From Collinsella sp. AM18-10 (GTDB lineage: Bacteria > Actinomycetota > Coriobacteriia > Coriobacteriales > Coriobacteriaceae), in assembly GCF_003471585.1 (NCBI RefSeq), contig NZ_QRJO01000009.1:1-64000 (forward strand): a DNA stretch of 64,000 bases, written 5' to 3'. Below are positions 1 through 64,000 of this stretch, in pieces. Under the pieces are notes generated by a model. That model had not been told where the DNA came from, did not search any database, and saw only the letters and a list, made by a program, of their open reading frames with translations. Both the position numbers and the translations under genes were made by a program. Each line of letters starts with the position of its first letter. Positions within the stretch are counted from its first letter, which is position 1.

Positions 1-46
1 ATGCGGCGCGCTGCGCGCCCCGCACAGGCTAAAGCCTTTAACAGAA

Positions 47-70
47 GGGGGCTGCACATCTGCAGCCCCC
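47..70 (-). terminator. Hairpin downstream of lipoprotein gene
   Basis: A perfect 10-bp stem (GGGGGCTGCA / TGCAGCCCCC) with a 4-nt loop lies 27 bases past the stop of the minus-strand lipoprotein gene. The T-tract is short on either strand, so it is a plausible but not classical intrinsic terminator. Bases 1-46 hold further small GC-rich palindromes and no gene. Confidence 0.6.
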
Positions 71-96
71 TTTAATCCGACCGATTGCCAACCAGT

Positions 97-681
97 CTAT
101 TCGGCATTCTTAAACTGAACTTCGTACTTCTTGCCCATCCGCTCACCAATCTTTATGACGTACTGGCTCAAGAGAGTTTTAGCTCTTTCACGAGCGTTGC
201 TCATCAATGTCGAATTGCCCTCGACACTTTTTATCATTTCGTTTTGGGCTTCTTCAAGCGCAGCGGACTGATCAACTGTCGTAATAGGAGTTAGCAGTCC
301 GGTATCACTATAGATATCGGAAAAGGTGCTCTCGTCGGCTTGGGGCTGACCGAGGACCTGCGCATTAGGGACTGTGATAGTTACGACATTATTCTCATCC
401 GGTTTACCGACATTTACCTTGGCAACATCAACACCCAACTGCACGGTTCCGTCGTACTCGAACCACGCTTTCTTGTAACCCACGTTTATCCCAAACAGCA
501 TATCGGTGCCATCGTTATAGATTTCTGCGACGTTATGGAATCTACACTCAACGGTAGCAAGCTCGGCAATCTTCGTATAACCAGAGAAATCGGGCTCTTC
601 GTCCTTTTTGGCACAGCCCGAAAGTACAGCAAATGAAAGCGCCGCCACGAGGGCGAAGCAAACTAACCATGGTTTACGCAT
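97..681 (-). CDS. DUF4230-like lipoprotein
   Basis: A 194-residue predicted lipoprotein. The chosen start (MRKPWLV) gives a signal peptide with a hydrophobic stretch and lipobox LSGC at about residues 19-22, so the mature protein would be lipidated and anchored outside the membrane. The start has a strong AGGGGGAGG ribosome site about 10 bases upstream; a longer reading frame of 209 codons starts inside the upstream gene and is less likely. The body resembles DUF4230 proteins, with beta-rich segments and a C-terminal helix. Its function is unknown. It overlaps the upstream paralogue's stop by 8 bases, so the two are probably co-translated. Confidence 0.7.
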   Translation of the reverse strand: MRKPWLVCFALVAALSFAVLSGCAKKDEEPDFSGYTKIAELATVECRFHNVAEIYNDGTDMLFGINVGYKKAWFEYDGTVQLGVDVAKVNVGKPDENNVVTITVPNAQVLGQPQADESTFSDIYSDTGLLTPITTVDQSAALEEAQNEMIKSVEGNSTLMSNARERAKTLLSQYVIKIGERMGKKYEVQFKNAE

Positions 682-1415
682 TGGAGTCAGCCTCCCCCTT
701 GTACTCGGCCAACGGTTTGAAATCAAGCTCGTACTTATCCTCGATAAGCGGCAGCGTCAGCGCCTTTACGGTATCCCGCAAGCTCGCGTCCGCCTGTTTT
801 TTAATCTCCTTTTTATCGACTTCATCTGCGGCATCTTTGCGACAAAGTGACAGAACATCTTTCATATCTGCAGTAGCGTTTTCGGGAAGATAGCCAAACT
901 TACTATTGTCGAGCTGTGGCTCACCCACCTGCGCTTTGGGGAGATAGGCGGTAACGATCTCGTTCTCTTCGTCAATATCAAACTGGATGTCGCTCATCGT
1001 ATACGATGCACGAATATGAGCCTCGTATTTAACGCGATAGTCCACGCGATCCATCCAGAGAAACTTGCCGTGCTTCTCGACGATGCCGTGGTAGGTGTAA
1101 TCAACCGTAGAAAGACTGTCGATATCTACAGCAGACTTAAGATCCGATGTCGTGAGGTACTGAGTTTCGTGGTTATCGGTTATCCAAGGGAGGGCGCCGC
1201 CAAAAAAAACCGGCAAGGGCCACCAATATGACCGCGACCAAAACAATCTTTACTTTGACCGATAGCTTTCCAAAATGCTTGGCAACCTTCTTACCCCACT
1301 TGTCATTCGCCTCGACCGCTTCTTTTCGAGGCGCTTCCACACGCTCATCATGCCCGGAGGTACATTCGGACTGAATGTACCTCTCGTGTTTGCTATGTTC
1401 CAAAACAAACCTCAC
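674..1415 (-). pseudogene. DUF4230-like membrane protein, frameshifted at a T8 run
   Basis: Two overlapping frames form one protein. The first (GTG start at 1415) encodes a charged cytoplasmic N-terminus and one membrane helix (IVLVAVILVALAGFF). The second encodes the extracytoplasmic DUF4230-like domain paralogous to the downstream lipoprotein. The frames meet at a run of eight T on the minus strand (1202-1209). Seven T would give a continuous protein reading AGFFGGALPW. It may be a true pseudogene, a sequencing error, or expressed by slippage. No ATG in the second frame lies close to a good ribosome site. Confidence 0.65.
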
Positions 1416-1498
1416 TCATACCGTTGAGTAGTAATCTGCTGGTAGAATTCTATCAGCAGTTATTGCACCCATTTCTTCCAGTTCGGTAGGAGGCAAAA

Positions 1499-1594
1499 AT
1501 GAAGCGGTTGTATGCAGTTTTGGCAGTTGTAATTGCGTTGATAGCCCTCGTTCTTCTCGCCAGCACCATTGGCATTATCAGCATCAGGCTTTAG
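1499..1594 (+). CDS. Possible 31-residue membrane peptide or signal-peptide remnant
   Basis: An ATG with a GGAGG site 8 bases upstream opens a 31-codon frame. It encodes MKRLYAVLAVVIALIALVLL followed by a short tail and stop. The composition is that of a single transmembrane helix or signal peptide. Downstream bases in another frame stay open to 1803, so this could be the surviving 5' end of a longer secreted-protein gene. No family is recognised. Confidence 0.35.
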   Translation: MKRLYAVLAVVIALIALVLLASTIGIISIRL

Positions 1595-2082
1595 CCCGCC
1601 ATCAAATACCTCGCACCCATCCCTCAGCAGATTCAGCCTCGGCCTTCAAACTAGGCGACCACACCGACATGCACAACGTCTGCGGGCTCATCGAGATCGG
1701 TGAGCCCACTTTCCGCAATCTGGTTGCCAAAAGCTCCACATTAATGATTGCCCGTATCGACATTGCGATCGATGTACGGTCAGGGAGTGTTGATAAAAAG
1801 TGACTTAATGCTTGACGTGTGAAGACGTAAAAGCCTGTATTCCAAATAAGGTGGGATCAAGCGTGTGCGTCGGCTTCTTGGCAAGCAGAGCAATGGGCGT
1901 ACAGGATGTTATGCAAGAAATAGCGATGACAGAGGCACGCAAATAAGGTCGTGGATAGCAGCTCTCAATGGCCCCAAATTGCAACTAGCTTAAGGGCGCA
2001 TCGAAAAACATAGCTGTACGAATGCAGTCAGGACCATAGTGAAACCCGATACCATGGCTACCAAACCGCAGCAGGCTCAGCA
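1595..2082 (+). other. Intergenic stretch with short degraded coding fragments
   Basis: No intact gene is seen. Three plus-strand pieces look like protein remnants: an open frame to 1803 containing GDHTDMHNVCGLIEIGEPTF, one ending near 1946 with VGFLASRAMGVQDVMQEIAM, and a short one ending near 2087. None has a convincing start. The pieces suggest decayed genes at the edge of the restriction-modification island. No family is assigned. Confidence 0.3.
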
Positions 2083-2856
2083 CTAGTTGACAGTCCCCTT
2101 TTTAATGTGACACTCGATGCCGTGATCAAAACAAAAATCACGGACTTCCCTTGCACTATCACGATAGAAGCGGGCGCAGTCGTCGTAGGAGCTTGTTAGT
2201 CTGTCATAGTGCGTCCTGCCAAAAACAATTTTATCGACAAAAGAGATCTTGCGCAGCAGCGCATCCAAATCTTGCTCGCAGATATTTGGAGTCGGATATG
2301 GCTCCATGCTAACCCAAGTCTTACAGCCAGCCTTATGGAGAGACTCGAGAGCGGCAAGCCTGACTGAGTATGCCGCCGCACCGGGTTCCATCCTTTTCCG
2401 ATTGTCCTCATCAAGCGACACCAAGGTAATTCCATAGGTGTTCAACGTCGCATTAGGTAACGCCGCAAGTTCAACGGGAAGCTCTCCTTTCGTTAGAATG
2501 CTGCACGGCTTACCGTACTCGTTAATGAGCCCAATTGCACCCAAGCTCATACTGCCAACTTCTGGATATCCGAGCATAAAAGGATCGGTTGTAAAGCACA
2601 GTTGAACCTGTTTTATCTCATCACAATAACGCGGCAACTCCTTGCGCAGCAGATCCAAAGTGTTGTCGACAAGGCTCGGCCGCCGCCATTCCTCGTATGT
2701 TTTGACACGCCCAAAACGTTTTGCCATTAAATATGCATAGCATGGGAAATTGCATCCATGCGAACAGCCTTGCACATGATTCATCGCCCAATCGCCATAT
2801 TCAACTTTTGTACGGTAGAGCATACTTTTTCGATATATGTGCCCAAGTTGTTCCAT
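2083..2856 (-). CDS. Radical SAM-like protein with CX3CX3C motif (TcmP partner)
   Basis: A 257-residue protein with a cysteine cluster C31-SHG-C35-NFP-C39, then YAYLMAKRFG, as in SPL/DUF5131-like radical SAM proteins. The spacing CX3CX3C differs from the canonical CX3CX2C. Downstream segments fit a TIM-barrel radical SAM fold (QVQLCFTTDPFMLGYPE, WVSMEPYP). It lies 61 bases after tcmP and is last in the restriction operon; the TcmP family name refers to a neighbour carrying a three-Cys motif. Substrate and reaction are unknown. The region is visibly AT-richer than hsdR. Confidence 0.65.
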   Translation of the reverse strand: MEQLGHIYRKSMLYRTKVEYGDWAMNHVQGCSHGCNFPCYAYLMAKRFGRVKTYEEWRRPSLVDNTLDLLRKELPRYCDEIKQVQLCFTTDPFMLGYPEVGSMSLGAIGLINEYGKPCSILTKGELPVELAALPNATLNTYGITLVSLDEDNRKRMEPGAAAYSVRLAALESLHKAGCKTWVSMEPYPTPNICEQDLDALLRKISFVDKIVFGRTHYDRLTSSYDDCARFYRDSAREVRDFCFDHGIECHIKKGTVN

Positions 2857-2917
2857 TGTTCTTTAATTCTCTTCTCGCTGAACTTCCTCACACCAAAGAT
2901 ACGACCGACCTAAGCAC

Positions 2918-4144
2918 TCATCTTGCTCGATAAACCTCGTCTTTGAGCGCAAAGCTCTTTTTTGGCTTTCCTTTCAAAGTGAACTTGACCGCACGCTCAA
3001 GAATACCTTCCTCAATCATTGGGCCCACATAGGTCTTCAAAATAGTATTGCTTCTGTCAAAGACTCCGCACTCGGAAATCAACGTGGCAGCAATATCACC
3101 CATTTTCATGTTTTGGTGAACGGGCATATGCTGGACAAAATCACGGGCCTTGGCCGCAATTACGGCAGTCTCAACATTGCGACCATCAACATCCACCGCA
3201 AACAATCCCAACTGCTTGCATTGCCAGTCGAAGTTGCGCTTAATCATGTTATCGTTCATCAGAACGCAACCGTCTGGGCTATTGGTCATATGGATCATTC
3301 TATATTTGACGAGCCCACCGACATTAACGCGTTTACTCATATCTTTGATAGGCATATTCGTTACATACTTATAGTAAGAACGCGCGTTGTTGCAAAAGAG
3401 TTCCGAGAGCGCATGTTCAGCCTGCCAAGCGTCGATCTTTCCAGCCTTATAACGAACGACCACTTCTTTCCAGTCGCCACTTCCGATGCAGGCATTCAGA
3501 CGTTCAACCCAAACGCTGGCTTTCGTGAGCTCATTAAAGTCGTCTTCCGGCAGTTCAACTTCATTTGGAAGTGACAGTGGCACTTTCATGGCAGCGCAGG
3601 CAACGCGGAATAAGCCAAAACTATTGAAGTTGACCAGGGCCTCCGTGTGAGCCATATTCGGCGAATTAGTTAGAAGATCGAGTCGTAGGTCTTTAACCCC
3701 GAATGGATCGATGTAATAGAAGACTGTTGAGGGCTTACCGCCCCCACAAATGCTAGTTTGTTGTGCCTGTCTTATAGCATCCTCGCAACTGGAAACGATA
3801 ATTGGCGGCTTGATATAGCCGCTAGCTCCCTTTGCTTCGTTAAATGTCGATTCGAGATGCTTTCTAGATTCCGCGTTGGATTCACTAAGAATGAACTGGA
3901 TGGGCGTCTTTGAACGATTTTTCTTTGCAATTGCAAAATACTTAGAAAGGGCAATCAAGGGAGATCCTTTACTGCCATCGGCAAATAAACCCGCACCAGC
4001 AAAAGCATCGATATAAAGAATGCCGTTCCGTGAAGGTCGATACACTTTAGTGAAAAAAGGCGTTAGATAGCATGCCAGAAGATCATCCTTAGTCTCAGAC
4101 CACGGATGTTTTGCCTGAAAGTAATCTGACTGGTTTTTTGCCAT
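2918..4144 (-). CDS. tcmP: Three-Cys-motif partner protein TcmP
   Basis: A 408-residue protein recognised as TcmP-like. The N-terminus contains KHPWSETKDDLLACYLTPFF and then a Rossmann-like methyltransferase signature: YIDAFAGAG (about 44-52), GSPLIAL, FILSESNAE, and YYIDPFG (about 138-144). The C-terminal part looks like a winged-helix region. The biochemical role of the family is not established. It starts 32 bases after the hsdR stop and is followed by its presumed radical SAM partner, so both probably travel as cargo of the restriction operon. Base composition is lower in GC than hsdR and hsdM. Confidence 0.7.
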   Translation of the reverse strand: MAKNQSDYFQAKHPWSETKDDLLACYLTPFFTKVYRPSRNGILYIDAFAGAGLFADGSKGSPLIALSKYFAIAKKNRSKTPIQFILSESNAESRKHLESTFNEAKGASGYIKPPIIVSSCEDAIRQAQQTSICGGGKPSTVFYYIDPFGVKDLRLDLLTNSPNMAHTEALVNFNSFGLFRVACAAMKVPLSLPNEVELPEDDFNELTKASVWVERLNACIGSGDWKEVVVRYKAGKIDAWQAEHALSELFCNNARSYYKYVTNMPIKDMSKRVNVGGLVKYRMIHMTNSPDGCVLMNDNMIKRNFDWQCKQLGLFAVDVDGRNVETAVIAAKARDFVQHMPVHQNMKMGDIAATLISECGVFDRSNTILKTYVGPMIEEGILERAVKFTLKGKPKKSFALKDEVYRAR

Positions 4145-4176
4145 GCTAAGCCCACCTTGCTCTTAGTCCTCATCGT

Positions 4177-7100
4177 CTACTTGAATTTCTCAACCAGCAG
4201 CTGCCCGATGGCGCTCATCATGGCGCGATACTTCTCACTGTCCTCAAAGAGGCTAGTAAAGGAGTCCGTGTTCTCCACATAGGCGCGGCGAGCCTCCTCA
4301 TCGAACACCTTGGGCAGCAGGCTTGATTCGAAGACCTGCCTGCCATCGCGACGGATGGTGTCGGCGACCTGCGGGTTTTCGGCGATACGCTTCCACAGCG
4401 TGTCGATAACCACACGATCTCCCTCGGTGAAGTTGCCAGCCCACTGCTCGTTGAACTTATCCACGAGCGCCTGCAGCGGGTCGCGCTTCTTGTCGGGCGT
4501 CAGGGTCTTGGCCGCGCCACCGGGATCGAGCACGCCACCGCCAGGCTCAAGCGAAATGCTGCCCTCGAACTCCTGCTTGAGCTTGTAGAAGCGCATCTCG
4601 ACCTTGTCGTCCACAGCCTCGACGGGGATCTTCTCGACCTTGAGGAGGTGGCGCAGATAGCTTAAATACACGTACTCCTTATGTAGGTCTCGGTCAAACA
4701 TGCGAACAATCTGGGTGATGTAGGTGTACCACTTGCAGAAGCTTCGCACCTTACGGCGCACCTGATAGCGCGAGTCGTCATCCAGCTCGTTGTAGCGCGA
4801 GACCGCAGGCTTCAAAACGGCAGCAAGCTTGCCCTGCACGTTGCCCTGCGACTTACCCTTGTCATCCGTGAAGACTATCTCGGCAGCGGCCTCGATGTCA
4901 GACTCGTCATAGAGCCCGTAGCCGCGAATATCGGTCTGCACCTGATAGAGGAGGTCGGTGTTAATCTGCTCGGAGAGTGACGTCTCGGTATAGAAGCGCT
5001 CGAACGCCTTCTGGATGTCCTCGGGCTTGTTCACGAAGTCGAGGATGTAGGTGTCCTCCTTGTCCGGGTGGATACGGTTGACGCGGCAGAGCGTCTGGAC
5101 CGCCTTCACGTCCCTGAGCTTCTTGTCCACCACCAGCGTGTGCAGCAAAGGCTCATCGAAGCCCGTCTGGTACTTCTCGGCGACGACGAGCACGTCACCA
5201 TAGTTATGAAACTCGGCCTTCGTTTGGCTCTCGGCGACTCGTTGTCCATCGTGGCCGACGTTGATAGACGGCTCGGTGTACTCGGGACCGCCGGGGCCAT
5301 CCGTAGGGTCGCTGATGGCACCCGAGAACGCCACCAGCACCTCGATGTCGTCGTAGCCCTTCTTCTGCATGTAGCGCTTGATCTCGTGGTAGTAGCGGAC
5401 CGTCGCGAGGCGCGACGCCGTGACCACCATCATCTTGCCCTTGCCGCGGATTTTGGTGCGTGTCACGTTGCGGAACGTCTCCACGATGATCTCGGCCTTC
5501 TGGCCGAGGGCATAGGGGTGCAGCTCCTTATACTTGCGGAGCAGTTTGAGCGTGGGACTGCTCGGCACATCGGGGTTGTCGGGGACCGTGCGCGCAAGCT
5601 CGACGGCCTCCGAATAGCTCACGTAGTTGGCGAGGGGGTCCATGATGAAGCCCTCCTCGATCGCTTGGCGCATCGAGTAGATATGGAACGGATGGAAGGT
5701 CCCGTCGGGCCACTCGTCGCCGAACATCTCGAGCGTCTGCTCCTTCGGCGTGGCGGTGAAAGCCACGAAGGTCAGGTTCTTGTGACGGCCGTGGCTCGCG
5801 AGCTCGTCGGCGAGCTGGTCCTCCCAATCGGCCGCAGCCCCCTCGGCTTCCGCTTCGATCTCAGCGTACTCCTCGAGCGCGTCGCGCTTGTCGGCAAGAG
5901 CGCTCTTGAGCTTGAGCGCACTCGTTCCCGTCTGGGATGAGTGAGCCTCGTCGACGATGATGGCGAAGCGCTTGCCCTTGCTTTCGACCTGCTCGTAGAT
6001 CACGGGGAACTTCTGCAGGGTCGAGACGATGAGACGAGCGCCGCCGTTGATGGCGTCCCGCAGATCGGCCGAAGTCTTGTCCTTGCCGATGGTCACGACC
6101 GAGCCTATGGCGTGGTCGAAGCCCGAGATGGTCTCCTGCAGCTGGCTGTCGAGCACTCGGCGGTCGGTGACGACGACCACGGAGTCGAGCAGCGGGGTGT
6201 CATCCACGAAGAGGGATGCCAGGCGATAGGCCGTCCAGGCGATGCTATTCGACTTGCCCGACCCCGCCGAATGTTGCACAAGGTAGTTCTTGCCCGTCCC
6301 GTTCGCGCGTACGTCGGCGATGACCTTACGCACGGAGTCGAGCTGGTGGTAACGGGGGAAGATAATGCGCTCCTTCTTGCGCTTCACCTCGTTGCCGTGC
6401 GCATCGAGCTCCGTCTCTTCCTTGACCTCCAGGTGGAGGAACTTGTTGACGATGTCGAGCAGGCTGTCCTTCTGTAGAGCGACCTCCCACAGGTGACTCG
6501 TAGCATAGCCGTCGGGATTTGCGGGGTTGCCGGCGCCGCCGTCGTTTCCCGCCCCGGCTGAGCCCTGATTGAACGGCAGGAAGAAGGTCTTCGCGCCCTC
6601 TAGCTTGGTGGTCATGTAGACATTTTCGAGATCGACGGCGAAAAAGGCCACCATGCGCGTGTTGAACTTGAGGCAGCGGCACCGCGAGTCGCGGTCCTCG
6701 CGCCACTGGCGCATCGCGTTCTCGACGTCCTGACCGGTGAACTGGTCCTTTAGCTCTATACCCACCAGGGGGATGCCGTTCACATCCAGGACCATGTCGA
6801 TGGTCTGGTTGCCCGTCTCGGCGAAGTGGAACTGGCGAATGCAGCGGCAGACGTTCTTGACATAGCGATTGGCGGCGCTTTCGTTAAGCCCGCTCTCCGG
6901 CTTGAAGAATACAACCTTGAAAGGAATTCCTCGATGCTTGAAGCCGTGTTTGAGCACCGCGACTATACCCAGGCGGTCGACGGCGTCGTTGAAGACCTTG
7001 GCGAACTTCGCCGTGGGATCGGAGTTGCACATGCGCTCGAAGCGCTCCCAAGCCTTGGGCTGCGTCGTCTGGATAAAGTTGACCAGGGTGGCGGCGTCGA

Positions 7101-7269
7101 GCGCGCGGTCACGGTGTTCCATGTAGCCGCCGCCGACCATCTGATAGGTGCCGTCCTCGACGTAGAGGAGCGAATGTTTATCGTCGCACTTAAGGAAACC
7201 GCCCGCAGGCGAGCAGAGGAACGACTCTATGTCCTGCTCGAGGTTCTTTTCCTTTGTCTGCGCAGACAT
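4177..7269 (-). CDS. hsdR: Type I restriction endonuclease R subunit
   Basis: A 1030-residue HsdR, the translocating and cleaving subunit of the type I complex. The N-terminal nuclease domain shows DMVLDVNGIPLVGIELK (about 158-174), carrying the D...ExK signature. Superfamily 2 motor motifs follow: Walker A AGSGKS (335-340), DEAH (440-443), and FTATPKEQ (motif III, about 502-509). The length is normal for the family. A one-base gap separates its ATG from the stop of the upstream 187-residue gene. Nothing indicates inactivation. Confidence 0.95.
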   Translation of the reverse strand: MSAQTKEKNLEQDIESFLCSPAGGFLKCDDKHSLLYVEDGTYQMVGGGYMEHRDRALDAATLVNFIQTTQPKAWERFERMCNSDPTAKFAKVFNDAVDRLGIVAVLKHGFKHRGIPFKVVFFKPESGLNESAANRYVKNVCRCIRQFHFAETGNQTIDMVLDVNGIPLVGIELKDQFTGQDVENAMRQWREDRDSRCRCLKFNTRMVAFFAVDLENVYMTTKLEGAKTFFLPFNQGSAGAGNDGGAGNPANPDGYATSHLWEVALQKDSLLDIVNKFLHLEVKEETELDAHGNEVKRKKERIIFPRYHQLDSVRKVIADVRANGTGKNYLVQHSAGSGKSNSIAWTAYRLASLFVDDTPLLDSVVVVTDRRVLDSQLQETISGFDHAIGSVVTIGKDKTSADLRDAINGGARLIVSTLQKFPVIYEQVESKGKRFAIIVDEAHSSQTGTSALKLKSALADKRDALEEYAEIEAEAEGAAADWEDQLADELASHGRHKNLTFVAFTATPKEQTLEMFGDEWPDGTFHPFHIYSMRQAIEEGFIMDPLANYVSYSEAVELARTVPDNPDVPSSPTLKLLRKYKELHPYALGQKAEIIVETFRNVTRTKIRGKGKMMVVTASRLATVRYYHEIKRYMQKKGYDDIEVLVAFSGAISDPTDGPGGPEYTEPSINVGHDGQRVAESQTKAEFHNYGDVLVVAEKYQTGFDEPLLHTLVVDKKLRDVKAVQTLCRVNRIHPDKEDTYILDFVNKPEDIQKAFERFYTETSLSEQINTDLLYQVQTDIRGYGLYDESDIEAAAEIVFTDDKGKSQGNVQGKLAAVLKPAVSRYNELDDDSRYQVRRKVRSFCKWYTYITQIVRMFDRDLHKEYVYLSYLRHLLKVEKIPVEAVDDKVEMRFYKLKQEFEGSISLEPGGGVLDPGGAAKTLTPDKKRDPLQALVDKFNEQWAGNFTEGDRVVIDTLWKRIAENPQVADTIRRDGRQVFESSLLPKVFDEEARRAYVENTDSFTSLFEDSEKYRAMMSAIGQLLVEKFK

Positions 7270-7270
7270 G

Positions 7271-7834
7271 CTACAGCCTCATCTCTCTCAGCTCACGACC
7301 GAAAAGAACGAGCCACGGAAATATGCTCTTGTTTAGCACCATGTACATCTTCGCGCGCTGCTTTTCTGTCGGTGCCGTCCTCTTGTTGAACATATCCACC
7401 ATGAACTCGTAATCGTTTCGGCCGTCGTAACCGTTGTACCTGTTGGGCGGAAAAGCACCTTTCTCGTAAAGGAAGGCGTAGAGACATCGAGAGAACAGGT
7501 CCCTGTTCATGCCGTCGAGTCGTACGTCCGGCTTTCTTGCCTCGAGGGCCTCCAGCAACTTGATTGCCGCTTTCCAACCTTCAACCTCGTTCTTGAGCTC
7601 ATCGTTTTCGAACTTCAGGATGCAGGTTGAGCCTATTGGTGAGAGCTCGTTCCCGTTGACAGAGTTTTTGATAGTGAACTCATACCTAATGCCCTCGTGT
7701 CCGCAAAGACAATCGCCAGAAGCGTCCCCATTGTCACGGCATCCCGTCACGTGCCATTCGGAGATAGCGGCATCCCACGTTTTTGACGATGACGCTTCCA
7801 ACACGATGCGAGGGAGACGATAGGAATCACCCAT
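7271..7834 (-). CDS. Unknown protein between hsdS and hsdR, Cys-motif N-terminus
   Basis: A 187-residue protein, family not recognised. The first half has an ordered pattern W-x-A-x2-EW, then GDCLCG, then a conserved-looking IRYEFTIKN...NG...PIGSTCILKF, which suggests a small zinc-binding or treble-clef-like fold using C-x-C and a later Cys. The second half is helical. It is packed between hsdS (3 bases) and hsdR (1 base), so it is co-translated with the restriction genes. An accessory or regulatory subunit of the complex is possible but is inference only. Confidence 0.6.
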   Translation of the reverse strand: MGDSYRLPRIVLEASSSKTWDAAISEWHVTGCRDNGDASGDCLCGHEGIRYEFTIKNSVNGNELSPIGSTCILKFENDELKNEVEGWKAAIKLLEALEARKPDVRLDGMNRDLFSRCLYAFLYEKGAFPPNRYNGYDGRNDYEFMVDMFNKRTAPTEKQRAKMYMVLNKSIFPWLVLFGRELREMRL

Positions 7835-7837
7835 TGG

Positions 7838-9040
7838 CTACACCTCCCGCTTTCCGGTGACGGCCTCGTAAATGAGCGACTGCTTGTATGCTTTGAGGTC
7901 GGCGATGATAGCCTGCTTGGCCCCTATCGACTCGGCAATGGAAGCATACAGGTCATCCAGTTCCGCCACGATACGCTGCTGCACCTCGATAGAAGGCACT
8001 GGTACCGCTATGTCAAACAGATCGCTTGTATACAAGCGCCTGAAACCATCCGCAACACCAGAGATGCGAATTATAAATTCATCAATCACTGCTGCTGTAT
8101 GGAATACGTACTCAAGATATTTCAGTGAGGTTCTCCCCATATCGATGGCCTGATAAACGGCATATTCCGGGCTAATCAAGCCGTTGTAAGGCGACACGTA
8201 CATCACGCCGTAATACGCCTTTAGCTTATTGAAGACCAGGTCGCCAGCATGGACAATTTTGGCACCAACAAGGCTTGATGTCGGATTCGGTATGGCCAGT
8301 TCAATAGAACGAAGCACTCCACGAGCGATCGTAATTGACAGCGGCTCTCCGATTCCGTCAGGAGATTTATCCTTAGACTCCTTCAGCACGTATTTGAGTT
8401 TCTCCCGCGGCGCTTCGTGCGAAACTCTGGTAATCATCTCTTCCAAACGTGCAGAGCGATACAGGTTCAGCTCCTCGATAGACCGCTCGGCGGCGAAGAC
8501 GGCGCGGTCGATCTCGCCGCACCTCTCGTCCAGGAAGTCCGCGATACGGCGCTGCTCGTCGAGGGGCGGCAGAGGCACCATTTCCGACTTTAGCTCAACA
8601 AGTGAAATATTTCTTTGGATTGTGCCGACCCCTCGGCTGCACAGCTCAAGCACCTGCACAAAAGGACCTCTAAATAGATAATTAGCGAAACGATCATCTA
8701 TATTGCTTGTGCTTTTCTCGAGAACATAGTAAGCGGGGCTGACTATTCCGCGGTAAATAGATATCCCAACGGATCCACGCCATGCTTGTTGGTTGTTTAG
8801 AACAAAATTGCCCGGACGAACCAGCTGATACTTCAACAAAGATTTGCTTGGCTTATGCACCTGCACCCCATCAGAGTCCACATAGCGGATAACTCCACGA
8901 TTCAAGTAGACCGAAAGGAGCTCTTCGCTCTCGCAATTTGTGATGGAGACCTGTGAGTACAGTCGTTTGAACGGTGCAAAAGTCCATCCCGCGGGCACCT
9001 CGCCGAGCCACTCGACACCATTAACCTTCATCTCCCGCAT
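7838..9040 (-). CDS. hsdS: Type I specificity subunit
   Basis: A 400-residue HsdS with two target-recognition domains, each followed by a conserved helical spacer. TRD1 begins WLGEVPAGWTFAPFKRL and ends PLPPLDEQRRIADFLDERC. TRD2 ends VPVPSIEVQQRIVAELDDLY with C-terminal LIYEAVTGKREV. This subunit sets the DNA sequence bound by both methylase and nuclease. Both TRD segments look more AT-rich than the spacers, the usual sign of domain exchange. It starts two bases after the hsdM stop. Confidence 0.93.
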   Translation of the reverse strand: MREMKVNGVEWLGEVPAGWTFAPFKRLYSQVSITNCESEELLSVYLNRGVIRYVDSDGVQVHKPSKSLLKYQLVRPGNFVLNNQQAWRGSVGISIYRGIVSPAYYVLEKSTSNIDDRFANYLFRGPFVQVLELCSRGVGTIQRNISLVELKSEMVPLPPLDEQRRIADFLDERCGEIDRAVFAAERSIEELNLYRSARLEEMITRVSHEAPREKLKYVLKESKDKSPDGIGEPLSITIARGVLRSIELAIPNPTSSLVGAKIVHAGDLVFNKLKAYYGVMYVSPYNGLISPEYAVYQAIDMGRTSLKYLEYVFHTAAVIDEFIIRISGVADGFRRLYTSDLFDIAVPVPSIEVQQRIVAELDDLYASIAESIGAKQAIIADLKAYKQSLIYEAVTGKREV

Positions 9041-9042
9041 CG

Positions 9043-10839
9043 CTAGCGCACCTCGCCGAAGAGCGCCTCGAGGCTCTTCTCAAGCGTCTTCTCGTGCTCG
9101 AGGATGCGCTTGGCGATCTCGTCAGCAGGTTCGAGCTCGGCGTACTTGTAGAACACGCGCGTGAATGGAATGGTATAGCCCACCTTGGTCTTCTTCTTGT
9201 CCACCCAAGCGTATTTGTTGTACGGGCGCACCTCGCGCTCGATATAGGCGTCGATGTCCTGGTTAAGGGGAATGTCCTCAGTGTCGGCCTTTGCCTTGTC
9301 GGCTTGCATCTTCCCGTGCTTGTTGAGGACGGGCTCCCCGCTCTCGTCGACGACGGGACTCTCCACGGTCACGCGGTTAAAGCCGAACTCGACCGTCTCC
9401 ATCAGACGCGCCTCGACAGAGCCCTCCTGTCCGTTGGACCCTTCGCCAGTCCAGGTACCGTCGCGGTACTCGGAATACGCCCGGACGATAAGATCGCGGC
9501 AGGATTTGGTGATGTCATTCTTCTTGTCGCCGATGCCCTTGCGGCGCTTCTCGAAGCACTGGGAGGCGTCGATGAGCAGCACGTGGTCACGATGCTCGGG
9601 CGCCTTCGCCTTGCTGAAGAGCCACACGTATGTAGCAATGCCGGTGTTGTAGAACGAGTCGCAGGGCAGCTGCACGATGGCGTCGAGCCAGTCGTTCTCC
9701 AGCACATAGCGGCGGATGCCGTCCTCGCCGCTGCCGGGTTTGCCTTTGTAGAGCGGGCTGGCGTCTTGGATGATTGCCATCACACCATCGTCCTTGAGCT
9801 TCGACAGCCCGTTGAGCACGAAGAGCATCTGGCCGTCGCCCTTGGCTGGGAGTTTCTCAACCGGGAAGCGCCCGCCGCCGGCGGTCTTGAACTCCTTCTC
9901 CACCGCAGCGGCCTGTGGGTTCCACGGGTCTCCGAACGGAGGGTTGGAGATGCAGTAGTCGAACTTGAAGCCCTCGAACTTGTCGGCGGACAGGGTATCA
10001 CCAAAGCGCATGTTAGCGTCGTCCTCACCGCGAATGAGCGCGCTCGCCTTCGCGATGCCGAAGGTGAACGGGTTGAACTCCTGGCCGTAGCAGGTCACAT
10101 GAGCATCGGCGTCGAGCTGGCGTAGGCGTTCCTCGGTGCAACCGAGCATCTGCGAGGTGCCCATGGTCTGATCGTAGACCGTCTTGGTGATGCGATCGCC
10201 TTCAAAGACGTGCGAGTCCGCCTGGATGAGCAGGTCGGTCATAAGGTACACGATGTCGCGGCTCGTAAAGTGGGCGCCAGCATCCTCGTCGTAAGACTCA
10301 GAGAAGCGCTGGATGAGATTTTCGAAGATATAGCCCATATCCACCGCACGGATTTTATCGGGAGACATATCGGCCTGCGGCTTGCAGAAGTCGCAGATAA
10401 TCTGGTAGAGCAGTGGGGCATCCGGGTCGGAGAGGCGTTCGATCTGGTCGGCGAACTTCATGCGCGCCAGGATGTCCTGCACGTTGTCCGAGAACCCGTT
10501 GATGTAGTCCTTGAAGTTATCCTCGATGTTCTCTGGGTCGGCCTTAAGTGTCTCGAAGGTAAACTTAGAGGTGTTGTAAAAGGGGTATCCAGAGGCTTCG
10601 CGCAGAAAGCCGTCCTTCACGGCAAGCGTCTTGTATTTCTCAGCAGCGGCGAGAACAGCATCGTGTGTGGGAGCGAGACAATCATGAAAGCGCTTGATGA
10701 CGGTCATAGGAAGGATAACCAGGCCGTACTCATGCGGCTTGTAGGGACCGCGCAGGGTGTCGGCAGCGCTCCAGATAAGGGATGCCTTCTCCTGAATATT
10801 AGCGCCAACGGCCTTGATGAGATCGTCGCTGTCTGCCAT
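9043..10839 (-). CDS. hsdM: Type I N6-adenine DNA methyltransferase subunit
   Basis: A 598-residue HsdM. It has the N-terminal helical domain (LIWSAADTLRGPYKPHEYG) and FENLIQRFSESYDEDAGAHFTSRD. The SAM-binding motif I is the variant DQTMGTSQML (223-232) in place of the common DPxxGTGGML, and the catalytic motif is NPPF (299-302). The methyl donor is S-adenosylmethionine and the product N6-methyladenine. It starts two bases after the ribbon-helix-helix gene. The motif I variant occurs in this HsdM subgroup to my knowledge and is not taken as loss of function. Confidence 0.95.
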   Translation of the reverse strand: MADSDDLIKAVGANIQEKASLIWSAADTLRGPYKPHEYGLVILPMTVIKRFHDCLAPTHDAVLAAAEKYKTLAVKDGFLREASGYPFYNTSKFTFETLKADPENIEDNFKDYINGFSDNVQDILARMKFADQIERLSDPDAPLLYQIICDFCKPQADMSPDKIRAVDMGYIFENLIQRFSESYDEDAGAHFTSRDIVYLMTDLLIQADSHVFEGDRITKTVYDQTMGTSQMLGCTEERLRQLDADAHVTCYGQEFNPFTFGIAKASALIRGEDDANMRFGDTLSADKFEGFKFDYCISNPPFGDPWNPQAAAVEKEFKTAGGGRFPVEKLPAKGDGQMLFVLNGLSKLKDDGVMAIIQDASPLYKGKPGSGEDGIRRYVLENDWLDAIVQLPCDSFYNTGIATYVWLFSKAKAPEHRDHVLLIDASQCFEKRRKGIGDKKNDITKSCRDLIVRAYSEYRDGTWTGEGSNGQEGSVEARLMETVEFGFNRVTVESPVVDESGEPVLNKHGKMQADKAKADTEDIPLNQDIDAYIEREVRPYNKYAWVDKKKTKVGYTIPFTRVFYKYAELEPADEIAKRILEHEKTLEKSLEALFGEVR

Positions 10840-10841
10840 CG

Positions 10842-11048
10842 TTACTTCTCCTTCTTGGACAGATACTCGATGAGGCTCGTCTTTACGAGAGACGTGAAGC
10901 TAACGCCATTGAGAGCAGCCGCCTCCCTGGCGGCGTCGCGCATGTTCTTGGGAATGCGGACGGTTACTGCCACGTTCTCGCCATCCACGAGGAAGCTTCT
11001 GAGCTCGCTCGGGGTTGCTTCTCCGTCGATAAGGTCGGCGTACTTCAT
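10842..11048 (-). CDS. Ribbon-helix-helix protein, first gene of hsd operon
   Basis: A 68-residue protein from ATG 11048, which has GGAGG seven bases upstream; a longer frame begins at 11075. The C-terminal half, VAVTVRIPKNMRDAAREAAA followed by GVSFTSLVKTSLIEYL, is a typical ribbon-helix-helix DNA-binding fold as in antitoxins and small repressors. Its place as leader gene of hsdMS-R suggests autoregulation of restriction expression. A 15-bp palindrome lies just upstream. Confidence 0.65.
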   Translation of the reverse strand: MKYADLIDGEATPSELRSFLVDGENVAVTVRIPKNMRDAAREAAALNGVSFTSLVKTSLIEYLSKKEK

Positions 11049-11061
11049 GGGAACCTCCGCG

Positions 11062-11076
11062 ATTGCATGATGCAAT
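11062..11076 (-). promoter_or_regulatory. Candidate operator for hsd operon repressor
   Basis: The perfect palindrome ATTGCATGATGCAAT sits 13 bases upstream of the ribbon-helix-helix start codon, and a TAGAAT -10-like element lies further upstream at 11092-11097. A 15-mer of this kind is expected a few times by chance in 64 kb, so its position is the main support. Confidence 0.35.
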
Positions 11077-11132
11077 ACAAATGTGCCTATGATTCTAGCA
11101 AAGGACTGAAAACTAATTACCGTCTAGCACAG

Positions 11133-11345
11133 ATGGATAGACAAGTAATTAACGCCAATAAGAAGGGGAATAATATTCTGGACCGTCGTCTCTCCCGCCT
11201 GAAGGAGCTCGATGAGAACTAGTCGGCAACTCAAAAAGACACCGAGCAAGCCGCTAACACACTTATCACGTTCCACAAAGAGATGGGTAAGCATGACGCC
11301 AGCTTGAGCGAGGGCGCTAATGGCATAGAATTGCAGCCAGACTGC
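11133..11345 (+). pseudogene. Possible ORF interrupted by an in-frame TAG
   Basis: ATG 11133 opens a 29-codon helical frame (MDRQVINANKKGNNILDRRL...) ended by TAG at 11220-11222. The same frame then continues open past 11345 with coding-like composition (TEQAANTLITFHKEMGKHDA). No ribosome site is clear. It may be a decayed small gene. No family is recognised. Confidence 0.25.
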
Positions 11346-11351
11346 CCGAAC

Positions 11352-13715
11352 CTATTCATCACTTGTTGCCGGCAAGCTGTTAAGCGGCTCGCCCTCGCCG
11401 GCGGCACCAAGGTGCTTCTGCATCTTCTCGATTCGCTTAAGGGTTGAAGTCAAATACCCAAGACCCTTCTTCAACTGCTTAAGCAACCTGCTATCCCTGC
11501 GGTCCCCCTTTCCATTCTCCTTCTCGACATCTTCCTCAACACCAGCGATGCTGCGCTGCACGGCCTCGGCCGCCTTCCGCACCAAAATGGCCCCCTCATG
11601 CGGGCAGCGGTCAGTTGCCACATCAAGAAAAGCAAGGAGCCTCGAACATTCGACGAGCACGAACTGCGCGTAGTTCTCCCCCATCGACGCCGCCAAGGCA
11701 ACGCCGCCGGAACCCAATAGACCAAGCGCGGCGCCGCCGCCCGTAATCAAAGCAGTGCCACCGGCCATGCCCATGCCGCCGGCGGCCAAGGCCCCACCGC
11801 CAGCTGCAGCAAGACTCGCATTGACAAGCGCGGCCCCGTGAAGGCCGACAAACGAGCCTCCAAAGATACCGACAGCAATATCCGGAGCCAATGCCGCGGC
11901 CACTCCTCCTGTGCCTACGAACGCCGCAGCAGCAATGGCACCGCCCACCAAGAGCTTTGGCAATGTATCTGAAAGCTCACGAGCGCGCGCCCCGCGATGC
12001 TTCTCGAGGGAACGTATGGCATCCGAATCAACCGCGTCTTGTCTCCTGGGAAATTCATCTTTAACCCAAGATCCACTCTCCTTCAAACCTTTGTATTCCT
12101 TCTTCTCTTCATCTCCTATCTGGAAATAGGGGCGAAACTCAACCAGCTCCTGAGCAATCAGCAAAGCGCGCACCTTGCCGCCTCGCTGCCGCGAAATAGC
12201 CTCAAGGGCTCCGTACGCATCTTCCTCGCTCAAAAAGTAGCCGTCTGCATCAATGCCTAGGCCATCCGCGACCGAATCCTGCCACGCGCGGGCCCAGCTC
12301 CTCTTTTGCCCTTTGCGCACTTCGTTCTTCTCATTCCCGCAGTCGTACTTGATGGCGGCAAGCTTCAGAGAGAAGGCAATCCTTGTCGTTTCTCTATCTA
12401 GGCTATAAAAGTGGAATCCATCGAAAATATCCTGGCGGCGCCTGGCGCGCTCAGCCCAAGCCTCGGACATTTCCTCCGCCATATAGTCCCAGTCGGCATT
12501 GAGTGCAAACGCAAGGCGTCCAACTCCGACGTAGTTTATACGCAAGAAGAACTTCTGGGCGAAAACGACCTTGTTCCCCTTGCATTCGACACCTGCCCTG
12601 ACCGCCGCTGTCGCCAGATTCGCCAGAACAAACGAGGTGCTCGAAACCGTGACCATGCGAGTGAGGGCCCTACTGTTATAGGGCATAAAATGCGAAGCCT
12701 TGAGTTTGTTCAAGCCGGAGACCTTGCTCACTTCACAACGCTCTAGCTCGGCCTTGAGCCTTGAAAGCATGTAGAGACAACGAACGATAACCTCGTTGGC
12801 CACGACTGCTGGCACCTGGCTTAAGGCCTGATCGAGAAGACCGACTTCCGTCCGAAGGTCGAAGCGAATGGGCTTGCCGTCCTCGGTTTTGAACGCCGTT
12901 CCGTTAAACAGCTTTGAGATCCATTGCTGAATGCGAATACCCTCGCCCTTATAGGCAATCTGCACGTCTTGAAAAACAGGCAGGGAGGAGAGCTCCTTTA
13001 GCAGGGATAACACGACGCCGGGAATACCCGTCCCCTTACCGGGGTTTGAACTAGACCCCGCCATGTCGCTCATGAGATGCATCGCCCAGAACAGAGTGCC
13101 GAACGCGATCTTCTCTGGAACGTTTCTGCCTATAAGAGGGCAGTCGGGATCGAAGGCGACGGCAGGCAGGTCAAAGGCGACAAACCGGCCGGCCGTATCG
13201 GTACCATAGCCTTTGCCCGTGAATTGCGAGAGGATCGAACACGCAAGGCCAACCAAACTCGGGTGGTGCGAAAAATCCCGCAGATGATGCTGGAGCCCGC
13301 CGCCAAACTCGGCAGTCAGCTTGTCCGCTGCAAAAGGAAACTCTTTCTCCAAAAAGCGAATAGCATCTTCCAGAGTTGCATCCGCCTTTGTCATCCCCGC
13401 AGACTTGGCAACCGTAAGAACGAAATTGCCAGCCTTCTCATCGCCCCAGGCTTTGGCACCCTCTAGGTTGAAGTCTTTCTGCCACAGGATATTCAACGCG
13501 CCCGTGAGGAGCCCGCTTACGGCTGCAAGTTCATAGTCGAGCTTCGTAGCCCTTTCAGCCCGAGGGTCAAAATCGAAGAGGACCTCCTCCCCATCGGGAG
13601 CGTCCTTAAAACCAACCAGCACAGCGCTACCGTTCAGCGGTACAGATGTAACTTTGGGCAGTTGGGACATAGTGTAAACTATCTCGCCGCCACTAAAAAC
13701 AAGCTCGTCTGCCAT
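11352..13715 (-). CDS. Unknown 787-residue protein with glycine-zipper membrane segment
   Basis: The start is ATG 13715 (MADELVFSGG), with AGGAGG 8 bases upstream. The N-terminal 580 residues look globular and match no family I can name. Residues about 587-677 are a Gly/Ala-rich hydrophobic stretch with repeated GG and GxxxG patterns (for example GGGALAAGGMGMAGGTALIT), as in pore-forming or membrane-inserting glycine zippers. A charged coiled-coil-like C-terminus follows. It is monocistronic and sits between the restriction operon and a nuclease gene, so an effector or membrane-acting defence role is plausible but is inference only. Confidence 0.6.
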   Translation of the reverse strand: MADELVFSGGEIVYTMSQLPKVTSVPLNGSAVLVGFKDAPDGEEVLFDFDPRAERATKLDYELAAVSGLLTGALNILWQKDFNLEGAKAWGDEKAGNFVLTVAKSAGMTKADATLEDAIRFLEKEFPFAADKLTAEFGGGLQHHLRDFSHHPSLVGLACSILSQFTGKGYGTDTAGRFVAFDLPAVAFDPDCPLIGRNVPEKIAFGTLFWAMHLMSDMAGSSSNPGKGTGIPGVVLSLLKELSSLPVFQDVQIAYKGEGIRIQQWISKLFNGTAFKTEDGKPIRFDLRTEVGLLDQALSQVPAVVANEVIVRCLYMLSRLKAELERCEVSKVSGLNKLKASHFMPYNSRALTRMVTVSSTSFVLANLATAAVRAGVECKGNKVVFAQKFFLRINYVGVGRLAFALNADWDYMAEEMSEAWAERARRRQDIFDGFHFYSLDRETTRIAFSLKLAAIKYDCGNEKNEVRKGQKRSWARAWQDSVADGLGIDADGYFLSEEDAYGALEAISRQRGGKVRALLIAQELVEFRPYFQIGDEEKKEYKGLKESGSWVKDEFPRRQDAVDSDAIRSLEKHRGARARELSDTLPKLLVGGAIAAAAFVGTGGVAAALAPDIAVGIFGGSFVGLHGAALVNASLAAAGGGALAAGGMGMAGGTALITGGGAALGLLGSGGVALAASMGENYAQFVLVECSRLLAFLDVATDRCPHEGAILVRKAAEAVQRSIAGVEEDVEKENGKGDRRDSRLLKQLKKGLGYLTSTLKRIEKMQKHLGAAGEGEPLNSLPATSDE

Positions 13716-13753
13716 ACCGGTTTCCTCCTGCAAACGCGTAAAATCAGATTGCT

Positions 13754-14055
13754 CTACGCCGCCAAATCCATCTCGTAGAAGTACTCGATAATCTCGATGA
13801 TACAGTTGCTCATAACCTCGTCGGGATAGCTCGCATCTGGCAGCCCGTATGCCTCATTGTGCACGATAACGCGCGCAGCGCCACGGGTCCATGCCTGTCC
13901 ATCCAGCGAATCATGTTTGGAAGCCGTTCTTCGATAATAGATGCCTTCTCGATGTCCATACTCATGACCTGCTTGGTCTCGGCGGGTGTCAGCGTGTCCT
14001 TGAATAGCGTCTCAAGCACAGCCCTCTGATGCTGATTCCGGAATCCCTCGCGCAA
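13754..14055 (-). pseudogene. Frameshifted small gene next to exonuclease
   Basis: The first frame (TTG start at 14055, AAGGAA site) encodes MREGFRNQHQRAVLETLFKD to RLPNMIRWMDR. Near 13900 the coding character moves to another frame, which reads WTRGAARVIVHNEAYGLPDA and ends IIEYFYEMDLAA at TAG 13754-13756. One indel therefore separates two convincing halves of a protein of about 100 residues. The family is not recognised. The gene follows the exonuclease stop by about 34 bases and was probably co-transcribed with it. Confidence 0.45.
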
Positions 14056-14089
14056 CCATTCCTTCTGCTTGTCGCCAAATGAGCCCCGC

Positions 14090-14824
14090 CTACCTCCCCT
14101 CCGCCTTCAGCTTCAGCAGCAGGTCGCCCAGCTCGGGGCACTTGCTGGAAAGGCGCGTCTGAGCTCGCTCGCCCATCCCCCACCGTTGGCGGATCTCCTG
14201 AGCGCGCGGACTCGCGTGATAGTCCCCGTCCATCATCTGCTTGAGCAGCTTGGCGGTCACACGCGCATCGGCTAAGGCGCTGTGGGCTTGGCCCGTCGAC
14301 TCGTCGAACTCGATGCCAAACCACGTTGCCGCGTCACTCAAAGAGACGCACCCGTGACTGCCCACGTCCATGATCGAGGTGTAAAACGCCTGCAGGTCGG
14401 CCCAGTCCGTAGGAAATGCGGAAAGATCGATATGCTTTGCCTGGCACTCGGTCAAAAGCTGTCGACGGTCCGCCCCGCTCCAGCAAACCACCTGGGCGGA
14501 GTAGCGACCGATGCAATCGCTGAACCTTTTGATCACCACATAGAGCGGATCGGCCATCGCGGTGTCCACAGCCGATATCCCCGTAAGCTCGCGGACGGGA
14601 AACGCAACGCCTTCGGTAAATTCCGTCTGCACAAACTGTGAGAACTCGCCCATAACGTTGCCGTGGTAATCGAGCTTGACGGCGCCGACCTCGATAATCT
14701 CGTTGCGCAGTCCACGGCGCTGGCGCTGTTTTGGCACCGGCGCAAACTCAAAGTCCAGCACGATCTGGCGCGCAAAGTTCGTCGTATCGATAGCCGAGAT
14801 ACACGGCGTCTTTTCAGCTGACAC
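14090..14824 (-). CDS. DEDDh-family 3'-5' exonuclease
   Basis: A protein of the DnaQ-like exonuclease superfamily. Exo I is IVLDFEFAP with downstream NEIIEVGAVKLD, Exo II lies near WSGADRRQL, and Exo III is HSALADARVTAKLL, giving the DEDDh residues. The GTG start at 14824 is chosen because GGAGAAAGG lies upstream and the frame's first 38 residues (to 14938) are Arg-rich and not family-like. The substrate could be DNA or small RNA. It lies in the accessory region, not beside a polymerase gene. Confidence 0.8.
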   Translation of the reverse strand: MSAEKTPCISAIDTTNFARQIVLDFEFAPVPKQRQRRGLRNEIIEVGAVKLDYHGNVMGEFSQFVQTEFTEGVAFPVRELTGISAVDTAMADPLYVVIKRFSDCIGRYSAQVVCWSGADRRQLLTECQAKHIDLSAFPTDWADLQAFYTSIMDVGSHGCVSLSDAATWFGIEFDESTGQAHSALADARVTAKLLKQMMDGDYHASPRAQEIRQRWGMGERAQTRLSSKCPELGDLLLKLKAEGR

Positions 14825-14996
14825 GGTTAGGGCCTTTCTCCGTTGCCTGCCGCTTGCTACATAGGCGGCTACATTGCCGTAAGGATAGGCGCCCGTGCGG
14901 ACATGAAAGCGGGGCGCAATACCATACGCCAGGCACACGCCATGCAGACGGCCCCGAGAGCGCCGCCCACTCTATTCAAATGGATGAAAAAGTTGA

Positions 14997-15032
14997 GGCC
15001 CGGTGACTTGAATCAGAGGTCATCCCGGGCCC
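14997..15032 (-). terminator. Terminator in 14825-15281 intergenic stretch
   Basis: A GC-rich stem pairs GGCCCGG-TGAC with GTCA-TCCCGGGCC, followed on the minus strand by a T-run (CAACTTTTTC). It would end transcription coming from the truncated DUF4143 gene. Confidence 0.6.
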
Positions 15033-15033
15033 A

Positions 15034-15123
15034 TCAGAGCTCGTAGAGCTCTTGGTTGCTTTGGTCTTGCTCTTCACGGCGCTTATCGAACTTTCCGAGG
15101 CACTCAAGCAGCATTCGAAGCAT
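15034..15123 (-). other. Short ORF remnant before terminator
   Basis: A 29-codon frame (MLRMLLECLGKFDKRREEQD...) ends just before the terminator. Its charged helical character looks like the C-terminal end of a lost gene. The rest of 14825-15281 shows no other convincing gene. Confidence 0.2.
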
Positions 15124-15281
15124 AACAAGTCGCTGCCATTAAGGCACTGACCTCTTGACCAAGCAACGGCGCTGCCCAGCTCTTCACTACTTGGGCTGCC
15201 GTCGACTTTATTCTATCCGCGAGCATCTGGTTTACCAAATGGATTTTCGGTAAAGGAAGCACGGCACGCCCCGCAAAACCA

Positions 15282-15932
15282 CTACGCCCCAAGTGCCGCC
15301 ACGGGGATCACCGCCACGCCGTCGTCGCGTGTGTAGGCAATGCTCCCCTTTCCAACCACGACCGCCAAAAACGCCGGCGCGGCATTCTGGGCGGCAGGAT
15401 TGGAGAGCACTTTCCTCTCCAGCGCCTTGAGATTTCTCGCTCCATCGTCTGCTTTCGCATCACTCAGCTTGACCTCGATGGCTCCCCAGCGCCCGTCGTG
15501 CTCAACGATGAGATCGACCTCAAGGCCCTTCTCATCTCGGAAATAATGGACACTGTTGTCAACACCGCCGTAGGTGGAAAGGAACACGCGCACGTCGCGC
15601 AGAACGAGGTTATCAAAGAGCATCCCCAGCGTTTGCATATCGCCAAGCAGCCGCTCGGGGGTAGCCCCCAGCAACGCCGCCGCAAGTGACGGGTCACAGA
15701 AGTAGCGCTTGGGGCGCACGCGAACGCGGGCCTTCGAGCGCATGGGCGGCTCCCATCCGCACAGGTCCTCGGTCAGCTTGAGCCTGTTGAAGAGGTCCAA
15801 GTACGCAGCGATGGTCCTCTCGTCGGGGCCCGCCTCACCGTACGAGGCGTCCTTTACGAGCGTCTTGTACGTGACAGCCTGGCTCTCGTTCATGGCAAGA
15901 GCTCGCAAAAGGCCGTGTGCAAGCTCGGGCGA
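15282..15932 (-). pseudogene. DUF4143 domain, N-terminal AAA module missing
   Basis: The frame encodes the C-terminal part of an AAA/DUF4143 ATPase. It starts abruptly at ...SPELAHGLLRALAMNESQAV after a TGA at 15933-15935. A winged-helix stretch follows, then a DUF4143 restriction-nuclease-like domain (VHYFRDEKGLEVDLIVEHDG then WGAIEVKLSD, giving E-V-D...E-V-K). Full-length relatives are about 400 residues and begin with a Walker ATPase domain, which is absent here. A 23-bp tandem repeat lies at the truncation point. Confidence 0.7.
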
Positions 15933-15943
15933 TCATGCGATAT

Positions 15944-16047
15944 GCGAAATTACGCCATTCTCAATGCTGTTTTTACGCTACTTTCAATGTAGTTTTTACG
16001 CCGTTATCGATGTAGTTTTTACGCTATTTTCATTGAAGGTTTTACGC
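15944..16047. repeat. 23-bp tandem repeat, about 4.5 copies
   Basis: Consecutive 23-bp units start at 15944, 15967, 15990 and 16013, with a partial unit at 16036. The consensus is approximately TAGTTTTTACGCtatttTCAATG. It abuts the truncated DUF4143 gene and is not coding, since the period is not a multiple of three and stops occur in each unit. Confidence 0.8.
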
Positions 16048-16097
16048 TTGGCATCCTTAGCGCGACGCTCGCTCAACCCCTGACCACCGGATTGCCC

Positions 16098-16185
16098 GAA
16101 TTCCGGGACACAGCTTCCACTCCAAACAAAAGGCCCCAGCTCGCGATGAGCTGCCTCCCATTTCTTGAACATTAGAAATGGGAGG
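16098..16185. repeat. Half palindrome unit plus shared array tail and hairpin
   Basis: The right half of a 46-bp unit (CCGGGACACAGCTTCC) is followed by CTCCAAACAAAAGGCCCC and a CAGCTC-GCGAT-GAGCTG hairpin. The same tail follows the last unit of the array ending at 19847. A perfect 12-bp hairpin (CCTCCCATTTCT / AGAAATGGGAGG) at 16154-16185 comes next, a candidate terminator. Confidence 0.6.
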
Positions 16186-16207
16186 CTTTCCACCCCATGC
16201 CTCTATC

Positions 16208-16501
16208 GGAAACGGCATCCCGTCCTGAGCATCGAATCCGGGACGTAGTTTCCGCATGCGGCCTCGTTAGGAAAGCATGTCCCACTCTGAGCGCTCATTC
16301 CGGGGTGCAATTTCCGCCAGAGACGCCGCCGGGAAAGCGCATCCCGGTTTGGAGCCAAATTCCGAGTCGTAGTTTCCGCCTGAGGGCCGATCCGGAAACG
16401 GCATCCCATTCTGAAGCCGAAATCTGGAACGCACTTTCCGCCAAAGGTCGCAAAAGGAAAGCGCAACCCATTCCGAGCATTACATCAGAGCGCGCTTGGT
16501 T
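16208..16501. repeat. Palindromic array 1: five 46-bp units, exact 62-bp period
   Basis: Units start at 16208, 16270, 16332, 16394 and 16456. Each is an imperfect palindrome with arms like GGAAAGCGCATCCC and GGGATGCACTTTCC around an 18-base centre. The 16-base spacers are unrelated in sequence. The last unit decays into the 3' end of the AAA ATPase gene. A period of 62 is not a multiple of three, so it does not encode a repeated peptide. Confidence 0.85.
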
Positions 16502-17891
16502 ATCTCCGCTCGCACATCTCGGCAAACGAAATCAGCTTGGTATCTCCCCTACTCTCTGCGGCATCCCGACATCCCTGCGTAAAGCCACGCTTCGAGAAGA
16601 TCACGTAGCTTTTATGCTGCCGCCTAAAGAGCTCGCTTCGATGCACGAGCTTTTGCAGCACGTCTTCGCCCGCCGGTTCATTGCGCCATTTGCACTCCGC
16701 AAACAGTGCAGCGCCCTCGCCATCGTCAATAATCAAGTCGATTTCTTCCTGCGTATGCGTGCGATTATCCGTCCCCCACCAGCGCCCGACGCTCGCCGGA
16801 ACCACATCGAGCAGGCCCGCACGCGCGAGTTCGTACACATACTGTCTGCATATATGCTCAAAGACCGTGCCCATGTAATCCGATATGTGCGGCTCAATGC
16901 GCTTATACGCCATCTCGGCCATATCGTTTTGAATCAGCCCGATGTTCTGCGGAACAAACTTGTACCAGAACCTAAACATCTGGTCGCTCAGTAGATACAC
17001 GGCCCGCTTATTGCTCGTCTCGTTTAGGGGCAGCTCGCGCTCGACAATCCCAAGCGACGCCAGCTTATCCACATAGCTCTTTACGTTGCTCGCAGGGATT
17101 CCCGTAGAGCTCGCAATCTCCGAGATCTTCGAGCGCCCCTGAGCAATTGCTTGCACGATCGCATCATATTGCTCGGGATTGCGGCACTCTTGCATTAGCA
17201 GGTTACTCGGCTCCTCAAAGAGATAGCCCGTAGGAGTAAGAAAAAGACGTTTGATGTTGTCCTTGAGCGATACGGCAGGATCGACTTTCTCGATATATGC
17301 AGGAATGCCGCCCGTCATGCCATAGCAAACTGCAGCGTCTTCGCGACTCATGCTCTGCCACAGGCCGAGGGTCGTCGTAAAATCGAGCGGCATGATCTTA
17401 AACTGGGCCGTACGCCTACCGTATAGTGGGCTCTCGTAGCCCAACACCTGTTCCTCCATAAACGAAAGAGACGAGCCGCATAGAATCAGCATGAGCCTGG
17501 TCTCTTTGTACAGGTGATCAATCTTGTCTTGCAGCAACGAACTGATCTCGGGATTCGATTGGGCGAGGTAGGGATACTCGTCAATCACGACAATCAAACG
17601 TTCCGTGCGAGCCATGGTGGCCAATGCATCGAACGCCTCGTCAAAGCTACGAAACGACACGCCTGCAGCACCAACCGAGCCTGCAAGTATCGCCTGGCTA
17701 AAGCCGTGCAGGTTTGCCTCTGCATTGGTACGACGAGCTTGAAAGTAAATAGCATTCTTGCCTTGAATGAACTCTGTGATAAGGCGCGTTTTACCTACGC
17801 GACGGCGGCCGTAAATCACAGGCATCTCAAAGGAGCCCGTGCAATACAGTCGATTGAGCTCGGACATTTCCGCTGTTCTTCCGATAAACAT
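16500..17891 (-). CDS. AAA ATPase with C-terminal DUF234 nuclease-like domain
   Basis: A 463-residue protein. The N-terminal P-loop ATPase (ATPase_2 type) has GRRRVGKTRL (Walker A, about 29-38) and VVIDEYPYL (Walker B). A winged-helix region follows (SKISEIASSTGIPASNVKSY), then a DUF234-like domain with EEIDLIIDDGEGAALFAECK, a PD-(D/E)xK arrangement. Substrates of such bacterial and archaeal ATPases are largely unknown. A 52-bp palindrome lies just upstream of the start and palindromic arrays lie on both sides. Confidence 0.85.
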   Translation of the reverse strand: MFIGRTAEMSELNRLYCTGSFEMPVIYGRRRVGKTRLITEFIQGKNAIYFQARRTNAEANLHGFSQAILAGSVGAAGVSFRSFDEAFDALATMARTERLIVVIDEYPYLAQSNPEISSLLQDKIDHLYKETRLMLILCGSSLSFMEEQVLGYESPLYGRRTAQFKIMPLDFTTTLGLWQSMSREDAAVCYGMTGGIPAYIEKVDPAVSLKDNIKRLFLTPTGYLFEEPSNLLMQECRNPEQYDAIVQAIAQGRSKISEIASSTGIPASNVKSYVDKLASLGIVERELPLNETSNKRAVYLLSDQMFRFWYKFVPQNIGLIQNDMAEMAYKRIEPHISDYMGTVFEHICRQYVYELARAGLLDVVPASVGRWWGTDNRTHTQEEIDLIIDDGEGAALFAECKWRNEPAGEDVLQKLVHRSELFRRQHKSYVIFSKRGFTQGCRDAAESRGDTKLISFAEMCERR

Positions 17892-17908
17892 AGGGTCATC
17901 CTTCCTTT

Positions 17909-17960
17909 ACGTTATAGCTAGCTATATTATACCTTCCTATAATATAGCTAGCTATAACGT
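17909..17960 (-). promoter_or_regulatory. Perfect 52-bp palindrome upstream of AAA ATPase gene
   Basis: Two 23-bp arms (ACGTTATAGCTAGCTATATT... and its exact complement) flank a 6-base CCTTCC loop, 18 bases before the ATG. Each arm contains the shorter palindrome TAGCTAGCTA. Length and perfection rule out chance. It is likely an operator, possibly bound by the gene product or a partner, or a cruciform/hairpin in the 5' leader. Confidence 0.7.
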
Positions 17961-18017
17961 AATTCGACAAGCGGGCCACGCAAAAGGGACGTTACACCAC
18001 CGCACGCGGACCGTCCC

Positions 18018-18125
18018 GGAAAACGCATCCCGTTCTGGTGCAAAAAACTGGGCCGTAGCTTCCGCCAAACATGCCATCCGGAAAGCGCGTCCCGCTCTGA
18101 GCGGCAATTCCGGGTCACAGCTTCC
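18018..18125. repeat. Palindromic array 2: two 46-bp units, 62-bp period
   Basis: Units at 18018-18063 and 18080-18125 match the array 1 family (GGAAAGCGCGTCCC ... ending GCTTCC) with a 16-base spacer. The surrounding 17961-18421 holds no gene that I can support. Confidence 0.8.
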
Positions 18126-18421
18126 GCAGATACAAGGCGACAGTCCGCCGCCCTTATCACATGCCTTCAAATATGCGATCCAGAAACGCAAAACAGCAGA
18201 TAGAATGCTCTTTTTCAAAAAAGTACACGTCCCGAAACTTACCCAGTCTTCATAACTCGCTACCGTTCAAGGTCGCCGATTACCGCCCACCGATTCGGAT
18301 GTAAAAATGTCGCCGAAAACAGGCCATCTACCTGCATGGTTAGATTTTGGTCAGCTTTTGGTCAGCTGAGCGGCAAGTTCCAGCTGATACGTTTTTGCTA
18401 CCCAAAAGGAGGCGGTAGCTC

Positions 18422-19420
18422 ATGACCCATTGCAATGACCAGCTCATCGACCAACTGCTCACTCAAGCCGAACAAGAGGGGCGCTGTCTGATTCCCCCGA
18501 GCACGGCGATCCGAAAAGCGCTCCTTCGGCGCACCGGCGGCACGGTTGTCTCGCCCATGCCGGGGTTGTTTGCGCGAAAAACGCGCTGGGATGAACTCAA
18601 CCGAGCGCAACGCCATTGCGAGATTATCCGCGCCCTTGCGATCATCCACCCCGATTGGACGTTCTGCTCGTTTTCGGCCGCCTGTCTGCTTGGGCTCGAG
18701 GTCTCGTGGCGGCACCTGAACGTCGTGCATGTTTGCAGCTCGACAAAGCCGTCGGCTCGTCAGGGCGCACATATTCAGCGGCACCAGATTGAGCCGGCCG
18801 GAGCAATACGCAGAGCCGGCATATCGGTAACGCCGCCAATCCAAACGGTCACAGATTGCCTGCTGCAAACTGGTTTTGCCGACGGCATGCCCATTGCCGA
18901 TTCGGCGATTTTAAAGCTCGGCCTTGCACGGGAACAGCTGATGGAGGCCGTTGAGCAACGAGCGACTGCCCGCAATGGTCGCGCGATTCGCACCGCCCTC
19001 ACAACGCTTCGATATGCCGACGCCCGCGCCGAGAGCGGCGGGGAATCGGTCACCCGAGCCGTCATGATCGAGACGGGCTTAGCGCCCGACTGGCTTCAAT
19101 ACGAGTTGACGGACCTCTTCGATTCGGCCAAGCCCATACGAACGGACTTTGCCTGGGAGCGCCAGGCGCGGGAACTCACGCTGGGCGAGCTCGACGGGCT
19201 CATCAAATATACCGACCAGACCATGCTGGCCGGACGCACCACCGCCGAGGCGCTCATCGCCGAACGACAGCGCGAGGCTCATCTATCGCTCTACGGTCAC
19301 CCTCTGCTGCGCTTTACCATGAACGAGGTCCGCTCGGCAGGAATGCTCGCCAAAAAGCTGCAGACGGCAGGCATCCGGCAGACCGCGCTGCCGACATGGC
19401 TCAACGACGTGGAGCTGTAG
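18422..19420 (+). CDS. AbiEi-like antitoxin-family protein with nuclease-like C-terminus
   Basis: A 332-residue protein with a strong AGGAGG site. The N-terminal winged-helix/AbiEi-like region (WTFCSFSAACLLGLEVSW) is followed by a C-terminal segment DFAWERQARELTLGELDGLI-KY. That segment has the D...E-x-D-G...K layout of the very-short-patch/DUF559-type nuclease fold found in actinobacterial AbiEi-family proteins. No AbiEii nucleotidyltransferase toxin lies beside it, so it is orphan. It stands alone between palindromic arrays 2 and 3. Whether it cleaves DNA is unknown. Confidence 0.6.
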   Translation: MTHCNDQLIDQLLTQAEQEGRCLIPPSTAIRKALLRRTGGTVVSPMPGLFARKTRWDELNRAQRHCEIIRALAIIHPDWTFCSFSAACLLGLEVSWRHLNVVHVCSSTKPSARQGAHIQRHQIEPAGAIRRAGISVTPPIQTVTDCLLQTGFADGMPIADSAILKLGLAREQLMEAVEQRATARNGRAIRTALTTLRYADARAESGGESVTRAVMIETGLAPDWLQYELTDLFDSAKPIRTDFAWERQARELTLGELDGLIKYTDQTMLAGRTTAEALIAERQREAHLSLYGHPLLRFTMNEVRSAGMLAKKLQTAGIRQTALPTWLNDVEL

Positions 19421-19493
19421 GGGCCGCTGAACGGCGACTCGCCGCGTCGCATCTTGCCAATCTGGGACATGCTTTCCCAGCAGCCACGCTGGC

Positions 19494-19895
19494 GGAAAGC
19501 GCGTCCCAGTCTGGACGCTCAAAACGGGACGCACTTTCCGGATGGTAGGCCTAACGGAAAGCGTGTCCCAGAATGAACGCTCAAACTGGGATGCAGTTTC
19601 CAAGTGAACGACAACCGGAAAGTGCGTCCCATTCCAGGTGCGGATTCCGGGATGCACTTTCCGTTTGAAGCTCCAACCGGAAAGCGCATCCCACTCTGGA
19701 GCCGAATTCCGGGACACGCTTTCCGCTAGAGGATCAAAAGGAAAATGCGTCCCATTCTGAACATCGATTCTGGGATGCAATTTCCGTCGAGGGCTCCAAG
19801 GGGAAACTGCATCCCACTCTGAGCATCGATTCCGGGACACAGTTTCCGCTCCAAACAAAAGACCCCGGCTCACGATGGAGCTGGGGCCAAAGGCG
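19494..19895. repeat. Palindromic array 3: six 46-bp units plus tail
   Basis: Units start at 19494, 19556, 19617, 19679, 19740 and 19802, a period of 61-62, with 15-16-base unrelated spacers. A partial unit precedes them near 19470. The last unit is followed by CTCCAAACAAAAG and a GC-rich hairpin (CCCCGGCTC / GAGCTGGGG), the same tail as at 16128. The array fills the gap between the AbiEi-like gene and the xanthine dehydrogenase 3' end. Confidence 0.85.
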
Positions 19896-19956
19896 CAGCT
19901 TATACAGTTGATGGCAAGCGCAGACGGCAGTCAGCAATGGTCGTCCGCGCTCTACT

Positions 19957-22734
19957 CTACCCGCGGTGACGAGCGCGGCTGTACGGCGTATCCACCATGG
20001 GCAGATCCGGACGCAGCTTGCCGTCGAATGCGCGATAGGCGTTCTGCACGGCGGGCGCCGTGGGGATCGTTGCAATCTCGCCGATGCCCTTGCCACCATA
20101 TGCCACGGGCAGCAGCTCGTCCTTCTCCACGTAGATGGCGTGGATATCCGGAATCTCGGGCGCACGGAACAGCCCGAGCGTGCCGTACCTTGCCTGGGGT
20201 ACGCAGTCCTTGAGCGGCCAATCCTCGGTAAGCGCATAGCCCATACCCATGAGCACGCCGCCTTCGATCTGACCCTGGATGGAGATGGGATTGACAACCT
20301 TGCCGGAATCGTGCGCGGCATAGACCTCGCTCACGCGGCCGTCATCATCCAAAATGACCACATGCGTGGCAAAGCCGTAGCAGATGTGGCTCTTGGGGTT
20401 GGGAACGTCGGCGCCCAGCTTGTCGGTCGGCTCCAGGTACACGTAGCCAAACTCGCATCCCTCGAGCGCCTTGATGGCGGCCGTGGGATCCTGAGGATGC
20501 ATGCCCTGGCCGGCGACGAGTTCCTGCGTGCGCAGCTGATAGGCGCGACCGTCGTCGTACTCGATCTTGACGCCGTCGCCATGCGCGCTCACCGGAGCGG
20601 CGGGCGCAGGCTTGCCGGCCTCGATGCCAACCATGGCGTCGCGCAGCAGGAAGGCGGCGGCGCGCACGGCCTCGCCGGTCACGACCGTCTGGCGCGAGCC
20701 AGACGTGGTGCCGGAGTCGGGAGCGTTCTCGGTGGAGCACTCGCCGTTGGCAATGCAGCTCAGCGGCAGACCGCACGCCTCGGCAACGTCCTGCAAAAAG
20801 ACCGTGTTGCAGCCCTGGCCGATGTCGGACGTGGCGGCATAGACCACCGCCACGCCGTCCTCGACGCGAATCTTGCAGCGACCGGCGTCGGGCAGGCCCA
20901 CGCCCACGCCGGCGTTCTTCATGGCGCAGGCGATACCGGCGTGTCCGGGATGCGCGTAATAGGCATCCTTGACCTCGAGCAGCGTCTCCTTAAGCGCCGT
21001 GGAGCAGTCGGCAATCTGACCGTTGGGCAGAACCTCGCCCGGCTCGATGGCGTTTCGGTAGCGGATCTCCCACGGATCCAGGCCGACCTTCTCTGCCAGC
21101 AAGTCGATCAAGCTCTCGAGTGCAAACTCAGACTGGCAAACGCCAAAGCCGCGGTACGCGCCGGCGGGCGGGTTGTTGGTGTAGTAGCCAAAGCCGCGGA
21201 TGTCGGTGTTCTGGTACTTGTAGGGGCCGACGGCATGCGTGCAGGCGCGCTCGAGCACCGGGCCGCACAGCGACGCGTAGGCGCCGGTGTCAAAGTTGAT
21301 CTCGCAGTCCAGTCCGGTAAAGTTGCCCTCGGCGTCGCAACCCAGCGTAAAGGTGCCGTCCATGGCATGGCGCTTGGGATGGAACGCAAGTGACTCGGCA
21401 CGCGTGAGCTTGCACTTCACAGGACGCTGGAATTTATAGGCAGCGAGCGCGGCCAGGTGTTGGATAGACACGTCCTCCTTGCCGCCAAAGCCACCACCCA
21501 CGAGCATGGTCTCGACGACCACACGCTCGGGTTCGCTATCCCAGCCAAACATGTGGGCGCACTCTTTGCGCGTATCGTAGGCACCCTGGTCGGTCGACTG
21601 CACCTTGACGCCGTTCTTGTACGGGAAGGCGACGGCGCACTCGGGCTCCAAGAAGGCATGCTCGGTAAAGGGCGTGGTAAAGCGCTGCGTCACGGTAAAT
21701 GCGCTCTCCGCCAACGCCTTGGCGGCGTCGCCGCGCGTCACATGGCGGCTCTGGCACACGTTGTCCTTGAGCTCTACCGTGTTGCCAAAGGCAAAGAAGC
21801 TGTCGTGCAGGCGCGGGGCGTCGGCAGCCCTGGCCTCGACAATGTTGCGCACGGGCTCCAGCGGCTCGTAATCAATCTTTACGAGCTTCTTGGCCTTCTC
21901 GAGCGTCGCCTCGTCCTCGGCGACCACCAGCACGATGGCATCGCCCACGCAGCGGGTGATATCGCCCGCCGCGATCATGACGTCCCAATCCTGGATAAGG
22001 TGGCCGACCTGGTTGACCGGCACGTCCTCAGCGCGCAGGATGCCCACCACACCGGGCAGGGCCTCGGCCTTGGAGGTATCGATGGAGAGCACACGGGCGC
22101 GCGGATACTTGGAGCGCACGGCGCTGGCGTAGGTCAGACCCGGCTGATCGAGCTCGTCGATGTCGTCGGGATACTTGCCCTCGCCGAGCACCTTCTTGCG
22201 CACGTCGATACGGAAGGCGCGCTTGCCCACGCCGTAGTCGTCGCCGCGCTCCAGATCCTCGTCGATCTGCTTTTCGCCGCGGAGCACCGCAGCGGCCAGC
22301 GAGATGCCCTCGATAATCTTCTTGTAGCCGGTGCAGCGGCAGACGTTGCCGCGGATGGCGTACTTGATCTGCTCCTCGGTGGGCTCGGGGTCCTCGGCGA
22401 TGAGCGCCGCGCCCGCCATGACCATGCCGGGGATGCAAAAGCCGCACTGCACGGCGCCCACGGCGCCAAAGGCGTACACAAAGGCCTCGCGCACGTCCTC
22501 GGGCAGGCCCTCGACGGTCACGATGTTACGACCGGCGGCAAGAGCGGTGGTTAGCACGCACGCCTTGACGGCCGCGCCGTCTACATGGATGGTGCAGGTA
22601 CCGCAGGCGCCCTCGGAGCAGCCGTCCTTGGCGGAATGGATGTGCAGGTCGTCGCGCAAGTAGCGGAGCAGCGGCTTGTTCTGAGTCGTCGTGCGTTCGA
22701 CGCCGTTAACGGTAAAAGTGAATTCCTGTGCCAT
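19957..22734 (-). CDS. xdh: Selenium-dependent-type xanthine dehydrogenase, fused Fe-S and Mo subunits
   Basis: A 925-residue molybdenum hydroxylase. Residues 1-160 bind two [2Fe-2S] clusters (GCSEGACGTC, CGFCIPG, CRCTGY). The rest is the molybdopterin subunit with GGGFGGKED, AGAYRGFGVCQSEFALES and the C-terminal GGKGIGEI glutamate loop. There is no FAD domain, as in the XdhD/Se-dependent xanthine dehydrogenase group that partners with YgfK. The predicted reaction is oxidation of hypoxanthine or xanthine at the purine ring. It is last in a run with polyferredoxin and ygfK-like genes. The selenium requirement is inferred from family and neighbours. Confidence 0.85.
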   Translation of the reverse strand: MAQEFTFTVNGVERTTTQNKPLLRYLRDDLHIHSAKDGCSEGACGTCTIHVDGAAVKACVLTTALAAGRNIVTVEGLPEDVREAFVYAFGAVGAVQCGFCIPGMVMAGAALIAEDPEPTEEQIKYAIRGNVCRCTGYKKIIEGISLAAAVLRGEKQIDEDLERGDDYGVGKRAFRIDVRKKVLGEGKYPDDIDELDQPGLTYASAVRSKYPRARVLSIDTSKAEALPGVVGILRAEDVPVNQVGHLIQDWDVMIAAGDITRCVGDAIVLVVAEDEATLEKAKKLVKIDYEPLEPVRNIVEARAADAPRLHDSFFAFGNTVELKDNVCQSRHVTRGDAAKALAESAFTVTQRFTTPFTEHAFLEPECAVAFPYKNGVKVQSTDQGAYDTRKECAHMFGWDSEPERVVVETMLVGGGFGGKEDVSIQHLAALAAYKFQRPVKCKLTRAESLAFHPKRHAMDGTFTLGCDAEGNFTGLDCEINFDTGAYASLCGPVLERACTHAVGPYKYQNTDIRGFGYYTNNPPAGAYRGFGVCQSEFALESLIDLLAEKVGLDPWEIRYRNAIEPGEVLPNGQIADCSTALKETLLEVKDAYYAHPGHAGIACAMKNAGVGVGLPDAGRCKIRVEDGVAVVYAATSDIGQGCNTVFLQDVAEACGLPLSCIANGECSTENAPDSGTTSGSRQTVVTGEAVRAAAFLLRDAMVGIEAGKPAPAAPVSAHGDGVKIEYDDGRAYQLRTQELVAGQGMHPQDPTAAIKALEGCEFGYVYLEPTDKLGADVPNPKSHICYGFATHVVILDDDGRVSEVYAAHDSGKVVNPISIQGQIEGGVLMGMGYALTEDWPLKDCVPQARYGTLGLFRAPEIPDIHAIYVEKDELLPVAYGGKGIGEIATIPTAPAVQNAYRAFDGKLRPDLPMVDTPYSRARHRG

Positions 22735-22746
22735 GGTGATTCCCTT

Positions 22747-23226
22747 CTACACGCCGGCGGCGATGCCGGTGCGGTCGTGGATGGCGCCATGCGGGCAGAC
22801 GACGGCGCACATGCCGCACGACAGGCAGTCCACGCCGTCGATATGGGCGCAGTTGTCCTCGATGCGGATAGCGCCGGCAGGGCACTTTTTAGCGCACATG
22901 CCGCAACCGATGCAGCTCGTGTCGCAGATCTTGCGCGCAATGGCGCCCTTGTCGGTGTTGTTACAGCGCACCAGAATGTTCTGGTAGCCGGGAACGAAGG
23001 CAATCACGCGCTGCGGACACGCCATGCCGCACAGGCCACAGCCCGTGCACTTGGAGCGATCCACGCGGGCGATGCCATCGACCAGCGCAATGGCGCCGTG
23101 GGGGCAGGCCGTGACACAGGCGCCACAGCCAATGCAGCCTTCGCTGCAGCGGGCGTCGCCGCCTGCGGAGGCGCAACCGCTTCCGCAGGCAACGTAGGCC
23201 ACGTTATGTTGAATGGATTTGGCCAT
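22747..23226 (-). CDS. Polyferredoxin with four 4Fe-4S motifs
   Basis: A 159-residue iron-sulfur protein with four CX2CX2CX3CP motifs: CIGCGACVTACP, CTGCGLCGMACP, CIGCGMCAKKCP and CLSCGMCAVVCP. Extra cysteines lie at the N-terminus (CGSGCASAGGDARC). It has no signal peptide, so it is cytoplasmic. It sits 12 bases upstream of the dehydrogenase and 11 bases after the ygfK-like gene, so it probably carries electrons between the two. Confidence 0.85.
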   Translation of the reverse strand: MAKSIQHNVAYVACGSGCASAGGDARCSEGCIGCGACVTACPHGAIALVDGIARVDRSKCTGCGLCGMACPQRVIAFVPGYQNILVRCNNTDKGAIARKICDTSCIGCGMCAKKCPAGAIRIEDNCAHIDGVDCLSCGMCAVVCPHGAIHDRTGIAAGV

Positions 23227-23237
23227 AAGAGACTCGC

Positions 23238-26237
23238 CTATTTCTTAAGGAGATACGGATAGCTGTCGCGCACGGCCTTGATGGTCAGGCGGACAGCCTC
23301 GGGCAGACCGGTGTTGACGGCATCGACCGAGACGGTGCGGACCGTGCCGGCGACGCGGACTTTAAAGTGGTCCTCGTCCACAGCCAGGAAGCCCTCGTTC
23401 TCGGAGTTCTCCATGTCCTGCTCGCTCCAGAACAGGGTGAGCTTGTCCTTGTAGGGACGACCCTCCTGGTAGGGGCAGAACACGGCGCAGTTGCCGCACT
23501 CGTTGCACATGCCGTCGACGTGGACGACCTGGTGCTTGGCCAGGCCCGGCACCTTAATTGCCACGTTGGCGCGGTTGGGGCACACGTCGCAGCAGACCTC
23601 GCACACCGAGCCGCAGCCCAGGCAGCGAGTCTTGGTGCAGTTGCGTTTGTCACGGCACAGCGACCCCTTGCGCTCGTAGCAGGCGTCCTCGCGACCGGCC
23701 TGCTCGTTGCAGTCGGCGTACTTGTTAAAGTCCACGCCAGCGATGGCACGGGCGACCTCGGCGGCATCGGCGATAGCCTCGACCACGGTGGCCGGACCAC
23801 GACGGCAGTCACCTGCAGCCCAGACGCCCTCGACGCCGGTGGAGGTGGCGGCAAGGCGGCCGCGACGGTCGTGCTCGACGCCCGCGGCGTCGTACAGGCT
23901 GGCATCGATGCCCTCGCCCACGGCGCAAATCACCGTGGTGGCGGGAAGCTCGACGGTCTCGCCCGTGGCGACGGGGCTGCGACGGCCGCTTGCATCCGGC
24001 TCGCCAAGCTCCATAACATCGCAGGTCAGCACGGCGCCGTTGAGCGCCTTGGGCGCCAGCAGCTCGCAGAACTCAACGCCGTCGGCAAGAGCAAGATCGA
24101 GCTCTTCCTCGTCGGCGGGCATCTGCTTCTTGGTGCGGCGATACACCAGGCGCACGTTCTTCACGCCAGCCAGGCGCTTGGCCACGCGGGCCGCGTCCAT
24201 GGCGGTGTTGCCGGCGCCAATGACCACGACGTCCTCGCCCAGCTCGAGCTTCTCGCCCTTCTTGGCGGCCTCGAGGAACTCCAGCACGTCGAGCTCGGCA
24301 CCCTCGCCCAAGCCCGCAGAGCCGGGCATCCAGGCACCAGTGGCCACGACTACGTCGGTAAAGCCCTGGGCCTTGAGCTCGTCAATGGACTCCACGCGGG
24401 CGTTGAGCTGCACCTTGGCGCCAAAGGCCAGACAGAGCTCGGCATCGTGGGAGATATCGTCGCTCGCGATACGGAACTCGGGGATCACGTGACGGACCAC
24501 GCCGCCGAGAGAGTCGCGGGCCTCGAAGATAGTGACGGGCACGCCGGCGCGCGTCAGGAAGAACGCCGTCGCCAGACCGGCCGGGCCGCCGCCGATAACG
24601 GCAACGTTGCGCTCGGCGTCGTTGGCAATGGCCTGGGCGCGCAGCTTGGGCAGCACGGCGGTCATGGCCTCGCGGGCGGCCTTGAGCTTGCTGGCGCGAA
24701 TCTGGGCGCCCTCGGGCTCGTAGAATGCACGCTCGCAGGCACGGCCGCAGGGATGCGGGCAGATGGTACCGGTAATGAACGGCAGGGCGTTGCGCTCGAT
24801 GATGATGTTGAGCGCGTCCTCGTAGCGGCCCTCGTCAACAGCCGCCAGGTAGGCGGGAATATCCTGCTGGATGGGGCAGCTCGTGCGGCACGGCGTGGTA
24901 AAGCAGTCGGAAAGCGGGCTCTTGCCGGCGACCTTGCGATCGGGCAGCGGGCGCAGCGGCTTCTTGTAGAGCGGGTTGGTGAGTGAGTCGGTCTGGATCG
25001 CGGTCACGGCCTCGAGAGAGACGCCCGCGAACGGCTTGCCGTCCAGATCGGTAAACTCGCTGGCCATCTGGCTAAAGCGCTCGTAGCCACCGGGCTTGAG
25101 TACGTCGGTCGCCAGGGTAACGGGCCAAATGCCGGCATCGTACAGGGCACGGATGTTGTAGACCGTGGCACCACCGGAGTAGCTGATGCGCAGCTTGCCG
25201 TCAAACTGCTCGGTAATGCGGCGGGCAGCCTCGATGGTCAGCGAGAACAGCGAACGGCCGGACATATACATCTCGGTGGAAGGCAGCTCGTTCCTCGTCA
25301 CGTCGACGGGGAACGTGTTGGTCAGCTTGACGCCAAACTCCAGGCCGCGCTCGGCGCACAGGGCAATCAGGCGCTCGAACATGGGCACGGCGTCGACCCA
25401 CTGCAGGTCCTCGCGGAAGTGCGTGTCATCGAAGACGATGTAGTCAAAGCCCAGCTCGTTGAGGCGCTGGCGGGCAAACTCATAGCCCAGCAGCGTGGGG
25501 TTGCACTTGATGTAGGTATTGAGGCCCTTCTCGGTGATGAGGTAGGTCGCAATGCGCTCGATCTCCGCCGGCGGGCAGCCGTGCAGGGTAGACTCGGTGA
25601 TGGAGTTGGAGACGCGCGCCGGGATGGACTCGACAAACGCGGCATCGACATGCTCAAACTTGTCCAGGTTAGCGAGCGCCCACGTGCGGCACTCGTTCCA
25701 GACGTCGGAGCCGCTGGCGTCCTTCATGCCCTCGATGTACGCGTCGACCTTGGGGCTCTTAATGCCCTCCAGGTCATAGCCCACCGACATGTTGAAGACA
25801 AAGCCGTCCGGGCTGCCCAGGCCGTACTCACGGGCGATCAGGTGGCAGGCGAACCATGCCTTCACGTACTCGGCAAAGGCCTGCGGGACCTCGAGCTCGG
25901 TCGACCACTCGCAGTTGTAGCACTCGTCCTGCGCCACAATGCAGGGTTTGTTCACACACTTGGAGAGCTCCTCGCCATCCATAACCTGAACGGTCTTGAG
26001 CTCAAAGAAGCGGGAACCGGCCACATAAGAGGCCACGATGTTCTGGGCCAGCTGCGTATTGGGACCGGCGGCCGGGCCAAACGGAGTCTCGATGCGCTCG
26101 TCAAAAATGGGAAGCGCGCCCTCCTGGTTGGCCGTGACCATCTTACGCACGCCAAAGATGGCGTCCTGGGTCTTGTGCTCCTCGATGATCCAGTTCATCA
26201 GCTGCGAAAACGGGATCGGCCTCATGATGTCGCTCAT
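23238..26237 (-). CDS. ygfK: YgfK-like selenate reductase/flavo-iron-sulfur subunit
   Basis: A 999-residue protein from ATG 26237 (MSDIMRPIPFSQLMNWI), with GAGGAG upstream; a longer frame to 26381 adds only an Arg-rich, non-family extension. The N-terminal half is dihydropyrimidine-dehydrogenase-like. The middle Fe-S segment (CRTSCPIQQDIPAYL) and FAD/NAD domain (VAVIGGGPAGLATAFFLTRA, VVIGAGNTAMDAARV) resemble the glutamate synthase small subunit. The C-terminus carries CLGCGSVCEVCCDVCPN and CNECGNCAVFCP clusters. E. coli YgfK lies with ssnA and xdhD; here it probably takes electrons from xanthine oxidation. The natural acceptor is not known from sequence. Confidence 0.88.
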   Translation of the reverse strand: MSDIMRPIPFSQLMNWIIEEHKTQDAIFGVRKMVTANQEGALPIFDERIETPFGPAAGPNTQLAQNIVASYVAGSRFFELKTVQVMDGEELSKCVNKPCIVAQDECYNCEWSTELEVPQAFAEYVKAWFACHLIAREYGLGSPDGFVFNMSVGYDLEGIKSPKVDAYIEGMKDASGSDVWNECRTWALANLDKFEHVDAAFVESIPARVSNSITESTLHGCPPAEIERIATYLITEKGLNTYIKCNPTLLGYEFARQRLNELGFDYIVFDDTHFREDLQWVDAVPMFERLIALCAERGLEFGVKLTNTFPVDVTRNELPSTEMYMSGRSLFSLTIEAARRITEQFDGKLRISYSGGATVYNIRALYDAGIWPVTLATDVLKPGGYERFSQMASEFTDLDGKPFAGVSLEAVTAIQTDSLTNPLYKKPLRPLPDRKVAGKSPLSDCFTTPCRTSCPIQQDIPAYLAAVDEGRYEDALNIIIERNALPFITGTICPHPCGRACERAFYEPEGAQIRASKLKAAREAMTAVLPKLRAQAIANDAERNVAVIGGGPAGLATAFFLTRAGVPVTIFEARDSLGGVVRHVIPEFRIASDDISHDAELCLAFGAKVQLNARVESIDELKAQGFTDVVVATGAWMPGSAGLGEGAELDVLEFLEAAKKGEKLELGEDVVVIGAGNTAMDAARVAKRLAGVKNVRLVYRRTKKQMPADEEELDLALADGVEFCELLAPKALNGAVLTCDVMELGEPDASGRRSPVATGETVELPATTVICAVGEGIDASLYDAAGVEHDRRGRLAATSTGVEGVWAAGDCRRGPATVVEAIADAAEVARAIAGVDFNKYADCNEQAGREDACYERKGSLCRDKRNCTKTRCLGCGSVCEVCCDVCPNRANVAIKVPGLAKHQVVHVDGMCNECGNCAVFCPYQEGRPYKDKLTLFWSEQDMENSENEGFLAVDEDHFKVRVAGTVRTVSVDAVNTGLPEAVRLTIKAVRDSYPYLLKK

Positions 26238-26335
26238 AGTGAGCTCCTCTCTGTAACGCCCGGCGAGACCGCGCGGCGGGCGCAAATACGGTGTAGCGCT
26301 AGCACAGCGCCGGCGACCCCGCGGAGGCCGCCTAT

Positions 26336-26371
26336 GCGCGCGTCGGATGCGGCGAAACATCCGACGCGCGC
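26336..26371 (-). terminator. 14-bp GC-rich hairpin between ssnA and ygfK
   Basis: The perfect stem GCGCGCGTCGGATG / CATCCGACGCGCGC has an 8-base loop. No T-run follows, so it may act as an mRNA stability or attenuation element rather than a full intrinsic terminator. Confidence 0.5.
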
Positions 26372-26387
26372 GAATCTCCAATTGGAA

Positions 26388-27743
26388 TTAATACACGCGA
26401 TCGTTGAGCGTGCTCCAGAGCTTCTTGGACTCGGCCATGGTCCACGCGTTGATCTTGTCCTCATCAATCCCAACGAACTTACGATCCTTATACAGGACGC
26501 GGCCGTTGATGATGGTAGTGCGGCAGTTTTTGCCCATCATGCCAAAGAGCATGTGGCCGTCGATGTTCTCCTCGCTCAGCGGCGTAAAGGGCTTGTAGTC
26601 CATGACGATGACGTCGGCGGCAGCGCCGGCCTCGAGCACGCCGAGCTTGCGATCGAAGTACTTGCTCGCCATCTTGGCGTTGTTCTCGAACAGCATCGTC
26701 ATGGCCTCGCACCAGCCCACGTTGGGCATGGCGGCGTTGTGGCGCTGAATGATCAGAAAGACCTTGAGGCTCTCGAGCATGTCGTGGGTGTAGGCGTCGG
26801 TGCCCATGCACACGGGGATGCCGCGGCGGAAGAACTCGAGCACGGGGGCGCAGCCCACGGCGTTGCCCATATTGGATTCGGGGTTGTTAACGAGCCAGGT
26901 GCCGGACTCCTTGACGATGTCCATCTCGGCGGGCGTCACGTGGATGCAGTGGCCGAGCATGGTGTCGGGACCCAGCAGGTTGTGCTGCAGCAGGCGCTCG
27001 ACGGGGCTGATGCCACCGCGGTTGAGGCGGGAGTCCCACACGTCATTCATGCCCTCGCACACATGGATGTGGAAGCCGGTCAGGCCGTTGTTGGCCTCGG
27101 CCATCTTATCCATGGTCTCGTCCGACAGCGTAAAGGTGGCGTGACCGCCAAACATGGCGGCGATCATGTGATTGTCGTTATCGCGACGCTCCTTGGCGGC
27201 CCACTGGGCAAACTCGGCGTTCTCGGCAATGGCCTGGTCGCATTTTTCCTGGCCGCGGCGGTCGGAGACCTCGTAGCACAGGCACGAACGCATGCCCAGC
27301 TCCTGAGCTGCATCCTTAATGGTAAAGAGGCTGCCTGGGATCTCGCAGAAGCTCGCGTGGTGATCGAAGATCGTTGTGACGCCATCGCGGATGGAGTCCA
27401 GAATCGTGGCATAGGCGCTGGCCTTGGTGCCGTCGAGCGTCAGGTTGTCATCGATCTTCCACCACTGCTGCTCAAGATTCTCCAGGAAGTTGGTGGGGTT
27501 GCAGCCCTTAATGGCAAGGCCGCGAGCCAGACCCGAGTAGATGTGGGTGTGGCAATTGATGAGTCCGGGCATGATGAGGTTGCCCTGGGCGTCGACGTAC
27601 TCGGCATCCGGGTACTTGACCTTGAGCTCGCACTCGGGGCCCACTTCGACGATCGTATCTCCGTCAATGGCGACCGCACCGTTTGGAATAAACGGGGTCT
27701 GAGCGTTGCGGGTAAAAACGGAACCGTTAGCGACCAGAAGCAT
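26388..27743 (-). CDS. ssnA: Putative aminohydrolase SsnA
   Basis: A 451-residue amidohydrolase-superfamily protein. Metal and catalytic motifs are GLINCHTHIYSGLARG, FHIHVCEG, LGHCIHVT and MGTDAYTHD. The start is ATG 27743 (MLLVANGSVF), with GGGAGC upstream. In purine-using anaerobes ssnA is linked to ygfK and xanthine dehydrogenase, consistent with deamination or hydrolysis of a purine-derived intermediate. The precise substrate is not shown by sequence. It lies between the permease and the ygfK-like gene. Confidence 0.85.
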   Translation of the reverse strand: MLLVANGSVFTRNAQTPFIPNGAVAIDGDTIVEVGPECELKVKYPDAEYVDAQGNLIMPGLINCHTHIYSGLARGLAIKGCNPTNFLENLEQQWWKIDDNLTLDGTKASAYATILDSIRDGVTTIFDHHASFCEIPGSLFTIKDAAQELGMRSCLCYEVSDRRGQEKCDQAIAENAEFAQWAAKERRDNDNHMIAAMFGGHATFTLSDETMDKMAEANNGLTGFHIHVCEGMNDVWDSRLNRGGISPVERLLQHNLLGPDTMLGHCIHVTPAEMDIVKESGTWLVNNPESNMGNAVGCAPVLEFFRRGIPVCMGTDAYTHDMLESLKVFLIIQRHNAAMPNVGWCEAMTMLFENNAKMASKYFDRKLGVLEAGAAADVIVMDYKPFTPLSEENIDGHMLFGMMGKNCRTTIINGRVLYKDRKFVGIDEDKINAWTMAESKKLWSTLNDRVY

Positions 27744-27777
27744 GGATGCTCCCTTCAACATCAGAGGCGGGGTTTGA

Positions 27778-27922
27778 CACCTCTGACATGGCGGAGTGCG
27801 AAGCGCCGGCCTACACCGGAAACGGGCCCTCTCCCGTCAACGCTTCACCAAAGGGACAAACCCTTTGAAGTGCGGCTTGACGCCGCATGACGTCGGCGGA
27901 CGAGGCGATGCGTCCGCCGACG
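27778..27922 (-). repeat. Series of small hairpins after permease gene
   Basis: Going away from the permease stop these are a 12-bp stem (27891-27922, CGTCGGCGGACG), TGCGGC/GCCGCA (27871-27887), AAAGGG/CCCTTT (27850-27866) and CAGAGG/CCTCTG near 27762-27785. None has a T-run. They could terminate or stabilise permease mRNA. Confidence 0.45.
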
Positions 27923-27938
27923 AATAGCACCGAATTGG

Positions 27939-29333
27939 TTACTTCTTGCTCTCGGGCAAGACCAGATCCACGGCAGCGTCCTTGGCAGCATCGATGTGCT
28001 GAGCCACGACCGGCGTCTGCGGAAGAATCAGGTTAAGGACGATGGCCATGATGGCGGTGGGGGTTACGGCATTGGAGCCGATGACGGTGGACACCCAGGC
28101 GGGCATACCCTCGCCGGCAAGGCAACCGCTGGCCATCCAGATACCCAGGCCAAAGACGACGGAGGTACCGACGATGGTGGTAGTGCGCTGCGTGAGGCCC
28201 TCGCGGGTGAACATGCGCACGCCGTTCATGGTAATGGTGCCAAAGACGCCGACGGTCGCGCCGCCGATGACGGGCTGCGGGATAGCGGAAAGGACGGCAG
28301 AGAGCTGCGGGAACAGACCGGCGATGGCAAAGACGGCCGCGATGATCACAAAGACCCACTTGTTGACGACCTTGTTGGAGCAGATGATGCCCACGTTCTG
28401 GCCAAGGGCGCTGGTGGGAAGACCGCCCAGCAGGCCGCCGACCATAGAGGTGAGGCCCTGGGACACGATAGCGCCGGAGAGCTCGCGCTCGGTGGGCATA
28501 CGGTCGATTGAGCCCAGGCAGGCGGCGGAGACGTCGCCGATAACCTGGATGGCAACCATGGGGAACACGACGGCGAGGGTAATGCAGACCTCGGGATCAA
28601 ACTCGAGCGCATAGGGCATGAGCTTGGGAAGGGCGAAGACCTGAGCGGTGGCGACGCTTGAGAAGTCGATCATGCCAAAGGGGATGGAGACGATCATGCC
28701 AACGATCATGCCAAAGAACACGGATCCCAGCTTGAGCGTGCCCTTGCCAAAGTTGGCGAGCGCAAAGACCACGGCGAAGGTGATAAGAGCGACGCACCAG
28801 GCCTGCGGGGTGCCCCACAGTGGCGTACCCATACCGCCGGCCATATACTTGACGGCCGTGGGATACAGCGAAACGCCGATGGAGAAGATGACCGTACCGG
28901 TCACGACGGGTGGGAACAGCCACTTAATCTTGCTGTAGGCCAGACCAAAGAGGACCGCGACGGCACCGCCGACAATCTCGCCGCCCAACAGCGCGCCAAA
29001 GCTAAAGCCCGAGGCGCCCATGGCCTGCAGGGCCGGGAGGAACGCGAACGAAACGCCCATGACGATGGGCAGGCCGCCGCCGATGCGACGGAAGGGGGCA
29101 AAGGCCTGAAGGGCCGTGTCGATCGCCGAAAGAATGAGCGCGACCTGGATGATGTCGGTGCTCTGCTGGCTATTAAAGCCGTAGACGCCGGCCATGATGA
29201 CAGCCGGGGTGATGATGCCGGCAAACGATGCCAGTACGTGCTGAAGGGCACACGGGATCATTTCCTTAACGGGAGGCATGCCTTCACGAGTGAACAGGGC
29301 TTCAGTGCCGTTCGTAACCGTCTCCTGGGTCAT
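27939..29333 (-). CDS. NCS2-family xanthine/uracil permease
   Basis: A 464-residue polytopic membrane protein from ATG 29333 (MTQETVTNGTEALF); an upstream extension to 29420 lacks family character. NCS2 signatures are CALQHVLASFAGIITPAVIM in TM1, the conserved ALGQNVGIICSNKVVNK segment, and GDVSAACLGSIDR. About 12-14 hydrophobic helices are visible. Linkage to xanthine dehydrogenase and ssnA makes xanthine, urate or a related purine the likely substrate, carried with H+ or Na+. Confidence 0.88.
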   Translation of the reverse strand: MTQETVTNGTEALFTREGMPPVKEMIPCALQHVLASFAGIITPAVIMAGVYGFNSQQSTDIIQVALILSAIDTALQAFAPFRRIGGGLPIVMGVSFAFLPALQAMGASGFSFGALLGGEIVGGAVAVLFGLAYSKIKWLFPPVVTGTVIFSIGVSLYPTAVKYMAGGMGTPLWGTPQAWCVALITFAVVFALANFGKGTLKLGSVFFGMIVGMIVSIPFGMIDFSSVATAQVFALPKLMPYALEFDPEVCITLAVVFPMVAIQVIGDVSAACLGSIDRMPTERELSGAIVSQGLTSMVGGLLGGLPTSALGQNVGIICSNKVVNKWVFVIIAAVFAIAGLFPQLSAVLSAIPQPVIGGATVGVFGTITMNGVRMFTREGLTQRTTTIVGTSVVFGLGIWMASGCLAGEGMPAWVSTVIGSNAVTPTAIMAIVLNLILPQTPVVAQHIDAAKDAAVDLVLPESKK

Positions 29334-29684
29334 TTGACCACCAATCCTCGAAATAGTTGTTTTCGCATCTAACGCTCTATTGTGACGCAGTGCGGGGTTG
29401 AGGTTGTGCCTTCGTTGCATATCGTATTAAAGATGATTCTCATTCTCAATAATAATTTTTTGTTATCAGACTATTCTTCAGCTGAGATAATGCATTTCCG
29501 CAGGTCAGGAAAGTGTCTGGTCAAAATAGCATCTAACTTTTCTTTTGGTCAACCGTTTACCGCCAAAATCATACCGTTCGTCTGCATTACGTCATGTACC
29601 TGCGGATATACGAGATGATGAGCAGCGTGTTACCATGAGAAAAAATTGTTATGAAACTTCCGCTTTCACCCAAAGGAGTTGCCC
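29334..29684. other. Divergent promoter region of permease and regulator
   Basis: This AT-rich stretch has no gene. It separates the divergent permease and PAS/HTH regulator genes, so it should carry both promoters and any purine-responsive operator. An AT-rich GATTCTCATTCTCAATAATA near 29435 is the only eye-catching direct repeat; no assignment is made. Confidence 0.45.
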
Positions 29685-30341
29685 GTGAACGAGACCGTAC
29701 GTCGCTTTTTGCCGATGGTCGATTTCCTGGAGCAGATACTCGGCAAAAACAGCGAGATCGTGCTGCACGATTTCTCGGATCCCGACCACGCCATCGTCGA
29801 TATTCGCAACGGCATCGTGAGCGGCCGTAAGGTCGGCGGTCCCGCCACCGATCTGGCGCTCAAGATCATGCACGACCCAAAGTATCGCGACCTGCCGTTT
29901 ATTACGGGCTATGAGGGGCGCGGTGCCGGTGGCAAGACGTTGGAGTCAGCGACGTACTTTATCCGCGAGGATAAAGAGATCGTCGGCATGCTCTGCGTCA
30001 ACACCGATCTCTCGACCGTGCGCTCCATCAACGCCATGGCACAGCAGCTCATGGCCTGCTTCGACGCGGCGCCGACGCGCACGGAGCCCGCCCCTATCGA
30101 GGTCGAAAGCCTTTCGGAGTCCACACAGGAGCTCATCGACCGCAGCATTGCCGAGTTGCTGAGCGCGCGCGGGCTGGATGTAGCGTCGCTTGGCCAGAGC
30201 GACCGCGTGGACGTCATTCGCCACCTCAACGGCAACGGCGTGTTTATGCTCAAGGGCGCCGTGGCCTGCGCCGCCACCGCGCTGGGCATCTCGGAGCCCA
30301 GCGTCTACCGCTACCTGCAAAAAGTTCGCAAGGAGGGCTAA
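29685..30341 (+). CDS. PAS/HTH (YheO/DauR-like) transcriptional regulator
   Basis: A 218-residue regulator. The N-terminal YheO-like PAS domain (FLEQILGKNSEIVLHDFSDP ... GKTLESATYFIREDKEIVGM) is followed by a C-terminal HTH (DVIRHLNGNGVFMLKGAVAC, ISEPSVYRYLQKVRK). GTG 29685 is chosen because AAGGAG lies six bases upstream. It is divergent from the nucleobase permease and is a probable regulator of the purine cluster; this role is inferred from position. Confidence 0.8.
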   Translation: MNETVRRFLPMVDFLEQILGKNSEIVLHDFSDPDHAIVDIRNGIVSGRKVGGPATDLALKIMHDPKYRDLPFITGYEGRGAGGKTLESATYFIREDKEIVGMLCVNTDLSTVRSINAMAQQLMACFDAAPTRTEPAPIEVESLSESTQELIDRSIAELLSARGLDVASLGQSDRVDVIRHLNGNGVFMLKGAVACAATALGISEPSVYRYLQKVRKEG

Positions 30342-30395
30342 ACGTGATCCCTTGGGGACGAAGGGAAACGGATCATTTTTGTCGCATCGCTTGAC

Positions 30396-30434
30396 AAAAG
30401 ACCCTGCAGCTCGCACGCGCTGCAGGGTCTTTTT
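30396..30434. terminator. Bidirectional intrinsic terminator
   Basis: The stem GACCCTGCAG / CTGCAGGGTC is followed by TTTTT and preceded by AAAA. It lies between the convergent regulator and ridA genes and can serve both strands. Confidence 0.9.
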
Positions 30435-30463
30435 GCATGTCATGTTTAGTTGTTACCAACACC

Positions 30464-30841
30464 TTAGAGAGCGGCGACAACCTCGATCTCGACCAGACCG
30501 CCAGCCGGAAGGGCGGCAACCTGGAAAGCGCTGCGCGCGGGGAACGGAGCCTCGAACTTGGAGGCGTAAATCTCGTTCACGGCGGCAAAGTCGTCGATGT
30601 CGGCCAGGTAGACCGTGGTCTTGACGACATCGGCAAACGTGGCGCCGGCAGCGGTCAGCAGAGCCTCGACGTTGGCGAGGGACTGCTTGGCCTGGGCCTC
30701 GACACCCTCGGGCAGCTTGCCGGTCGCGGGATCGATGCCCAGCTGGCCGGACAGGAACACCATGTTGCCAGTCTGGATACCGGGGGAATACGGGCCGATG
30801 GCTGCGGGTGCGTTATCGGAAGACACGACGGTCTTGCTCAT
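30464..30841 (-). CDS. ridA: RidA family enamine/imine deaminase
   Basis: A 125-residue RidA protein from ATG 30841 (MSKTVVSSDNAPAAIGPYSP), with AAGGAG upstream. Family signatures are AIGPYSPGIQTGNMVFLSGQ, an arginine in FPARSAFQV, and EIEVVA at the C-terminus. RidA hydrolyses reactive enamine/imine intermediates from PLP enzymes. It stands alone at the end of the purine region. Confidence 0.92.
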   Translation of the reverse strand: MSKTVVSSDNAPAAIGPYSPGIQTGNMVFLSGQLGIDPATGKLPEGVEAQAKQSLANVEALLTAAGATFADVVKTTVYLADIDDFAAVNEIYASKFEAPFPARSAFQVAALPAGGLVEIEVVAAL

Positions 30842-31139
30842 GTTTTTCTCCTTACAAGTAAAAGGGAACGGGAGCGCGGCGTTCACACCGGGAGGCACAG
30901 TTCGGTCTGAACACCGCGCTTGATTGGGATAGTACTCAAGGTTTCCGCGCGATGCAAGATTATTATCACGCTGCGAGAATATTTTATCGCCCAACGGTTT
31001 CCCCGGACCTCTGAACGGTTCTCATGTGGAGCAGCCAGTCCAAGCTGCTGAAGACTTTATCCCGCTTAGAGCACGGGCATCGCCTGCCGCGACGGCACCA
31101 CTATACTTTTGAGTATCTGAGCATTTTGAAAGGCAGGAT

Positions 31140-33635
31140 ATGACCGCAACCGCCAGTCGAACCACCAACCGCAGACCCGAGCTTTTGGCGCCCGCCGGAG
31201 GGCCCGAGCCCTTTGCTGCCGCACTCGCCGCCGGGGCAGACGCCATCTACTGCGGCATGGGCAGCTTCAACGCACGCCGCAAGGCCACCAACTTTACCGA
31301 CGAGGCCTTTGAGCAGGCCTGCCGCGCCGCGCATCTAGCCGGCTCGCGCGTCTACGTCACGGTCAACATCGTCATCAAGCAGTCCGAGATGAGCGATGCG
31401 CTGCAGCTCATCCATCGCTGCTCCACGCTGGGCGCCGACGCCTTCATCATCCAGGACTGGGGCCTGTTCTTTGAGGTCAAGCGCACCATGCCCGGCATCG
31501 AGACGCATATCTCGACCCAGGCGAACATCCACGACGACCGCGGAACCCTTTGGTGCCGCGAGCAGGGCGCCGACCGCGTGACCCTCTCGCGCGAGCTTTC
31601 CATCGACGAGATTGCCGCCATTCACGATGCCGCGCCCGATGTGGACCTTGAGGTCTTTAGCCATGGCGCCATCTGCTTTTGCTACTCTGGCCTGTGTCTG
31701 CTTTCGAGCTTTGCCATGGCGGGCCGCTCGGCCAACCGCGGCATGTGCGCTCAACCCTGTCGCCTGCCTTACGAGCTGATCGACGAGAACGGCCGCTCGC
31801 TCTCCCCTGCCGGTCGCGAGCGCGCGCTGTGCCCGCGCGACACCAACACTTCGCAGCTTGTTCGCCGTCTGTATGACGCCGGCGCCGCATCGCTCAAGCT
31901 CGAGGGCCGCATGAAGGCTCCCGATTACGTGTATTCCACCGTCGACGTGTATCGTCATCAGATTGACGATATGCTGGCCGATGTTTCGACCTCTAAGGAC
32001 GAGGAAGCCGCCCGTCAGCGCCAGCTCAAGCGCTGCTTTAACCGCGACTTTACGCACGCCTATCAGGACGGCACCTCGGGCGACGAGATGATGAGCTATG
32101 AGCGTTCCAACAACCGCGGACAGATCGTGGGCACGGTGCTGGGCAGCCGCCCGGCCAACCGCGATGTGCGCGGCCTCAAGCCCGACGACCGCCGTCGCCG
32201 CGCCGCCATCGCCCGCATTGAGCTGTTTGAGCCCGTGGGCAAGGGCGACCTGCTGGAGCTTCGCCACGATAACGAGTTTGACCAGTTCCTGACCACCATT
32301 GCCGCCGATGATGCCGCTGCCGGCGATGTTATCGAGTGTCGCGTGCCCCGTAGCATGCCCGAGGGCTGCCGCGTCCGCGTGATTCGCAGCCAGCGTGCCA
32401 TCGACGCCGCCGGCGCCGCGCTCAAGCGCGATGTGCTGCGCCGCCGCGCTGTTGATGTGTCCGTCGTGGCGCGCATGGGCAAGCCGTTTACTGTCACACT
32501 CACCTGCTGTGACGACCCCGCGCTCACCGCCACCGCCACGGGCTTCACCGTCGAGGCCGCCAAGACCCGTGCGGTCGAGGCGTCCGATCTGGTTGAGCAC
32601 GTCGGGCGCATGGGCTCCTCTCCCTTTGAGGCCGCGAGCTTTGAGGTGGCGCTCGATGAGGGCTGCGGCATGGGCTTTTCCGCCGTGCACAAGGTGCGCG
32701 CCGCCGCTTGTAAGGCGCTGGAAGAGGCCATTCTGGCACCGTATGAGGAGCGCGCCCGCACGCTCGAGCTACCGGCGACTGTCACCAATGATTCCCGCCC
32801 CGCGCCCGAGCACTACCGCGATGAGCCGCAGATCTGCGCTACCGTCACCTCGCTCGAGGCCGCCGAGGCCGCTCGCGCGGAGGGTGCAACGCGCATCTAC
32901 ATGACCACCGACGCGCTCGATGCGGCCAAGCTCTCCCCCGCCGATACGTTTGAGCAGGGCATCGTACCCGTGCTCGATGAGGTCTGCCGCGCCGTTGACC
33001 ACGTCCGCGTTGACCCATGGGTTGTTGCTGGCGCCACGGTCGCTATTGGCAACATCTCTGAGCTTGCCCTGGCCGCCCAGGTTGGCGCCACGGCCGAGAT
33101 TCGCTCTTGCCTGCCGGTGCACAACACGCCCTGCATGGAGGCACTCGCCGAACGCGGAGCCGGCGCGTTTTGGCTCTCGCCCGAGATCACGCTCGACGAG
33201 ATTGTCTCGCTCGGCGCCGCCGCGCCCGCGGCTCTGGGCATCACCGTCTTTGGCCGCCCGCGCGTCATGACAAGCGAGCATTGCATTCTGCAGGTTGCCA
33301 ACGGCTGCATCCACGATTGCGCCAACTGCCGCCTGCGTGCCCGCAAGCTCTCGCTCAAGAATATCGACGGAAAGGTCATGCCGGTGCGTACCGACATCCA
33401 CGGCCGCTCACGCTTGTACGACGCCTACCCCATCGACCTCACGCCGCAAGTTCCGCAGCTGCTCGATGCCGACGTGCGCCGTCTTATGGTCGACGGAACC
33501 TTGCTCGAGGCCGATGAGATTGGCCGTGCCGTCGCTCGCGTCCGTCGCGCTGTCGAGGCGGCTCAAGCCGGCCGCAAGCCGGCCGCCCGCCTGCGCGGCG
33601 CCACCTCGGGCTGCATGTTTGTGGGAATTAGCTAA
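31140..33635 (+). CDS. U32 peptidase-family RNA hydroxylation protein
   Basis: An 831-residue U32-family protein with the N-terminal barrel (ELLAPAGGPEPFAAALAAGA) and the cysteine motif HGAICFCYSGLCLLSSF...GRSANRGMCAQPCR expected to bind Fe-S. A DUF3656-like middle and a C-terminal extension with CIHDCANCRLRARKLS follow. Relatives TrhP and RlhA hydroxylate tRNA or 23S rRNA, so RNA modification is more likely than proteolysis; the target cannot be told. It is followed 15 bases later by a pseudouridine synthase. Confidence 0.85.
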   Translation: MTATASRTTNRRPELLAPAGGPEPFAAALAAGADAIYCGMGSFNARRKATNFTDEAFEQACRAAHLAGSRVYVTVNIVIKQSEMSDALQLIHRCSTLGADAFIIQDWGLFFEVKRTMPGIETHISTQANIHDDRGTLWCREQGADRVTLSRELSIDEIAAIHDAAPDVDLEVFSHGAICFCYSGLCLLSSFAMAGRSANRGMCAQPCRLPYELIDENGRSLSPAGRERALCPRDTNTSQLVRRLYDAGAASLKLEGRMKAPDYVYSTVDVYRHQIDDMLADVSTSKDEEAARQRQLKRCFNRDFTHAYQDGTSGDEMMSYERSNNRGQIVGTVLGSRPANRDVRGLKPDDRRRRAAIARIELFEPVGKGDLLELRHDNEFDQFLTTIAADDAAAGDVIECRVPRSMPEGCRVRVIRSQRAIDAAGAALKRDVLRRRAVDVSVVARMGKPFTVTLTCCDDPALTATATGFTVEAAKTRAVEASDLVEHVGRMGSSPFEAASFEVALDEGCGMGFSAVHKVRAAACKALEEAILAPYEERARTLELPATVTNDSRPAPEHYRDEPQICATVTSLEAAEAARAEGATRIYMTTDALDAAKLSPADTFEQGIVPVLDEVCRAVDHVRVDPWVVAGATVAIGNISELALAAQVGATAEIRSCLPVHNTPCMEALAERGAGAFWLSPEITLDEIVSLGAAAPAALGITVFGRPRVMTSEHCILQVANGCIHDCANCRLRARKLSLKNIDGKVMPVRTDIHGRSRLYDAYPIDLTPQVPQLLDADVRRLMVDGTLLEADEIGRAVARVRRAVEAAQAGRKPAARLRGATSGCMFVGIS

Positions 33636-33650
33636 CCGAAAGGCTTACAC

Positions 33651-34310
33651 GTGAACGAAGAACCTCAAGTCCTCTATTGCGACGCCTGGCTCATGGCCAT
33701 CGACAAGCCCGCCGGCATGATCGTCCACGGCGACGGCACCGGCGAGCGCACGCTCACCGACTACGCCAGCGACCTGCTGCTGGCGATGGGCGACGGCTTT
33801 GCCGCGACCGATATGCAGCCGCTCAACCGCTTGGACCGTGACACCACCGGCGTGGTGCTGTTCTCACTCGACAAGCAGACGCAGCCCGCCTTTGACCAGA
33901 TGATCATCGACCACGCGTTCGAAAAGCACTACCTGGCGCTCGCCGAGGGCAAGATCGACTGGAACGAAAAGCTCATCGACAAGCCCATCGCCCGCGACCG
34001 TCACGACAGCCGCAAGATGCGCGTCGGCGCCAGCGGCAAGCCGTCTCAAACGCGCGTGAAGGTGCTCAAACGTCTTAAGAGCCGTCGTGGCCTGCCCACG
34101 CGCTCGTATATCGATGTCGAGTTGCTCACCGGCCGCAAGCACCAGATCCGCGTACATCTGGCCAGCGAGCGCCATCCCCTGGTGGGCGATGACCTGTACG
34201 GAACGCCGCGTCCCTACGGCCTGATGCTCCATGCCCACAGCGTGTCCTTTACGCATCCCGTAACCGGCGAGCACATCCACATCGAAGCCCCCTGCCCCTG
34301 GGAGCCCTAA
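33651..34310 (+). CDS. RluA-family pseudouridine synthase
   Basis: A 219-residue protein with GTG start and the catalytic signature NRLDRDTTG (Asp in the middle), GRKHQIRVHL and HPLVGDDLYG. There is no S4 domain. It is co-transcribed with the U32 protein gene, so both probably modify RNA. Confidence 0.9.
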   Translation: MNEEPQVLYCDAWLMAIDKPAGMIVHGDGTGERTLTDYASDLLLAMGDGFAATDMQPLNRLDRDTTGVVLFSLDKQTQPAFDQMIIDHAFEKHYLALAEGKIDWNEKLIDKPIARDRHDSRKMRVGASGKPSQTRVKVLKRLKSRRGLPTRSYIDVELLTGRKHQIRVHLASERHPLVGDDLYGTPRPYGLMLHAHSVSFTHPVTGEHIHIEAPCPWEP

Positions 34311-34311
34311 A

Positions 34312-34344
34312 CCACCACAAAGGGGACAGGCACCTTTGTGGTGG
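34312..34344. repeat. Hairpin repeat with GGGGACAGGCACC core, copy 1
   Basis: The stem CCACCACAAAGG / CCTTTGTGGTGG has a GGACAGGCA loop and is followed by TTTT. It directly follows the pseudouridine synthase and could terminate it. A near-identical copy lies at 34681. Confidence 0.7.
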
Positions 34345-34378
34345 TTTTGCCGCGATGGCTCTGCCGGATTCCCAAACA

Positions 34379-34594
34379 TCTCGATCTGTAACAGCTAAAG
34401 CCCATTTTGCGGTCCATCTGTTACAGATCGAGACATTCGAATCCCCTCAAGGGAATAATCTCAATCTGTAACAGTAACTCGGCAAAATCAGTCCCAGATG
34501 TTACAGATTGAGACAAAGGGACGGCGCGGTTCGTAAGTATCTCGATCTGTAACACCTAGCCCACTTTTTACGGTCCAGTTGTTACAGACTTAGA
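34379..34594. repeat. Three 55-bp inverted-repeat units
   Basis: Units at 34379-34433, 34459-34513 and 34540-34594 each have arms TCTCGATCTGTAACAG and CTGTTACAGATCGAGA (minor changes in units 2 and 3) around a 23-base centre. The centre contains GCCCAYTTT..CGGTCCA in units 1 and 3. The stretch 34345-34739 has no gene. Confidence 0.85.
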
Positions 34595-34680
34595 CAAACC
34601 GGCAGACAACGAAAGCGGCGACGCCCGTGATGGACGTTGCCGCTTTTCTATTGAGAAAACTACTCGGTTTTCGTTACTAA

Positions 34681-34713
34681 CCACCACAATGGGGACAGGC
34701 ACCTTTGTGGTGG
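34681..34713. repeat. Hairpin repeat with GGGGACAGGCACC core, copy 2
   Basis: Same 33-bp hairpin as at 34312 apart from one base, followed by TTTT. Together the two copies bracket the three 55-bp units. Confidence 0.7.
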
Positions 34714-34739
34714 TTTTGGCCTTAGCCCGTCCCCTGTTG

Positions 34740-35486
34740 TTAGACCGTGATGACGTTGTCCATTGCCCGGTACTTGGCGGGGACCTCGCCTGCGGTAATA
34801 ATCGTTGCGTCGCGGAAGTCCGCAAACTTGACGGGCGCCACCATGCCAAATTTGCTGGCGTCCGAGATTACGAAGCGTTTGGCCGTATGACGCATCGAGA
34901 TGCGCTTTACTTGGGCCTCCTCGATATCGGGCGCCGTGAAGCCCTGCTCGGCGGCGATGCCATTAGAGCCCCAAAAGCCACAGTTGAAGTTGTAGCGATC
35001 TAAGGTTGCCAAGGCATCGGGGCCAACGAGCGCCTCGGTCTCGGGTTTGAGCTCGCCGCCCAGCACCACGGTACGCATGCCGCGCAAAGCGAGATGCTGA
35101 GCATGGAGCACGGAATCAGTCACATAGGTGACCCCTTCGAGATGCGGAAGATGCTCGATGAGCCTGAGCGTCGTCGAACCCGAATCGATGTACACAAAGC
35201 TCTCGGGCTCTACCAGCGCCGCCGCACGGGCGCAGATACGTTCCTTGTCGTCGTTATGGAGATCGCTGCGCTCATTAAGCGTTAGGTCGCGCGTCACGTG
35301 CGCGCGCTCAAGGCTTGTCGCGCCGCCGTGCACCTTGGCGATGCGGTGCGCTCGGTCAAGTGTCTGCAGGTCGCGTCGAATGGTAGAAGCCGTCACACCC
35401 AGGGCATCGGCAAGCTCTGGCACCGTTACTGAGCCAGCCTGTTGCACCATCGAGACGATCGCATTGAGTCTATCTTCCGCGAGCAT
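34740..35486 (-). CDS. DeoR-family transcriptional regulator
   Basis: A 248-residue DeoR regulator. The N-terminal HTH is SVTVPELADALGVTASTIRR-DL with KVHGGA; the C-terminal sugar-phosphate-sensing domain has YIDSGSTTLRLIEHL and VVLGGELKPETEALVG. It starts three bases after the stop of the oxidoreductase gene, so the two form an operon and the regulator probably controls it in response to a phosphorylated sugar. Confidence 0.9.
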   Translation of the reverse strand: MLAEDRLNAIVSMVQQAGSVTVPELADALGVTASTIRRDLQTLDRAHRIAKVHGGATSLERAHVTRDLTLNERSDLHNDDKERICARAAALVEPESFVYIDSGSTTLRLIEHLPHLEGVTYVTDSVLHAQHLALRGMRTVVLGGELKPETEALVGPDALATLDRYNFNCGFWGSNGIAAEQGFTAPDIEEAQVKRISMRHTAKRFVISDASKFGMVAPVKFADFRDATIITAGEVPAKYRAMDNVITV

Positions 35487-35489
35487 CGC

Positions 35490-36569
35490 TTACTCCTCCT
35501 CGGGGTAGACGACTCCCCAATCGGCACGGAGCTTGGTCATCAGCTCCATAACATCAGAAGCATAATCCAGAAGCTCACGCTTGGAATCATCGCCGGCGAC
35601 GGCCTTCTCGAGGTCAGCCATCTCGTAGCATAGGGCGTAAGCCTCGGTGCCCGCGGCGACCTCCTCGCGATGACCGTCCGCAGTCCACACGATCGTCGCA
35701 TGATCGGCACGCGGATATTCGTTGACCTCGATATAGCACTTATCGAAGCTAATAATCGAGCGCTTGGGCTGCTTGGAGTGGAGCGTAAGACTCACGACGC
35801 CCAGCTGCTGCTCGGCGTTTCGGCAGACAATGCCGCCCGCGACATCGACACCAGCCTCGCAGGTGTTGCCGAGCGAAACAACTTCGGTTGGCTGGCTGGC
35901 CATAAACAGGCGCATGACCGAAAGGGCATACACGCCAATATCGAGCATGGCACCGCCGGCAAGGTTGCGATTGTAGAAACGGTTGGTCAGGTCGCCGTAC
36001 TCCTTGTAGCTACCAAAGTTGAGCTGAGCGAGGTTCATGCGGCCGAACTCGCCGGCATCCATGCGACGACGCAGCTCCTGATACAAGGGCATATGAAGCA
36101 CCGTGGTAGCGTCCATAAGGACAACGTTGTGCTCGGCGGCAATGGCACGGGCCTCATCGAGTTCAGCGGAATTGAGGGTAATGGCCTTCTCGCAGAGCAC
36201 GTGCTTGCCGGCTGCCAGGGCAGCGCGCAGATAGGTGATATGAGTGTTGTGCGGGGTAGTGATGTAGACGGCGTCGATGCCAGGATCGGCGTAGAGGTCC
36301 TCAACCGTGTCGTAGACCTTCTCGATGCCATACTGCTCGGCAAAAGCCTGAGCCTTGGACAGCGTACGGTTGGCGACGCCCGCAAGCTTGCGACCGGCAA
36401 GAGCAAGGGACTGAGCCATCTGGTTGGCGATAACGCCGCAACCGATGACGGCCCAATGGAGCTCGGGAGCCGTAAAAATATCGTCGGGGAACGGCTTGTC
36501 CTGGACCGAAGCGAACGCTGCTTTGGCGGCTGCCGCGGCGTCGAGCGGAGCCTGCTTGGAATCTGCCAT
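35490..36569 (-). CDS. Gfo/Idh/MocA family oxidoreductase
   Basis: A 359-residue NAD(P)-dependent dehydrogenase. The N-terminal Rossmann motif is VIGCGVIANQMAQSLA, and the family's CEK motif is GKHVLCEKAI. The C-terminal domain includes GGAMLDIGVYAL. The substrate is likely a sugar or sugar derivative. A GGAGG site precedes the ATG. It is the first gene of a two-gene operon with a DeoR regulator. Confidence 0.88.
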   Translation of the reverse strand: MADSKQAPLDAAAAAKAAFASVQDKPFPDDIFTAPELHWAVIGCGVIANQMAQSLALAGRKLAGVANRTLSKAQAFAEQYGIEKVYDTVEDLYADPGIDAVYITTPHNTHITYLRAALAAGKHVLCEKAITLNSAELDEARAIAAEHNVVLMDATTVLHMPLYQELRRRMDAGEFGRMNLAQLNFGSYKEYGDLTNRFYNRNLAGGAMLDIGVYALSVMRLFMASQPTEVVSLGNTCEAGVDVAGGIVCRNAEQQLGVVSLTLHSKQPKRSIISFDKCYIEVNEYPRADHATIVWTADGHREEVAAGTEAYALCYEMADLEKAVAGDDSKRELLDYASDVMELMTKLRADWGVVYPEEE

Positions 36570-36623
36570 TATGTGCCTCCTGTGTCATAGAACGCCTTGC
36601 TTTCTGACAGCTCTATATTCGCA

Positions 36624-36770
36624 CAAACACGCGCTTCTGTGCGCGTTTTTGCGTATATCACCGCTAAACGATCATTGTTGTCCCGAAAACGGCGCATCTA
36701 TACGCATGGGTGTGCAATTAACGCAATCTAACGCGCATAAACGCGCACACAAGCAATTTGTACAGCGCAC
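36624..36770 (-). promoter_or_regulatory. Cluster of GCGCGTT-type operator-like repeats
   Basis: Upstream of the oxidoreductase operon the minus strand carries several copies of TGCGCGTTT-like sequence, including an ACGCGC/GCGCGT inverted pair (36629-36646) and a direct pair in AACGCGCATAAACGCGCAC (36730-36748). This fits a multi-site DeoR operator. No promoter hexamers are assigned. Confidence 0.4.
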
Positions 36771-36844
36771 CCGCTCATCTATGCTTGCCCATTAAGGGCA
36801 CTCATTTAAGTCTGCCCCCCAATGAGTGCAATGAGTAGGGATAG

Positions 36845-36878
36845 AAAAAGGCCCGGGTGCCGTGGCATCCGGGCCTTT
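36845..36878. terminator. Terminator ending the rplC-rplX operon
   Basis: The stem GGCCCGG-TGCC / GGCA-CCGGGCC is followed on the minus strand by TTTTT. It closes the ribosomal operon 28 bases after the rplX stop. Confidence 0.9.
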
Positions 36879-36905
36879 GCTAGCAACTTAACTGTTGCGG
36901 GCAGC

Positions 36906-37211
36906 TTAGAACTTGTGGCCGCACTTCTTGCAGACGCGCAGCTTGTTCTTGCCGTCCTTCTCGTGACCGACGCGGGTAACCTTACCGCACTCGGGGCAAA
37001 CGAGATTGACGTTGGAGGCGTCGATGGGAGCCTCCTGCGAAACGATGCCGCCCTGCTGGTTGGCAGCGTTGGGCTTGACGGCCTTCTTGACGACCGAAAC
37101 GCCCTCGACAACGACCTTGTTCTCGGCGGGGAGAGCACGCAGGACAACGCCCTGCTTGCCGCGATCCTTACCAGAGAGAACCTGGACCTTATCGCCCTTC
37201 TTGATATACAT
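36906..37211 (-). CDS. rplX: Ribosomal protein L24
   Basis: 101 residues, start [20 protein letters not shown] with the KOW motif, and C-terminal [19 protein letters not shown] with CKKCG, a zinc-ribbon-like pair seen in some L24. It is the last gene before the terminator; rplE, which normally follows, is absent here. Confidence 0.97.
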
Positions 37212-37224
37212 ATATCTCCCCTAA

Positions 37225-37593
37225 CTACAGGGTCTCGGGAGCGAGCGAGACGATCTTCATGTACTTCTTGTCACGAAGCTCGCGAGCGACGGGCCCGAAG
37301 ATACGGGTGCCGACGGGCGAACCATCGTTGTTGATGACAACGCAGGCGTTCTCATCAAAGCGAATGTAGGAGCCATCCTTGCGGCGGATCTCCTTAACGG
37401 TGCGAACGACGACGCAACGGACAACGTCCTTCTTCTTGACGTTGGCGCCAGGGGTAGCCTCCTGGACAGCACCGATGAACACATCGCCGATGCCTGCATA
37501 ACGACGCTTGGAACCGCCAAGCACCTTGATGCAGCGAATCTTGCGAGCGCCGGAGTTGTCGGCGACGTTCAGCATGGTTTGCATCTGAATCAT
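37225..37593 (-). CDS. rplN: Ribosomal protein L14
   Basis: 122 residues, [20 protein letters not shown] with [12 protein letters not shown], of normal family length. It binds 23S rRNA at the subunit interface. It lies 13 bases before rplX. Confidence 0.97.
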
Positions 37594-37711
37594 GGTAGAT
37601 GTTCCTCCGAACTAAGAACCGAAGAGAGGTGCGCAGCCTTTATACGACCCGTGGTATGCAAGCCAGGCATACGCACATCTTCGGAAACGTACAAGTCGTA
37701 TGAGCGACTGC

Positions 37712-37972
37712 TTATTTAGCGCGCTCGACGACCTCGATGAGGCGCCAACGCTTCATCTTGGACATAGGACGGGTCTCCATAACGCGGACGGTGTCGCCCA
37801 CGCCAGCCGTGCACTCCTCGTCGTGAGCGTGCAGCTTCTTGGAGCTGGTCATCATCTTGCCGTACTTAGGGTGACGCTTGCGCTCGGTGATGGTGACAAC
37901 GATGGTCTTGGCACCGGAGACGGAGGTAACGACACCCGTACGGACCTTACGCGAGTTACGCGAATCAGTCAT
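37712..37972 (-). CDS. rpsQ: Ribosomal protein S17
   Basis: 86 residues with VVTSVSGAKTIVVTITERKR and HDEECTAGVGDTVRVMETRP, a typical OB-fold S17. The 118-base gap before rplN is longer than elsewhere in the operon but shows no clear terminator. Confidence 0.97.
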   Translation of the reverse strand: MTDSRNSRKVRTGVVTSVSGAKTIVVTITERKRHPKYGKMMTSSKKLHAHDEECTAGVGDTVRVMETRPMSKMKRWRLIEVVERAK

Positions 37973-37988
37973 GTTCTCTCCTTAGGTC

Positions 37989-38204
37989 CTACTCGGCGAC
38001 AGCGGACTTCTCCGCTGCGATCTCGCGGGCGCGCTGCTCCGTGAGGACGCGAGCGATGTCCTTCTTCACGGTGTTGACGCGAGCGGTGTTGTCCAGCTGG
38101 CTGGTGGCCATCTGGAAACGAAGGTTAAAGAGCTCGGCGCGCATTTCCTTCAGCTTCTCAACGAGCTGAGCGTCCGAGAGCTCACGAATCTCTGCGGGCT
38201 TCAT
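37989..38204 (-). CDS. rpmC: Ribosomal protein L29
   Basis: 71 residues, [20 protein letters not shown] with ELFNLRFQMATSQLDNTARV. Its ATG overlaps the rplP stop, indicating translational coupling. Confidence 0.96.
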   Translation of the reverse strand: MKPAEIRELSDAQLVEKLKEMRAELFNLRFQMATSQLDNTARVNTVKKDIARVLTEQRAREIAAEKSAVAE

Positions 38205-38707
38205 TAGTTCTCCTCCTTGGCGGCGGCGGCGTCCTCAGCAGCCCACTTGGCCTCGAGAGCGGCCTCCTCAGCCATCTCCTTCTCGATGCGCTGCTCAGCG
38301 TTCTTAGCAGCAACAATCTTGGTCTTGATGGGGAGCTTGTGCTGCGCAAGACGCAGAGCCTCGCGAGCGACCTCCTCGGGAACACCCTTGACCTCGAACA
38401 TGATGCGGCCGGGCTTGACGACGGCCACCCACTCCTCGGGGTTACCCTTACCAGAACCCATGCGAGTCTCGGCAGGCTTCTTGGTGATGGGCTTATCGGG
38501 GAAGATCGTGATGTAGACACGACCGCCACGCTTCATGTAGCGGGTCATGGCAATACGAGCGGCCTCGATCTGACGGTTGGTGATCCAATGTGCCTCGAGA
38601 GCCTGGATACCAAACTCGCCGAAATGCAGCTCGGTATTACCCTTGGCCTGGCCCTTCATGGAGCCACGCTGCACCTTGCGGTGAAGAATACGCTTAGGGG
38701 CAAGCAC
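38204..38707 (-). CDS. rplP: Ribosomal protein L16
   Basis: 167 residues with [15 protein letters not shown] and [20 protein letters not shown]. The core is normal L16; the Ala/Glu-rich tail (about 25 residues, ending [12 protein letters not shown]) makes it longer than typical 137-145-residue homologues. It overlaps the rpsC stop. Confidence 0.97.
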
Positions 38708-39417
38708 TACTGACCCCTCCTCTCGGAGTTACGACGACGAGGACGGGAAGAGCCCTCGAGTGCAGGGTTGGGAACAGGCTGGCCCGGGAGCTTCTCGCCC
38801 AGGTAGATCCAGACCTTCACGCCGCAAGCGCCCATGGTGGTGCTGGCGACAGCCGTGCCGTAGTCGATCTTGGCACGGAGGGTGTGCAGAGGCACGCGAC
38901 CCTCGCGGTACCACTCACGACGGCCCATCTCGGCACCGCCGAGACGACCGGAGCACTGGATACGGATGCCCTTAGCGCCGGCCTTGCGGGCAGACTGGAC
39001 AGCCTTGCGCATAGCGCGACGGAAGGCAACGCGGCCCTCGAGCTGCTCGGCGATAGACTGAGCAACGAGGTTGGCGTCGAGCTCGGGGCGCTTGATCTCG
39101 ACAACGTCGACGGAGAGCTGGCCCTTGGAGACGCCAGCGACCTTCTCGAGCTCGGTGCGGAGGGTATCGATCTCGGCACCCTTCTTACCGATGACAACGC
39201 CGGGGCGAGCGGTGAGGATGATGACCTTCACCTTGTCGCCAGCGCGCTCGATCTCTACGCGGGAGACAGCTGCGCGGGAAAGACGCTTCTCGAGGTACTT
39301 GCGAATCTCGAGATCGTTACCGAGGGTCTTAGCGTAATCCTTCTCTGCGAACCAGCGGGAGCGCCAGTTCTCGGTGATGCCAAGACGGAAGCCGGTGGGG
39401 TAGACTTTCTGACCCAT
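38707..39417 (-). CDS. rpsC: Ribosomal protein S3
   Basis: 236 residues, [22 protein letters not shown]-domain [16 protein letters not shown], and [20 protein letters not shown]. Family length and order are normal. Confidence 0.97.
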
Positions 39418-39423
39418 ACAGCT

Positions 39424-39795
39424 TTACGCCTCCTTTCGAGGAGCAACGACGACGGTGATGTGGGAAGTACGCTTCAGAATGCGAGAAGCGGAACCCTTGG
39501 CGCGGGGACGGATGCGCTTAAGCGTCGGACCCTCGTCAACATAGGCAGCGGCGACAACCAGGTTGTCGGCACGCAGACCGTTGTTGTTCTCGGCGTTCGC
39601 AACGGCGGAACGGAGAACCTTCTCGACATCCACGGCGACGGCGCGGTCGCAGAAGTGGAGGATGTCGAAGGCCTGAGCGACAGGCTTGCGGCGGATCAGA
39701 TCGACCACCAGGCGGGCCTTGCTGGGGGAAACACGCACGTACTTAGCGACGGCGCGAACCTCGGTGGCCTCAGTTTCAATAGACTTAGTTGCCAT
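39424..39795 (-). CDS. rplV: Ribosomal protein L22
   Basis: 123 residues with [20 protein letters not shown] and the C-terminal [20 protein letters not shown] loop that lines the peptide exit tunnel. Confidence 0.97.
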
Positions 39796-39809
39796 TTACG
39801 GTTAACCCC

Positions 39810-40070
39810 CTATTTGGCCTTGTGGCCACGGAACGTACGAGTCGGCGCGAACTCGCCGAGCTTGTGACCAACCATGGACTCGGTAACATACACGGGCACA
39901 TGCTTGCGGCCGTCGTGGACGGCGATGGTGTGACCAACCATCTCGGGGAAGATGGTGGACGCGCGGGACCAGGTCTTCACGACGTCCTTCTTGCCAGCCT
40001 CGTTCATCGCGGTGATACGCGAGAGAAGGCGAGTCTCCACGAACGGGCCCTTTTTGAGACTTCTGCTCAT
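39810..40070 (-). CDS. rpsS: Ribosomal protein S19
   Basis: 86 residues, [20 protein letters not shown] with [20 protein letters not shown]. Standard S19. Confidence 0.97.
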
Positions 40071-40102
40071 AAGTGCTTTCTCCTAAAACTCGGTATCCGA
40101 AA

Positions 40103-40933
40103 TTACTTCTTACGGCGACGAATGATGTGCTGGTTCGAGACCTTCTTCTTCTTGCGCGTACGAAGGCCCTTCGTCGGCTTACCCCAGGGGGTAACAGAGG
40201 GACGACCAGAGGTGTGGTTCTTGCCCTCGCCACCGCCGTGCGGGTGGTCGACAGGGTTCATGACGGTACCGCGGACGGTCGGGCGCACGTTCATGTGACG
40301 CTTACGGCCGGCCTTGCCGATGACGATGTTGGCGTGATCGGCGTTGCCGACCTCACCGACGGTGGCGCGGCAGGTAACGAGGATGCGGCGCATCTCGGAG
40401 GAAGGCATACGGACGATAGCGTACTTGCCCTCCTTACCCATCAGCTGGCAGGAGTTACCGGCGGAACGGGCGATAGCAGCGCCCTTGCCCGGCTGGAACT
40501 CGACGGCGTGGATGAGCGTACCGACGGGGATGTCGGCGAGGGGCAGAGCGTTGCCCGGCTTGATGTCGGCGTCAGAACCGGACATGATGGTCTGACCGAC
40601 CTCGAGGCCCTTGGGGGCCAGGATGTAGCGCTTCTCACCGTCAGCGTAGTGCAGCAGAGCGATGCGAGCGGAACGGTTCGGATCGTACTCGATCGTGGCA
40701 ACCTTGGCGGGCACGCCGTCCTTGTTGCGCTTGAAGTCGATCACGCGGTAACGACGCTTCACGCCGCCGCCCTGGTGGCGGGTGGTGATGCGGCCGTTGT
40801 TGTTACGACCGGCCTTCTTGGGCAGGGGCTCGAGAAGAGACTTCTCGGGCTTGGTGCAGGTGATCTCAGAGAAATCGGAGATCGTCTGCCAACGCCTACC
40901 AGCGGAGGTCGGCTTAAGGTGCTTTACAGCCAT
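40103..40933 (-). CDS. rplB: Ribosomal protein L2
   Basis: 276 residues from ATG 40933 ([20 protein letters not shown]) with a GAAAGGGA site; an in-frame extension to 41008 is unlikely. It has the peptidyl-transferase-region signature [13 protein letters not shown]. Confidence 0.97.
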
Positions 40934-41112
40934 TACAATCCCTTTCAATAGGAATCCGTTAGCCATCGCAGACAGGGATTCGAGGTTCTGCCTCGGGTGC
41001 GATGACACCGGACGTATACACGGTTCCGGGCGTGTCCATTTTATACGCCCGAAACCTTGAGCTCTCGCCTCCCCTATTTGGGAGGCATGAGCTCACTCAA
41101 CAGCAGCGAGTC

Positions 41113-41400
41113 TTAGGCCTGGTTGCCAAAGACCTCGATGGTGTCGCCCTCGGCCAGCGTGACGATGGCCTTCTTCCAAGAACGGGTCTTGCCGGCGACA
41201 TAGCGCACGCGCTTGGTCTTGGGCTTGACCGTCAAGGTGTTCACGCGAACGACCTTGACGCCGAAGATCTCCTCGACAGCGTCCTTGATCTGATACTTGT
41301 TAGCATCCTTGGCGACCTCGAACGTGTACTTGTTCTGCTCCATGCCGGAGAAGGAACGCTCGGACACGATCGGACGGATGATGATCTCGTGGGCGGTCAT
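41113..41400 (-). CDS. rplW: Ribosomal protein L23
   Basis: 95 residues with IIIRPIVSERSFSGMEQNKY and TFEVAKDANKYQIKDAVEEI. It begins immediately after rplD. The 179-base gap to rplB shows no gene. Confidence 0.96.
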   Translation of the reverse strand: MTAHEIIIRPIVSERSFSGMEQNKYTFEVAKDANKYQIKDAVEEIFGVKVVRVNTLTVKPKTKRVRYVAGKTRSWKKAIVTLAEGDTIEVFGNQA

Positions 41401-42027
41401 TTATGCAAGCACCTCCCCGAAGTGAGCGGCGATGTCGGCGGGCATCAGCACAGCGTTGTTGTTGACGAGATCGTAGGTGTTGGCCTCGTCAGCGGTGATG
41501 ATGAACGTCTTGGGAATATTGCGGAACGACAGGTAGGCGTTGACGTCCTCATCGCGAACGATGATGGTCAGACGCTTGCCCTCAAGGCCGAGAGCCTTGA
41601 GCATGGCGACGGCAGCCTTGGTGGAAGGCTTCTCGAAGCCGTAGTCGTCGACGAGCACGAGCTCGCCATCGGCCAGCTTGGCGGACAGCGCGGAGCGCAT
41701 AGCCAGCTTGACCTCCTTGTTGTTCATACGCTTAGCGTAGGAACGGGGCTTGGGGGCGAAGACAACGCCACCGTGACGCCACTGGGCAGCACGGATGGAA
41801 CCCTGGCGGGCACGGCCGGTGCCCTTCTGACGCCAAGGCTTCTTGCCGCCACCGGAAACCTCAGAGCGACCCTTAGCAGACTGGGTGCCCTGACGCCAAG
41901 AGGCCATCTGGCACTTGACGATGTGGTGCATAACGTGGATGTTCGGCTCGATGCCGTACACCTCAGCGGCGAGCTCGGCCTCGGCGACCTTCTTGCCCTC
42001 GCTGTTCTTTACTTCAAACTTTGCCAT
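41401..42027 (-). CDS. rplD: Ribosomal protein L4
   Basis: 208 residues with SEVSGGGKKPWRQKGTGRAR in the extended loop. L4 autoregulates the S10 operon in E. coli; no such structure was assigned here. Confidence 0.97.
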   Translation of the reverse strand: MAKFEVKNSEGKKVAEAELAAEVYGIEPNIHVMHHIVKCQMASWRQGTQSAKGRSEVSGGGKKPWRQKGTGRARQGSIRAAQWRHGGVVFAPKPRSYAKRMNNKEVKLAMRSALSAKLADGELVLVDDYGFEKPSTKAAVAMLKALGLEGKRLTIIVRDEDVNAYLSFRNIPKTFIITADEANTYDLVNNNAVLMPADIAAHFGEVLA

Positions 42028-42073
42028 TTAAGTGTTCTCCTTGGTATGACGCTGGGCTAAATGGGCTGGGCCC

Positions 42074-42685
42074 TTAGGCCATACGGATGGCGACGAGACC
42101 ATTCTTGGCACCCGGGACAGCGCCCTTGACCAAGATGAGGTTCTGCTCGGCATCGATGCGGACAACGGAAAGGTTCTTGACGGTAACGCGCTCGTTACCC
42201 ATGTGACCGGCCATCTTGACGCCCTTGAGGACGCGCGCAGGATAGGCGCACTGACCGATAGAACCGGGGTGACGCTGGAAGTGAGAACCATGCGTCATAG
42301 GACCGCGGCGCTGACCCCAGCGCTTGATGCGACCCTGGAAGCCCTTACCCTTGGAGGTACCGATGACGTCGACCTTCTCGACATCAGCGAAATCAGCGAC
42401 GGTGACGACCTCGCCGACCTTGTGCTCCTCGCCGTTCTCGACGCGGACCTCACGAAGGAAACGGACAGGCTCGACGCCAGCCTTGGCGAAGTGACCAGCC
42501 ATGGGCTTGTTCACGTTCTTGGCCTTGATGTCGCCGAAACCGATCTGGACGGCGTCATAGCCGTCGGTTGCCTGAGTTTTAACCTGCGAGACAGCGCAGG
42601 GGCCAGCCTGGATGACCGTGACGGGAACGACGTTATCGTTCTCGTCCCAAACCTGGGTCATGCCAATCTTGCGGCCGAGAATCAT
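42074..42685 (-). CDS. rplC: Ribosomal protein L3
   Basis: 203 residues from ATG 42685 ([20 protein letters not shown]); a TTG three codons upstream is a weaker alternative. It has [15 protein letters not shown] and [15 protein letters not shown]. It is first gene of this operon because rpsJ lies elsewhere. The ribosome site is weak. Confidence 0.96.
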
Positions 42686-42877
42686 GCTGATCAAGATATG
42701 ATCCCAACTCTCGCGTGGTCTTGGGACAATGCGTACACCACCGAGCGTACGCCCCTAGAGGACCACTACTTACACGACGTGCTCCCCAGCCTTGTATTGT
42801 GTCCGAACTACCTGACAACCCTATTAAGCAGGCATTTTGTCCAGCCAGAATACTCCCCTGGTTTCACACAGCTGTTT

Positions 42878-42883
42878 AGTATA
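42878..42883 (-). promoter_or_regulatory. Candidate -10 element of the rplC operon promoter
   Basis: TATACT on the minus strand about 190 bases upstream of rplC; no good -35 is visible. The leader 42686-42870 contains a GCGTAC/GTACGC hairpin that could be regulatory. Confidence 0.4.
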
Positions 42884-42955
42884 CACGGCTGCGGGCGTAT
42901 CCATCGAGATTCATATTTCACTCACATTGTTTACGCAGGTAAAGTGCGTGGATGG

Positions 42956-43106
42956 CTCCCGAGCACGGCGGAGGGCCGGTGAAATATATTAAGGTCCCTG
43001 CTCTACAGTCCTGCGCAAGACGGAGAGCACATTAAGTGCTCTCCTTTGCGTGCGGAACTCGCGATGCCCTTAATATATTTCACCGGCCCTCCGCCGTGCT
43101 CGGGAG
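42956..43106. repeat. Giant intergenic hairpin element 1
   Basis: The 39-bp arms (42956-42994 and 43068-43106) are perfectly complementary. They enclose a core with CTGCTCTACAGTCCTGCGCA and the tip hairpin GGAGAGCAC-ATTAA-GTGCTCTCC. The core is shared with elements at 48723, 50900 and 61864; the arms are not. It lies between the histidine phosphatase 3' end and the rplC promoter region. Confidence 0.9.
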
Positions 43107-43144
43107 ACGACACGTTGATGTCTGCTTAACTCTGCTCGCTCAGG

Positions 43145-43771
43145 CTAATGACTTTGTTGGGGATCCACTATTTGTTGGAGGGTGAACTTGCATTGATGTG
43201 GTTCGCCTTCTGCTTGTGGCGTGAACTCTTCAAAATCAAAAATCATGATGGCGCAGTTGGGAAGTTTTGCTGGGAGTTTGAAGTCCTCTGGAGCGGCGGC
43301 TTTGATGAATTGGCGGCTGGCGCTGCCGTGGCTTACTGCTAGGAGGGTTTCGATGCCCTCGGCGCCCATGAGATTGGTGAGGGTGGCTACCATGCGCTCC
43401 TGCAGGGCATGACTTCCTTCTCCTCCGAAGGGGACCAGGTCCTCGCCCGGGTCCCAGACGTCGGTGGGCAGGGCGTCGTGGGGGCCTTCTTCGAAGGTGC
43501 CGTAGCTGCGCTCGATGATGCCTTCGCAGGGCTCGACTGCTGCGTCCGGGCCAAGGAGTTCGGTAGCGACGAGCTGAGCTGTGTCCATGGCCCGGCCTAA
43601 GGGCGAAGAGACCACTTTATCCGGGAAGACACCGTGGGCTTTGAGCCATGCGGCTGCCGTCCGTGCCTGCTGACGGCCCAGGTCGGTCAGCGGTGAATCG
43701 CAGCGGCCCTGGACCAGCTTTTTAACGTTAAATTCCGTCTGACCGTGGCGGAGTAGATACAGCTTCGTCAT
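43145..43771 (-). CDS. Histidine phosphatase family protein
   Basis: 208 residues with the phosphohistidine motif YLLRHGQTEFN (His about 9), VSSPLGRAMDTAQLVA, and a second His in AVSHGSAS. Members are phosphoglycerate mutase-like or small-molecule phosphatases; the substrate is not determined. It follows the cation efflux gene by 39 bases, so probably one transcript. Confidence 0.88.
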   Translation of the reverse strand: MTKLYLLRHGQTEFNVKKLVQGRCDSPLTDLGRQQARTAAAWLKAHGVFPDKVVSSPLGRAMDTAQLVATELLGPDAAVEPCEGIIERSYGTFEEGPHDALPTDVWDPGEDLVPFGGEGSHALQERMVATLTNLMGAEGIETLLAVSHGSASRQFIKAAAPEDFKLPAKLPNCAIMIFDFEEFTPQAEGEPHQCKFTLQQIVDPQQSH

Positions 43772-43810
43772 GCTCTCCCCTTCTGCTTCAGTTACCTTGC
43801 CGGCACAGCC

Positions 43811-44965
43811 CTACTCGTGGGTATGGCCGACATAGTCCTCGTCGATCGTGATCTTGGCGACCGACTTGGGATATTCCGATTCGACCCTCTGGGCCAACGC
43901 GTTTTTGAGCTCATCGGCTCCCATGCCCAAATCCGAGGGTCGCACGCAGTCAAAAATCACATTGGTGTGCGTGGGGCCCGGTACGCAACGCAAGTCGTGA
44001 ATCGAAAGGCGGCTATCAATCTCCTGAGCCATGGCGTTGATGCGCAGGCGCATGCTCGCCACTTTGGTGTCGTCGGTCACGATGGGGTCGTAATGGAGCG
44101 TGACGATCATGCCTTCTTCGTTTCTAAACGACTGCTCGATGTTATCGAGCGTGTCGTGGCTTTCCAGCGGGCTGGTCTCGGCTGCCATCTCGGCGTGGGC
44201 GCTCGCAAACTTCCTGCCCGGACCGTAATCGTGCACCATCAGGTCGTGGACGCCCAAAACGCCAGGATAGCTCATGATCTTATCTCGGATATGCTTGACC
44301 AGTTTGGGGTCGGGCGCCTGGCCCAAAAGCGGGCTCACCGTATCCTGGATAAGCTCAAAGCCGCTCCAGCCAATATAGGCGCCAACGGCAAGTCCAACCC
44401 ATGCATCAAGATTGACATGCGTCACCTGTGAAATAATCGCGCATACCAGCACAGCGCCCGTGGCAAGGACATCGTTCTTGGAATCCTGAGCGGTCGCATG
44501 CAGTGTCTCGGACTCAATGCGATCGCCGAGCTTTTGGTTGAGGGCCGCCATCCACAGCTTTACGACCATCGAAAGCACTAGAACCGCCACCAGAGCAAGC
44601 GAGAACTCGACAGGCTCGGGGTTGATAATTCGCTCCACCGAGGACTTCACCAGCTCAACACCAATCAGCAGCACGAGCGCTGCCACGACCAGACCCGAGA
44701 GATACTCGTAGCGGCCATGGCCGTAAGGATGCTCGGGGTCTGCTGGCTTGCCCGCCAGCTTAAAGCCCAGCACGCTCACGATGTTCGAGCTGGCGTCGGA
44801 CAGGTTGTTCATGGCATCCGCCACGATCGAAACCGATCCCGACAGCACACCGATTGCGCCCTTCGCAGCGCAAAGTGCCACATTGGCAAGAATGCACACC
44901 ATGCCCGTCAACGTGCCCACACGTGCACGGTCGCCCTGCGCTCGTTTAACAATCCACTCGACCAT
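43811..44965 (-). CDS. Cation diffusion facilitator transporter
   Basis: A 384-residue CDF efflux protein with about six N-terminal membrane helices, the metal-site pattern DAMNNLSDASSN and HATAQDSKND, and the family signature HPYGHGRYEYLSGL. A cytoplasmic C-terminal metal-binding domain follows, with an extended region after residue 290. It exports Zn2+, Mn2+ or similar. It ends with HTHE. Confidence 0.9.
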   Translation of the reverse strand: MVEWIVKRAQGDRARVGTLTGMVCILANVALCAAKGAIGVLSGSVSIVADAMNNLSDASSNIVSVLGFKLAGKPADPEHPYGHGRYEYLSGLVVAALVLLIGVELVKSSVERIINPEPVEFSLALVAVLVLSMVVKLWMAALNQKLGDRIESETLHATAQDSKNDVLATGAVLVCAIISQVTHVNLDAWVGLAVGAYIGWSGFELIQDTVSPLLGQAPDPKLVKHIRDKIMSYPGVLGVHDLMVHDYGPGRKFASAHAEMAAETSPLESHDTLDNIEQSFRNEEGMIVTLHYDPIVTDDTKVASMRLRINAMAQEIDSRLSIHDLRCVPGPTHTNVIFDCVRPSDLGMGADELKNALAQRVESEYPKSVAKITIDEDYVGHTHE

Positions 44966-45045
44966 CTCTACCTGCCCCCAACAGCTTTACTCATACACCG
45001 TTTGTCGAATAGCTCAGTAGTGTAGACCCTTTACCCCATCGATAC

Positions 45046-45079
45046 AAAAAAGGCCGCAACCCAAAGGGCTGCGGCCTTA
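45046..45079. terminator. Terminator of the str operon
   Basis: The stem AAGGCCGCA-CCC / GGG-TGCGGCCTT is followed on the minus strand by TTTTTT. It lies 26 bases after the rpsJ stop. Confidence 0.92.
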
Positions 45080-45104
45080 TCAATCGTGCGATCGAGCAAA
45101 AAAC

Positions 45105-45413
45105 TTAGAGCTTGATGTCGATGTCGACGCCAGCGGGGAGGTCGAGACGCATAAGCGAATCAACGGTGCCCGAGGTGGGGTCGAGGATGTCGATGAGACG
45201 CTTGTGGGTGCGCATCTCGAACTGCTCACGGGAGTCCTTGTTCACGTGCGGCGAGCGGATAACCGTGTACAGGTTGCGCTCGGTGGGCAGGGGGACAGGA
45301 CCGGAAACGCGAGCGCCGGTCTTCTGAGCGGTCTCGACGATGAGCTTCGCGGACTGATCGACGACCTCGTGATCATAGCCCTTGAGGCGAATGCGGATCT
45401 TCTGGGTAGCCAA
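45105..45413 (-). CDS. rpsJ: Ribosomal protein S10
   Basis: 102 residues, [20 protein letters not shown] with [20 protein letters not shown]. The start codon is TTG with GAGG upstream, unusual for a ribosomal gene. It follows fusA directly; tuf is missing between them. Confidence 0.97.
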
Positions 45414-45473
45414 CTTAAACCTCCAAAGAGTGCGAGAGATGTTCTCGCGGATTACGTAACAGGGAGCTCGAAC

Positions 45474-47573
45474 TTAGGCGTTCTTGCTCATGACCTCGTC
45501 CACGATGGACTTGGGCGCGGGCTCATAAGAGTCGAACTGCATCGTGTAGGATGCACGGCCCTGGGTCTGGGAGCGAAGATCGGTAGCGTAACCGAACATC
45601 TCGCCCAGCGGCACCTTGGCACGGATGAGCTTGCTGTTCTTGCGATCCTCCATGCCCTCGATCTTGCCGCGGCGACCGGAGAGGTTGCCCATAACGTCGC
45701 CCATGTACTGCTCGGGGGTCTCGACCTCGACAGCCATGATCGGCTCGAGCAGCTGCGGATCGGACTTCTTGAGGGCGTCCTTGATAGCCATGGAACCGGC
45801 GATCTTGAAGGCGGCCTCGGAGGAGTCGACCTCGTGGTAAGAACCGTCGAACAGGGTGACCTTAACGTCGAGGACCGGGAAGCCGGCGATAACACCGGTG
45901 TTCAGGGCCTCCTGGATGCCCTTGTCGATGGACGGGATGTACTCCTTGGGCACGACGCCGCCGACGATAGCGTTGACGAACTCGTAGCCGAAGCCCTCCT
46001 CCATCTTCTCGAGCTTGATGACGGCGTGGCCATACTGACCGCGACCGCCGGACTGACGGACGAACTTGCCCTCAGCCTTCTCGACGTCGTGACCAGCGGT
46101 CTCGCGGTAGGCAACCTGGGGCTTACCAACGTTAGCGTCAACCTTGAACTCGCGGAGCAGACGGTCGACGATGATCTCGAGGTGCAGCTCGCCCATGCCG
46201 GCGATGATGGTCTGGCCGGTCTCGTGGTTAGTGGACACCTGGAAGGTCGGGTCCTCCTCGGCGAGCTTGGTCAGAGCCAGGGACATCTTGTCCTGCTCGG
46301 CCTTGGTCTTGGGCTCGATGGCAACGTCGATAACGGGCTTAGCGAACTCGATCTTCTCGAGGACGATCTCCTTGCCCTCGGCGCACAGGGTGTCACCGGT
46401 GGTGGAGTTCTTGAAGCCGACGCAAGCGACGATGTCGCCAGCGGCAGCGTCGTCACGGTCGATACGCTCGGCGGCGTTCATCTCGAGGATGCGGCCGAGG
46501 CGCTCGCGCTGACCGTTGGAAGCGTTGACCACATAGGAGCCGGACTCGGCACGGCCGGAGTAAACGCGGACGTAGGTGAGCTTACCGACGAACGGGTCGG
46601 TCATGATCTTGAAGACCAGGCCGGAGAAGGGCTCGTCAAAGGAAGGATGACGCTGAATCTCCTCGCCGGTGTCCGGATCGGTACCGGTGACGGCCTCAAC
46701 GTCGAGCGGGCTGGGCAGGTAGTCGACGACAGCGTCGAGCAGCTCCTGGACGCCTTTGTTCTTGTAGGCGGAGCCCACGAAGACGAGGTTGAGCTCGTTG
46801 GCCAGAACGCCCTTACGCAGAGCAGCCTTGAGCTCCTCGACGGTGAAGTCCTCCTCCATGAGGATCTTCTCCATGAGCTCGTCGTCAAAGCTGGCAGCAG
46901 CGTCGAGGAGCTCCTCGCGCTTGGTGGCAGCGATGTCGGCGAACTCAGCCGGGATCTCGTCCATCGGCTCGGGGTAGGTCATGCCCTTCTCGTCGGCCTT
47001 GAAGTCCCATGCAGTCATGGTGACCAGGTCGATGACGCCCCAGAAGTTGTCCTCGGCGCCCATCGGGACCTGAGCGGCCACGGCGTTAGCGTCGAGACGA
47101 TCCTTCATGGTCTCGATAGCGTTGAAGAAGTCAGCGCCCACGCGGTCATACTTGTTGATGAAGGCGATGCGGGGAACGTTGAAGGTAGAAGCCTGACGCC
47201 AAACGGTCTCAGACTGGGGCTGAACGCCGGCAACGGCGTCGAAGACGGCGACAGCGCCATCGAGGACGCGCAGGCAGCGCTCGACCTCGGCGGTGAAGTC
47301 AACGTGGCCCGGGGTGTCGATGATCTGGATGCGGTAGTCCTTGCCGTCCTTGTTCCAGAAGCAGGTGGTAGCAGCGGAGGTAATGGTTACGCCGCGCTCC
47401 TGCTCCTGAACCATCCAGTCCATGGTGGCAGCGCCCTCATGGACCTCACCGATCTTGTGGGTCTTACCGGTGTAGTAAAGAATACGCTCGGTCGTGGTGG
47501 TCTTACCGGCATCGATGTGGGCCATGATGCCGATGTTACGGGTATCGGAAAGCTTGTACTTAGGCTTAGCCAT
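45474..47573 (-). CDS. fusA: Elongation factor G
   Basis: A 699-residue translocation GTPase. G motifs: [22 protein letters not shown] and [10 protein letters not shown]. Effector region [14 protein letters not shown]. Normal length for EF-G. Confidence 0.98.
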
Positions 47574-47592
47574 GTTAGTTCCTTACCTTAAC

Positions 47593-48066
47593 TTACCAAC
47601 GATAGTGAGAGAACGCGCGGTTGGCCTCGGCCATCTTGAAGACGTCCTCACGCTTCTTGACGGAAGCGCCCAGGCCGTTGGAAGCGTCGAGGATCTCGTT
47701 GGCGAGACGCTCGGCCATGGTCTTCTCCTTGCGAGCGCGGGAGAAGTTGACGATCCAGCGGATACCCAGAGCGGTGGAACGACGGGAGTTGACCTCCATC
47801 GGGACCTGATAGGTAGCGCCGCCGACACGCTTGGGCTTAACCTCGAGCGTGGGCTTGACGTTGTCCATAGCCTTCTTGAAGGTAGCGAGAGCGTCGCCAC
47901 CCTCAGACTTCTCGGCAACGATCTCGAAAGCGGTGTAAACGATGCGCTCAGCGGTGGCCTTCTTGCCGTCAAGAAGGACCTTGTTGATGAGCTGAGTCAC
48001 CAGGCGGTTGTTGTAAACGGCGTCAGGCTGAACCTCACGACGATTAGCTGCTGCACGACGCGGCAT
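47593..48066 (-). CDS. rpsG: Ribosomal protein S7
   Basis: 157 residues, [20 protein letters not shown] and [20 protein letters not shown]. It nucleates assembly of the small-subunit head. Confidence 0.98.
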
Positions 48067-48139
48067 GTGAAATCTCCTTAAGTGTCTACCGTGCGGCGCT
48101 TAGGCGGCACACGGCGAAAGTATCAAAACGTTATCTGGC

Positions 48140-48517
48140 TTATTTAGCCTTGGGGCGCTTAGCACCGTACTTGGAACGGGCCTGCATACGGTTCTGGACC
48201 GGAGCAGCGTCGTAGGCGCCACGGATGACGTGATAACGGACACCAGGGAGGTCACGGACACGACCGCCGCGGACGAGCACGATGGAGTGCTCCTGCAGGT
48301 TGTGGCCCTCACCCGGGATGTAAGCAGTAACTTCGATGCCGTTGACAAGGCGAACACGGGCAACCTTACGAAGAGCCGAGTTCGGCTTCTTGGGGCTCGT
48401 GGTGAAGACGCGGGTGCACACGCCGCGCTTCTGGGAGTTGTGCTGCAGAGCAGCGTTCTTGGACTTCTTGGGCACGGAACGACGGCCCTGGCGAACCAGC
48501 TGGTTAATAGTAGGCAA
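48140..48517 (-). CDS. rpsL: Ribosomal protein S12
   Basis: 125 residues with [40 protein letters not shown] and [19 protein letters not shown]. The start codon is TTG with AAGGAG five bases upstream. The Lys of the streptomycin-region motif [10 protein letters not shown] is present, so the common resistance change there is absent. Confidence 0.98.
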
Positions 48518-48610
48518 AGCGTACTCCTTCTCGAATGATTCCAGCTTTCTGTAAAGTGCAACGGCTTGAATCGAGGGGTCAGCATCCCCCTACGAAACAC
48601 GCAGTTCGAT

Positions 48611-48639
48611 AGGATACGTGGCGTTAGCTGTGCCGTCAA
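48611..48639 (-). promoter_or_regulatory. str operon promoter
   Basis: On the minus strand TTGACG (48634-48639) and TATCCT (48611-48616) are separated by exactly 17 bases, about 95 bases upstream of rpsL. This is a close match to the housekeeping sigma consensus. Confidence 0.65.
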
Positions 48640-48722
48640 CAGACCACGCCGCCGGGCGTATCCCAAAATTGGCACATTTCCGCAAAGCCTACACAAAAGG
48701 AATCCCCTCCTGTGCACGGGGG

Positions 48723-48863
48723 CGGATTCCCGGCCCGGGCGGCCCGCCGTTTAAGTTTGCTGCTCTACAGTCCTGCGCAAGACGGAAAGCACATTAAGTG
48801 CTTTCCTTTGCGTGCGGAACTCGCGACAAACTTAAACGGCGGGCCGCCCGGGCCGGGAATCCG
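48723..48863. repeat. Giant intergenic hairpin element 2
   Basis: The 37-bp perfect arms (48723-48759, 48827-48863) begin CGGATTCCCGGCCCGGGCGG. The core has CTGCTCTACAGTCCTGCGCA and the tip GGAAAGCAC-ATTAA-GTGCTTTCC. Flanks AAAAGGAATCCCC (left) and GACGTGCTCGTCGGGGCAAC (right) are also shared with element 3. It lies between the anti-sigma gene terminator and the str promoter. Confidence 0.92.
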
Positions 48864-49164
48864 ACGTGCTCGTCGGGGCAACGTTACCTGCCAAAAAGGG
48901 AAAGGTTTGTTTTGGTCGGTTTTATCTGCGGAAACGTCGCGCTCCAGCGGTGATCCGCCCTCATCTGTCATAGGGAAATCGGTGGCGCTTTCGGAAGTAT
49001 GCGGCAAATTCTGGACCTGCCGAGCACGCCGGGGTTTTGCGATAATAAACCCGCAGGTAGAGCGCTTGAGTATATGCGGTGTGGTCGGCCCATCGAGATT
49101 TTGCCGCATACTTCCGAAATTCAGGCGAATATCGCTCAAAATAACCGTCCATATAACGCAAAAT

Positions 49165-49193
49165 AGGCCGCTTCCCCTAGTGGGAAGCGGCCT
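49165..49193 (-). terminator. Terminator after anti-sigma gene
   Basis: The stem AGGCCGCTTCCC / GGGAAGCGGCCT is followed on the minus strand by ATTTTG, directly after the gene's stop. Bases 48864-49164 contain no supported gene. Confidence 0.8.
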
Positions 49194-49199
49194 CAAGTC

Positions 49200-50276
49200 T
49201 TACGAGTAGACGATGGTAAAGGGTACTTCTGTTTCGGTCTCTCCTGTTGATGTGCACCTCGTTCCCTCAAGGGTTACCGATACAACCTGATCGACATTGA
49301 TGAGCCTTGCCGGAACCCAGATGTTCTCTCCGCTATTGCGCGCCATCGAAACATAGAAATTGAACGCCCCTGCGTCGTCATCTTCGATAATCTGCTCCGA
49401 TCCATCCTTGTAGGTAACCGTCAACTTCTTCGTGACTGCGTCAATGCCCAGATCATCGATGTGCGTCTGGATGGAAAACGGGCTGATCTCGAGAGGCGAG
49501 TCATCGGAGCGGAGTTCCTTAGTATCGACGTACGCTCCAACGCTAAACTCGGGCGTCGATGCCTCGAACGGCTTCGCATCCTCTCCTTCGCCCTCGGTCC
49601 ACGAGATATTCCAGGTGACCGCATGTTGAAAACCTCGCTCGCGATCCATAGAAGCAAAGTACATCGTGCCATTAATGACAGTATCGCTTGATGTGTCCTT
49701 ATCAATGGTGCAGCGTGTATCAGCCCATTCCTCGCCGAAGTTCATGCTGGGTGTACCGATGCCTTGTTCTTCTTCACCATAGAGAACAAGTTCGCCTGTC
49801 TCTGCTGCCGGCTTGTAGTAGTTAACACCATTTGGATTGGACAGCGTAAACGTCACAGCACCGCAGCCGTTTTGGTCGATAGCCATATCATGAATGTCGA
49901 GTGTATAGCCGTTGCCCTCGACGGACAGATTGACCTTCTGTACTGAACCCTCCAAGCTTTGGGGCGCGATACCATCACCAAACTCTCTGGTGTAGGTATA
50001 TTTAGTCCCCGACGAGCCACCTTGAGTCCAGGTAACGGACTCTCCGTTGCCATGGTTTCCCCAGGCAGAGGCAAAATAACTGGAATTGACAACAGCGTAG
50101 GCGACCCCTCCGGTCGCCAGCACTCCGGCAAGACATCCGATTACGGCAACATACAGAGGCTTCGCGTGACCCTTTCGGCGAAGAGGCTCGCCAGCAACGG
50201 CATAAAGAACACGGTCAGCAAGATCGCTATCGGCTTGGACGGACTCGAAGGCCTGCTTGATCTGGTTGGATTTCAC
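49200..50276 (-). CDS. Anti-sigma-like membrane protein (DUF4179-like)
   Basis: A 358-residue protein with GTG start and GAGGAGGG site. A cytoplasmic N-terminus of about 40 residues precedes one transmembrane helix (LYVAVIGCLAGVLATGGVAY) and a large extracytoplasmic beta-rich domain. This is the layout of anti-sigma factors. Its 5' end overlaps the sigma gene by 50 bases, so it is the probable membrane-bound inhibitor of that sigma. The signal sensed is unknown. Confidence 0.75.
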   Translation of the reverse strand: MKSNQIKQAFESVQADSDLADRVLYAVAGEPLRRKGHAKPLYVAVIGCLAGVLATGGVAYAVVNSSYFASAWGNHGNGESVTWTQGGSSGTKYTYTREFGDGIAPQSLEGSVQKVNLSVEGNGYTLDIHDMAIDQNGCGAVTFTLSNPNGVNYYKPAAETGELVLYGEEEQGIGTPSMNFGEEWADTRCTIDKDTSSDTVINGTMYFASMDRERGFQHAVTWNISWTEGEGEDAKPFEASTPEFSVGAYVDTKELRSDDSPLEISPFSIQTHIDDLGIDAVTKKLTVTYKDGSEQIIEDDDAGAFNFYVSMARNSGENIWVPARLINVDQVVSVTLEGTRCTSTGETETEVPFTIVYS

Positions 50277-50745
50277 GGTCGCCCTCCTCTAGGATGAATT
50301 TGAGCTTCGATCGACCGCGAGCTAAACGCGTTCGAACGGTCGCGGCTGGCACATGCAGTAACTCGGCAATTTCTGAAGTCGAGAAGCCCAGATAGTAATA
50401 GAGCACGATAGGAATACGGAATCGCTCCGGAAGTCGCATAACGTCTGACAGGACCGCCTTGGTCTCCTCCTGCGCCGTCGAAAGCGAATCGGCCAGATTC
50501 TCAATATCCTCCACGCGCCTCCACGGCTTTCGAAAGAGAGATTTACATTCATTGATCGTGACCCGGATAAGCCATCGACGAAGATGCTCCCAGTTTTCAA
50601 ATTGCGCGTCGCTTTTGAGCAACTTAAGAAAGACGTCTTGAGCGACATCGTCGGCGTCAGCGCGATCACGCAGATACGTCAATGCGATCCGAAACACGAC
50701 ATCCCGGTGGTCTTCGACCGCCTGTCTAAAAGCTTGTTCTTCCAT
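50227..50745 (-). CDS. ECF-type sigma factor
   Basis: A 172-residue sigma-70 family protein from ATG 50745 (MEEQAFRQAVEDHRDVVFRI), with GGGAGG upstream; an in-frame extension to 50871 is AT-rich and not family-like. Region 2 is LTYLRDRADADDVAQDVFLK; region 4 is STSEIAELLHVPAATVRTRL. It overlaps the downstream anti-sigma gene. Confidence 0.9.
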   Translation of the reverse strand: MEEQAFRQAVEDHRDVVFRIALTYLRDRADADDVAQDVFLKLLKSDAQFENWEHLRRWLIRVTINECKSLFRKPWRRVEDIENLADSLSTAQEETKAVLSDVMRLPERFRIPIVLYYYLGFSTSEIAELLHVPAATVRTRLARGRSKLKFILEEGDREIQPDQAGLRVRPSR

Positions 50746-50791
50746 AATCACCTCCCGGTGACGCTGATGGTTCTTGATGAGGTCCTCACCA

Positions 50792-50821
50792 TAGATACGC
50801 TTTGGCCGAACGAAATGTTTC
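50792..50821 (-). promoter_or_regulatory. Candidate autoregulated ECF promoter
   Basis: GAAAC followed 17 bases later by CGTATCTA on the minus strand, about 47 bases upstream of the sigma ATG, resembles ECF -35/-10 pairs. ECF sigmas commonly drive their own operon. Confidence 0.4.
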
Positions 50822-50899
50822 AAATTCAAGTAGGAAAAACCTACCAAAATTAATCCGTCCCTTTTTGGCAAAAGGAATCCCCTTCTGTGCGCGGGGGCA

Positions 50900-51036
50900 G
50901 ATTCCCGGAACGGGCCGCCCGCTGTTTAAGTTTGCTGCTCTACAGTCCTGCGCAAGACGGAAAGCACATTAAGTGCTTTCCTTTGCGTGCGGAACTCGCG
51001 ACAAACTTAAACAGCGGGCGGCCCGTTCCGGGAATC
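50900..51036. repeat. Giant intergenic hairpin element 3
   Basis: The 35-bp perfect arms (50900-50934, 51002-51036) begin GATTCCCGGAACGGGCCGCC. The core is nearly identical to element 2. Arms differ from element 2 at several pairs, always on both sides. It lies between the rpoC terminator and the sigma gene. Confidence 0.92.
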
Positions 51037-51070
51037 CGACGTACTCGTCGGGGCAACGTTCCTCATCAAA

Positions 51071-51104
51071 AAAGACCCGCTCCCCTGTTGGGAAGCGGGT
51101 CTTT
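51071..51104 (-). terminator. Terminator of rpoBC
   Basis: The stem AAAGACCCGCT-CCC / GGG-AGCGGGTCTTT is followed on the minus strand by a T-run (TCTTTTTTGATG). Confidence 0.92.
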
Positions 51105-51130
51105 GGAAGGGCGGTTAACGTACTAGGAAA

Positions 51131-59107
<7,977 letters not shown>

Positions 59108-59180
59108 CAGGTTTTTCCTCCTTCACGGAAATGCTCGGTGGGTTGGCGAGGCATAGCTTCGCCAGTTATCGCAACCTAAT

Positions 59181-59208
59181 AGTTTATCAGGTACCGACCG
59201 TTGGGCAA
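59181..59208 (-). promoter_or_regulatory. Candidate rpoB promoter
   Basis: On the minus strand TTGCCC (59203-59208) and TAAACT (59181-59186) are 16 bases apart, about 70 bases upstream of rpoB. Because galU and a terminator separate rpoB from rplJL, a separate promoter is needed here. The rest of 59108-59341 has no gene. Confidence 0.45.
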
Positions 59209-59341
59209 GAAAAGCCTTGACGCGATAGAGTTTTTGGAGTAGCAAAGTTTTTCGACAGAAAACACGCAGGTAGATGTATGTGTATCGAACATCTGTTCAT
59301 ATATTTTCTGTGAACAGAGAGCTAGCAATCGCAGCTCTTAT

Positions 59342-59373
59342 AAAAAACGGGCGCGAACCGAGGTCCACGCCCG
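59342..59373 (-). terminator. Terminator after galU
   Basis: The stem CGGGCG / CGCCCG with a loop of about 14 bases is followed on the minus strand by TTTTTT. Confidence 0.8.
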
Positions 59374-59394
59374 TAAATGTCGGTGCCCAAAGGC

Positions 59395-60303
59395 TTACTT
59401 GCGCATCAATCCGCCGCGCTCGTCGATGGCGTCCCAGAAGGCATCGGCAAAGCGGGGGTCGTTTGCAGCCATGAGGGCGTTAGTGGCCATCCAACCAGAG
59501 GGAGTGCCGGTGTCGTAGCCCGACAGCGGGTCGATGACGACGGCGTACATGGCCTCGCGGTCGAGCGAACGGGCCATGGCGTCGGTGAGCTGGATCTCGC
59601 CGCCCTTGCCGGCCTGCTGATCTGCCAGCAAGTCCATGACCAGCGGGCTCAGCAGGTAGCGACCGACGATGTACAGGTTGGACGGAGCCGCCTCGGGAGC
59701 GGGCTTCTCGACCAGACCGCCGATGCGCCAGACAGCGCCCGGCTCGGCATCGGCAACGCCCTCGGCGCCCTCGAGCGAACCGACGCGCTCGCCGGCGATA
59801 ACGCCGTAGCGGCTGACTTCCTCGGGCGAGCAAGCAGCGACGGCGATAACCGAAGCGCCACCGTGCTCCTTGGAAACGGCGAGCATCTTGTCGCAGATAT
59901 CGCGGTTAGGCACAACGTAGTCGCCCAGAAGAACCAGGAAGTTCTCCCCTGCCACGGCGTCGGCAGCAGAGCGAATAGCATGGCCGAGGCCCTTGGGCTC
60001 GTACTGATAACGGAAGTCGACCGGCATACCGCCAGCGTGGGCGACAGCATCGGCATAGGCGTTCTTGCCGCGCTCGCGCAGCAGGTTCTCGAGCGAACGG
60101 TCGGGCTGGAAGTAGTTCAGCAGCTCGGGCTTACCGGGAGAAGTAACGATGATGGCATCGTCGACCTCCTCGGGCTCGAGCGCCTCCTCGACGACGTACT
60201 GAATGACGGGCTTGTCGAGCACCGGCAGCATCTCTTTGGGCGTGCACTTGGTGCCAGGCAGAAAACGCGTGCCAAGACCGGCGGCGGGGATGATTGCCTT
60301 CAT
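59395..60303 (-). CDS. galU: UTP-glucose-1-phosphate uridylyltransferase
   Basis: 302 residues from ATG 60303 (MKAIIPAAGLGTRFLPGTKC); a frame to 60387 adds an unrelated leader. Nucleotide-binding GLGTRFLPGTKCTPKEMLPV, VEEALEPEEVDDAIIVTSPG, and GDYVV. It makes UDP-glucose for cell-surface polysaccharides. It sits between rplL and rpoB, an unusual position. Confidence 0.92.
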   Translation of the reverse strand: MKAIIPAAGLGTRFLPGTKCTPKEMLPVLDKPVIQYVVEEALEPEEVDDAIIVTSPGKPELLNYFQPDRSLENLLRERGKNAYADAVAHAGGMPVDFRYQYEPKGLGHAIRSAADAVAGENFLVLLGDYVVPNRDICDKMLAVSKEHGGASVIAVAACSPEEVSRYGVIAGERVGSLEGAEGVADAEPGAVWRIGGLVEKPAPEAAPSNLYIVGRYLLSPLVMDLLADQQAGKGGEIQLTDAMARSLDREAMYAVVIDPLSGYDTGTPSGWMATNALMAANDPRFADAFWDAIDERGGLMRK

Positions 60304-60399
60304 GTTATTCAAAGATCCTTTCGCAGGCGCAAAAGCGCCCCATGCGTGCGGCACACAGCCGCAGACCAAATTGCGATACCCAAGCATCTTACCGCTGGA

Positions 60400-60427
60400 A
60401 CTATATGTCGCTACAAGGCAGAGACAA
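60400..60427 (-). promoter_or_regulatory. Candidate galU promoter
   Basis: TTGTCT (60422-60427) and TATAGT (60400-60405) with 16-base spacing on the minus strand, about 100 bases upstream of galU and downstream of the rplL terminator. Confidence 0.5.
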
Positions 60428-60556
60428 TTCTTCAGCAGGTCAACGCAAATTATTGCTCGAATGGTGCAATTTTATTGCCCAACGGCAGGGCACCCGATAC
60501 GACGCAAATCACAGAACATGGCAGTTTGAGCAACCGATGCCGAGGGACCGAAAAAC

Positions 60557-60590
60557 AAAAAAGACGGGGCTCGCAATGCGAACCCCGTCT
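60557..60590 (-). terminator. Terminator of rplJL
   Basis: The stem AGACGGGG / CCCCGTCT is followed on the minus strand by TTTTTTG. It separates rplJL from galU. Confidence 0.92.
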
Positions 60591-60617
60591 GCAAAGGAAT
60601 CTGGCGAGAAAGCCTGA

Positions 60618-60995
60618 TTACTTGAGGGTGACAGCAGCGCCAGCAGCCTCGAGCTTCTCCTTGGCAGCCTCGGCGTCCTCCTTCTTGGCACCCTCGAGAA
60701 CAGCCTTGGGAGCGCCCTCGACGACCTCCTTGGCCTCCTTCAGGCCAAGGTTGGTGAGCTCACGGACGGCCTTGATGACCTGGATCTTGTTGTCGCCGAA
60801 GCCCTCGAGCACGACGTCAAACTCGGTCTTCTCCTCGGCCTCAGCAGCGCCAGCAGCGGGAGCGGCGACAACAGCAGCAGGAGCAGCGGCGGAAACGCCG
60901 AAGGTGTCCTCGATAGCCTTGACGAGCTCGGAAGCCTCGAGAAGGGTCATTTCCTTAAGAGCATCGATGATCTCATCGGTGGTAAGCTTAGCCAT
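60618..60995 (-). CDS. rplL: Ribosomal protein L7/L12
   Basis: 125 residues from ATG 60995 ([20 protein letters not shown]) with GAAAGGA upstream; an 11-codon upstream extension is not conserved. It has the Ala-rich hinge and C-terminal [20 protein letters not shown]. Confidence 0.97.
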
Positions 60996-61097
60996 TTCTA
61001 AGTCCTTTCGGTTTCCGTGCGGATGCACGGAGATCAGTTAAAACACGGCGCGAATGCGCCAGGGGTGCGGCGTTGCCGCCGCGGGTGAAAACAGCAA

Positions 61098-61619
61098 CTA
61101 GGCTGCCTTCTGCTCGGAGACCTGCTGGATCGAACGAGCGAGACCAGAGGAAACGCCGTTGACGCAGACAGCGATGTCGCGAGCGAAACCGGAGATGAGA
61201 CCGGCGATCTGGCCGAGAAGCTGATCCTTGGTGGGCAGCTCGGCGATAGCCTTAACATCATCGGCGGAAACGGCCTTGCCGTCGGAGATACCGCCCTTGA
61301 TCTCAAGGACGCCCTTGGACTTAGCGGAGAAGTCCTTAAGGGCCTTAGCGGCCTCGACCGGCTCGGTCTCGTAGAACACATAAGCGACGGGGCCGGCGAG
61401 GATCTCGTCGATCTCGGGCTGCTCCTGGTTCTTGAGAGCGATCTTGACCAGGTTGTTCTTGTAGACCTTCATCTCGGCGCCGCACTCGCGAAGCTGATGA
61501 CGCAGCTCCTGAGCCTGCTTAACCGTCAGACCGTTGTAGTTGACGACGAACAGACCGGCGTTCTCGGCGATACGGGACTCGATCTCTGCAACCTTGTCGA
61601 TTTTGTACTGCTGGGGCAT
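61098..61619 (-). CDS. rplJ: Ribosomal protein L10
   Basis: 173 residues, YKIDKVAEIESRIAENAGLF with YNGLTVKQAQELRHQLR and VYKNNLVKIAL. It anchors L7/L12 on the ribosome stalk and typically controls its own leader. Confidence 0.96.
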   Translation of the reverse strand: MPQQYKIDKVAEIESRIAENAGLFVVNYNGLTVKQAQELRHQLRECGAEMKVYKNNLVKIALKNQEQPEIDEILAGPVAYVFYETEPVEAAKALKDFSAKSKGVLEIKGGISDGKAVSADDVKAIAELPTKDQLLGQIAGLISGFARDIAVCVNGVSSGLARSIQQVSEQKAA

Positions 61620-61684
61620 GAATTACACCTCCTCAAATTCTTTCCGGGCACGGTCCGCCACAAGGACGTGACGGGGGCATGTCC

Positions 61685-61721
61685 AAAAAGAAAGCCCCCG
61701 CGCTGCATGAGCGACGGGGGC
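61685..61721 (-). terminator. Attenuator-like hairpin in the rplJ leader
   Basis: The stem GCCCCCG-GCT / AGC-CGGGGGC is followed on the minus strand by TTTCTTTTT, about 65 bases upstream of rplJ. With the structured stretch to about 61850 it fits an L10-leader/attenuator arrangement, inferred by position. Confidence 0.6.
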
Positions 61722-61863
61722 GAGAAGACATATCTACTCGACCACCTCGGCTGGCGGGAAGTCCCATTAAGCTCGCGGGCGATGCCCGTTTGCACCGGCT
61801 GTCTCTGGCAGCGGATTCGTGCGTGAACCGAAAGTATTATGGCGGGGACCCCGGCGTCGGTCA

Positions 61864-62065
61864 ACGGGAAACCGGGCTGCACACAATTCCACCATCCGGC
61901 CGCGCCGCCGAAGGCCAGGCGCAAGGTTTTCGCTCGGTCAGGTCCTGGGCTCGTACGAAGAGCACATTAAGTGCTCTTCGGCTCGTGCGGAATCTACGAA
62001 AACCTTGCGCCTGGCCTTCGGCGGCGCGGCCTGCGGTGACTTTGGGGCAGCCCGGTTTCCCGTTG
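61864..62065. repeat. Giant intergenic hairpin element 4, double-armed
   Basis: The inner perfect 35-bp arms (61898-61932, 61997-62031; GGCCGCGCCGCCGAAGGCCA...) enclose the family tip AAGAGCAC-ATTAA-GTGCTCTT and conserved GTCCTG and GTGCGGAA bases. A second perfect 19-bp stem (CAACGGGAAACCGGGCTGC and its complement) lies outside an internal loop. It lies between the aminotransferase 3' end and the rplJ leader. Confidence 0.9.
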
Positions 62066-62124
62066 GCCGGCGCCCCCACTCATAAGCCTTAAGTCGGTGG
62101 GCTGATATGTTGCGTCCCTGATGG

Positions 62125-63261
62125 CTACAAGGTTGAAAGGAAGGTGGACAGGCGGCGGAGGCCTTCGTCCAGGTCTTTATCGGAAACGCAATAGCTGAGG
62201 CGGACGTGGCCTTCGGTGCCGAAGCAGTCGCCCGGGACTAGGGCTACGTTTGCCTCTTCGATGGCTTTGATGCAGAAGTCTTCGCTGGTTAGGCCGAACT
62301 TTTTGATGCTCGGGAAAGTGTAGAAGGCTCCTGCGGGCTCTACTACGTCGAGGCCCATGGCGTTTAAGGCTGCGAGTACGCGTTCGCGGCGGGCTCGGTA
62401 GACTTTGAGCATGGGGGTTGGGTCGACGGTCAGGGCTCGGGCTGCGGCGTCCATCTCGAAGGAGACGGCGCTCGATACTAGGTATTGGTGAGCTTTTGCG
62501 ATCTCGGCGATGACGGGTGCCGCTGCCGCGAGCCAACCCAGGCGCCAGCCGGTCATGGCCCAGGGCTTGGAGAAGCTCTCGATGACGACCGTCTGCTCGC
62601 GCAGCTCCGGGTGTCGCTGGGCGAAGCGCTCGTAGCCGTCCACATAGACGAGGCGGTTGTATACGTCGTCGCAGACTACGTATATGCCCGCCTGCTCTGC
62701 CACGCGCGCCACGGCGTCGAGCGATGCCGTGTCGAGGATGCAACCCGTGGGATTGTTGGGCGAGCAGATGACGATGGCCTTGGTCGCCGGGGTCACACAG
62801 GCGCTAAGCGCGTCCTCGTCAATCTGGAATTGCGCAGGCTCCGTATCCAAGAAGACCGCCTTGGCGTGGTTGGCCACGACGATGCTCTCGTACAGGCCAA
62901 AGGCGGGCGTGGGGATAATGACCTCGTCGCCGGGGTTGAGCATAGCCATGAATGTTGCCGACAGGGCCTCGGTCGCGCCGTCGGTCAGGATGACCTCGTC
63001 GGCCGAAAACGCCAGACCCGCGTCCTCCATGTAGGCAGACAGCGCCTCGCGCAGGGCGGGGCGACCGTTGTTGGGCGGATAGTGCGTGTCGCCGCGGTCC
63101 AGCGAGGCAGTCACTTCGGCGCTAATCACATCGGGCGTGGGAAAATCGGGCTCGCCGAGCGCGAGCGCAATGCATCCTGGGTGCTGGGCAGCGAGCGCGT
63201 TAATCCGACGGATGCCGGAGGGCTTGAGCGTGGCAAGCGAGGTATTCATGGGCAGGCGCAT
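62125..63261 (-). CDS. Class I/II PLP aminotransferase
   Basis: A 378-residue aspartate aminotransferase-like enzyme. It has ALGEPDFPTPDVI, NPTGCILD, and the PLP lysine in ESFSKPWAMTGWRLGW. C-terminal GTEGHVRLSYC carries the carboxylate-binding Arg. Substrate specificity cannot be fixed from sequence. AAGGAA precedes the ATG. Confidence 0.9.
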   Translation of the reverse strand: MRLPMNTSLATLKPSGIRRINALAAQHPGCIALALGEPDFPTPDVISAEVTASLDRGDTHYPPNNGRPALREALSAYMEDAGLAFSADEVILTDGATEALSATFMAMLNPGDEVIIPTPAFGLYESIVVANHAKAVFLDTEPAQFQIDEDALSACVTPATKAIVICSPNNPTGCILDTASLDAVARVAEQAGIYVVCDDVYNRLVYVDGYERFAQRHPELREQTVVIESFSKPWAMTGWRLGWLAAAAPVIAEIAKAHQYLVSSAVSFEMDAAARALTVDPTPMLKVYRARRERVLAALNAMGLDVVEPAGAFYTFPSIKKFGLTSEDFCIKAIEEANVALVPGDCFGTEGHVRLSYCVSDKDLDEGLRRLSTFLSTL

Positions 63262-63354
63262 GGCGTTCCTTTCGTAAGGGTTGCACTAGGATAGCGCGGC
63301 GAGGCGCCGCCAGACGGTGTAACCTAAACGGAAACGAACCGGAAAGGAGGCGGC

Positions 63355-64000
63355 ATGGAGACGACCGCACGCGGCGATGTGCCAAAAACGTTGCGAACCA
63401 TTGCGTATATCAGCATTCCCGATAGCGCCGATCTTGAGTTTTTGCTCTGGGACCTGCAGGATGCCATCGCCGCCTATGCTCAACTTTCCGGCACCGCACT
63501 CCCCCGCCCGGTCGACTTGAAGGCAAATGACGCCGGCAGCGTTGCCGATGGCATCGTGCTGGCCATTGAAGATGTGGCTGACGATGAGACGTTGACTGCT
63601 ATCGAGCAGGCGCTTGAGCGCTTTGGCGGTACGGGAACGCGCGTCTATGCCGCGATTCGAGCCGCACAAGAGGGCACTGAGCAGGCGCGTGGGACCGCCG
63701 TTCGCCTGCACAAGGCATGTGAGCGCCATGACCAATTGTGGTGTGGCGGCGTTGCCATCTGCGCCGGCAGCGGCATCGCAGCGCTTCGCCATTCCCCGCG
63801 CATGGGACTCTTGCGGCGACCGTTTTCGGAGGCCATGGACAAGCTCGTGGGCGCCGTGCGCATGGGCTGCTCCGTCGAGCATGCACAGCGACTTGGCGGC
63901 GGCAATGCCGCCAACGTCGACGCCGACGGCATGGTTTGCGCCGAGCCAGCCGTGCCCGCGCCGATCTGGCGAGGCGTTCTGAAACGTCTGGGCGCCCACG
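63355..64000 (+). CDS. Unknown, possibly flavodoxin-like protein, 3' end cut by window
   Basis: The ATG at 63355 has a strong AAAGGAGG site and opens a frame of at least 215 codons running off the window (METTARGDVPKTLRTIAYIS...). Segments DGIVLAIEDVADD, GGTGTRVYAAIRAAQ and LWCGGVAICAGSGIAAL, then RMGLLRRPFSEAMDKL, resemble flavodoxin-fold NAD(P)H-dependent reductase-like proteins, but no firm family is claimed. It is divergent from the aminotransferase gene. Confidence 0.6.
   Translation, partial: METTARGDVPKTLRTIAYISIPDSADLEFLLWDLQDAIAAYAQLSGTALPRPVDLKANDAGSVADGIVLAIEDVADDETLTAIEQALERFGGTGTRVYAAIRAAQEGTEQARGTAVRLHKACERHDQLWCGGVAICAGSGIAALRHSPRMGLLRRPFSEAMDKLVGAVRMGCSVEHAQRLGGGNAANVDADGMVCAEPAVPAPIWRGVLKRLGAH

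What the first reader, a model, noticed from the sequence alone, without database searches (positions are those of the whole stretch)
48723..51036. Elements 2 and 3: same core, arms that covary
Elements at 48723-48863 and 50900-51036 have almost identical cores and flanks and related arms. Where their arms differ (CC versus AA, G versus C, C versus T), the opposite arm changes to match (GG versus TT, C versus G, G versus A), leaving both hairpins perfectly paired over 35-37 bp. Compensatory change is the classical mark of selection on structure, or of a process that copies one arm from the other. The fold is far larger than a terminator, and both are separate from the nearby terminators.
Basis: seen in the sequence. 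Interest (0 to 1): 0.85.

Follow-up and report, generated by a model that had tools for sequence, protein, structure and literature searches.

The report
Gut-bacterial hairpin repeats with copied arms
Collinsella and related gut bacteria carry a few dozen scattered hairpin-shaped DNA repeats that share a conserved tip but have different, closely matching arms at each site; comparing strains suggests that one arm is repeatedly copied from the other, so the matching changes do not by themselves prove a working RNA.

Summary
Elements 2 and 3 have identical 67-nt cores and perfect 37- and 35-bp arms; the four base-pair differences inside are two-sided, and one just outside is one-sided. They belong to a dispersed palindromic family: 24-29 parsed copies in each of three near-complete Collinsella genomes, a core pattern in 128 of 396 Coriobacteriia genomes (some hits are chance), no Rfam match, not Collinsella-1. 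At orthologous sites the arms drift at about 60-80% of the flank rate yet stay complementary. In Collinsella, unmatched changes show no G-U preference (14 G-T, 14 A-C, 20 transversions). A half-swapped hybrid (L408), one inverted core (L387) and one deletion (L141) occur. This fits arm-to-arm copying (template switching or recombination) better than selection for an RNA helix, though imperfect pairs in family f2 lean the RNA way. The conserved core and an element-3 site empty in 9 of 43 genomes suggest a mobile element read by an unknown factor; this is inferred. No Collinsella genome searched has SbcD above cut-off (0 of 35); that link is exploratory.

The parts
48694..48885 (+). Element 2, block shared with element 3
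   Evidence: local alignment E2 48694-48885 with E3 50869-51060
48723..48759 (+). Element 2 left arm (37 bp)
   Evidence: (I4)
48760..48826 (+). Element 2 core: CTGCTC..AGTCCTG-stem-GCACATTAAGTGC-stem-CGTGCGGAACTCGCGA
   Evidence: identical to element 3 core; model R1 92.3 bits (this copy is among the model's 47 sequences)
48827..48863 (+). Element 2 right arm
50869..51060 (+). Element 3, inserted unit; this site is empty in nine related genomes
50900..50934 (+). Element 3 left arm (35 bp)
   Evidence: I7
50935..51001 (+). Element 3 core
   Evidence: model R1 92.1 bits (not itself in the model, but its core is identical to element 2's)
51002..51036 (+). Element 3 right arm
42956..43106 (+). 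Element 1 (arms 42956-42994 / 43068-43106, 39 bp); site filled in the 21 genomes fetched
61898..62031 (+). Element 4 (arms 61898-61932 / 61997-62031, 35 bp), core of another subtype

Best explanation
These are copies of a Coriobacteriia palindromic repeat: a conserved asymmetric hairpin tip (about 64-73 nt in the window, with its own covarying inner stem) between two arms of about 20-45 bp whose sequence is private to each site. Shown: the family is dispersed and conserved in its core; arms at a site drift, and sometimes change wholesale, while staying complementary; a hybrid, a deletion and one core inversion occur. Inferred: mutation, or recombination within the core, first makes the two arms differ; when the region folds into a hairpin or cruciform during replication or repair, one arm serves as template for the other (template switching or arm-to-arm conversion), which restores pairing, occasionally flips the core and occasionally deletes the hairpin. 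The arms are therefore largely sequence-free; the core is kept because some unidentified factor reads the hairpin, most simply the machinery that mobilises the repeat. Lack of the SbcCD hairpin nuclease may be why such palindromes persist in Collinsella.
For: Arm turnover: 139 same-class orthologous pairs show flank divergence 9.5%, two-sided changes at 5.4% of arm pairs (250, of which 230 go from Watson-Crick to Watson-Crick), one-sided at 3.9%; means over 23 loci are 9.95%, 4.4% and 2.95%. A further 109 pairs at 19 loci have a different arm class, 62 of them with flanks at least 90% identical. Inside allele clusters: 28 two-sided and 48 one-sided changes, the latter 14 G-T, 14 A-C, 20 transversions. 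Both-arm block and length changes at one site. Exact hybrid L408, left arm of one allele and right arm of another; L059 similar but for one base. Core inverted in L387 against 8 same-site elements. L141 deletion. Arms do not seem to come from other copies: of 38 cross-site matches 25 were printed, and by eye these are element-2/3-type arms, sites split by truncated flanks, the inverted L387, or short weak matches. Core-free inverted repeats of the same loci also show two-sided changes but fewer (66 two-sided to 165 one-sided, against 250 to 179). Element 3 site: 9 of 43 genomes give full-length empty-site alignments. Template switching is described as causing both arm homogenisation and spacer inversion (PMC8604942, abstract and introduction read) and as maintaining stems (PMC8794818, abstract and opening read).
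Against: No event was watched; all is comparative, and strain pairs are not independent. Inter-strain recombination carrying whole elements can also change both arms at once. Two-sided changes are richer in transitions (23 to 5) than one-sided ones (28 to 20, p 0.04), as a path through wobble pairs would give. In family f2 the unmatched pairs lean to A.C (106 against 31 G.T), which would be G.U in the opposite strand's RNA; 67 of the 106 come from two genomes with shared arm subfamilies, but 39 against 22 remains without them. No enzyme was found: Y1 transposase hits do not track copy number. No target duplication that I could see at the element 3 site, and only that site's empty allele was read. 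No overall orientation bias to replication (58 against 62). The SbcD association comes from genomes that I picked and is confounded by descent (3 of 28 with copies, 11 of 32 without, p 0.037); G051 and G057 have both SbcD and pattern matches, and Collinsella genomes without copies also lack it (G002, G014, G027).
Confidence: 0.57

Rival explanations
1. A structured RNA (3'-end or regulatory): pairing is kept by selection on the transcript, and paired changes arise by ordinary compensatory mutation.
For: Conserved internal-loop nucleotides and covarying stems over three families (26 pairs, 21 with two-sided changes). A.C excess in family f2 equals G.U on the minus strand (106 to 31; 39 to 22 without two genomes). 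Transition excess among two-sided changes. Many Collinsella copies lie near gene 3' ends: 45 of 99 between convergent genes.
Against: In Collinsella unmatched changes are 14 G-T, 14 A-C, 20 transversions, and over all copies 40 G-T against 42 A-C. In the three-family alignment the inner stem has a single G-U cell, with one A-C and one A-G (a lower pair, columns 42-70, has 10 G-U cells). Orientation to tandem genes is even (22 and 21). Length changes on both arms and an inverted core.
Confidence: 0.23
2. A REP/REPIN-type repeat moved by a RAYT (TnpA-REP) single-strand transposase.
For: Palindromes between genes, inverted doublets, a presence/absence site, Y1 proteins with open frames of about 250-350 aa in many Collinsella genomes.
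Against: No core copy in any of 23 loci around Y1 hits (8 of 2.6-3.4 kb, 15 of 5.5-6 kb); G033 has 19 copies and G006 8 copies with no Y1 hit.
Confidence: 0.1
3. An invertible switch (inverton) flipped by a site-specific recombinase at the arms.
For: Inverted repeats around a 64-73-nt spacer; one flipped core.
Against: Arms are not conserved between sites, as recombinase sites would be. Of 603 flank-matched pairs 594 share orientation; 8 of the 9 flipped involve one element and the ninth is a doublet within one locus.
Confidence: 0.04

Closest known systems
Quasipalindrome correction / template switching at inverted repeats (PMC8604942, PMC8794818)
   Same: Arms become identical, several bases change at once, spacers can invert.
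   Different: Described there for scattered short inverted repeats or RNA genes; here it would shape a whole dispersed family with a conserved core and site-private arms of 20-45 bp.
REP / REPIN / BIME elements with RAYT (PMC3116915, PMC8266576, PMC3733652; search listings, and a term search within the last)
   Same: Palindromic repeats between genes, inverted doublets, probably non-autonomous.
   Different: Much longer hairpin, arms not conserved between copies, no linkage to Y1 genes found. The words Eggerthella, Slackia, Atopobium and Coriobact do not occur in PMC3733652's main text (Collinsella was not searched there).
Double-hairpin and palindromic repeats of mitochondrial genomes (PMC2670323, PMC7218506; search listing only, details recalled)
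   Same: Dispersed hairpins thought to be selfish, with variable stems (recalled).
   Different: Organelle; no relation tested.
Collinsella-1 RNA (RF01700)
   Same: Collinsella candidate RNA.
   Different: 1-4 matches in the 23 of 42 Collinsella genomes that have any, and no core motif in the four of its loci that I read.

Membership tests
Collinsella-1 RNA (RF01700) | matches the Rfam model | tested here: not met
   no gathering match in the window; the model's own loci L249-L252 lack the core
REP/RAYT | short 20-40 bp palindrome tagged GTAG or CGTC at one end (title and start of abstract of PMC3733652) | tested here: not met
   hairpins of 108-165 nt; on the complement GTAG occurs inside the CTCTAC core subtype and CGTC inside the GACGG subtypes, not at a palindrome end, and neither in the common CTCGCACG subtype (read by eye)
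REP/RAYT | copies beside a RAYT gene | tested here: not met
   0 of 23 Y1 loci hold a core copy
REP/RAYT | cut by TnpA-REP as single-stranded DNA | not testable with these tools
   needs biochemistry
Template-switch-corrected inverted repeats | arms homogenised beyond independent mutation | tested here: met
Template-switch-corrected inverted repeats | spacer inversion | tested here: met
   one case, L387
Template-switch-corrected inverted repeats | dependence on replication and nuclease genotype | not testable with these tools
   needs strains
Structured RNA family | wobble pairs preferred among imperfect pairs | tested here: inconclusive
   absent in Collinsella, skewed in f2 partly through shared ancestry
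Structured RNA family | is transcribed | not testable with these tools
   no expression data
Inverton | recurrent spacer inversion within a site | tested here: not met
   one inverted element

The most novel reading that the evidence does not exclude
A selfish hairpin of the Coriobacteriia that exists as a single-stranded DNA object: an unknown protein reads the conserved tip, the arms are sequence-free spacer rebuilt by copying, and the repeat persists in lineages without the SbcCD hairpin nuclease. It would be a DNA family whose near-perfect covariation is produced by mutation mechanics rather than by RNA function.
Probability: 0.28. Interest if true: 0.82.

Novelty: new variant of a known kind. 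Interest (0 to 1): 0.63.

Why it matters
Covarying stems are routinely taken as proof of a functional RNA. Here a repeat family with textbook covariation shows patterns better explained by copying between arms, so it is a natural test set for how often template switching imitates structural selection. It also gives many natural replicates (about 25 sites per genome, many strains) for measuring arm homogenisation, core inversion and hairpin deletion in bacteria in which no SbcD was detected. And it is a possible mobile element of human-gut Coriobacteriia for which I found no Rfam match and no description in the searches named under Tried and rejected.

Tried and rejected
Rfam on the window and on element 2 at a permissive threshold: nothing relevant. 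RF01700: different family. Y1/RAYT co-occurrence: no link. Replication orientation: no overall bias (G129 alone 15 to 4). Transfer of arms between sites: not supported. One search used a flank identity that ignored gaps and over-merged loci; its figures are superseded, and one search's class counts. Rows dropped: 23 of 155 copies at locus ends. The A.C excess in family f2 was first read as RNA selection, then weakened because 67 of 106 come from two genomes with shared arms; a smaller lean stays. E2 and E4 composite flanks were printed but not searched. The phylum search with model R1 (stricter filters, at most 14 candidates scored per genome) found E below 1e-8 only in families f1, f2 and f5 (15 genomes), and 3 genomes elsewhere at 8.6e-5 to 3e-4, which I take as chance. 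Of my 32 'without copies' genomes six were also searched with R1; the others rest on the exact pattern alone. Literature: searches that could have shown a description are (11 is on Collinsella-1; 66, 67, 75 on mechanism); I judged the listed papers by title and start of abstract (10 of 33 listed, 8 of 261), and most subscription journals are not held.

Full report
WHAT IS THERE. The window holds four copies of one palindromic element (42956-43106, 48723-48863, 50900-51036, 61898-62031). Each has two complementary arms of 35-39 bp without mismatch around a 64-73-nt asymmetric core. Elements 2 and 3 share an identical 67-nt core and a 192-bp block. The four base-pair differences inside element 3's perfect arms are two-sided; one difference just outside is one-sided. 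Of 20 first-order resamples of the window one had an inverted repeat of 16 bp and the others none of 14 or more.

FAMILY. A DNA search with the core found it in 27 of 58 relatives, all in the same genus. The same exact pattern had no match in viral contigs. A looser core pattern occurs in 128 of 396 Coriobacteriia genomes, up to 30 copies, with 0-2 reversed-pattern matches per genome. Some of the hits are chance: 8 loci that I read (L219-L222, L225-L228) lack the structure. A covariance model from 47 copies of three families, three of which are window copies, gives 85-92 bits for the four window copies and, over 296 genomes of the phylum, matches below 1e-8 only in families f1, f2 and f5. Columns that formed the search pattern are conserved by selection of the sample; conservation outside them, such as the TC of GCTC and the C before AGTCC, is independent. 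Three near-complete Collinsella genomes hold 29, 26 and 24 parsed copies at 33 sites, 18 of them shared by all three.

SURROUNDINGS. With a crude ORF finder that masks the element, 45 of 99 distinct Collinsella copies lie between convergent genes, 11 between divergent genes, and 22 and 21 in the two tandem orientations. A second run with shorter flanks gave 53 convergent, 16 divergent, 15 and 17 tandem, with 35 of 136 unplaced, and in family f2 12, 10, 9 and 9 with 50 of 90 unplaced, so the convergent excess is not evident in f2. Against replication there is no overall orientation bias (58 with, 62 against, five genomes). In family f2 an ACCTG word is enriched just outside the left arm (26 of 90 copies, 5 in a control stretch); C before and T after the arms is the commonest boundary in both groups (40 of 90, 53 of 136), so the unit may be a little longer than the hairpin.

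HOW THE ARMS EVOLVE. Among 136 Collinsella copies at 50 sites, 139 same-class orthologous pairs have flanks diverged by 9.5%, two-sided changes at 5.4% and one-sided at 3.9% of arm pairs. Per base the arms thus diverge at 0.78 of the flank rate, or 0.59 on locus means, while remaining paired: the arms are not conserved in sequence. One-sided changes show no wobble preference: 14 G-T, 14 A-C, 20 transversions in allele clusters, 40 and 42 over all copies. Two-sided changes are richer in transitions, 23 to 5 (p 0.04 against one-sided), which leaves room for some wobble-path selection. Changes of arm class occur between strains whose flanks are at least 90% identical (62 of 109 such pairs), for example at one site 36-bp and 32-bp arms that share outer and inner ends but not the middle. 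At element 1's site the 21 genomes fetched all carry the element, which I sort into four arm classes; the window copy differs from one of them by an A-T to T-A swap on both arms and by one one-sided base next to the core.

INTERMEDIATES. L408 is an exact hybrid: its left arm is that of L074's allele and its right arm that of L039's. L059 has the left arm of one allele and, but for one base, the right arm of another; L008/L050 and L101 look similar (by eye). L387 has the core inverted relative to 8 same-site elements. L141 has lost most of the hairpin. Template switching between inverted-repeat arms is reported to homogenise arms and invert spacers (PMC8604942) and to maintain stems (PMC8794818). 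Core-free inverted repeats in the same loci show the same tendency more weakly (66 two-sided, 165 one-sided changes in 174 pairs; these queries were required to be perfect, which inflates one-sided counts).

MOBILITY. Element 3's site is empty in 9 of 43 genus genomes by full-length alignment. Six genomes hold a different insertion there and G064 holds the same one; G013 and G007 gave right-flank matches but in their fetched loci the left flank was not found, so they were not read. Since elements 2 and 3 share a block beyond their arms, element 3 looks like a recent copy of an element-2-type unit. I saw no target duplication. In one f2 genome (G268) at least eight copies share nearly the same arms, another sign of recent spread. 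No mobilising gene was found.

PERMISSIVE HOST. An SbcD match above the curated cut-off was found in 0 of 35 Collinsella genomes (two have weak partial matches) and in 10 of the 23 other genomes. In 60 genomes that I chose from three families, 3 of 28 with copies and 11 of 32 without have it (Fisher p 0.037; copies defined counts of two or more or one search matches of three or more). Against it: G051 and G057 have SbcD and 3 and 6 pattern matches, and Collinsella genomes without copies (G002, G014, G027) lack SbcD too. This is exploratory and not corrected for descent.

WHAT IS INFERRED. The copying step, the hairpin-reading factor and the selfish nature are inferences. RNA function is not excluded, above all for the core and for family f2, where only 15 of 90 copies have perfect arms and imperfect pairs lean to A.C (106 against 31). 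67 of those come from two genomes with shared arm subfamilies; 39 against 22 remains without them.

Noticed in passing
window 48989-49119: Another inverted repeat (43-nt arms, 84% complementary) next to element 2, without the core.
   Followed up: no
window 61853-61889 and 62038-62074: Outer imperfect inverted repeat (84%) enclosing element 4.
   Followed up: no
window 19458-19848: Cluster of related inverted repeats around a GGGACACGCTTTCCG-like word.
   Followed up: no
window 34379-34513: 55-nt inverted repeat, 73% complementary, with strongly matching ends.
   Followed up: no
L171-L176, element 3 site: A different hairpin insertion occupies the element 3 site in six genomes.
   Followed up: partly
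Collinsella genomes G001-G035: No SbcD match above the family cut-off in any of the 35 (G016 and G018 have weak partial matches).
   Followed up: partly
L054 about 2000-4240: Two inverted copies about 2.2 kb apart flank two ORFs, one reading by eye like a nucleotidyltransferase; in L118 and L146 a similarly placed pair is about 280 bp apart.
   Followed up: no
window 42074-45413: By eye from the ORF list, a phosphoglycerate-mutase-like and a cation-efflux-like gene lie between rpsJ-like and rplC-like genes, splitting the usual ribosomal order (names recalled, not searched).
   Followed up: no
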